In this document: positions 1 through 34,467 of the stretch, in pieces
Layout: every line of letters begins with the position of its first letter
Numbering within the stretch: the stretch's first letter is position 1
Program-made: the position numbers and the translations under genes
Assembly: GCA_001830285.1 (NCBI GenBank)
Contig: MHYY01000088.1
Span: 1-34,467, forward strand
DNA length: 34,467 nucleotides
From: Planctomycetes bacterium RIFCSPLOWO2_12_38_17
Lineage (GTDB): Bacteria > Planctomycetota > Brocadiia > Brocadiales > Brocadiaceae
Direction: 5' to 3'
The notes under the pieces: model-generated
What the model was told of the DNA's origin: nothing
The model's input: the letters and a program-made list of their open reading frames with translations, nothing else
Databases searched by the model: none

Positions 1-172
1 CAAAACCCTCAAGGGCGATTTCGGTGCCTTGCCCCTCGAGATCCCGCGTGACCGCGACGGCAGCTTCGAACCGCAGCTCATTGCCAAACATCAGACCCGC
101 TGGACCGGCTTCGACGACAAGATTCTATCGCTGTATGCCCGCGGCATGACGGTGCGGGAAATTCAAAGCCAC
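1..172 (+). mobile_element. IS256-family transposase fragment (truncated both sides)
   Basis: Reading from base 2, the frame encodes residues typical of the N-terminal half of IS256/mutator-type transposases: [20 protein letters not shown] followed by [20 protein letters not shown]. The fragment is noticeably more GC-rich than what follows, which suits a separate origin. It begins outside the window and breaks off after the VREIQ motif near base 172. From there the same frame continues without a stop into an unrelated coding sequence. The DDE catalytic residues lie further downstream in the family and are missing, so this piece cannot be active. Family recognition is firm; the exact breakpoint is uncertain by some ten bases. 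Confidence 0.85.
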
Positions 173-889
173 ATTCAACTTCTTAGAAAGCACTCTTGCA
201 GTGTCTTTGAATGGATTTTGGAGATTATGGCAACGGTGCGAAAAGATCAGGGGAAGCTGGGTCAGCTTTTCCAGTCGTTTTATTCCGATACCCGTGGCGA
301 GCTGTGGGATTCGGAAGAGGCGCTCTGCGCTTTTTTTGAAAACGAGGAGAACTACAAGGCGTTGATGGAAGGTACCTATGGGGCCAATCTTATGGCCAAA
401 TATACTTTTTTGTCACGGATGGAGTGTTTTGACGAATGGATGGACGTAGTCTTCCGGATAACTCAGGATACTTTGGTGAGAAAATTGACCAGTGAGAGCG
501 AAAAAAAGGAAATTGCCGAGTTTTTTGGTGAATTTAAGGAATATTGCCTTCGCGTAAAAAACATTGCCAGATTTTTTGAAGATGGATTCGAAGCAGAGCC
601 ATTTACGATGAAGCTTCGGTACGATTTCAATGAAATTGACCCCAATGACATTTTGAAGGCAAACAGGGGACCGAATAACGTGACCTTTGCGTTCTCCGAT
701 ACTTCCAAGGCAATTATCGCCAATATAAAGCAGGATAAAAACTGGCGTTATAAGCTTCAACAACTTATCCGAATTAAAAATGGAGCGGAAAGTTTATATC
801 CTAGGGACTCCACACTCGAGGGTGATTTCACCGAATACGTGACCAGCACAAAGGAGCGAGTATCTCGGGACCAATCATGGCGGTTATAG
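173..889 (+). pseudogene. C-terminal remnant of a probable B12-type radical SAM protein, fused to IS256 debris
   Basis: About 239 codons follow the IS256 fragment in frame and end at TAG. The segment [19 protein letters not shown], then FDEWMDVVF and a terminal [12 protein letters not shown] stretch, resembles the helical C-terminal region after the radical SAM barrel in many B12-binding-type enzymes. The catalytic CxxxCxxC cluster motif and the N-terminal domains are absent, so the gene has lost its 5' part, apparently through the IS256-linked event. The last 20-30 codons (from about base 810) may be foreign, because they do not look like the rest. The family call is by pattern only; it could be another helical domain. 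No separate start codon or ribosome site is evident at the junction. Confidence 0.45.
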
Positions 890-909
890 TCGCCCCCGAA
901 TTTGAGACC

Positions 910-1056
910 TGACATTTACGCGCGCTGGGGTGATCTGCTCCCCTTATAGCGTGCCAATGTAAAATTAGTACGTCCATCAATTATAGGAGAATTGCGGGCA
1001 TGAGGAAGAGTCGATATACCCAAGAGCAAATCATTGGGTTCCTGAGGCAGGCTTAA
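910..1056 (+). mobile_element. IS3-family left-end remnant with orfA stub
   Basis: A short stretch starting TGACATTTACGCGCGCTGGG resembles an IS terminal repeat. It is followed by an AGGAGA ribosome site and an ATG at 1000 encoding MRKSRYTQEQIIGFLRQA, the classic start of IS3-family OrfA (helix-turn-helix) proteins. A TAA at 1054-1056, where family members usually have GAA, ends the frame, and nothing resembling the rest of orfA or orfB follows. The element is therefore an end fragment with no transposase domain. The orfA family is clear; the terminal repeat boundary is an estimate. Confidence 0.75.
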
Positions 1057-1344
1057 GAGGTAAAGTATCTCGTCAATCACAAAAATAATTTTCTTCAAAC
1101 ACTGAAGTTTTCTCTTGAAACAAAAAAGATTGTTGAGCGTTCTGTATATCTCTGTGCTGAAATCATCCTTGATATTGTAGACCTGCTTATTATAAAAAAG
1201 GGTTATCCAAAGGCATCCTCTTATAGCGACTCGATATATAAACTGGGAGACTACCATCTTGTTTCTGAAGAGTTTGCTGGTAAATTTGTATATATTGTGG
1301 GATTACGAAACTTTCTTGCTCATGATTATCAGAAAGAGGAAATT
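1057..1344 (+). pseudogene. HepT-like (DUF86) RNase toxin fragment, in frame with neuB
   Basis: The open frame from 1057 encodes a helical segment with IVERSVYLCAEIILDIVDLL, then SYSDSIYKLGD, then the signature RNFLAHDY, which matches the RNxxxHxY active-site motif of HepT toxins (DUF86) of MntA/HepT-type nucleotidyltransferase systems. Family members are about 130-145 residues. Here the N-terminus is replaced by the IS3 remnant, and the C-terminal helices after the motif are lost where neuB begins. No stop separates it from neuB, so a readthrough product is possible in principle. However, no start codon with a ribosome site is seen for the fragment, and no MntA partner lies beside it. It is best treated as a dead toxin fragment that may still supply leader sequence for neuB. 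Confidence 0.65.
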
Positions 1345-2379
1345 ATGAAAGAGATTAATATCGCAGGTCGTAAGGTTGGCACCGCTTATCCTCCACTTGT
1401 AATTGCTGAAATAGGAATTAATCATGAGGGTGATTTCAATAAGGCAATTAGGATGATTGATGATGCAGCCTTGTCAGGATGCGAATGCGTGAAGTTTCAG
1501 GCACATGTGATAGATGATGAAATGATTCCCAACAATGTCATCCCCGGCAATGCAAAAGAATCAATTTGGGATATTATGAGCCGGTGCGCTTTGACAGAAA
1601 AACAGGACAAAAAACTGAAAGAATATACGGAAGCAAAAGGAATGATTTATCTCAGTACGCCTTTCTCCCGCGCAGCGGCAGAAAGGCTGGAGAGGCTCGG
1701 GGTCACGTCATATAAAATAGGTTCAGGAGAGTGTAATAACTATCCTCTCATTGAACACATCGCCCGCTATGGAAAACCTGTCATTCTCAGTACAGGTATG
1801 AACAATATCGCAAGCGTGGAAAAATCCGTGGAGATATTACGAAGATTCAATGTGCCATACGCACTGATGCATTGCACCAGCATCTATCCCACGCCCTATG
1901 ATAGGGTCAGGCTTGGTGCCATGCAGGAGCTGCAAAATGCCTTTCCCGATGCCGTAATAGGATTGTCAGATCATTCAATGTCCATATATCCATGCATTGG
2001 TGCGGTTGCACTCGGCGCTTCCATTCTCGAACGGCATTTTACTTCCGACAAAACATGGCCGGGACCTGATATCGAGATATCGATGACACCCGATGAGCTT
2101 AAGGAGTTGATAGAGGGCAGCAGGGCTATATTTTTAGCGAGAGGCGGCGCTAAAGAAATTTTAAAGGAAGAAAAAGCAACCATAGATTTCGCCTATGCCT
2201 GTGTCGTCACAATCAGAGATGTTGCTGTCGGCGAACGATTCACAGTGGATAATATATGGGTAAAGCGTCCCGGTACTGGTGAGATCAAGGCTGAATTTTT
2301 TAATGATATATTAGGGGAAAAGGCTGCCACAGACATCCGCAAAGATACACAGATTACATGGAGTATGGTGATACCATGA
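1345..2379 (+). CDS. neuB: N-acetylneuraminate/nonulosonate synthase
   Basis: NeuB-family synthase of 344 residues, condensing phosphoenolpyruvate with an N-acyl-mannosamine-type sugar to give a nine-carbon nonulosonic acid in the cytosol. The TIM-barrel domain (about 1-275) shows EIGINHEGD, KIGSGE (E129), SDHS (H210) and ERHF (H231), the positions of the catalytic and metal-binding residues of NeuB enzymes. The C-terminal SAF/antifreeze-like domain (about 283-344) includes KRPG with the substrate-binding Arg (R308). The ATG at 1345 follows an AGAGGA ribosome site; the frame stays open upstream into the HepT fragment, but NeuB homology begins at MKEINIAG. It overlaps neuC by four bases (ATGA). 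The exact product (Neu5Ac, legionaminic acid or relative) cannot be decided from this gene alone. Confidence 0.93.
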   Translation: MKEINIAGRKVGTAYPPLVIAEIGINHEGDFNKAIRMIDDAALSGCECVKFQAHVIDDEMIPNNVIPGNAKESIWDIMSRCALTEKQDKKLKEYTEAKGMIYLSTPFSRAAAERLERLGVTSYKIGSGECNNYPLIEHIARYGKPVILSTGMNNIASVEKSVEILRRFNVPYALMHCTSIYPTPYDRVRLGAMQELQNAFPDAVIGLSDHSMSIYPCIGAVALGASILERHFTSDKTWPGPDIEISMTPDELKELIEGSRAIFLARGGAKEILKEEKATIDFAYACVVTIRDVAVGERFTVDNIWVKRPGTGEIKAEFFNDILGEKAATDIRKDTQITWSMVIP

Positions 2380-3497
2380 AAAAAATAGTCTTTTTAACAG
2401 GCACACGGGCAGATTTTGGGAAATTAAAGCCACTTATGCTTGCGGTAGACAAGTGTAAGGAGTTTGCCCTTCACATATTTGTCACCGGCATGCATATGCT
2501 CCCCCAGTATGGTCAGACTGAAATAGAAGTAAGAAAAACCGGATTTAAAAACATATTTCCATATATTAATCAATTTTCAGGTGATTCAATGGACGTAGTT
2601 CTTGCACATTCGATTCTTGGGATCGGGAGATATCTCGAATTGCTGCAATCTGACTTGCTTGTTGTACACGGTGACAGAGTGGAGGCATTGGCTGGTGCAG
2701 TTGTCGGGGCGCTGAATAACATAAGGGTGGCACACATAGAAGGCGGCGAGATTTCAGGCACCATTGACGAATCACTCCGTCATTCGATAAGCAAGCTCGC
2801 ACATATCCATTTTGTGGCGAATCAGGAAGCGAAAAAAAGACTTATTCAGATGGGTGAGTGTGAGGATGATATATATGTGATAGGTTCGCCTGATATAGAC
2901 TTGATGACAGCAGAGAATCTTCCGTCACTTCAAGAAGTAAAAAAATATTATGGGATCGATTTTGACAATTTTGCCCTTGCGATTTTTCATCCCGTTACAA
3001 CGTCTCTAGCGACATTGCAGGAAGAAGTGCGCCACTATATCAAAGCGCTCTGTGAATCAAAGCTAAACTATATTGCAATCTACCCAAATAACGATTCAGG
3101 ATCAGAAATCATCCTTGGTGCATTGAAAGAACTTGCGGCTAATAAAAGATTCAAAATTTTCCCATCGCTTCGGTTTGAATACTTTTTGGTTTTGCTCAAA
3201 AATGCCCGTTTCGTTATAGGGAATTCCAGCGTCGGCGTCCGTGAAGCTCCCTTTTACGGTATCCCCTCTGTTAACATAGGTAGCCGCCAGAAAGGCCGTT
3301 TTTTTCATCAAACAATTGTTAATACCGTGCCCAAGAAAAAGCCCATTCTGGATGCAATAAGAGCAACAGGTAATATCAAACGTATCCCATCAACTCATTT
3401 CGGTGACGGAAAAAGCACCGAACGGTTCATTAAAATATTGAAGGGAGGGAAGATATTTCAGACAAAAATCCAGAAGCATTTTGTGGATTCTGATTGA
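2376..3497 (+). CDS. neuC: Hydrolysing UDP-sugar 2-epimerase (NeuC/LegG type)
   Basis: 373-residue UDP-N-acetylglucosamine 2-epimerase of the hydrolysing class, which converts a UDP-HexNAc to the free manno-configured sugar used by NeuB. Visible motifs are the N-terminal GTRADFGKLKPL, the HGDR and HIEGGE loops that carry catalytic acids in this family, IDESLRHSISKLAH, and the C-terminal GNSSVGVREAP and NIGSRQKGR sugar-nucleotide binding stretches. The preferred start is the ATG at 2376, which overlaps the neuB stop; an in-frame ATG at 2358 inside neuB adds six residues without homology. Length is normal for NeuC. Whether the substrate is UDP-GlcNAc or a bacillosamine derivative is open, as no bacillosamine-synthesis genes lie in the window. 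Confidence 0.92.
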   Translation: MKKIVFLTGTRADFGKLKPLMLAVDKCKEFALHIFVTGMHMLPQYGQTEIEVRKTGFKNIFPYINQFSGDSMDVVLAHSILGIGRYLELLQSDLLVVHGDRVEALAGAVVGALNNIRVAHIEGGEISGTIDESLRHSISKLAHIHFVANQEAKKRLIQMGECEDDIYVIGSPDIDLMTAENLPSLQEVKKYYGIDFDNFALAIFHPVTTSLATLQEEVRHYIKALCESKLNYIAIYPNNDSGSEIILGALKELAANKRFKIFPSLRFEYFLVLLKNARFVIGNSSVGVREAPFYGIPSVNIGSRQKGRFFHQTIVNTVPKKKPILDAIRATGNIKRIPSTHFGDGKSTERFIKILKGGKIFQTKIQKHFVDSD

Positions 3498-3499
3498 AT

Positions 3500-4195
3500 A
3501 TGAACGCTATAGAAAAAAATATCCTGGCTATTATTACCGCTCGGGGTGGGTCAAAGGGGCTTCCCAGGAAGAATCTTCTTCCTTTAAGAGGCAAGCCGCT
3601 TATTCTTCATACCATTGAAGCTGCAAAAAAAACCCTGGCAATAAGGCGATGCATTGTCAGCACTGAGGATGCAGAAATAAAGGAAATAAGCCTTAGAAAC
3701 GGCGCAGAAGTTATAGACCGTCCCCTGGTTCTCGCAGATGATAACTCGCCCAGCAGTGACGCTGTCAGACATGTCCTAGAGTTGTTGAGATGCCTAGGCG
3801 AAATGCCCGAATATTTTGTTCTTCTCCAGCCTACGTCGCCATTGAGGACCGCGGCTCATTTGACAGCATGCCTTGAGCAATACTTTAGATCAGGCGCAGC
3901 GTGTGCTATAAGTGTTGTCGAAGCGGAGCATCATCCTTACAAATGCTTTACTCTTGATGGGAAATATTTGAACCCTTTTGCGGACGAAAAAAGCCTTGAG
4001 ATGCCTCGTCAAGCACTGCCGCGGGTATATCGGCAGAACGGTGCTATATATATTATGCCGACAGAACTGTTCCTTAAAAAAGGATGTTTTTATGCATCAC
4101 CGGCAATGCCGTTTATAATGGATCCCAAAGACAGTATTGATATAGACACGCCATTGGATTTCCAATTGGCAAAAATCATTGTGGAGAAGGAATGA
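3500..4195 (+). CDS. neuA: CMP-nonulosonate cytidylyltransferase
   Basis: 231-residue CMP-N-acylneuraminate synthetase that activates the NeuB product with CTP. The N-terminal nucleotide-binding loop TARGGSKGLPRKNL, the LLQPTSPLR strand, YRQNGAIYI, and the C-terminal DPKDSIDIDTPLDF (metal-binding aspartates) are all present in order. The ATG at 3500 lies two bases after the neuC stop; an in-frame TTG at 3494 overlapping that stop is less likely. The stop overlaps the next gene by four bases. With neuB and neuC it forms a complete minimal CMP-nonulosonic acid pathway. No separate acetyltransferase (NeuD type) is present. Confidence 0.92.
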   Translation: MNAIEKNILAIITARGGSKGLPRKNLLPLRGKPLILHTIEAAKKTLAIRRCIVSTEDAEIKEISLRNGAEVIDRPLVLADDNSPSSDAVRHVLELLRCLGEMPEYFVLLQPTSPLRTAAHLTACLEQYFRSGAACAISVVEAEHHPYKCFTLDGKYLNPFADEKSLEMPRQALPRVYRQNGAIYIMPTELFLKKGCFYASPAMPFIMDPKDSIDIDTPLDFQLAKIIVEKE

Positions 4196-5061
4196 TAAAA
4201 AAATTTAAATTTATTATAAAAAAATATTTTGAAAATTGGCTGCCACCGATACTCTTGAGATATTTATATCGATGTGCAGAGGAGCTTAAATTTTCATCCT
4301 ATTCCCATAAAGAAATATTAGCAAAAAATAAGACATTAAAAGGTGCCGGTAAAGGGAAGCGGGCGTTTTTGCTTGCAACTGGGCCAAGCCTGAAGAAAGA
4401 AAATCTTAAGAGTCTGGCAGGAGAAGATTGTTTCTCGGTCAGTAATTTCTTCCTTCACGAGGATATCAATCTTATAAAGCCGAAATTCCATTTCTTTGCA
4501 TCTTATCACGAGCCGATAATTTTTGAAAATTATGCACAATGGCTCGCCAAAGCAGACAGAGAATTGCCCCCTGATACAAAGATTTTTCTTGGTCATAAGG
4601 CACTTGATATTGCGAGAGAATTTAAATTGTTTCCGAACAGAGAGGTGCACTATCTATATATGGTGAGTCATCCATCGCGCAATAACGTGGATATAACTAG
4701 AGGTGTTCAAAGTCCCCAGACGGGACCATTGATGGTATTGCCAGTTCTTTTATACATGGAATATAAAAAAATATATCTGCTCGGGTGTGACCATACCCAG
4801 TTGCGAGACTATAAAAAGTCAGTGACTAATTTCTATGAAAAAGAGAAGGATGTTCGGGTAATTAAACCTGGTACATCCATTTGGATTGACATAATACAGG
4901 AAATGCAAGCAAATCTAAACGTGTTCCTTCAATACGACTTTTACAAAAAGATTGCTGAAGATTCAGGAATGATTGAAATAATCAATCTTTCCTCTGATTC
5001 GTGGCTTGATATTTTTGGTTTTGGCAACATCAAAGAAGTATTTTCTGAAAAGCCTGGATAA
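4192..5061 (+). CDS. MptE/DUF115-like protein, candidate nonulosonate transferase
   Basis: 289 residues, translationally coupled to neuA (ATGA overlap). Residues about 57-75 contain FLLATGPSLKKENL, the phosphate-binding ATGPSL motif of the DUF115/MptE-like family; the related GNGPSL motif opens GT42 bacterial sialyltransferases. Further on, SPQTGPLMVLPVLLYMEY followed by KKIYLLGCDHT matches the layout of the S-G-x-x-M...IYL-G-D region of Cst-type enzymes. No signal peptide or obvious membrane segment is seen, which suits a cytosolic enzyme. The position directly after neuBCA makes transfer of the CMP-sugar to a glycan the best guess. The alternatives are a Maf-like flagellin glycosylation factor or an unrelated DUF115 enzyme. 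The family-level call is good; the sialyltransferase role is an inference. Confidence 0.6.
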   Translation: MIKKFKFIIKKYFENWLPPILLRYLYRCAEELKFSSYSHKEILAKNKTLKGAGKGKRAFLLATGPSLKKENLKSLAGEDCFSVSNFFLHEDINLIKPKFHFFASYHEPIIFENYAQWLAKADRELPPDTKIFLGHKALDIAREFKLFPNREVHYLYMVSHPSRNNVDITRGVQSPQTGPLMVLPVLLYMEYKKIYLLGCDHTQLRDYKKSVTNFYEKEKDVRVIKPGTSIWIDIIQEMQANLNVFLQYDFYKKIAEDSGMIEIINLSSDSWLDIFGFGNIKEVFSEKPG

Positions 5062-5153
5062 GCCTGCGTGTTATAAGTTGTTAGTTTTGCTAATATTTTT
5101 TGTTTTATGGAAGAAGATTTCCTTACAGTAGCTGAATATGAAATGAGTAGCTA

Positions 5154-5300
5154 ATGAAAAAATGTCTAATATGTGAATCACCAATTGAACCATTTATGTC
5201 ATTTGGTAAGATGCCAATTGCAAATGGATTCCTTTCTCTCGATCAATTTGCGAATGAATGTTTTTTTGAGTTAAAGGTGGCATTTTGTTCAAATTTATGA
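5154..5300 (+). pseudogene. N-terminal fragment of a zinc-containing sugar C-methyltransferase
   Basis: An ATG at 5154 opens 48 codons starting MKKCLICESPIEPFMSFG, with PIANGFLS and FFELKVAFC. This is the N-terminal cysteine-rich (Methyltransf_13-like) domain found in TylC3-type sugar C-methyltransferases. The frame stops at TGA in the middle of that domain, before the second CxxC pair is complete and long before the SAM-binding fold. The intact gene of the same type lies at 6849-8072, so this looks like a discarded first copy. A 15-codon open frame at 5107-5154 (TAA overlapping this ATG) could be the tail of another lost gene but is not recognisable. Confidence 0.65.
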
Positions 5301-5319
5301 AGGCAAAACGGGGGTTAAT

Positions 5320-5559
5320 ATGTCAGTAAACAATATAGTTTTTTCTACTCCATGGTTTAATATTGTAGCCAAAGAAGTTAAAAACTCTCTATCTCACTGT
5401 TATGCTATTGTCAGTGGCACGCCACACTCTAACTATAAAGGGATAAAATTTCTTGAGAAAAACGAGGTCATAGATTTATGGGGGATCGTGGCCAAAGGAC
5501 AATTATTTGGCTATTTGATTTCAATTTGGGATAACCCCCAGAAAAAAGCTCCTGTATAG
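5320..5559 (+). CDS. Small hypothetical protein, possibly a truncated Nudix N-terminus
   Basis: 79 codons starting at ATG 5320 with a GGGGG stretch six bases upstream. The opening NNIVFSTPWFNIVAKEV followed by YAIVS has the rhythm of the N-terminal strands of Nudix ADP-sugar hydrolases (TPWF...Y.I), but the diagnostic Nudix box is absent and the second half is unlike that family. It lies between two decayed genes. It is most likely either a remnant or a chance open frame; a short functional protein cannot be excluded. I do not recognise it securely. Confidence 0.35.
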   Translation: MSVNNIVFSTPWFNIVAKEVKNSLSHCYAIVSGTPHSNYKGIKFLEKNEVIDLWGIVAKGQLFGYLISIWDNPQKKAPV

Positions 5560-5673
5560 CTTTACTTTCAAGAATGCTTAGTATAAAAATTACACTTTCC
5601 TCTAAATAATCTTCAAGGAGGTTGCAGTGGGGAGGAAGCAATTGGTATTCAATCTTTATGGAGAGGCGCGGAT

Positions 5674-6577
5674 ATGAAAGTTGTTAGTCGATTGATAGGT
5701 TTAGTTAGCTCAATCAATAATCAACGAAAATGCAGAAACCCAAATCTTGTTACTGGGCAAATTGTTATCCGAAAGTGTCAAAGCCAAAAAGCGCATAAAT
5801 TCGATAACAAAAGTCGAATTTAAAGTTTTCTCTCAGTTTGACGATGATGGAATTATTCAATGGTTAGTAAATAATCTTGAATTTCCAAATAAGACCTTTA
5901 TCGAGTTTGGGGTAGAAAATTATAGAGAGCCTAATACAAGGTTCTTGATGATGAACGATAATTGGTCTGGCTTTGTTATGGATGGGTCCGAGCAAAATGT
6001 GTCGTATATAATAGATTCAGAGTGCTATTGGAAATATGAGCTTTTTGCCAAAGCCGTCTTTATTGATCGTGAAAACATTAACGAGATACTCTCCTCCTGT
6101 CCCTTTGATAAAGAGGTTGGAATTCTTCATATCGATTTGGATGGCAATGATTACTGGATATGGAAAGAAATCGAGGTGATTTCCCCAATTTTCGTAGTTT
6201 TGGAATACAATGGTGCGTTCGGTATTGATAGGGCAATAACAATTCCCTATAATAAAAATTTTGTTCGAACCAACTCCCATTATAGCAATCTATATTGGGG
6301 CGCCTCGCTGAGAGCGCTGCATCAGTTGTCAAAACAAAGATGGTACTCGTTTATTGGGTGCAACAGCGCAGGCAATAATGCATATTTTGTCCGAAAAGAT
6401 AAGCTTAATGATATTGTTAGAGAAACGTCGATCGAACAAGGGGACGTTGTTTCTAAATTTAGGGAGAGCAGGGATAGAAGCGGCAGATTAACGTATATAG
6501 CAGGAAATGAACGCATTGGGCTTATAAAAGGGATGCCTGTCTATAACATAGATACAAATTCACTTGAAGATATCTGA
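5674..6577 (+). pseudogene. FkbM-like polysaccharide cluster protein, probable frameshift near the 5' end
   Basis: The long frame encodes about 276 residues with FSQFDDDGIIQWL, KTFIEFGVE, FVMDGSEQN, ILHIDLDGNDYWIW and VVLEYN. This is the pattern of a family of FkbM-like, Rossmann-fold proteins common in O-antigen clusters, often listed as putative methyltransferases. In the long frame the only starts are weak (TTG at 5747). One frame over, an ATG at 5674 with GAGAGG upstream encodes MKVVSRLIGLVSSINNQ and leads to NPNLV exactly where the long frame picks up LLGKLLSES. That fits a one- or two-base indel around 5745-5752. The gene is therefore either a recent pseudogene, a sequencing error, or a protein that starts late. 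A 16-codon GTG frame with a strong AAGGAGG site ends on this ATG. Function remains unproven. Confidence 0.6.
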
Positions 6578-6594
6578 TTAATGGCGGCTCTATT

Positions 6595-6809
6595 ATGGCT
6601 CTTAATCGGACGGCTATTCATCTTTTCGGGCACCATGTGCGCATGGATCTTGAAAGTGTTTATTTACATGTAATCATGGATTGTGCTCAGGCACGTGGAG
6701 CAATATATTAGGAAAAATAGCAGTCTGCTACGACTACAAAATATTGGTAGGCTTTTTCTATGTAAAATATGCCTTTAGCACTTCTAATGGCATGACAGGG
6801 CTTCGGTAA
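6595..6809 (+). pseudogene. Decayed DegT/DnrJ/EryC1 aminotransferase fragment
   Basis: From ATG 6595 the frame reads IHLFGHHVRMD and VIMDCAQARGAIY before a TAG at 6709. This lines up with HLFGHPVNMD and VIEDCAEAHGAIY of the intact aminotransferase at 8521. One frame over, the sequence continues GKIAVCYDYK and then FFYVKYAFSTSNGM, matching the FYANKIITTGEGGM region that holds the PLP lysine, up to a TAA at 6807. So a central piece of about 70 codons survives, with at least one frameshift and much divergence. The first half of the match is convincing; the part after 6711 is weaker. The remaining bases to 6848 hold nothing else I recognise. Confidence 0.55.
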
Positions 6810-6848
6810 AGGAGTCAGTACAGATAATAAATAATAAAGGAGGTTTCT

Positions 6849-8072
6849 GTGGTTGCATGTCGTATGTGTAGAAGTAATAATTTGTATAAGTTTCTTGATT
6901 TGGACTTCACGCCGCCCGCAGACCAGTTCAGAAGAAAGGAGCAGATGAAAGAACAGGAGATATACTATCCTCTGGAAGTTTATATGTGTGATGATTGTGG
7001 TTTGGCACAATTAACTTATGTTGTATCGCCGGAGATATTGTATCGCAATGATTATCCGTATGAGTCATCAACCACCAAGACTGGTCATGCACACTGGAAA
7101 TCTTTTGCTAAAGAGGTAGTCGGCAAATTTGGATTAGGTAAAGATGATCTTGTTGTTGACATAGGCAGTAATGTCGGGGTGCTTCTTGAGGCTTTTAAGG
7201 ACAACGGTGTTACCGTGCAAGGTGTTGACCCTGCGGCCAACATTGTCATGCTTGCCCAGAAAAGGGGATTAGATACGATATGCGATTTTTTCAACAGCGA
7301 GTCCGTTGATAGAATTCTTTCGGAGAAGGGCAGAGCTTCTGTAATAACCGGTACCAATGTTTTTGCGCACATAGACGACCTTCCTATGCTAATGTCCAAC
7401 ATAAAAAGGCTACTCAAGAAAAAAGGAGTATTCATTTTTGAAGCTCCATATCTTGTGAACTTAATAAAGAAGATTGAGTATGACACGATATATCATGAGC
7501 ACCTTTCATATCTTTCTGTAAAACCATTGATAAACTTCTTCGCACAACACGGCATGGAAGTGATAGATATACTGCTAGTTGACATCCACGGCGGATCATT
7601 CAGGGTTTATATTTCGGAGAAGGGGATCTATCCGGTGGCAGATATAGTTAATCGGTTACTGGAAGAGGAAAACACCATGGGGCTTTACACGCACGCGACC
7701 TTGGACAAGTTTTCCGCTGAGGTAAAAAAGAATCGCGAAGAATTGACGTGGCTTTTACACTCCTTGAAGAGGGAAGGCAAAAGCATCGTAGGTGTGAGTG
7801 CGCCGGCAAAGGGCATGACTCTTCTCAATTACTGCCGTATAGGCAATGATTGGCTTGATGTCGTTACCGAAAAATCAAAGCTCAAGATAGGAAGATATAC
7901 GCCGGGAATGCACATACCCGTGGTATCTGATGACTATCTTCTTGAAAAACAGCCGGACTATGCTCTACTTCTGGCGTGGAACTTTGCGGAGGAGATAATG
8001 AAAAACCTTGATGAATTCAGAAAAAGAGGCGGCAAGTTCATTATACCCATACCGATGCCTAAAATAATTTAA
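6849..8072 (+). CDS. Sugar C-methyltransferase (TylC3/NovU-like)
   Basis: 407-residue SAM-dependent methyltransferase of the three-domain type that C-methylates NDP-keto-deoxysugars. The N-terminal zinc domain has CRMC (4-7) and CDDC pairs. The SAM fold follows with VVDIGSNVGVLLEAF and GVDPA. The EYDTIYHEHLSYLS segment contains the Tyr/His/Glu residues typical of the active site. The C-terminal Methyltransf_14-like domain includes IVGVSAPAKGMTLLNY. The GTG start at 6849 is fixed by an AGGAGG site at 6839-6844. Length is normal. It begins a closely spaced set with a cupin, an aminotransferase and another methyltransferase, arguing for joint work on one branched amino sugar. The NDP-sugar 4,6-dehydratase that would supply its substrate is not in the window. 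Confidence 0.85.
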   Translation: MVACRMCRSNNLYKFLDLDFTPPADQFRRKEQMKEQEIYYPLEVYMCDDCGLAQLTYVVSPEILYRNDYPYESSTTKTGHAHWKSFAKEVVGKFGLGKDDLVVDIGSNVGVLLEAFKDNGVTVQGVDPAANIVMLAQKRGLDTICDFFNSESVDRILSEKGRASVITGTNVFAHIDDLPMLMSNIKRLLKKKGVFIFEAPYLVNLIKKIEYDTIYHEHLSYLSVKPLINFFAQHGMEVIDILLVDIHGGSFRVYISEKGIYPVADIVNRLLEEENTMGLYTHATLDKFSAEVKKNREELTWLLHSLKREGKSIVGVSAPAKGMTLLNYCRIGNDWLDVVTEKSKLKIGRYTPGMHIPVVSDDYLLEKQPDYALLLAWNFAEEIMKNLDEFRKRGGKFIIPIPMPKII

Positions 8073-8095
8073 TAATTCATAAGGAGAGAAAGACA

Positions 8096-8479
8096 ATGAA
8101 AAAAATCATTATTCAGCCTGCCCATACCGATGCAAGGGGAATAATAACCGATCTGCTACAAGACGAGACAATTAATGCAGTTACAATTATATCCTTTAAG
8201 AGGGGAGCAGTGAGGGCAAACCACTACCACAAGAAGACCTTCCAGTGGAACTATATAATGTCTGGGAGAATGAAACTGGTAACTTGCATTCCAGGAAAAG
8301 AAATCCGAGAAACAATTATGGAAAAGGGAGATTTTGCTGTTACAGAACCCCATGAGCAACATGCGCTTGTGGGGCTAGAGCAATCTGAAGTCCTAGTGCT
8401 CACAAAGGGTCCTCGTGGTGGAACAGAATACGAGAGTGACACATACCGACTTGTAAAACCATTAGTTAAACCTAATTAA
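8096..8479 (+). CDS. Cupin-fold sugar epimerase/isomerase-like protein
   Basis: 127-residue single-domain cupin. Residues about 40-60 give RANHYHKKTFQWNYIMSG, with the paired histidines and the glycine turn of cupin motif 1, and the second motif runs around FAVTEPHEQHALVG. Proteins of this size in sugar clusters (WxcM/FdtA-like or RmlC-like) act as NDP-keto-sugar isomerases or epimerases, but some only bind metal. The ATG follows AAGGAGA. It sits 23 bases after the C-methyltransferase and 41 before the aminotransferase. The role in isomerising or epimerising the shared keto-sugar is inferred from context. Confidence 0.75.
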   Translation: MKKIIIQPAHTDARGIITDLLQDETINAVTIISFKRGAVRANHYHKKTFQWNYIMSGRMKLVTCIPGKEIRETIMEKGDFAVTEPHEQHALVGLEQSEVLVLTKGPRGGTEYESDTYRLVKPLVKPN

Positions 8480-8520
8480 TCTATTATTTATCTGCAACTT
8501 AATAGGATTGGAGAATAAGT

Positions 8521-9645
8521 GTGAAGAGAGAGATTCCTGTTTCAAAACCATTTATCGGTGAAACTGAAATTCAATATGCAAATGACGCACTCAGTAAAAA
8601 CGCAATTTCGGGTTTTTTTGGAGAATATATTTCTAAATTTGAAACGGCTTTTGCTAATTATTCTGATTGCAAATATGGAGTAGCGACATCCAGTGGAACT
8701 ACAGCACTTCATCTTGCATTGCTTGCGCTTTCTATTGGAAAGGATGATGAGATTCTTGTCGCTACTTTAACTAATATGGCTAGCTTTTTTGCTGTTATCT
8801 ATCAGGGCGCAAAACCAATACCTATTGATATTGAAGAAGATACACTGAATATTGACCCAAATATACTAGAATCTAAGATTAGTCCCAGAACAAAGGCAAT
8901 TTTGGTTGTCCACCTTTTTGGACATCCAGTAAATATGGATCCGGTAATGGTTATTGCTAGAAGGCATAATCTATACGTAATTGAAGATTGTGCCGAAGCG
9001 CATGGCGCTATATACAAAGGGAAAAAAATCGGGGGCATAGGAGATATTGGGTGTTTCAGTTTTTATGCCAATAAAATAATCACAACAGGTGAGGGAGGTA
9101 TGATTACTACAAACAACTATCCTTTAGCCGAGAAAGCACGGTCGTTGAAAGGTTTGGCGTTTGGAGATACGAATAAATTTATGCATAAGGATATTGGTTA
9201 TAATTATCGAATGACAAATTTGCAGGCCGCTATTGGCTATGCTCAACTCGAGAAAATTGAAACAATAATAAATAGAAAAAGAGCAATTGCCCGGTACTAC
9301 AGCGAAAAACTTAATAACTTAGAATGCTTACAGCTTCCAATTGAAAAATCATATGCCCGTAACGTTTATTGGATGTATCACATGGTTTTAAGAGGTAAAG
9401 CAAACGGACATAGAACCTTGATAATGAAAAAACTTCTTGAGAAGGGAATAGAGACAAGGGAAGGCTTTATCCCTTATAATATGCAAGACATTTTTATCAA
9501 GAGGGGATGGACACGTCTTGAAGATTGCCCAAAGGCAAACGATGTAGCAATGAATAGTTTTTATTTACCTAGTGGCACGTCTTTGACAAATGAGGAATTG
9601 GCGTATGTTGTTACAAAATTAATAGAGATTTTGGAGTCTATATAA
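8521..9645 (+). CDS. DegT/DnrJ/EryC1-family sugar aminotransferase
   Basis: 374-residue PLP-dependent aminotransferase that adds an amino group, usually from glutamate, to an NDP-keto-sugar. Key features are SSGTTALHLAL (phosphate site), IEDCAEAHGA with the PLP-pairing aspartate D156, FYANKIITTGEGGM with the Schiff-base lysine K185, and YNYRMTNLQAAIGYAQLEK. The GTG at 8521 follows a GGAG at 8510-8513; homology starts at once, so the start is well placed. Its stop overlaps the start of the next methyltransferase by one base, implying translational coupling. A decayed relative lies at 6595-6809. Confidence 0.9.
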   Translation: MKREIPVSKPFIGETEIQYANDALSKNAISGFFGEYISKFETAFANYSDCKYGVATSSGTTALHLALLALSIGKDDEILVATLTNMASFFAVIYQGAKPIPIDIEEDTLNIDPNILESKISPRTKAILVVHLFGHPVNMDPVMVIARRHNLYVIEDCAEAHGAIYKGKKIGGIGDIGCFSFYANKIITTGEGGMITTNNYPLAEKARSLKGLAFGDTNKFMHKDIGYNYRMTNLQAAIGYAQLEKIETIINRKRAIARYYSEKLNNLECLQLPIEKSYARNVYWMYHMVLRGKANGHRTLIMKKLLEKGIETREGFIPYNMQDIFIKRGWTRLEDCPKANDVAMNSFYLPSGTSLTNEELAYVVTKLIEILESI

Positions 9646-10442
9646 TGAGTCAAAAAGGAAGTGGTGCAGAAAATATATTCTCGGAATATGCCGCTTATTA
9701 TGACATACTTTATCAAGATAAGGATTATGCTGGAGAGGCTCTTTTCATATCCCAGTTAATTGATAAACTATTATCCAAAAATAGGAGGAATATCCAGTTG
9801 CTTGATCTTGCCTGCGGGACCGGACGGCACGCAATGGAGCTATCGAAGCTAGGTTATCAGGTTGAGGGAAGTGATGTTTCCGAGAAAATGATCAGAATAG
9901 CCAAAGAAGAAAGCAATAAAAATAATTTTGGCATCACATTTTACAATGAATCTTTTCAAACTGCGGGAAGGTTAGGGAAAAAATACGATGTTGTCTTGTC
10001 CCTGTTTTCTGCAATTTGCTACATAACCTCCTACAATGACCTTTCGATTGCTTTCAGGAATATTTCCTCTCTGTTAAATGCCGAAGGTATTTTTATCTTT
10101 GATTTTTGGAATGGTAATGCGGTTTTAGATAGCTTTTCACCAATACGCATAAAGAGAATGGCTAAAGATGGGAAGGAGATTTTGCGTATTTCGGAAACGA
10201 CCTTAGACAAAATCACGCAAACTGCGAATTTAAAATTCAAATTTATATTGATTCAAAACAACAGCATCAGTAAAGAATTTCAAGAGGAACATAGAGTGAG
10301 ATATTTCTTTTTGCAAGAAATGGTTGATTTCCTTCATGCAAATAGATTTGAGGTTATATTTCGATGTCCCTTCATGAATCATTTGAAGGATATTGATGTG
10401 GCGGATTGGAATACTGCCTATGTTGTTCGCAAACTAAAATAA
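9645..10442 (+). CDS. Class I methyltransferase, probable amino-sugar N-methyltransferase
   Basis: 265 residues with the SAM-binding motif LLDLACGTGRHAMELSKLG, the acidic loop VEGSDVSEKMI and a post-motif YDVVLSLFSAICYI. The N-terminal YAAYYDILYQDKDYAGEA resembles that of the TylM1/DesVI group, which methylate amino groups of NDP-dideoxyamino sugars. The one-base overlap with the DegT aminotransferase, which would create such an amine, supports this. An O- or C-methyltransferase role cannot be excluded. The gene appears full length, and 71 non-coding bases follow before the next gene. Confidence 0.75.
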   Translation: MSQKGSGAENIFSEYAAYYDILYQDKDYAGEALFISQLIDKLLSKNRRNIQLLDLACGTGRHAMELSKLGYQVEGSDVSEKMIRIAKEESNKNNFGITFYNESFQTAGRLGKKYDVVLSLFSAICYITSYNDLSIAFRNISSLLNAEGIFIFDFWNGNAVLDSFSPIRIKRMAKDGKEILRISETTLDKITQTANLKFKFILIQNNSISKEFQEEHRVRYFFLQEMVDFLHANRFEVIFRCPFMNHLKDIDVADWNTAYVVRKLK

Positions 10443-10513
10443 ATTAGTTACTACAAGAAAATAATTTGCCATAGAATATATGTTGCAAAATCAATTTCAA
10501 ATAATTCCTTAAC

Positions 10514-11764
10514 ATGCTTAATGGCCGATCTCTAAAACTGAATATTGCGGTTGTTTTAGACCAGGAAATCTTTCATGGAGGTGGTTTTCAGTATGGATTA
10601 TCAATAATATTGCTATTAAAAAAAAATGAAAATGAAAAATATAATTTTATTTTTTTTACTACATTTAAAAAAAATATTGATATTTTAAAAAAAAACAACA
10701 TCGAAGCGGTTTCTTTAGGTTTATCTAGAGCTAATAAGATTTTTAGTTATATAAAAAGAAACCAGTCAATATACAGAATGCAGAAAGCATTAAAAATAAA
10801 TTTAACGAATAAATTTGATAGAATACTAAAAAAATACAATATAGATTTAATCTATTTCATAACGCCATCAAGTTTCTCTTTATTCACTGAGCAATTTAAT
10901 TTTATTTTTACTGCATGGGATTCATGCCATAGAGATTTTCCAGAATTTCCGGAAGTAAATATTTATGGAGAGTTCGAAATAAGAGAAAATCTATACAAAA
11001 ATGCACTCCCAAAAGCTACAAAGGTTATTACGGAATCAGATTTAGGCAGAATTAATATAATAAATAGGTATAACCTCGATGCGGATAGAGTTGTATCCTT
11101 GTCCATGTTGCCGTGGATAGCTTCAAATGCAAATTTTATGAAAGTCTCAGACGAAGAATATAAACAAAATTACGTTGATATAAAGAAAAAATATAATATT
11201 GAAGGTAAATATATTTTTTATCCTGCACAGTTCTGGCCTCACAAAAACCACATCTATATCCTTGAGGGGTTGAAAATTCTGAAAGAAAAATACAACAAAA
11301 AGATATATGCTGTATTTTCAGGTTCAGACAAAGGAAATTTAGGATGTATTCTCAAAAAAACCAAAGAATTGGGGTTAGAAGATCAGATTTACTATATCGG
11401 GTTTGTAGATAGTCAGGAAATGCCGTATCTTTACAAACAGGCACTAGCCCTTGTCATGCCCACTTATTTTGGGCCTACCAATATTCCTCCTTTAGAAGCC
11501 TTCAAACTGGGATGTCCAGTCTTGTATTCTGATTTGCCAGGTCTACGAGACCAAGTGAAAGGTGCGGCTTTGTTGCTTGATTTGAAAGATCCTGAAAGCC
11601 TCGTGAAAAATTTGTTAAAAGTGATTGGAAATTCAGCGGATATTAAAACTCTCATTGCAAATGGCTATAGAATAGTCGAAAGCTGGACTGATCAGGATTA
11701 TTGGTATAAATTAAAAGAGATTTTTGATGAGTATGCTGTAAAGCTTAAATGCTGGAAGCAATAA
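10514..11764 (+). CDS. Glycosyltransferase family 4
   Basis: 416-residue GT-B glycosyltransferase. The N-terminal acceptor domain starts IAVVLDQEIFHGGG. The C-terminal donor domain carries FYPAQFWPHKNH, YIGFVDSQEMPYLY and PTYFGPTNIPPLEAFKLG, followed by PVLYSDLPGLRD, the classic GT4 EX7E-type region. No membrane segments are evident, so it acts at the cytosolic face. Its 5' third is very AT-rich with two nine-A runs (10618-10626 and 10687-10695), unlike its neighbours, which hints at separate acquisition. No clear ribosome site precedes ATG 10514; the first residues are poorly constrained. Sugar specificity is unknown. Confidence 0.85.
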   Translation: MLNGRSLKLNIAVVLDQEIFHGGGFQYGLSIILLLKKNENEKYNFIFFTTFKKNIDILKKNNIEAVSLGLSRANKIFSYIKRNQSIYRMQKALKINLTNKFDRILKKYNIDLIYFITPSSFSLFTEQFNFIFTAWDSCHRDFPEFPEVNIYGEFEIRENLYKNALPKATKVITESDLGRINIINRYNLDADRVVSLSMLPWIASNANFMKVSDEEYKQNYVDIKKKYNIEGKYIFYPAQFWPHKNHIYILEGLKILKEKYNKKIYAVFSGSDKGNLGCILKKTKELGLEDQIYYIGFVDSQEMPYLYKQALALVMPTYFGPTNIPPLEAFKLGCPVLYSDLPGLRDQVKGAALLLDLKDPESLVKNLLKVIGNSADIKTLIANGYRIVESWTDQDYWYKLKEIFDEYAVKLKCWKQ

Positions 11765-11892
11765 CTATAAATAGTATATTTTCTTGTCTGAATCCTTATA
11801 TCTTTGAATCTTAATTTAAGCGTTACATTTCCTCTTAATAATCGAATTGCAAGGGATGCAATTATATCTCAATTAAAGCAAGGGTAGCTTCA

Positions 11893-12522
11893 GTGGCATT
11901 GAAAAATCATTTAGAATTGAAGGAACTTGAGAATATTTATTGTTCTCGCGATAATTACAAAATAGTCGATATAGAAATCCCAAAAGGTGTTTATACTGAA
12001 AAGTGTTATGTGTTCTTTTCTAGTCACTCAATTTATTATCCTAATAGCGACGAAATATTTGAAGAGGTAATAGTAAGAAATGATAGGTTTGAATGGGTCA
12101 ACTGTGTACCCCTGGACTATTCTAGGGCTATCTTTTTAAGGGATTTGAAGAAACAGTGGTATTTTACTGGTATTAACAGCAACATTAACTCGTTTGAAAG
12201 ATTGAAGCTTTGGCTTAGCGAACAAGTTAATGGATACGATGAAGTGATTTTTGTGGGATCTTCAGCCGGAGGGTATGCTTCAACGTTGCTTGGTGCGGCA
12301 TTAGGCGTAGACAGAGTGTTCAATTTCGCGGGGCAGTTTTTTCTGCGAGATTTTATCAAAAGCGCATTAGACAGAGAGTTGAATCCGATTCTCGTTAAAT
12401 ACAGCGAATCAGAAAGTCACAAACATCTTTATGACATAAGCTATTATTTAAAACTTTGTTCTTCAAATTTTGGAAAATTTGTGCGTTTTGTGATGCGTAA
12501 AATAATTTCAAAATTTCCCTGA
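11893..12522 (+). CDS. Alpha/beta-hydrolase-like glycan cluster protein, probably shortened
   Basis: 209 residues with a nucleophile elbow VGSSAGGYAS (Ser124) and a preceding YDEVIFVGSS strand, as in serine hydrolase-fold proteins often found in capsule/O-antigen clusters. A stretch YDISYYLK near residue 182 matches where such proteins approach the acid/His part of the triad. The frame then changes character (FGKFVRFVMRKIISKFP) and stops, without an evident catalytic histidine. It is likely truncated at the 3' side next to the decayed GT9 gene. The GTG start follows AGGG eight bases upstream. The hydrolase family call is moderate; activity is doubtful. Confidence 0.5.
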   Translation: MALKNHLELKELENIYCSRDNYKIVDIEIPKGVYTEKCYVFFSSHSIYYPNSDEIFEEVIVRNDRFEWVNCVPLDYSRAIFLRDLKKQWYFTGINSNINSFERLKLWLSEQVNGYDEVIFVGSSAGGYASTLLGAALGVDRVFNFAGQFFLRDFIKSALDRELNPILVKYSESESHKHLYDISYYLKLCSSNFGKFVRFVMRKIISKFP

Positions 12523-12557
12523 AGAGATTAGCGCTAATATTTCTTTTGGTTTCAAAA

Positions 12558-12955
12558 ATGCACAAAGAAAAGGTTTTAATCATTAAGCTGGGTTATTCAG
12601 AAACACTGGACGGCGAGATCGGAATGAACACGAGCTTGGGAGATATACTCAGGAGTACTGTACTTCTGCATCTATACAAAAATGCCCATGTTACCTGGTT
12701 AGTAGACGAAAAGGCGTCCCCGTTACTTAGGGGGAATCAGTTTATCTATAGAATACTTCCCTATGATCTTACCTCGGTACTGCAATTACGATTGGAACGA
12801 TTTGACACGGTCATTAACTTGAAAAAGTACCTGGAGTATGCGCCTTTTCAGATCCTATTAATGCCTGGCGCCGATATGGTTTTAGGTTCGATCCTTAACA
12901 TGGCGTATCTCTTGCTTATGACGGTTCTCAACACGTATTAGAGATTTGCATGGAT
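12558..12955 (+). pseudogene. Broken GT9 (heptosyltransferase-like) glycosyltransferase, 5' part
   Basis: ATG 12558 starts KVLIIKLGYSETLD and continues SLGDILRSTVLLHL, HVTWLVDEKA and TVINL, the N-terminal domain of GT9 enzymes related to ADP-heptose:LPS heptosyltransferases. Around 12820 the frame slips: one base appears to be missing. The next frame carries the expected EKVPGVCAF, DPINAWRRYGFRFDP, a TAA at 12896, and then AYDGSQHVLEIC. Homology ends near 12955, where an FkbM gene begins directly. The whole C-terminal donor-binding domain is gone. So it has a frameshift, a stop and a 3' deletion: a clear pseudogene. Confidence 0.75.
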
Positions 12956-13527
12956 AGAAAAATACAAGATAAATACTTTAATCGATATAGGTGCAAATAT
13001 TGGTCAGTTTGCATTGGAAATGGGTAAAAAGTATCCAGATATTGAAATATACTCATTTGAGCCTATTCGTGATGCATTTGAAGAATTTCGGCAAAACACA
13101 CACAAATACAAGAGAACAAAAGGATTTAATATAGCTTTGGGGGATATTAAAGGCTCCTCAAAAATCTTGAAAAATGATTTTTCAGCTTCTTCTTAGGTAT
13201 TGGAAATGGCAGACTTACATAAAGAAACATTTCCTTATACTAAAAATATGCATGAAGAGAATGTTATTATTAAAAGGCTCGATGATTTTATCCAAGAACA
13301 AGGTATTAAGTTAAAGTATGATTTGATGATAAAGTTAGATGTTCAAAGTTATGAAGACAGAGTTTTAAAAGGTGGGATGCATACAGTGGAAAATGCTAAA
13401 ATTTTAATATGTTTTGTAAGCAAATTAAGCTATCTATGGCAGCGACTTTGTATACAAGATGTTGAACATGTTCAGCATGACAGCATACGTCATTCTGCGC
13501 GGCAGCGGAGAATCTGTTTTAAAATAA
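12951..13527 (+). pseudogene. FkbM-family methyltransferase pseudogene
   Basis: Starting directly at the end of the GT9 remnant, the frame reads INTLIDIGANIGQFALEMG and IYSFEPI, the SAM-binding start of FkbM methyltransferases. An in-frame TAG lies at 13194. The same frame resumes VLEMADLHKETFPYT, VIIKRLDDFI and LMIKLDVQSYEDRVLKGG. After about 13410 the frame shifts again, and the expected tail (VYKMLNMFSMTAYVI, LRGSGESVLK) is found one frame over, ending at TAA 13525. Lack of its own N-terminus, one nonsense codon and one frameshift make it nonfunctional. It would otherwise be a typical polysaccharide O-methyltransferase. Confidence 0.75.
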
Positions 13528-13595
13528 AAAAGTCACGGTGGCAGGCAGCCTGATTTAAATTCAGAAGTCCTAAAGTGGAGTGAATATTTACTATT

Positions 13596-15164
13596 ATGAA
13601 TATATTATTTGTGTGGCCAAATAAAGATCAATTTGGTTTTAAACCCATGAGTTTGTCGTTATTCTCTGCTATTTTGAAGCAAAAAGGGCATAATGTTGCT
13701 TTGCTCGATACTACTTTTATAGACTTTGGTTTTAAGGATAACACGGAAGTTAGAAGTAAACTTAGAATTTTTAAAGAGGTTGATTTTGGTAAGTATGATA
13801 TGACAAAAAAGAAGGTAAATTTGGAACAAACACTTCTTAAGAAATTGATAGAATTTAATCCTGACGTGGTAGGTGTTTCCGCTTTGTCTGATGAAGTGTA
13901 TATAGGGGTTGAAATTTCAAGTATGGTAAAAAAGTGGAATAATAAAGCTGTAGTTGTCTGGGGTAACAAGGCGGCAACCATGGCACCTGAGAAAATACTC
14001 AAATGTAATGATGTGGATTTTGTGTGTATTGGCGAAGGGGTTGAGTTTATACAGGAGTTTATTGACTGTATTTCTTTAAATGAAAATCCAAAGAGAATTA
14101 GAAATATTGCATATAGAGATAGTGACGGTAAAGTTCAAAAAAATAGTTTAAGACCGTACTTTCAAGATTTAGATTCCTTGCCATTCTTTGATTGGTCAAT
14201 TTTTGATGAACGGCAATTTATTAAACCGTTTGATGGGAAAGCATATAGAGGCGGAGACCATATGTTATATTGGGGTTGTCCCTATAAATGTACGTATTGT
14301 CTCAACGACTCCTATCGAAAACTATACGGGTCAAAGGCTGGTCTTTTTCTAAGATGCTATAGTGTTGATAGAATTATTGAGGAATTGAGATACTTAGTCG
14401 GTAAGTATGGAATAAATTTCTTTAAATTTCATGATGAAGATTTTTGTCTCAAACCGATGGATTATTTTCATGAATTAGCTGAAAAATATGCAAGGGAATT
14501 GGGAATTCCTTTTACTATTATGGCGAATGCTCGAAATATAACTAAAGAAAAGGTGGCGATTCTTAGTAAAATGAATTGTGTAAGTGTTACTTTAGGTATT
14601 GAAACCGGTAATCAAAAATTAAGAAAAGAAATACTAAAGCGAACGGAAACTGAAGAGGAAATTATAAACGCTACCAAGATGTTGAATGGTGCTGGCATTC
14701 GTACTTCTGCTTTTAATATGCTAGGTATTCCTTTTGAAAATAGAAAAACTGTTATGGAAACCATTGAGCTAAACAGGAAGGCAGAAGTTCAATATCCTAA
14801 TGCTGGGTTTTTCTTTCCATTGGAAGGAACAAAGCTTAGGGAGATTGCAATTGAAAATGGATTTTTTGACGGTAACTCCTACACGGTATTCCAAAATGAT
14901 CGGCCATCGTTAAATTTTCCAGATATATCTACAGATGAGCTTATTGTTTTGCGTGAGCGTTTTGTATTATATGTGAAAATGCCTTATGCCTTTTATAAGT
15001 ATATTGAACGTTCAGAAAAACCAGATGAAATAGGGAAAAAATTAACAGATGAATTGTATAAAATATACGATAAATCCGTGTTTACTAATGATGGTTTTTG
15101 GAATGACAATGGCAAGTCCAGCGAATATTTGAAGAACTTAGAAACTATTTATTTAGGAAATTAA
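13596..15164 (+). CDS. B12-binding-type radical SAM enzyme (522 aa)
   Basis: N-terminal cobalamin-binding-like Rossmann domain (about 1-170, with PDVVGVSALSDEVY and VVVWGNKAATMAPE but no DxHxxG), then the radical SAM barrel with GCPYKCTYC (C228, C232, C235) that holds the 4Fe-4S cluster. IETGNQKLRKE and FNMLGIPFE are the usual later barrel motifs. Enzymes of this group perform methylations or rearrangements on lipids, sugars and natural products; the substrate cannot be read from sequence. ATG 13596 is the first good start. The stop overlaps the ATG of the broken neuB that follows, suggesting one transcript. It is about 50 residues longer than the three similar enzymes downstream. Confidence 0.85.
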   Translation: MNILFVWPNKDQFGFKPMSLSLFSAILKQKGHNVALLDTTFIDFGFKDNTEVRSKLRIFKEVDFGKYDMTKKKVNLEQTLLKKLIEFNPDVVGVSALSDEVYIGVEISSMVKKWNNKAVVVWGNKAATMAPEKILKCNDVDFVCIGEGVEFIQEFIDCISLNENPKRIRNIAYRDSDGKVQKNSLRPYFQDLDSLPFFDWSIFDERQFIKPFDGKAYRGGDHMLYWGCPYKCTYCLNDSYRKLYGSKAGLFLRCYSVDRIIEELRYLVGKYGINFFKFHDEDFCLKPMDYFHELAEKYARELGIPFTIMANARNITKEKVAILSKMNCVSVTLGIETGNQKLRKEILKRTETEEEIINATKMLNGAGIRTSAFNMLGIPFENRKTVMETIELNRKAEVQYPNAGFFFPLEGTKLREIAIENGFFDGNSYTVFQNDRPSLNFPDISTDELIVLRERFVLYVKMPYAFYKYIERSEKPDEIGKKLTDELYKIYDKSVFTNDGFWNDNGKSSEYLKNLETIYLGN

Positions 15165-15166
15165 TG

Positions 15167-16205
15167 ATGGAAAATATTCAATTAGGTAAAAGGGCCGTTG
15201 GTGGTAATATGTCTGTTTATATTATTGCTGAGGGTTGTGACAATCATATGGGGAGTCTTGAAACGGCTAAGGAAATGGTATTGCAGGCAAAGCTTGGGGG
15301 GGGCTGATGCCATTAAATTTCAACACCATCTGCCAGATGAAGAAATGCTGCCTGATATTCCAATGTCAGACAACTTTAATATGTCACTTTATGAATTTCT
15401 TAAAAAATATGCCCTTACACTTAAACAACATATTGAATTAAAATCTTATTGCGAATCCATTGGAATACAATACCTCTGCACTCCTTTTAGCTGGAAAGCT
15501 GCTCAGGAATTGAATGAAATAGGTGTTGATGCATTCAAAATAGGTTCGGGAGAAATAACAGATGTCCCAACTTTGAAAAGAATTGCCGGTTTTGGGAAGC
15601 CTATGATTGTTTCAACTGGAATGAGCACTTTTGAAGAAATTGACAGAACTTACAATGTATTAGTCGAATCAAATGTACCGTTAGTTTTAATGAATTGCGT
15701 TTCGGAATATCCTCCTGCCTATGAGGATATAAATCTAAAGGTTATAAATAAAATGATTGATCGATATCCAAAGGCGATAATTGGCCATTCAGACCATACA
15801 CCCGATTTGTACACGTGTTTTGCTGCAGTTACAATCGGCGCCAAGGTTATTGAAAAACATGTTATTCTTGATAAAAGACAGCTAGGCCCTGACCAATCTG
15901 TATCTATTGATTTTGCTGATTTATATCCTTTGGTAGAAGGTGTGCGAAAGATAAAATTTGCTTTGGGTACCACCGAGAAAAAAGTTCATCAACGGGAAAA
16001 GCAAATTCGAGAATGGGCCTTTAGGAGTTTGGTCTCTACCAAAAGTATTAATGTCGGAGAAGTAATTACCGATGACATGATATGGTCAAAAAGACCGGGG
16101 ATAGGAATACCATCGCATATGCGCAATAAGGTTATAGGTCTAAAAGCAAAAAAAGATATTCCCGCTAACAAATTATTGTCTTGGGATGATTTTGAAATTA
16201 GATAA
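15167..16205 (+). pseudogene. neuB: Second nonulosonate synthase, frameshifted at a G8 tract
   Basis: ATG 15167 (or 15164, overlapping the upstream stop) encodes MENIQLGKRAVGG, then VYIIAEGCDNHMG and AKEMVLQAKL, and runs into eight Gs (15296-15303), after which TGA occurs at 15305. With seven Gs the frame would continue GGADAIKFQHHLP and give a complete protein of about 346 residues: STGMS, KIGSGE, IGHSDHT, IEKHV and a C-terminal SAF domain with KRPG are all intact. The rest of the gene has no damage, so the break is recent, reversible by slippage, or a sequencing error. It differs clearly in sequence from the first neuB and may make a different nonulosonic acid. It is followed by a truncated neuC. 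Confidence 0.8.
15296..15303 (+). repeat. Eight-G homopolymer tract inside the second neuB
   Basis: Run of eight G residues in coding sequence, codons 44-46 of the second neuB. One G fewer restores the reading frame. Such tracts are sites of slipped-strand mispairing and are classic contingency (phase-variable) switches in surface-glycan genes of several bacteria. Whether this one is variable here is unknown. Confidence 0.85.
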
Positions 16206-16217
16206 AATTTATAAGTA

Positions 16218-16469
16218 ATGAAATTGTTATTTATAACCGGATCTAGAGGCGAATGGGGGTATATTCGTCCGATTATACGTCTTTGTCAAAAGAGAAACGA
16301 TGTAGAATTTTCACTCTGTGTTACAAATATGCACCTCCTTCCTTTTTTTGGTTTATCCATAAATGAAATTGGAAATGATGGATTTAAAGTAGACCATGTT
16401 ATTTATATATCCCTTGACGGTTATAATCATTATACGATGGTAAAATCACTTGGGATTTTTCTTTCATAA
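16218..16469 (+). pseudogene. neuC: N-terminal fragment of a second NeuC-type 2-epimerase
   Basis: 83 codons starting KLLFITGSRGEWGYIRPII, then LCVTNMHLLPFFG and GYNHYTMVKSLGIFLS, the first domain strands of a hydrolysing UDP-sugar 2-epimerase. TAA follows where family members continue to about 380 residues; the HGDR and EGGE catalytic loops are missing. The 3' part is not found in any frame of the next 200 bases, so it has been deleted. It begins 12 bases after the second neuB, so both belonged to one nonulosonate operon now lacking working neuC and any neuA. Confidence 0.75.
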
Positions 16470-16696
16470 AGGAGTTCTGTTATTTTGTCTCTTTCGGTCA
16501 TGGTTAGATGTTTGTATTGGTTTTCCATAGACACTTAGGATAGCATTTTCCTTTCTGCTTTCCCAAGTGTTGCACTTCAATGTTGAATGTGCTAAATATA
16601 AAAATATGAATATTTATTTTTATCTTGCTCTTATGATTGAACATTCTTTGATGTAAATATAAATAACTATTGTTTAACTATTTAAAAATTCCTACT
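16470..16696. other. Gap after truncated neuC, nothing recognised
   Basis: About 200 bases of AT-rich sequence without a convincing reading frame, hairpin terminator or repeat. It lies at the deletion point of the second neuC and before a radical SAM gene whose start is uncertain, so it may hold that gene's promoter, but no clear -35/-10 pair stands out. Confidence 0.4.
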
Positions 16697-18094
16697 GTGA
16701 AAATACTGCTTGTTCAATCGATCAAAGATAAAAAACGCGTTTTAAACTTGATGCCCCACCTCGGATTAGGCTATTTAGCCACGTCTTTAAGGGAAAAGGG
16801 TACTGTTCAAATACTAGATTGCGTTAAAGAAAAATTTGATTTTGATGACTTTGCTTTCTTTATAAAAAAGAACCAACCTACAGTTGTTGGATTTACAATG
16901 TTCTCGTGTGACAGTGAAAGTGTTAAGCAAGGTATCGAAATTGTTAAGCGTATAAATCCGAATATTGTAACTGTGGTTGGTGGTCCACATCCATCGGGAG
17001 ATTCTCACGGAACAATGAAATATTTACCCGAAGTTGATTTCGCTTTTAAAGGAGAGGCAGAAACGAGTTTCCCATTACTTATTGATTTGCTACTAAATGG
17101 AAACAGTGCTGACGAAAGGCAATTTTCAGCCATTCCCGGCTTGGTTTGGAAAAAGGATAATACGATTGTTTGTAATCAACCTAAATTTTCTGATGACCTG
17201 GATTCCCTTGGCTTCCCGAGTTGGGATTTAATCATGCCACATACATACAAAGGTGTACCAAACGGCGTATTTTTAAAACAGGCCCCTTTTGCACCTATTA
17301 TTACAACACGAGGGTGTCCATATGCGTGCACTTTTTGTGCAGGACACAATGTAACTGGGAAAAAAATCAGAAGGCGAACGATTGATCACATTATTGAAGA
17401 AATCAAGATATTACACTTAAAGTATGGTATTAGAGAAATTCATATTGAAGATGATAATTTTACCTTTGATAATGAGTTTGCCAAAAAAGTGTGTGAAGAG
17501 ATAATTAGGTTGAATTATCCTCTCACCTTTTCCTGCCCCAACGGAGTTCGCCTGGACCGGGTTGATAGAGAATTGTTGGAATTGATGAAAAGGGCAGGTT
17601 GGTATATTATATTCGTGGGAATAGAGTCGGGCAGTGAACGTATCTTAAAACACATGAAGAAAAGTCTGAAAAAAGAACAGATTCGCGAAAAGGTTTCTTT
17701 AATACGAGATGTTGGGTTAGAGGCCTCGGGATACTTTATTTTAGGTTATCCCGAAGAAACAAAAGAAGACATTTACGAAACCATCCGATTTGCCAGATCA
17801 CTTGATTTAAACTGGGCACAGTTTGCCACTTTTATACCAATACCAGGCAGTGACATAATACATTCTTCAAAGATTCACATTTTTGACGAAAATGTTAATT
17901 GGACAAACTTTTTTAATACAGAGGTACCCTATTCACCCCCTGGAATTTCGAAAAAGGAACTAAAGAAGCTGCAAAAAGAGGCCTTTTATAGTTTCTATGT
18001 GAGACCAAAAGTAATTTGGCAATTAATTAAAAAAATTAGGCGTGATAACTTTCGATTGATCATGAGACGATGTTTTGCATATCTCTTTAATTGA
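16697..18094 (+). CDS. B12-binding-type radical SAM enzyme
   Basis: About 465 residues. The N-terminal domain starts VKILLVQSIKDKKRVL, then LGLGYLATSLREKG and VTVVGGPHPSG, a cobalamin-binding-like fold lacking the DxHxxG axial-ligand motif. The barrel has TTRGCPYACTFCAG (C207, C211, C214 from the GTG start), then IEDDNFTFD, VGIESGSERILK and GYFILGYPEET. Two starts are possible: GTG 16697, where homology begins, and TTG 16670; neither has a strong ribosome site. It is similar in length and motif order to the genes at 18110 and 26338, forming a paralogous set. Substrate unknown; context suggests a glycan or its lipid carrier. Confidence 0.85.
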   Translation: MKILLVQSIKDKKRVLNLMPHLGLGYLATSLREKGTVQILDCVKEKFDFDDFAFFIKKNQPTVVGFTMFSCDSESVKQGIEIVKRINPNIVTVVGGPHPSGDSHGTMKYLPEVDFAFKGEAETSFPLLIDLLLNGNSADERQFSAIPGLVWKKDNTIVCNQPKFSDDLDSLGFPSWDLIMPHTYKGVPNGVFLKQAPFAPIITTRGCPYACTFCAGHNVTGKKIRRRTIDHIIEEIKILHLKYGIREIHIEDDNFTFDNEFAKKVCEEIIRLNYPLTFSCPNGVRLDRVDRELLELMKRAGWYIIFVGIESGSERILKHMKKSLKKEQIREKVSLIRDVGLEASGYFILGYPEETKEDIYETIRFARSLDLNWAQFATFIPIPGSDIIHSSKIHIFDENVNWTNFFNTEVPYSPPGISKKELKKLQKEAFYSFYVRPKVIWQLIKKIRRDNFRLIMRRCFAYLFN

Positions 18095-18109
18095 TAATCT
18101 ATTAATGCT

Positions 18110-19531
18110 ATGAAAACACCGCTTTATAAGCAGAATAAGAAAATACTCTTTGTAACACCTTCTTATTCGAATGCTATTTACAAAAAATCTAAGATGAAAT
18201 CAGTTATTGCCACGTTTCCGTTTGCTGGTTCTGCGGTGCTTGCTGGCGCATTAGTTCAATGCGATTATGAAGTCGCAATTGCCGACTTGAATGTAGCGGA
18301 AGACGCAGAAAGATATTTGATATCGAAATTAGAATCGTTCAAGCCGGATTATGTTGGTATAAGTTTTACCACACCGCTTTTCTATGAAATGAAGAAGATT
18401 GTGGAAATGATTAAAAAATTTAATAGAGAAATTACTGCAATTGCCGGCGGGCCTCATGCCTCCGCATTGCCGAGAGAAACGCTGCTGGGTACTTTGTTGG
18501 ATCTTGTTGTTGTAGGCGAGGGAGATCAAACAATTGTGGATATCCTTTCGGGTAAGAAATGGGAATCCATACATGGGATAGCGTATAAACAAGGAAGAGA
18601 TGTAGTGTCCACTCCAGTGAGAGGACTTGTGGAGAACTTAGATGATCTTTCGTATCCAGCCTGGCATCTTTATGACGTCAGTAAATATAGGGGTACACCC
18701 ATATTTAATCGGGAAAATCCCCTTGGTTTTTATGAAACGAGCCGAGGGTGTTTCTCCCGATGCACCTATTGTAGTAGTCGGAATATTTTCGGCATGAAGT
18801 ACCGGTATAAAACTCCTGAGAGGGTAGTTGATGAGATTGAATATATGTTAAAAATGGGTTTTAAGGAAGTACATCCTATAGATGATGGTTTTTCTACTGA
18901 TATAAAACGTGCTAAGGCAGTATGTAATGAAATTATAAAGAGAGGGATAAAAATAAATTGGTATCCACAGGGTGGTCTTCGAGTAGACCGGGTAAACAAA
19001 GAGCTTTTTGATTTGATGTACAAGGCTGGATGTTACCGAATTCCCTTTGGCATAGAATCTGGAAGTCAATTAATCATTGATAATATAAAGAAGGGAATAA
19101 AACTTTGGCAGGTGGAACAGGCGGTAAAGTGGGCAAGGGATGCAGGGCTTGAGACCGTTGGCTATTTTATGTTAGGGCTTCCAGGTGAAACAGTTAAAAC
19201 AATAGAGGAAACCATCGCTTTTTCACATAAGTTGGACTTGGATTATGCTAAATTTTCAATAACAATTCCATTGCCTGGCTCACCTTTATATGATGATTGG
19301 AAAAGGAGTAATATAATTAAAACGGATAACTGGGAAATGTTTAATTTTGCCTCACCTGACGAAGTGTATGCGCATCCAAACTTGAGTTGGGACACTTTAA
19401 ATAAATATTATAAAAGAGCTCATCGTGCCTTTTGTTGGAGGTTTGCGTATATTTTTAAGAGGGTTATTCGCAACTTTAAAGACTTTAATTTTATTGAGGA
19501 TGTAAAAGCCGCTTTGAAGGTTAAGTGGTAA
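18110..19531 (+). CDS. B12-binding-type radical SAM enzyme
   Basis: 473 residues, 15 bases after the previous paralogue. The N-terminal ILFVTPSYSN and AGSAVLAGALVQ belong to the B12-binding-like domain, with ITAIAGGPHASALP. The barrel motif is SRGCFSRCTYCSS (C214, C218, C221), followed by VHPIDDGFSTD, FGIESGSQLIID and GYFMLGLPGET. The C-terminal helical part is complete. It lies next to a GT2 glycosyltransferase and most likely acts in the same pathway. Two adjacent paralogues suggest sequential or alternative modifications. Confidence 0.85.
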   Translation: MKTPLYKQNKKILFVTPSYSNAIYKKSKMKSVIATFPFAGSAVLAGALVQCDYEVAIADLNVAEDAERYLISKLESFKPDYVGISFTTPLFYEMKKIVEMIKKFNREITAIAGGPHASALPRETLLGTLLDLVVVGEGDQTIVDILSGKKWESIHGIAYKQGRDVVSTPVRGLVENLDDLSYPAWHLYDVSKYRGTPIFNRENPLGFYETSRGCFSRCTYCSSRNIFGMKYRYKTPERVVDEIEYMLKMGFKEVHPIDDGFSTDIKRAKAVCNEIIKRGIKINWYPQGGLRVDRVNKELFDLMYKAGCYRIPFGIESGSQLIIDNIKKGIKLWQVEQAVKWARDAGLETVGYFMLGLPGETVKTIEETIAFSHKLDLDYAKFSITIPLPGSPLYDDWKRSNIIKTDNWEMFNFASPDEVYAHPNLSWDTLNKYYKRAHRAFCWRFAYIFKRVIRNFKDFNFIEDVKAALKVKW

Positions 19532-19609
19532 CACAAAGCACCTATACCTTATGATATGGTAAGGTTTGGAGATGCTTATTCCCGAAGTAGGGATATGGAG
19601 GTGAACATT

Positions 19610-20773
19610 TTGCAAAATGAATTAGAGTTGTCGGTTATAATGCCTTGCCTAAATGAGGCGGAGACACTCGAAACCTGTATTAAAAAAGCACAAGAAACAA
19701 TAAAGAGGTATGGTATTCTCGGAGAAATTATAATTGTAGATAATGGTAGCATCGACTGTTCACAGGACATAGCCAGAATGTGTGGTGCACGAGTTGTTCA
19801 GGTTGGAACTAAAGGATATGGCGCTGCTCTCTTGGGAGGCATAAATGCTGCAAGAGGAAGGTTTATTATTATGGGAGATGCAGACGACAGTTATGATTTT
19901 TCGAATATAATCGGCTTTGTAGAAAAATTACGTGAAGGTTATGATCTGGTAATGGGATGCCGCTTACCCTCCGGGGGAGGAATGATTATGCCAGGCGCAA
20001 TGCCATGGAAACACAGATGGATTGGAAATCCTGCTTTATCCACGATAGGCAGATTGTTTTTTAAATCACCTGTTTCTGATTTCCATTGTGGTCTTCGGGC
20101 ATTCAGGAAAGATGCTATTGAGAAATTGGAATTGCGTACAACAGGGATGGAATTTGCTTCTGAGATGGTCATTAAGGCCACAATTATGGGGTTGTGTATC
20201 ACGCAGATACCAATAACTCTTTATAAAGATGGTAGATCAATACCACCGCATTTACGGAGTTGGCGTGATGGCTGGCGGCATTTGCGGTTCATGTTGATGT
20301 ATAGTCCGCGATGGCTATTCCTAATACCAGGATCAATGCTTTTCACAATAAGTCTAAGTTTCTTTATCTTATTAGAACTGGGCCCTATCAGAATAGGAAG
20401 CATTGTATTTGATACGAATACGCTCCTGGTGTTTGCCATGACAATTCTCTTTGGATTTCAATTAATAGCTTTTTCTATTTATACAAAAGCCTTTGCAATT
20501 ACTGAAGGTCTTTTGCCAGATGATCCTACATTTAAAAAATTATGTAAACTCATTACCCTTGAAGTGGGTATTTTGACAGGAGTTAGTCTTTTCCTGTTAG
20601 GTTTCGGCTTGATTGTCTATGGCGTTTTTAACTGGTGGAAGGCAGATTTTGGTAGTTTATCTTCCCCTGAGAGTTTACGTATTACTGTTCCCGGAATAAC
20701 AACATCGGTTCTAGGAGTGCAGATAATTTTCTCTAGCTTTTTCCTGAGTATCCTTGGATTAAGCCGCAAATAA
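19610..20773 (+). CDS. GT2 polyprenyl-phosphate glycosyltransferase with membrane C-terminus
   Basis: DPM1-type GT2: LSVIMPCLNEAETLE, IIIVDNGSIDCS, IIMGDADDSYDF (DxD-like metal site) and DFHCGLRAFRKDAI. The last 150 residues hold about four hydrophobic segments (for example around LFLIPGSMLFTISLSFFILL). Such enzymes transfer a sugar to polyprenyl phosphate on the inner face of the cytoplasmic membrane. A GGAGGT at 19597-19602 places the start at TTG 19610; in-frame ATGs at 19595 and 19556 are alternatives and would lengthen the protein by 5 or 18 residues. The lipid-linked product could feed the GT-C enzyme that follows 13 bases later. Confidence 0.85.
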   Translation: MQNELELSVIMPCLNEAETLETCIKKAQETIKRYGILGEIIIVDNGSIDCSQDIARMCGARVVQVGTKGYGAALLGGINAARGRFIIMGDADDSYDFSNIIGFVEKLREGYDLVMGCRLPSGGGMIMPGAMPWKHRWIGNPALSTIGRLFFKSPVSDFHCGLRAFRKDAIEKLELRTTGMEFASEMVIKATIMGLCITQIPITLYKDGRSIPPHLRSWRDGWRHLRFMLMYSPRWLFLIPGSMLFTISLSFFILLELGPIRIGSIVFDTNTLLVFAMTILFGFQLIAFSIYTKAFAITEGLLPDDPTFKKLCKLITLEVGILTGVSLFLLGFGLIVYGVFNWWKADFGSLSSPESLRITVPGITTSVLGVQIIFSSFFLSILGLSRK

Positions 20774-20786
20774 AGAAGCTGCTCAT

Positions 20787-22001
20787 ATGATAAACAAAAT
20801 ACTATCAGAGAAAAAAATATTGATTTTTATAATATTTATCGCTGTTCTTATGCGATTTATTGCGCTTATTTTTTTTATGCAAAAATACAACATAACTGTT
20901 CATGATAATGGAATGAATGCTTATCCGCTGGTTGATGATTCTCGGGGATATTATCAAGGCGCCATAAACTTAATTGAAAATAAAGGATATAATGTAAGTT
21001 CTTATCCGCCTGGTTATTCAGTATTTTTGAGTATATTGTATTATTTTTTTGGAACAAGTATATTGGCATATGCAATTCCTCAGATAATACTAGGGTCTGC
21101 CTGTTGCTATTTTACCTATGTTATTGCGAAAGAAACATTTTCTTCAAAAATAGGATTAATCGCAAGTTTTATGTTATCAGTATATCCTCCAATTGTTTGG
21201 TGGACTTCATATATACGTAGTGAAAATTTATTTATACCATTGCAGTTACTCTCTATTATTTTTTTTATGAGGGCACTTAAAAACAATTTTGATTCTAGAA
21301 ATATCATTTTGTCAGGAATTTTTTTCACTAGTTCGTTTTTTTGTAGAAATGTTATACTTTATTTACCCATATTTATTGCATTTTACCTTTTTATTTTCTT
21401 TTTTAGAACGAAAAGAAAGAGGTTAATAGTTGTTGTTACTACCTTCTTCCTGTCGTGTTATATACCTCCATTGTTATGGGCATATAGGAATTATGTTTGT
21501 TATGGCCAATTTACTTCAACTGCTGCTGATGACTGGGCTGCATTCTCTGGTTGTAATAATTTACCAACGGCAAACCTGCCATTTTTTGATTTGTATGAAA
21601 TAGTACTTGATTATAATAAGGAAGGTGACGGTTTATCAGGAATAGGGGGCGTTGCTTTTGTTAAGGAATATCCAATGAAATACTTAAAACTGTGCCTCAA
21701 AAGATTTCTTGCCTATTGGAGTCCTACAACAAAAACGCCTCGTTTTATAAAAAAGGTAGTAGATACTTTAGTTTATATCATTGTCTTTCCAATGGCACTT
21801 TATGGATTTTATAAATCGAAATGGTGGGCAGGTTTTAAACCAGCCCCTACTCTTCTTATTACTGTAATTTTGTACTATACAGTTTTGCATTCCCTCGTGG
21901 CGCTTGATCATAATCTAATTTATACATATCCAATCATACCTCTCGTATGTATTTTTTCAGCGTATGGATATTATGCATATTTTAAACCTTCCAAAACATG
22001 A
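20787..22001 (+). CDS. GT-C (GT39/PMT-like) membrane glycosyltransferase
   Basis: 404 residues with roughly nine to ten hydrophobic membrane segments from residue 10 onward. The first external loop holds YPLVDDSRGYYQGA, equivalent to the catalytic acidic loop of GT-C enzymes that use polyprenyl-phosphate sugars. SSYPPGYSVFLS and YPPIVWWTSYIRSEN match the loops of ArnT/PMT_2-like proteins. It would act on the periplasmic side, using a lipid-linked sugar donor such as that made by the preceding GT2. Acceptor unknown. ATG 20787 follows AGAAG; the length is on the short side for this class, but the membrane core is complete. Confidence 0.75.
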   Translation: MINKILSEKKILIFIIFIAVLMRFIALIFFMQKYNITVHDNGMNAYPLVDDSRGYYQGAINLIENKGYNVSSYPPGYSVFLSILYYFFGTSILAYAIPQIILGSACCYFTYVIAKETFSSKIGLIASFMLSVYPPIVWWTSYIRSENLFIPLQLLSIIFFMRALKNNFDSRNIILSGIFFTSSFFCRNVILYLPIFIAFYLFIFFFRTKRKRLIVVVTTFFLSCYIPPLLWAYRNYVCYGQFTSTAADDWAAFSGCNNLPTANLPFFDLYEIVLDYNKEGDGLSGIGGVAFVKEYPMKYLKLCLKRFLAYWSPTTKTPRFIKKVVDTLVYIIVFPMALYGFYKSKWWAGFKPAPTLLITVILYYTVLHSLVALDHNLIYTYPIIPLVCIFSAYGYYAYFKPSKT

Positions 22002-22011
22002 ATTTATATTT

Positions 22012-22197
22012 ATGGCAAAATTAAATAATAATAGTCACAATATATCCATCATTGTACCTACTTATAATGAAAAAGAGACCATTATCAGTTTTTTGGAAAA
22101 GGTGACCCATCAGATTTCAAAGAACAATTTTGATGCGGGAATCATTGTTGTTGATGATGGGTCTCCGGGTGGAACTACAAAACAAAACGGACGATAG
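22012..22197 (+). pseudogene. N-terminal fragment of a DPM1-like GT2
   Basis: From ATG 22012 the frame reads ISIIVPTYNEKETIISFLEK and IIVVDDGSPGGT, the beginning of a dolichyl/polyprenyl-phosphate mannosyltransferase-type GT2. It then degenerates and stops at 22195, before the DxD motif. About 60 of an expected 230 or more residues remain. Intact relatives sit at 19610 and 23513. A remnant of another gene follows within 15 bases, marking a deletion junction. Confidence 0.7.
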
Positions 22198-22209
22198 AAC
22201 AATTTATGA

Positions 22210-22311
22210 GAGCAGTCGTTTAGTGAGATGTGGAAATTACCAAAGACATCTCAGTACAGAAAAGGGATCAAAAATTGTCCGGCTGGTTGGATTCAATGTA
22301 ATGCAATATAG
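22210..22311 (+). pseudogene. C-terminal (SPASM) remnant of a radical SAM protein
   Basis: Between two in-frame stops lie 33 codons reading EQSFSEMWKLPKTSQYRKG and then NCPAGWIQCNA. The pattern E-Q-S-F-x-E-x-W...R...I-x-N-C-x-x-x-W-x-x-C is the end of SPASM-type radical SAM enzymes, where the last cysteines bind an auxiliary cluster. No upstream part of such a gene exists here; the fragment abuts the truncated GT2. The bases from 22312 to 22380 hold nothing more I can identify. Short length limits certainty. Confidence 0.5.
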
Positions 22312-22380
22312 TTCCATCGAATATCTTTGCCTTTTTATAAGTGGGTTGTATAAAGTCCTTTTTCATTCAAATTTTAAGCG

Positions 22381-23520
22381 ATGTTTTCCTTAACGACTAA
22401 ATTTTCCATTATAAAAGCCCTGGTAACAAAAAATAGTCCTTTTTACATCCAGTTCTTTATTAACTCCCGGTGCAATTTGAAATGCAAAATGTGCAGTATT
22501 GTTAGTTCAAATAAAGAATATAAAGAGGTATCTTTAGATGATATAAGAAAGATAGTAAAGAATTTGGTAAAGATTGGAGCTGGAGTCGTCCTTCTTACAG
22601 GTGGTGAACCATTTTTAAGAGAAGACCTGCCTGAAATAGTAAGGATTTTTACTGAAAGCGGACTGAATGTCCGACTTCAAACTGCTGGTTTAATAACAAA
22701 AAAGGAAGCTTTAAAGGCGTGTGTTGAGGCGGGAGCAAAAGATATCTGTGTTTCTTTAGATTCTCTAGACAAGGAAAAACAAGATTTTATAAACGGTGTA
22801 AAAGGTTCCTGGGAAAAGGCAATACAAACAATTGCAAACATCTCTGATGTATTCCCGAAAAGAGGAAAGGTCTGTGCCCTTGGCTGTGTATTGTCGAGTT
22901 ATAACCTTGAAGAAATCCCTCTTATTGTTAAATTTGCCACGAAAATTGGATGGTATGTATCTCTTGTGCCTGTTCATGTTAATCAACAGAATAATTCCTA
23001 TGCATTCCGAAGTCATGATAAATCTTTTGCTATTGAACCAAACCAACATAAATCAGTGGATGATTTATTTGAAAAGTTATTTACGATGAAAAGAGAAGGA
23101 TTTAATCTTTTTGATTCAGAAACGTATTTGAAAAGCAGTTTGTATTTTATAAAGAATGGAACTCCGCTGTGGAGAAAGAAGGGAATCTGTGACAGCCCAA
23201 ATTTATATTTTGTAATCTTGCCTAACGGGGATTTTTCAATTTGCTGTGATAACCGCATAGAAGATAAAGTATCTTTGATAGACGACCGTTTTCCAGAGGT
23301 ATACTTTGACAAGATTTTTAGGAAAAGTATATATGAAATCAAGTCAAAATGTATTGGCTGTCAGTATGGAAGTTATCCCGAAATGAGCTTGATGGTACGA
23401 GATTTAGGAACAGTTGTGGAGAGGGTCGTTATGGCACGTAAAGTCGAAAAGAATCTTACTCGATCGTATTCTTGCGAAGAATTACTTACCATTATTGACG
23501 AGATCAAGAAAAATGGATAA
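22381..23520 (+). CDS. SPASM-type radical SAM enzyme
   Basis: 379 residues. The cluster motif SRCNLKCKMC (C31, C35, C38) is followed by LLTGGEPFLREDL (SAM-binding GGE) and ICVSLDSLDKEKQDF. The C-terminal part has CDSPNLYFVILPNGDFSICCD and CIGCQYGSYPE, cysteines typical of a SPASM or twitch auxiliary-cluster domain. No B12-binding domain is present, unlike the larger paralogues nearby. Family roles include peptide and sugar maturation; in this place a glycan precursor is likely. There is no clear ribosome site before ATG 22381, but a stop at 22375 in the same frame fixes the upstream limit. The 3' end overlaps the next GT2 by eight bases. Confidence 0.85.
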   Translation: MFSLTTKFSIIKALVTKNSPFYIQFFINSRCNLKCKMCSIVSSNKEYKEVSLDDIRKIVKNLVKIGAGVVLLTGGEPFLREDLPEIVRIFTESGLNVRLQTAGLITKKEALKACVEAGAKDICVSLDSLDKEKQDFINGVKGSWEKAIQTIANISDVFPKRGKVCALGCVLSSYNLEEIPLIVKFATKIGWYVSLVPVHVNQQNNSYAFRSHDKSFAIEPNQHKSVDDLFEKLFTMKREGFNLFDSETYLKSSLYFIKNGTPLWRKKGICDSPNLYFVILPNGDFSICCDNRIEDKVSLIDDRFPEVYFDKIFRKSIYEIKSKCIGCQYGSYPEMSLMVRDLGTVVERVVMARKVEKNLTRSYSCEELLTIIDEIKKNG

Positions 23521-24484
23521 TGTTGGCAGTGTTATGTATTCAATAGTTGTCCCTGTCTATAACGAAGAAAATGTTATTAAAGAATTTTACAACAGAACAA
23601 CGGCAGTCTTAAGTAGCTTAAAAGAAAGATATGAAATTATTTTCATTAATGATGGAAGTGTTGATAATTCGTTAACTATTCTTAGGGAACTTCATGCCGA
23701 AGATTCGAGCGTTAAAGTAATAAATTTTTCCAGAAACTTCGGTCATCAGATGGCTATAACAGCAGGCATGGATTATTCTGCCGGCAATGCGGTAATTATT
23801 ATGGATTCAGATTTACAAGATCCTCCGGAAGTAATTGCAAAACTTGTTGAAAGATGGAAAGAGGGTCATGATGTCGTTTATGCGGTAAGGGAAGCAAGAA
23901 AAGGGGAAACCTTATTTAAGAGATTAACCGCAACATTATTTTATAGGTTGATTGTAAAAATTACAAATGTAAGTATGCATGCCGATGTAGGAGATTTCAG
24001 ACTTATGGATAAAAAGGTCATTGATATATTCCGAACGGTACGAGAAAGACACCGATTTATCAGAGGCCTTGTTTTCTGGGTAGGTTTTAAGCAAACAGGC
24101 ATTTCTTACATCAGGAATGAACGATTTGCAGGAGAAACAAAATATCCCTTTAGGAAAATGTTGAAGTTTGCAATTGATGGTATCACGTCTTTTTCCTTTC
24201 TTCCGTTACAGTTGGCTATGTATGCAGGTGCGATTATATCTCTGATGAGTTTTGCCAGTGGCATATATATACTTTGCCTGAGAATTATTACTGGACGGTT
24301 TATTCCAGGTATCGCCGGAATTTTGGTGTCTGTTTTATTTTTGGGAGGGATACAGTTATTGTTTCTCGGTTTAATTGGTGAGTATATAGGAAGAATGTAC
24401 GATGAGATTAAGCAAAGACCGCTTTACATTGTACAAGAATTTTTAGGGTTCAATCAGAAAAACAACAATGAGATATCCTGTTGA
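23513..24484 (+). CDS. GT2 polyprenyl-phosphate glycosyltransferase (GtrB/ArnC-like)
   Basis: 323 residues from ATG 23513: YSIVVPVYNEENVIKEFY, IIFINDGSVDNS, FSRNFGHQMAITAGMDYS, VIIMDSDLQDPPEV (DxD site), DVGDFRLMDKKVID and a C-terminal pair of membrane segments ending in LFLGLIGEYIGRMYDEIK. This is the full GtrB/ArnC-type layout, so it should charge polyprenyl phosphate with a sugar for use by a GT-C enzyme outside. The longer frame back to 23414 lies inside the radical SAM gene and lacks homology. The eight-base overlap upstream and 17-base overlap downstream point to a coupled operon. Confidence 0.9.
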   Translation: MDNVGSVMYSIVVPVYNEENVIKEFYNRTTAVLSSLKERYEIIFINDGSVDNSLTILRELHAEDSSVKVINFSRNFGHQMAITAGMDYSAGNAVIIMDSDLQDPPEVIAKLVERWKEGHDVVYAVREARKGETLFKRLTATLFYRLIVKITNVSMHADVGDFRLMDKKVIDIFRTVRERHRFIRGLVFWVGFKQTGISYIRNERFAGETKYPFRKMLKFAIDGITSFSFLPLQLAMYAGAIISLMSFASGIYILCLRIITGRFIPGIAGILVSVLFLGGIQLLFLGLIGEYIGRMYDEIKQRPLYIVQEFLGFNQKNNNEISC

Positions 24485-25295
24485 CGTTGAAGACAAGCAT
24501 GTATCAGAAGAGACTTTTCACGATAAATGGGCAAAAGAAATAAATCCTTCAGAACTATTAGTCTATGAGACTTTTGAATCCATTACGGCAGTTGAAAATA
24601 AATATGCCCTCAGTACCTTTGGAGATATAGCCGGAAAAGCACTCCTTGATTTGGGTTGTGGAGCTGGTGAAACATCTGTTTATTTTGCGTTAAAAGGAGC
24701 AAAGGTCACGGCTGTGGATATTTCAGCAGAAATGCTCAAGATAACAGAAAAACTATCAAATCAATATGGTGTAAATGTTATAACTATTCGGTCTGTAGTT
24801 GAGAAATTGGAATTCCCAAACAGTTCATTCGATTATGTATTTGGTAATGGAGTATTGCATCACGTTCAGCTTAACCAGTCGATAAAAGAAATTAAGAGAG
24901 TCTTAAAGCCAAACGGGAAGGCTATATTTGTGGAACCATTAAATCATAACCCATTGATTCATGTTTACCGGATACTTGCAAAGAATGTTAGGACGCCTAC
25001 TGAGCATCCCTTTGAATTTAAAGATTTCAAATTAGTGAAAAAACATTTTGGACGGGTAACGCATAGGGAATTCTGGCTATTTTCTTTGCTGATCTTTGTT
25101 ATTTTCCTGTGCAAAGGTGCACATCCTTCTAGAGAACGTTATTGGAAAAAGATTATCGTAGAGGGTGAGAAATACAAGAAAAGTTATACCTTTTTAAAAA
25201 AAATAGATGATTTCATTCTTAAACTATTTCCTTTTCTTGGACGATTTTGCTGGAACACTGTTATTGTACTTGAGAATAACTTTCAACATAAATAG
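24468..25295 (+). CDS. Class I SAM-dependent methyltransferase
   Basis: 275 residues with LLDLGCGAGETSVYFALKG (motif I), VTAVDISAEML (motif II), FDYVFGNGVLHHV (motif post-I/II) and IKRVLKPNGKAIFVEP (motif III), the Methyltransf_11 layout. A hydrophobic stretch near residues 203-213 (LFSLLIFVIFL) may associate with the membrane. It starts inside the preceding GT2. Likely methylates a sugar or the lipid-linked intermediate, but the substrate is not indicated by sequence. Confidence 0.8.
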   Translation: MRYPVDVEDKHVSEETFHDKWAKEINPSELLVYETFESITAVENKYALSTFGDIAGKALLDLGCGAGETSVYFALKGAKVTAVDISAEMLKITEKLSNQYGVNVITIRSVVEKLEFPNSSFDYVFGNGVLHHVQLNQSIKEIKRVLKPNGKAIFVEPLNHNPLIHVYRILAKNVRTPTEHPFEFKDFKLVKKHFGRVTHREFWLFSLLIFVIFLCKGAHPSRERYWKKIIVEGEKYKKSYTFLKKIDDFILKLFPFLGRFCWNTVIVLENNFQHK

Positions 25296-25301
25296 GTTGA
25301 T

Positions 25302-26327
25302 GTGATACAGATGACATTGAAAATATTAAACAACACTTATTCATTAAAGGAAATTTACAGAATGCGAATGTTGCTTTTTAAGATTTTCATGTCTCCACGC
25401 AAGATATTTAACTGGTTGTTAGTGATGTTTTCACAAAAATTCAGACTAATAAACACCTTAGGTACTCCAGTTCACTGCTATATCGAAACGGCTTCTTATT
25501 GTAATCTAAGATGTCCAATGTGTTTAAAAGTACAAAAAGGCTATGAATTTGAAAATCGCAATATGATGATGGATCAATTTAAGCTGATTATGGACCAAAT
25601 TGGTAAAAACGCTATAACGTTACGCCTTTGGAATTTTGGTGAACCCTTTATTAATTCAGAAACGATTGATATGGTTAATTATGCGAGTCGTTTCCACGTT
25701 ATAACGGTAATTTCAACGAATGGTTTGCTTATATCCCCCTCTCTTGCAGATAAGATTGTTAACAGCAAGTTAGACTTTTTAATTGTCTCATTTGACGGAG
25801 GGACTAAGGAATCTTACGAATATAATCGAAGAAATGGAAATTTTGAAAAATTCATTACCTGTATGGAAAATCTTGCAAACAGTAGGGGAAAAAATCCCTC
25901 AAAAGGCCCTTTTACTGCACTACAATTTGTAACAATGAACACAAATAGAGGAGAATGGGAAACAATCAGGAGCATGGCAGAAGGTTGGCATTTCGACAAG
26001 ATAATGTTAAGGCAGTTAAATGTGGTTACCGAAAAAGGAGAAAAATTAAGCTATGTCGAGCAAGATAAGCTTCAAGTAGATAAGACTAACTTTTGTAGTA
26101 ATTTTTGGCAGGAGATCGTTTTTAATTCTACAGGAGATGTTGTTCCATGCTGTATGGATGCAGGTCCAGAAGTCATAATGGGTAACATATATGAAAAGAA
26201 ATTACATGATATTTGGAATGGAGAAATTTATAAGAAAGCACGCCAAAAGGTTTTGAAAAATCTAGAGTCAATTCCTATTTGTAAGTATACCTGTTATAAA
26301 CGCAATAATAAATTAGTGTTTGATTAA
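25302..26327 (+). CDS. SPASM-type radical SAM enzyme
   Basis: 341 residues with YCNLRCPMC (C67, C71, C74), LWNFGEPFIN in the GGEP position, FLIVSFDGGTKESYE, and a C-terminal SPASM segment: FCSNFWQEIVFNSTGDVVPC, CMDAG, GNIYEKKLHDIWNGE and IPICKYTCYKR. The first SAM-binding glycine motif is FGEP rather than GGEP, as in many members of this subgroup. GTG 25302 is the annotated start; ATG 25311 is an alternative. It is seven bases after the methyltransferase and ten before the next radical SAM gene, so it is co-transcribed. Confidence 0.85.
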   Translation: MIQMTLKILNNTYSLKEIYRMRMLLFKIFMSPRKIFNWLLVMFSQKFRLINTLGTPVHCYIETASYCNLRCPMCLKVQKGYEFENRNMMMDQFKLIMDQIGKNAITLRLWNFGEPFINSETIDMVNYASRFHVITVISTNGLLISPSLADKIVNSKLDFLIVSFDGGTKESYEYNRRNGNFEKFITCMENLANSRGKNPSKGPFTALQFVTMNTNRGEWETIRSMAEGWHFDKIMLRQLNVVTEKGEKLSYVEQDKLQVDKTNFCSNFWQEIVFNSTGDVVPCCMDAGPEVIMGNIYEKKLHDIWNGEIYKKARQKVLKNLESIPICKYTCYKRNNKLVFD

Positions 26328-26337
26328 ATAAAAAGTT

Positions 26338-27759
26338 ATGAAAATTATTTTTGTATACATTGCATGGAATGAGATGTTTGGCAATTTTACTAAATTGGCT
26401 AGAACTCATTCATTATTACCTCCGCTGGGCGTTGTGCAACTTGCATCCTATATTGGGAGAGAAGGTCATGTTGTAAAAATGATCGATACCCAGGTTTACA
26501 ATGGTAGTGTAGATGATTTGCTAAGTGAAATTTTAAAAGAATCCCCAGATATAGTTGGAATTTCATCCTTAACGCCAAACTTTCACTTAGCAAAAAAACT
26601 GGCTTCTATGATTAAAAACAAAGCGGATATTTTCACAATAATTGGAGGTGTTCATTTTACACTTTCTGATGACTCTGAATTTTATTCTGAATTTGACTAT
26701 GGTATTCGTGGTGAAGGAGAATTGCCTTTAAGTAGATTATTGAGGGCACTGGACAAAGGGAGTGATATTTGTGATATACACGGCTTAACATATAGGAAGA
26801 ATGGTCAAATATTTACTAATCCAATAGAATTTGGTTTAACCGAATTGGACAATATTCCAATACCCAATTGGAGCCTCCTTCCTATAGATAACTACAGAAT
26901 GATTTTACCGAACAGGAAAAAGGTCCAAGCAGTCAGCATTGCGACTGCCAGGGGGTGTCCATTTAAATGTGCTTTTTGCGGCGAGCCCAGGTTATTCGGA
27001 AAGAAGTATAAAGTTCATTCTCCAAAAAGGATTGTAGATGAAATAGAAGAGATTGTAAATAAACACAAGATAACACATTTTTTCTTTTTTGATTCTACGT
27101 TAACCCTTAGAAGAGAATTAATTTTAGAAATGTGCGGGGAAATACTTAATCGCAAATTGAAGATTACATTTGAAGGATACACGAGGGTTGACCGGGTCGA
27201 TGAGGAGCTTTTTACCTTAATGAAAAGGGCTGGTCTCGTTCGTATTAGTCTTGGCATTGAAAGTGCAAATGAAAAAATATTAAGACTTATACAAAAGCAG
27301 ATTGACCTTGATAAAGTTCGGAATGCATTTCGTATTATGAGGAAGCTTAAGATTGAAGCGCAAAGCTTTGCTATGATAGGAAATCCAGGTGAAACGAGAG
27401 AAACAATCAAGGAAACAGCAAGATTTATTCGAAGTGTTAATGATATTAAATTCTCCAATCTTTCCATTGCGGTTCCATATCCTGGTACTGAGTTATACGA
27501 AATGGCAAAGAAAGGGGAGCATGGCTTGAAGCTGCTGAGTAAAGACTATAAGGAATATAATCGATATGAAAAAGGCGTACTGGAGGTTAATGGACTAAGT
27601 CCGGAAGAACTTGCTCGCTTGCAAAAAAAATATCTAATCTATATGAATTTTACACCAAGGAAGATATTTCATTTAATCAAGCAATTTGGATTGAGTGACC
27701 TCTTATTTACAGTATATAAAATATGTCTTAATTTATTAAATAAAAGTACCAGTAACTAA
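26338..27759 (+). CDS. B12-binding-type radical SAM enzyme
   Basis: 473 residues, matching the length of the paralogues at 16697 and 18110. The N-terminal LPPLGVVQLASYIGREG, DIVGISSLTPNFH and IIGGVHFTLSD form the B12-binding-like domain. TARGCPFKCAFCGE (C207, C211, C214) is the cluster site, followed by FFFDSTLTLRRE, LGIESANEKILR and FAMIGNPGETRET. No DxHxxG is seen. It is the last radical SAM gene of the run, 20 bases before a large membrane protein. Confidence 0.85.
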   Translation: MKIIFVYIAWNEMFGNFTKLARTHSLLPPLGVVQLASYIGREGHVVKMIDTQVYNGSVDDLLSEILKESPDIVGISSLTPNFHLAKKLASMIKNKADIFTIIGGVHFTLSDDSEFYSEFDYGIRGEGELPLSRLLRALDKGSDICDIHGLTYRKNGQIFTNPIEFGLTELDNIPIPNWSLLPIDNYRMILPNRKKVQAVSIATARGCPFKCAFCGEPRLFGKKYKVHSPKRIVDEIEEIVNKHKITHFFFFDSTLTLRRELILEMCGEILNRKLKITFEGYTRVDRVDEELFTLMKRAGLVRISLGIESANEKILRLIQKQIDLDKVRNAFRIMRKLKIEAQSFAMIGNPGETRETIKETARFIRSVNDIKFSNLSIAVPYPGTELYEMAKKGEHGLKLLSKDYKEYNRYEKGVLEVNGLSPEELARLQKKYLIYMNFTPRKIFHLIKQFGLSDLLFTVYKICLNLLNKSTSN

Positions 27760-27779
27760 ATCTTACATCATAAATAGAC

Positions 27780-29567
27780 GTGATTATAGAAAAAAGCAAA
27801 ATACCTTTCGTACCACTTCTTGTTTTTAGCTTTATCGTCCTTTTCTTATATTTGACGATATATTTGATGGACTTTCAGTTTGTAAAAAATATAGCACATA
27901 TTGAGAATACAAATAATCTGTCCGAAAAAAACATACCTCAGTATATCAATCTTTATGTAAAATCAATATGCTTTATCTGCCTGACAGGGATTATTTTTTT
28001 CTTCTCCTCCCTCATCATATCAGAAAGATTATTGCACAGAATTTTCAGAAAGTATTTTTTGTTTCTGGCAATGTTTTTTTTCTCTAGCTATATAATAACA
28101 TTTCAAATACTAAAATTTAAATCTTTTCATTGTTATATCGATTTGGCTGTACCTTTGCAAGTCTTACATAATGTTATAATCGGTAATGGACCAATTTCAT
28201 CATTGGAAGAAGCGCTCAATGGAAATGCTTATTGGTTTAGCGCACATTTTTCTCCAATCATTTATCCGATATCAATAATATTTTCTTTAGTTCCTAAGGT
28301 AGAAACTATAATCGTCTTACAAACATTAGGTTTTACATTAACCTGTCTTCCGTTGTACTGGTATTCTAACCGTGTACTAAAAAATGAAATTGCAAGTGTA
28401 TTATTTGCTTCGGCATTTTTACTCTATCCACCAATTCATTATATGGCTTTGTATGAGTTTGAGTATTTGAAATTTGCAATTCCCCTTTTAACCTTTACGT
28501 TCTATTTTTTATACAGAGGAAAATATATTTTATATTTTATATTTTTGCTATTGTCATTATGTTGCAGGGAAGATGTGTCAGTTGTAACATTTGCCTTGGG
28601 GATATACATAATTTTCGTCAGGAAAGAATTTAAAATTGGAGTGCTTACTTCGGCTATAAGCATAGTATATTTTGTAACCCTTATTTTTTATATAATGCCA
28701 ACATTACGGGGAGGACATGGTGTTTTCCAATTAACCCAATACACACATTTGGGGAAAAATTTCAGTGAAATATTTCATACGTTACTTTTCAACCCTCTTT
28801 TTGTACTTAAAATACTGCTTTCCCCATTAAGAGTTATAAACTTTATCTTATATACATTGCCGGTATTTTTCTTTTCGTTCTTTTCTCCTTCTGTTTTTTT
28901 CATTGCATTACCAAATTTATTGACTTCATTCCTGAATGGCTCAACTGCCCATTATACAATATTTCTCTATCATCTTTCACCTGCAGTACCCTTTATCTTT
29001 TTATCCTCTGTAAATGGCATTGACAATGTTGCTTTATTCCTTGATAAAAAGTATTCAATAAATAGCAAGGAATCTTTGCCACCATCGTTCATTAGCCCAA
29101 TCAAAAAAAATATTGTTGTATCGTGTGCATTTATTTTATTAATAATAGGAATATTATCACAATATTTCTTTGGACCGTCACCTTTATCACGTCAATTTTG
29201 GGATAAAAATTATACATTAGCAGATTTTTATACACATAATTATCATTATAGTAATTATCAAGTGAACAAACATCATACAGTAGCAAATGAAATAATTAAA
29301 TTGATTCCTAGTGACGCAACAATTTCCGCTCAACAACCGTTGTTACCCCACTTATATGACAGAAAAAAGTTATATATTTTCCCTGATATAAAAGATGATA
29401 CAGAATATGTTTTAATAGATAAAAAGCATCGGGTGAAAACTGGAATCGGTGATTTCCAAATGAGACCGCAATTCTATTATGGTCTAATTGAAGAAAATTC
29501 ACAAGAATGGGAATTGATTAAGGAAGAAGATGGAATATTTTTATTCAAAAAAAGGCAATGGAATTAA
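27780..29567 (+). CDS. DUF2079 family polytopic membrane protein
   Basis: 595 residues with about eleven hydrophobic segments in the first 480 and a soluble C-terminal domain. The loop segments HCYIDLAVPLQVLHN, YWFSAHFSPIIYPI, YPPIHYMALYEFEYLKFAIP and CCREDVSVV match the DUF2079 pattern (paired acidic and histidine residues in the first outer loop). DUF2079 is distantly related to GT-C glycosyltransferases, so a lipid-linked sugar-dependent transferase is a reasonable idea, unproven. GTG 27780 starts the frame; no strong ribosome site is seen. Co-directional and close to its neighbours. Confidence 0.75.
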   Translation: MIIEKSKIPFVPLLVFSFIVLFLYLTIYLMDFQFVKNIAHIENTNNLSEKNIPQYINLYVKSICFICLTGIIFFFSSLIISERLLHRIFRKYFLFLAMFFFSSYIITFQILKFKSFHCYIDLAVPLQVLHNVIIGNGPISSLEEALNGNAYWFSAHFSPIIYPISIIFSLVPKVETIIVLQTLGFTLTCLPLYWYSNRVLKNEIASVLFASAFLLYPPIHYMALYEFEYLKFAIPLLTFTFYFLYRGKYILYFIFLLLSLCCREDVSVVTFALGIYIIFVRKEFKIGVLTSAISIVYFVTLIFYIMPTLRGGHGVFQLTQYTHLGKNFSEIFHTLLFNPLFVLKILLSPLRVINFILYTLPVFFFSFFSPSVFFIALPNLLTSFLNGSTAHYTIFLYHLSPAVPFIFLSSVNGIDNVALFLDKKYSINSKESLPPSFISPIKKNIVVSCAFILLIIGILSQYFFGPSPLSRQFWDKNYTLADFYTHNYHYSNYQVNKHHTVANEIIKLIPSDATISAQQPLLPHLYDRKKLYIFPDIKDDTEYVLIDKKHRVKTGIGDFQMRPQFYYGLIEENSQEWELIKEEDGIFLFKKRQWN

Positions 29568-29579
29568 CCCAAAAATATT

Positions 29580-30371
29580 GTGAAAATTAGTGTAATTATT
29601 CCAACGTTTAACAGCGCAAAGACGGTTGAAGATACCATTAAGAGTATAATAAGCCAGAATTGGCCTGATATCCAGGTTATCATTCAGGATGGTGGTTCTA
29701 CAGATGGGACAAAGGATATCGTTGACAGGTATCCAGTAGCCATGTTTGGCTGGGATGCAACGCCAGACAACGGTATATATGACGCAATGAATAAAGGTAT
29801 TAATCGCGCAACAGGCGAAGTCGTTGCCATCCTTAATAGTGATGATGTATGGTTACCTGGCACTCTTAAACGCGTTGCCGAAGTTTTCTCTCGTAATCCT
29901 GACGTAGGTATTGTCTCAGGTTCTATAGAGGTATGGGAAGATTTACCCAATGGAGCAAGAGTGGTTTTAAAATCGAGCTTGCTTCACCTGCGCACAGGCA
30001 TGACAATCCAGCATCCCGCTACATTTGTGCGACGTAATGTGTATGAACGTGTCGGCCTTTTTAATACGTGCTACCGCATAGGAGCGGATTATGATTTTGT
30101 GCTGAGATGTCTTGAGGCCAATATTCCATGTATTATACTCAATGATATATTAGTTCGCATGCGAGCGGGTGGAAAGGGTGGATCGACCTTTAACTTCGAT
30201 GACTGGACGATTCGACGGTCTCATAAACTTTCATCAGTCATTAACGAGACATGTATTTGTGCAAACAGCTTCGCACAGTATTTAACCAGGCAGGTAGTTT
30301 TAAAGATCTTTGGAAGAAAAATCTTATCGGCTCTCAGAGGGTGTTTATGGAACAGGCGCATATATCGATAG
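29580..30371 (+). CDS. GT2 glycosyltransferase (WcaA/WcaE-like)
   Basis: 263 residues: ISVIIPTFNSAKTVEDTIKS, VIIQDGGSTDGT, ILNSDDVWLPGTL (DxD metal site) and IQHPATFVRRNVYE, then GADYDFVLRCLEANIPC. It has no membrane segments, so it works on nucleotide-sugar donors in the cytosol. GTG 29580 starts 12 bases after the previous stop. It is noticeably less AT-rich than the previous gene. It is the last + strand gene of the island; the 60-base gap to the convergent gene contains no clear terminator hairpin. Confidence 0.88.
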   Translation: MKISVIIPTFNSAKTVEDTIKSIISQNWPDIQVIIQDGGSTDGTKDIVDRYPVAMFGWDATPDNGIYDAMNKGINRATGEVVAILNSDDVWLPGTLKRVAEVFSRNPDVGIVSGSIEVWEDLPNGARVVLKSSLLHLRTGMTIQHPATFVRRNVYERVGLFNTCYRIGADYDFVLRCLEANIPCIILNDILVRMRAGGKGGSTFNFDDWTIRRSHKLSSVINETCICANSFAQYLTRQVVLKIFGRKILSALRGCLWNRRIYR

Positions 30372-30431
30372 ATGAGAATTTACTAAAAATTTACAGAATA
30401 GTTCGCTGTAGGTTATTTTAGAGACTTTCAT

Positions 30432-31568
30432 TTAAACAACACTTTCAAAAATTTTTAACGTTCCGATTGCTGTGTTTTCCCATGAAAAAATTTTTGCCCT
30501 TGTTAATGAATTTATTTTCAATGTGGAGATTAAATTTTTATCCGTTATTGTCTTGAATATCACGTCAGCTATTGCAGCAGGATTTGTTGGTTCAAAATAA
30601 ATAGCTGCATTTGCACAGATCTCTATCATGGGTTCTATATTGGAAGCAAGGACAGGAGTACCACACGCCATGGCCTCTGCCAGAGTCAATCCAAATGATT
30701 CGCAGGTTGAAGGATAAACAAATATCATACAAGCAGAATAGAGAAAGGGTAACTCCTCATAGGGGACGTTACCCAAAAAAATGATTCGGTCCTCATATCT
30801 ATATTCTATGATAAAATCCTTCATCTCTTTATAATATTCCTCATCAAAGCATCTTCCTGCAAAAACAAGCCGAATGTTATCATCTATTTTACCCTCCAGT
30901 AGTATAAATGCTTTTATTAGTTCTAAGAAATTTTTATACCTTTGGATATGGGATACATAAAGGATGAATTTGTTTAAGCCGTATTTTCTCTTAAATTGGC
31001 TTAACCTGTCGCCTTCGTTATGGGGATGAAATATTTCGTTGTTTATACCGTGATAAATAAGTTCCGCATGATGAATTAAAGTTCCAGACTTTTCTGCAAC
31101 AGTACGTGCTTTCATAGAAGGGAAAATAACTCGCTGTGCCTTTTTAATTGATAGCATTGTTAATAATTTTAATAGTTTCAACCTTATTCTTTGAATCAAA
31201 CCTCGGTCTCTTGAGAAATCATTGCTAAATGGCTCAATGTTCTGTATCATAACCACATTTGGAAGCTGAGTGAAAAGAGGGCATACATTGCCAGGAGAAA
31301 AAAGAACATCAACGCCTTCTTTTTTCAGGATGAAAGGTACGTTTAATTGCTCCCATAGAATGCGTAGTAGAGAATTTTTTGAGGGTATTCTGAAAGACAA
31401 AAATTTGAAATTGGGATGCTGGAAATAAAATACCTCTTTTCCTGCAGGTGTTGTCAGGACAAGATATTGATGGTTAGTGTTTATTTTTGATAAATACGTT
31501 AAAAAGTTTTTTATGTATGTAACACCACCACCTGCAACGGCAGATGTTGTATTAATGGCTATCTTCAT
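30432..31568 (-). CDS. Glycosyltransferase family 4 (convergent)
   Basis: 378 residues on the minus strand: NTTSAVAGGGVTYIKNFL at the N-terminus, VSHIQRYKNFLELIKAF, VFAGRCFDEEYY, FLGNVPYEELPFLYSACMIF and PSTCESFGLTLAEAMACG followed by TPVLASN, the GT4 donor-binding EX7E region with E and G-rich loop intact. Full length for the WbaZ/mannosyltransferase-like group. It faces the main operon and must have its own promoter in the repeat-bearing region beyond 31568. Sugar specificity unknown. Confidence 0.9.
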   Translation of the reverse strand: MKIAINTTSAVAGGGVTYIKNFLTYLSKINTNHQYLVLTTPAGKEVFYFQHPNFKFLSFRIPSKNSLLRILWEQLNVPFILKKEGVDVLFSPGNVCPLFTQLPNVVMIQNIEPFSNDFSRDRGLIQRIRLKLLKLLTMLSIKKAQRVIFPSMKARTVAEKSGTLIHHAELIYHGINNEIFHPHNEGDRLSQFKRKYGLNKFILYVSHIQRYKNFLELIKAFILLEGKIDDNIRLVFAGRCFDEEYYKEMKDFIIEYRYEDRIIFLGNVPYEELPFLYSACMIFVYPSTCESFGLTLAEAMACGTPVLASNIEPMIEICANAAIYFEPTNPAAIADVIFKTITDKNLISTLKINSLTRAKIFSWENTAIGTLKIFESVV

Positions 31569-31698
31569 GCCGTATTATAAATAAAGAGAGATTGTAACAT
31601 TTTAGCCGTTTGACAAATTGCCTTTAAAGTTTTTAGTTGTTAGTCCAGCATGCTTATTCGTAACAATTCAGCTGGTTCGATATGAACGCAGAATAAAA

Positions 31699-31737
31699 TC
31701 CCCCTTACCCCATTTATTATTGGGGATTCAGGAGGTT
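31699..31737. repeat. Short C/G-rich palindromic repeat
   Basis: AATCCCCCTTACCCC followed by an AT loop and GGGGATTCAGGAGG. The CCCC and GGGG arms pair across ATTTATTATT. The form is that of small REP-like elements dispersed between genes in some bacteria. Confidence 0.5.
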
Positions 31738-31773
31738 GTTATGCACCATTTATATAATACACATGAACTGTTA

Positions 31774-31895
31774 CGCTTGCTCCCAAACTTTTTTGGGAAC
31801 ACAATTGCATCGAAACTTCATTTCGTGATTTTAGCATTTTCATAGAAACGGAGTTTCTCATCCAACTACGCTCCCAAACAGGAATTTGGGAGCGA
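31774..31895. repeat. Composite REP/BIME-like element
   Basis: Two related hairpins frame the element: TCCCAAACTTTTTTGGGA near 31781 and a perfect ten-base stem CGCTCCCAAA/TTTGGGAGCG with loop CAGGAA at 31869-31894. Between them is a smaller AGAAAC-GGA-GTTTCT hairpin. Repeated related stems at both ends are typical of bacterial interspersed mosaic elements. Copies elsewhere in the genome cannot be checked here. Confidence 0.6.
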
Positions 31896-32040
31896 GCCGC
31901 ATATTCAGTAAAATCCTTAAAGATTTTTCACTTCGCCTTGCAAACTCCTTCAATGAGATTCGTTCAGGACTTGCTGCGCTCGATTTAGAATGACAGCTCT
32001 CACGTGTTATTCTGAACCCTACAGGGCGAAGAATCTTTCG

Positions 32041-32062
32041 TTTGTGAGTAATTACTCACAAA
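32041..32062. repeat. Perfect 22-bp palindrome
   Basis: TTTGTGAGTAA followed directly by its exact reverse complement TTACTCACAAA. It has no T-tract, so it is not an intrinsic terminator; it could be a protein-binding site or part of the dispersed repeats around it. Confidence 0.7.
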
Positions 32063-32086
32063 TTTGTTGATTTTTATAACCACCAC

Positions 32087-32122
32087 TCACCCCTCCTTCG
32101 CAAGGAAGGGATTAAGGGGCGG
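32087..32122. repeat. Small interspersed palindromic repeat
   Basis: CACCCCTCCTTCGCAAGGAA then GGGATTAAGGGGCGG. CCTT/AAGG pair around CGC, and outer CCCC/GGGG arms can pair. It has the style of short dispersed intergenic repeats. Confidence 0.5.
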
Positions 32123-32495
32123 TCTTCAACTTGATTTTGAGTAACTACGTAACTAATATAGAATGTATAAGTAGAAAATAATAACGTGAAATAAGGCATG
32201 AGACAATAAAAAAGTAAAAATATTTGTTCATAAGGGGTTTATCTATGGAAAGAGTTCATCTCACTCCAGAACGCTGAGATCGCAGAGGTTGTTAGAGAAT
32301 AGGCAGGAAAATTATATGGTGAAACTTTGGCTACGGAATGAGTTTTTCTTAAAGAAATAATTAATTGTTGAATACCACCTTTAGAAAGTGAGATAAAATA
32401 TGCAGTAGTCAAAAAAATAGGCTTTACTGATTTTATATAGCTAAATTATTTACTGACTGACAATAATTCTTTAAAGTAATACTTCTAGATAAAGT

Positions 32496-32528
32496 AAAAA
32501 AGGCATGTTTAACAAACATGCCTTTTTT
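32496..32528. terminator. Bidirectional rho-independent terminator
   Basis: Perfect nine-base stem GGCATGTTT/AAACATGCC with an AAC loop, flanked by six As on the left and six Ts on the right, so it can terminate in either direction. It lies 27 bases beyond the stop of the minus-strand lipoprotein gene and should end that transcript. Confidence 0.9.
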
Positions 32529-32555
32529 ATTTATATTTTTTCGACTATATAATAT

Positions 32556-33647
32556 TTATTTTGCTTGTTCATGTTGATGTTCTTTAGGAACTTCCTTTTC
32601 GCAGTCAAAGCAAAAATATGTTTTACCACATTCATGACCTTCGCCTATTTCTATTTTGCATGTTAAACAGAAGTGAGTGATTCCGCAAATGTGGTCATCA
32701 CCAACCTCCTTTTCGCAGTCGTAGCAGAAATAGGTTATATCGCATATATGTCCTGTTCCTACTTCTTCTTCACATTTTGAGCAGAAATTTGTTATATTAC
32801 AGATATGTCCATCACCAACTTCTTTTTTGCAATCTTGGCAGAAGAAAGTTAAATCGCATATATGCCCAGCGCCAACCTCTTCTTTACACTGCTGGCAATA
32901 TGTTGTGACCCCGCAAACATGTCCTTCACCACCCTCTTTATTACAAGTTGAACATTGGCGTAAAGACGGTCCTGTTTTTTCTGGTGGCAAAGCTTCAACA
33001 CTTTCTTCCTGTGGTAGCGGTGGTGCGACGGCCTCTGGTACTGGTTGAGCAGATTCAGGTGCAGGAGCAGCGGCTTCAGGTGCAGCGGTCTCTGGTGCTG
33101 GCTCGGCAGATTCAGGTGCAGGAGTAGCGGCTTCAGGTGCAGCTGGTTGAGCAGCTTCTTCAGCGGGTGCAGCAGCCTCTGGTACTGGTTGAGCAGATTC
33201 AGGTGCAGGAGCAGCGGCTTCAAGTGCAGCTGGTTGAGCAGCTTCTTCAGCAGGGGCAACGGCTTCAGGTGCAGCTGGTTGAGCGGCTTCTTCAGCAGGA
33301 ACAACGGCTTCAGGTGCAGCTGGTTGAGCGGCTTCTTCAGCGGGTGCAGCGGTCTCTGGTGCTGGTTGAGCAGCTTTTTCAGCAGGGACAGCGGCCTCAG
33401 GCGCGGCTGGTTGAGCAGCTTCTTCAGCAGGAGATGCAGCTTCCGGTGCAGCAGGTTGAGCAGCTTCTTCAGCAGGGGCAGCAACTTCCGGTGCGGGTTG
33501 AGCAGCTTCCGGTGCAGCAGTTGGTGTCTCTACTTTTACTTCAACACTTGGTGAAGTTGTTTCTTTTACTTGTGTTTGAGTAGTAACACAAGAACTTAAA
33601 AGAACTGTAAGACTTAGTAAACCCACACTTAAAAATTCTTTTTTCAT
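32556..33647 (-). CDS. Lipoprotein with Ala/Pro/Glu stalk and seven CxxC-x7-HxC modules
   Basis: 363 residues. The N-terminal signal MKKEFLSVGLLSLTVLLSSC ends in a lipobox (LSSC, Cys20) with Val at +2, suiting outer-membrane anchoring. Residues 44-226 are a repetitive Ala/Pro/Glu stalk built from units like AAQPAAPEAAxPAEE. Residues 232-360 are seven tandem modules with an exact 19-residue period (Cys232, 251, 270, 289, 308, 327, 346). Six have C-x2-C-x7-H-x-C; the seventh has C-x2-C-x7-H-x-H (Cys346, Cys349, His357, His359), so each keeps four possible metal ligands. The likely role is metal binding, probably zinc, at the cell surface or periplasm; I know no named family. ATG follows AAGGAGAA. 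It lies 47 bases after the DHH gene and ends at a strong terminator. Confidence 0.85.
   Translation of the reverse strand: MKKEFLSVGLLSLTVLLSSCVTTQTQVKETTSPSVEVKVETPTAAPEAAQPAPEVAAPAEEAAQPAAPEAASPAEEAAQPAAPEAAVPAEKAAQPAPETAAPAEEAAQPAAPEAVVPAEEAAQPAAPEAVAPAEEAAQPAALEAAAPAPESAQPVPEAAAPAEEAAQPAAPEAATPAPESAEPAPETAAPEAAAPAPESAQPVPEAVAPPLPQEESVEALPPEKTGPSLRQCSTCNKEGGEGHVCGVTTYCQQCKEEVGAGHICDLTFFCQDCKKEVGDGHICNITNFCSKCEEEVGTGHICDITYFCYDCEKEVGDDHICGITHFCLTCKIEIGEGHECGKTYFCFDCEKEVPKEHQHEQAK
32568..32954 (-). repeat. 57-bp tandem repeats encoding metal-ligand modules
   Basis: Seven in-frame units of 57 bases encode the 19-residue cysteine/histidine modules of the lipoprotein. The units have diverged in sequence yet conserve all ligand codons and the GHIC-type core, which suggests selection for the metal site rather than recent expansion. 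Confidence 0.85.
32970..33518 (-). repeat. Coding minisatellite for the Ala/Pro/Glu stalk
   Basis: Imperfect tandem repeats of about 42-45 bases, strand-biased and GC-rich relative to their surroundings, encode the Ala/Pro/Glu stalk. The units are near-identical in places, so length variation between strains is expected. The same repeats create long spurious frames on the opposite strand. Confidence 0.85.
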
Positions 33648-33694
33648 AAATTTTCTCCTTATTTAAAAAGATTTCACAATTTATTTTAATACTA

Positions 33695-34467
33695 TTAATT
33701 ACCAACTAATTCTAGTTCTTTATGTATTTCATCCTTTATAAAATCAATTCCAATCGCTGCGAATAAATTTTGTTCTACAGTATCAGTTATTATTTTAAAT
33801 AGTGATTTTTTGTCTGTAATGTTTAAGTCATTCAGATCGATACTTCCGGCTGCCATCGTGGGATGTCCACCAGCATTCATAAATCCAAATGCCTTCTGTA
33901 ATAGTAATGCAAGATTAAGCGTTGGGTTAGTGCTTCTTGCTGATAGTTGTATTTTGTCTTTATTGACACCATAAATAAGTACGGTAGAAATTCCCTCCAT
34001 TTGTAATAATAACTCGGCTGCCTGTGGTAATGCGTCTCTGTCTGTAATATATTCTACGAAGGATGTAAGATAAGAACCTGATATTTTTTTGTTTCTTATC
34101 GCTCTCCCAATTATATCAATGGTTTCTGAATTCATGTGAATTGCTTCTATCTGATTTAATAACGCAAGATTTACTAATGGCGAGAGGTATGCTGCTGCAT
34201 CCAGGTCTTCAGTTGTAGTATTTCTTGTAAAACCACCTGTATCAGTCCTGATTCCATAACGAAGGGCCGTGGCGAGTGATGGATTGGGGACTATGCCTAA
34301 GTATCGCAAATATCTGGTCATAATGGTAGAGGTAGCGCCAATTTTTGGTGAAATTTCAACAAACTCTCCTTTGACAAGACTTAAATCAGTTTGATGATGG
34401 TCAATTATGATATTTAGGATTATATTTGGTGGTAAGATGTTATTTTTCGATGGGATGGAAGCCTCTA
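33695..34467 (-). CDS. DHH/DHHA1 family phosphoesterase, 5' end outside window
   Basis: The minus-strand frame is open to the window edge and encodes about 256 residues. IIIDHHQTDL is the DHH motif, SPKIGATSTIMTRYL the following helix, and YGIRTDTGGF carries a further catalytic Asp. The C-terminal DHHA1 domain ends with AGGHPTMAAGSI (the GGHxxAAG motif). This is the NrnA-like layout of nano-RNase/pAp phosphatase enzymes; other DHH phosphoesterases remain possible, as the first DxD motif lies beyond the window. An internal ATG at 34321 is not the start, since the DHH motif lies upstream of it. It is probably co-transcribed with the lipoprotein downstream. Confidence 0.85.
   Translation of the reverse strand, partial: EASIPSKNNILPPNIILNIIIDHHQTDLSLVKGEFVEISPKIGATSTIMTRYLRYLGIVPNPSLATALRYGIRTDTGGFTRNTTTEDLDAAAYLSPLVNLALLNQIEAIHMNSETIDIIGRAIRNKKISGSYLTSFVEYITDRDALPQAAELLLQMEGISTVLIYGVNKDKIQLSARSTNPTLNLALLLQKAFGFMNAGGHPTMAAGSIDLNDLNITDKKSLFKIITDTVEQNLFAAIGIDFIKDEIHKELELVGN

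Follow-up and report, generated by a model that had tools for sequence, protein, structure and literature searches.

Zinc-ribbon folds, represented in Pfam by Zn_ribbon_6 (PF07191) and Zn_ribbon_19 (PF14369), are characterised by C-x-x-C turns, and tandem arrays of them are already known. The retroviral-type zinc knuckle (zf-CCHC) is a short peptide with three cysteines and one histidine in the order C, C, H, C, spaced as C-x2-C-x4-H-x4-C. Several metal-binding motifs also occur together in surface or envelope proteins such as the streptococcal Pht proteins, whose motif is His-based. One study (PMC3842936) reports Zn2+ binding by Pht proteins and delivery of the ion to AdcAII, and places phtD in one operon with the zinc-uptake gene adcAII. 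The anti-sigma-G factor Gin (PDB 5n7y) is a small, single-domain protein.

Here, we describe a lipoprotein gene on a contig of an anammox planctomycete assigned by taxonomy to the family Brocadiaceae. The whole stretch of DNA that was analysed (34,467 nucleotides) is referred to as the window. The encoded protein ends in seven tandem modules that share C-x-x-C turns with zinc ribbons, but differ from these in the second ligand pair (H-x-C at short distance), in the tandem arrangement of seven and in their location in a predicted exported lipoprotein. The modules have the ligand order of the zinc knuckle, but their intervals are x7 and x1, where the knuckle has x4 twice. Unlike the Pht proteins, the array has no recognised metal-uptake gene nearby. 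While the chemistry is ordinary, an exported, order-preserving array fixed in one anammox family is unusual.

Architecture of the array lipoprotein

The features of the locus are as follows.

32556–33647, minus strand: array lipoprotein gene (363 aa), encoding a predicted exported lipoprotein with Cys/His repeats; orthologues in 31 of 33 Brocadiaceae genomes
33588–33647, minus strand: signal peptide (MKKEFLSVGLLSLTVLLSSC) and lipobox LSSC with predicted lipid-modified Cys20
32955–33587, minus strand: Ala/Pro/Glu stalk of 211 residues (21–231), with tandem DNA periods of 45, 87, 132 and 177 bp
32898–32954, minus strand: module 1, CSTCNKEGGEGHVCGVTTY
32841–32897, minus strand: module 2, CQQCKEEVGAGHICDLTFF
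32784–32840, minus strand: module 3, CQDCKKEVGDGHICNITNF
32727–32783, minus strand: module 4, CSKCEEEVGTGHICDITYF
32670–32726, minus strand: module 5, CYDCEKEVGDDHICGITHF
32613–32669, minus strand: module 6, CLTCKIEIGEGHECGKTYF
32559–32612, minus strand: module 7, the variant ending in H-x-H, CFDCEKEVPKEHQHEQAK
32495–32529, minus strand: terminator-like stem-loop of 16 pairs, just 3' of the array gene
33695–34467, minus strand: C-terminal part of a TrkA_N-DHH-DHHA1 gene, upstream, 47 bp before the array gene and cut at the window end; domains assigned from the orthologue L049

A preliminary description of this DNA had placed the open reading frame correctly without giving its strand. The start codon is preceded by a Shine-Dalgarno sequence (AAGGAG). 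Two plus-strand open reading frames (33045–33554 and 33137–33583) were rejected as genes, as they are mirror images of the repetitive stalk.

Lipoprotein status was judged by pattern (a signal peptide followed by LSSC or a variant) for the window protein and 31 Brocadiaceae representatives. The window protein has a signal peptide and a lipobox ending in Cys, which bears out its earlier designation as a lipoprotein, and lipoboxes of the LSSC, LNSC, LASC or LTSC type were found in the 31 representatives. The stalk (35% A, 21% P, 18% E) is repetitive as described before, and is longer than the 180 residues given then.

The modules follow the pattern C-x2-C-x7-H-x-[C/H] and start at residues 232, 251, 270, 289, 308, 327 and 346. 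Thus, the seven four-ligand modules in 19-residue register and the exchange of Cys for His in the last one were described accurately. Their designation as exact applies to spacing and ligands and does not extend to the sequence, since modules of one protein have on average 46% of their non-ligand residues in common. The array comprises 20 Cys and 9 His within 132 residues and is acidic (25 D/E versus 11 K/R). As each of 20,000 shuffles of the 132-residue array yielded at most two motif matches, a chance origin of the array is excluded.

Relation to described families and predicted structure

The window protein matched no Pfam or NCBIfam model at the curated cut-off, which agrees with the preliminary description, where no described family had been recognised; in NCBIfam, there was only a chance match to the stalk (5.3 bits). 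Weak matches to Zn_ribbon_6 were present in 17 of 18 members of the family and to Zn_ribbon_19 in 14 of 18. For Zn_ribbon_6 (cut-off 25 bits), the window array scored 22.1–22.2 bits and two other members 18.5 and 22.5 bits, while one further member matched with an E-value of 3.1e-7 and may pass the cut-off. For Zn_ribbon_19 (cut-off 30.8 bits), the best member reached 30.0 bits with no single stretch passing alone. Because the window protein stays below the curated cut-offs and the zinc-ribbon models match most members weakly, we describe the array as zinc-ribbon-like without assigning it to a Pfam family. The earlier term zinc-knuckle-like does not apply: the spacing differs from that of CCHC knuckles, Pfam gave no zf-CCHC match, and some distant relatives contain ribbon-type C-x2-C-x9-C-x2-C modules.

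Sequence searches of the PDB with the window array and with a profile returned Gin as the best match, over ~36 residues and at non-significant E-values of 0.06–0.13, together with chance matches. Our literature search returned no paper that joins Brocadia with a zinc ribbon and, among the literature on anammox lipoproteins and zinc, no title or abstract on this lipoprotein; in one paper on the enzymes of anammox, zinc and lipoproteins come up in other contexts only.

In AlphaFold2 models of the full array and of a three-module fragment, every C-x-x-C lay between two strands, corresponding to one predicted beta-hairpin per module. The fragment was modelled with a pLDDT of 85–90 in all five models, the full array with 90.5 in the best model. 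Because the other four full-array models reached 56–74, the rod shape discussed below should be regarded as not secured by the modelling. A Foldseek search against the PDB gave nothing significant (the lowest E-value was 0.30 with the full array and 1.2 with the three-module fragment); many of the top matches, all non-significant, were zinc-finger proteins.

Conservation within Brocadiaceae

The 19-residue spacing was exact in all 33 distinct arrays. Seven modules were found in 27 of these, eight in L049, L051, L052 (by inference Kuenenia-like) and L048, and six in two arrays, of which L039 is cut by a contig end and L042 is fused to another protein. The ligand columns of the seven shared modules, including the terminal H-x-H, were invariant in an alignment of 18 sequences. 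Outside the ligands, modules at the same position in different species shared 82% of residues compared to 46% for modules at different positions within a protein, and the best match of a module in another species was the module of the same number in 4162 of 4212 comparisons. Module 5 was the most conserved, with 91% of its non-ligand residues shared between species. Since the modules keep their positional identity across species, the repeats are not undergoing homogenisation, and constraint acts on each position separately.

Conservation of the array (72–88%) equals or exceeds that of the neighbouring cytosolic TrkA_N-DHH-DHHA1 enzyme (70–75%). The dN/dS ratio of the array was below 0.06 in the pairs for which it was computable, a rough value because Nei-Gojobori dS saturates in most pairs. 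Stalk length ranged from 95 to 278 residues among orthologues.

In L042 (1536–3287, on a contig shared with L062), a single protein combines six modules with HEAT repeats and a Big_5 Ig-like domain. As the full N-terminal part occurs in one genome only and the contig may be chimeric, we set this fusion aside as proof of a portable domain.

Distribution and genomic context

Of 33 Brocadiaceae genomes, 31 contained the array gene; the two that lack it are 83% and 58% complete. Matches with names belong to Ca. Brocadia, Jettenia and Loosdrechtia, and to metagenome-assembled Planctomycetota and Brocadiaceae, and place the host in Brocadiaceae. The array was absent from all sampled genomes of other families in the order, many of which encode hydrazine synthase. 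For this reason, we discarded the idea that the array marks the anammox process and regard it as a feature of Brocadiaceae. The draft genome that contains the window comprises 2.1 Mb and is 85% complete. A hydrazine synthase alpha domain was not detected in three Brocadiaceae drafts (G000, G006 and G013), the window's own among them, which may reflect assembly gaps. Plasmid and phage collections contained no match to the array.

In the Brocadiaceae contigs examined, the array gene follows the TrkA_N-DHH-DHHA1 gene (~490 codons) on the same strand at a distance of ~12–64 bp, with a larger gap in L048; a gene for a Pab1020-type RNA ligase often lies divergently upstream of the TrkA_N-DHH-DHHA1 gene. 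Sister families keep the TrkA_N-DHH gene, but have no array gene beside it. The simplest account is that the Brocadiaceae ancestor gained the array once, at this locus. As the neighbour is found on its own in sister families, we set its linkage to the array aside as a functional clue, and little can be learned about the array from what the neighbour does. In family f5, a small and different lipoprotein gene occupies the place downstream of TrkA_N-DHH that the array has in Brocadiaceae (L099 2996–3343, L102 988–1341).

Distant relatives and changes in the ligands

A profile search of 392 planctomycete genomes detected the module in eleven further genomes outside Brocadiaceae. Where the start of the protein is present, these relatives are again lipoproteins by pattern, with nothing obvious in common outside the array. 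We segmented 77 modules of ten relative proteins by hand and verified each string against its locus. Both ligand pairs are kept in 60 of the 77. At the H-x-[CH] pair, 23 of 54 internal modules and 9 of 10 terminal ones have H-x-H. The distance from H-x-[CH] to the next C-x-x-C is five residues in 52 of 55 cases, and between 5 and 29 residues separate C-x-x-C from the H-x-[CH] that follows it. L119 (5598–6782) and L120 (5432–6862), for instance, have C-x2-C/H-x-H modules with loops of up to 29 residues and ~5 residues between H-x-H and the next C-x-x-C.

Several departures from the ligand pattern in these relatives look like compensation. Module 7 of L110 reads C-x2-C-x9-C-x2-C, two adjacent C-x-x-C pairs occur in L111 (modules 4–5), L112 and L113 (modules 4–5), and single ligands are exchanged from C to H or from C to D in some modules. 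L121 (4371–5492) and L140 are lipoproteins whose hairpin-like repeats are nearly all without ligands: one complete module with C-x-x-C and H-x-C is flanked on either side by hairpin-like stretches that lack C-x-x-C. L121 is a weak profile match (E-value 0.003), and its membership rests in part on a repeated hairpin-like T-x-[WFY] signature judged by eye.

Taken together, the Cys-His swaps, the compensated ligand moves and the concerted ligand loss support one putative four-ligand metal site per module. With three cysteines and an invariant histidine per module, and a fourth ligand that relatives swap freely between Cys and His, the ligands most likely hold a metal and do not form disulfides. 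Sites within modules would fit chains that begin with C-x-x-C and end with H-x-[CH], as well as the retention of both pairs in the complete module of L121 and L140. The fixed spacing from H-x-[CH] to the next C-x-x-C could instead mean that sites are shared between modules.

Two of the relatives come from planctomycetes of family f84. In L111 (3372–6684) and L113 (7342–8878), the array lipoprotein gene follows genes on the same strand for a YukD-like ubiquitin fold, an E2-like protein (UQ_con) and a JAB-like protein, and the L111 group also contains a ThiF gene. The E2-like and JAB-like open reading frames of L111 were assigned by resemblance to L113, the others by Pfam.

Possible functions of the array

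We infer that the protein is exported, that the array binds zinc, that the two ligand pairs of a module form one site, that the array is rod-shaped and that it serves in binding. Each 19-residue module would form a short beta-hairpin with the C-x-x-C turn at its tip, and one tetrahedral site, most likely for a structural Zn2+, would be completed by the H-x-C that comes after it (H-x-H in module 7), giving seven sites per array. Only five residues separate an H-x-C from the next C-x-x-C, so that adjacent sites are expected to form a stacked rod. The variable and flexible Ala/Pro/Glu stalk would keep the rod away from the membrane. Because each module retains its own residues across genera, the rod would most likely offer partner proteins or envelope polymers a surface particular to each position. 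Of the readings considered, a zinc-closed rod that acts in the cell envelope as such a position-specific tether or scaffold is the most likely, and we give it about even odds. We counted the signal peptide and lipobox common to the window protein, the 31 Brocadiaceae representatives and the distant relatives in favour of this scaffold. The conserved residues could also serve folding or the packing of modules instead of partner binding.

In such a scaffold, the metal would serve folding and not supply. The converse would be a metal buffer or scavenger, periplasmic or on the cell surface, that carries several ions of Zn (or Fe, Cu, Ni) and hands them on to systems for uptake or maturation; a surface metal buffer had been suggested before. 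The abundance of Cys and His would allow it, the lipid anchor and stalk would suit a surface store, and the Pht proteins, for which such a role has been proposed, offer an analogy with their transfer of Zn2+ to AdcAII (PMC3842936). We nevertheless consider a buffer unlikely, as the copy number is nearly fixed, the modules are not interchangeable and their non-ligand residues are strongly conserved. In addition, none of the Brocadiaceae neighbours examined was recognised as a metal transporter or metal regulator, and the modules of L121 and L140 keep the hairpin-like signature mostly without ligands. In particular, a simple metal sponge is unlikely because the order of the hairpins is too strictly preserved. 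It is also rather improbable that arrays on adjacent cells, or an array and matrix polymers, pair in a metal-dependent manner and thereby aid aggregation or granule formation. Anammox bacteria do grow as aggregates, and the long stalk of varying length, the acidic array with its conserved non-ligand residues and the one unconfirmed fusion to HEAT and Ig-like domains would be in line with adhesion, but exposure beyond the outer membrane is hypothetical, and related arrays occur in other planctomycetes.

The remaining two explanations concern the chemistry of the cysteines. A redox device, either a thiol switch or rubredoxin-like iron sites passing electrons, would make use of the regularly spaced cysteines in a host with redox-active metabolism. 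This appears very unlikely, since the free exchange of Cys and His at the fourth ligand in relatives suits zinc over Fe(Cys)4 or thiol chemistry, and no redox gene was recognised beside the array gene in the contigs examined. The earlier argument that cysteines in an exported protein would be exposed to oxidation is weak because the Brocadiaceae hosts, as anammox bacteria, are anaerobes. Exported Cys-rich repeats are often disulfide-bonded, and a disulfide-stabilised repeat without metal would follow that rule; the three cysteines per module (two in the last) next to an invariant histidine, the Cys-His exchange in relatives and the apparently kept four-ligand sets of L110 (module 7), L111 and L113 (modules 4–5 of each) make it a highly improbable explanation.

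It is possible, rather than probable, that the array proteins represent a new Planctomycetota class of envelope-anchored repeat protein, with zinc-closed beta-hairpin rods and position-specific binding surfaces, which was gained once at a fixed locus in the Brocadiaceae ancestor and retained as a core part of the envelope. If so, zinc-ribbon-like arrays, best known from inside cells, would be usable as exported bacterial scaffolds. These bacteria drive nitrogen removal in wastewater plants, and the array, near-universal and strongly constrained in Brocadiaceae and absent from the sampled other anammox families, is a candidate for what sets their envelope or aggregation apart.

Other genes in the window

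Two regions of the window (1297–4195 and 15198–16205) contain two NeuB genes, a UDP-GlcNAc 2-epimerase (NeuC-like) and a cytidylyltransferase (NeuA-like), which constitute a cluster for nonulosonic (sialic-type) acid amid sugar-related and radical-SAM genes.
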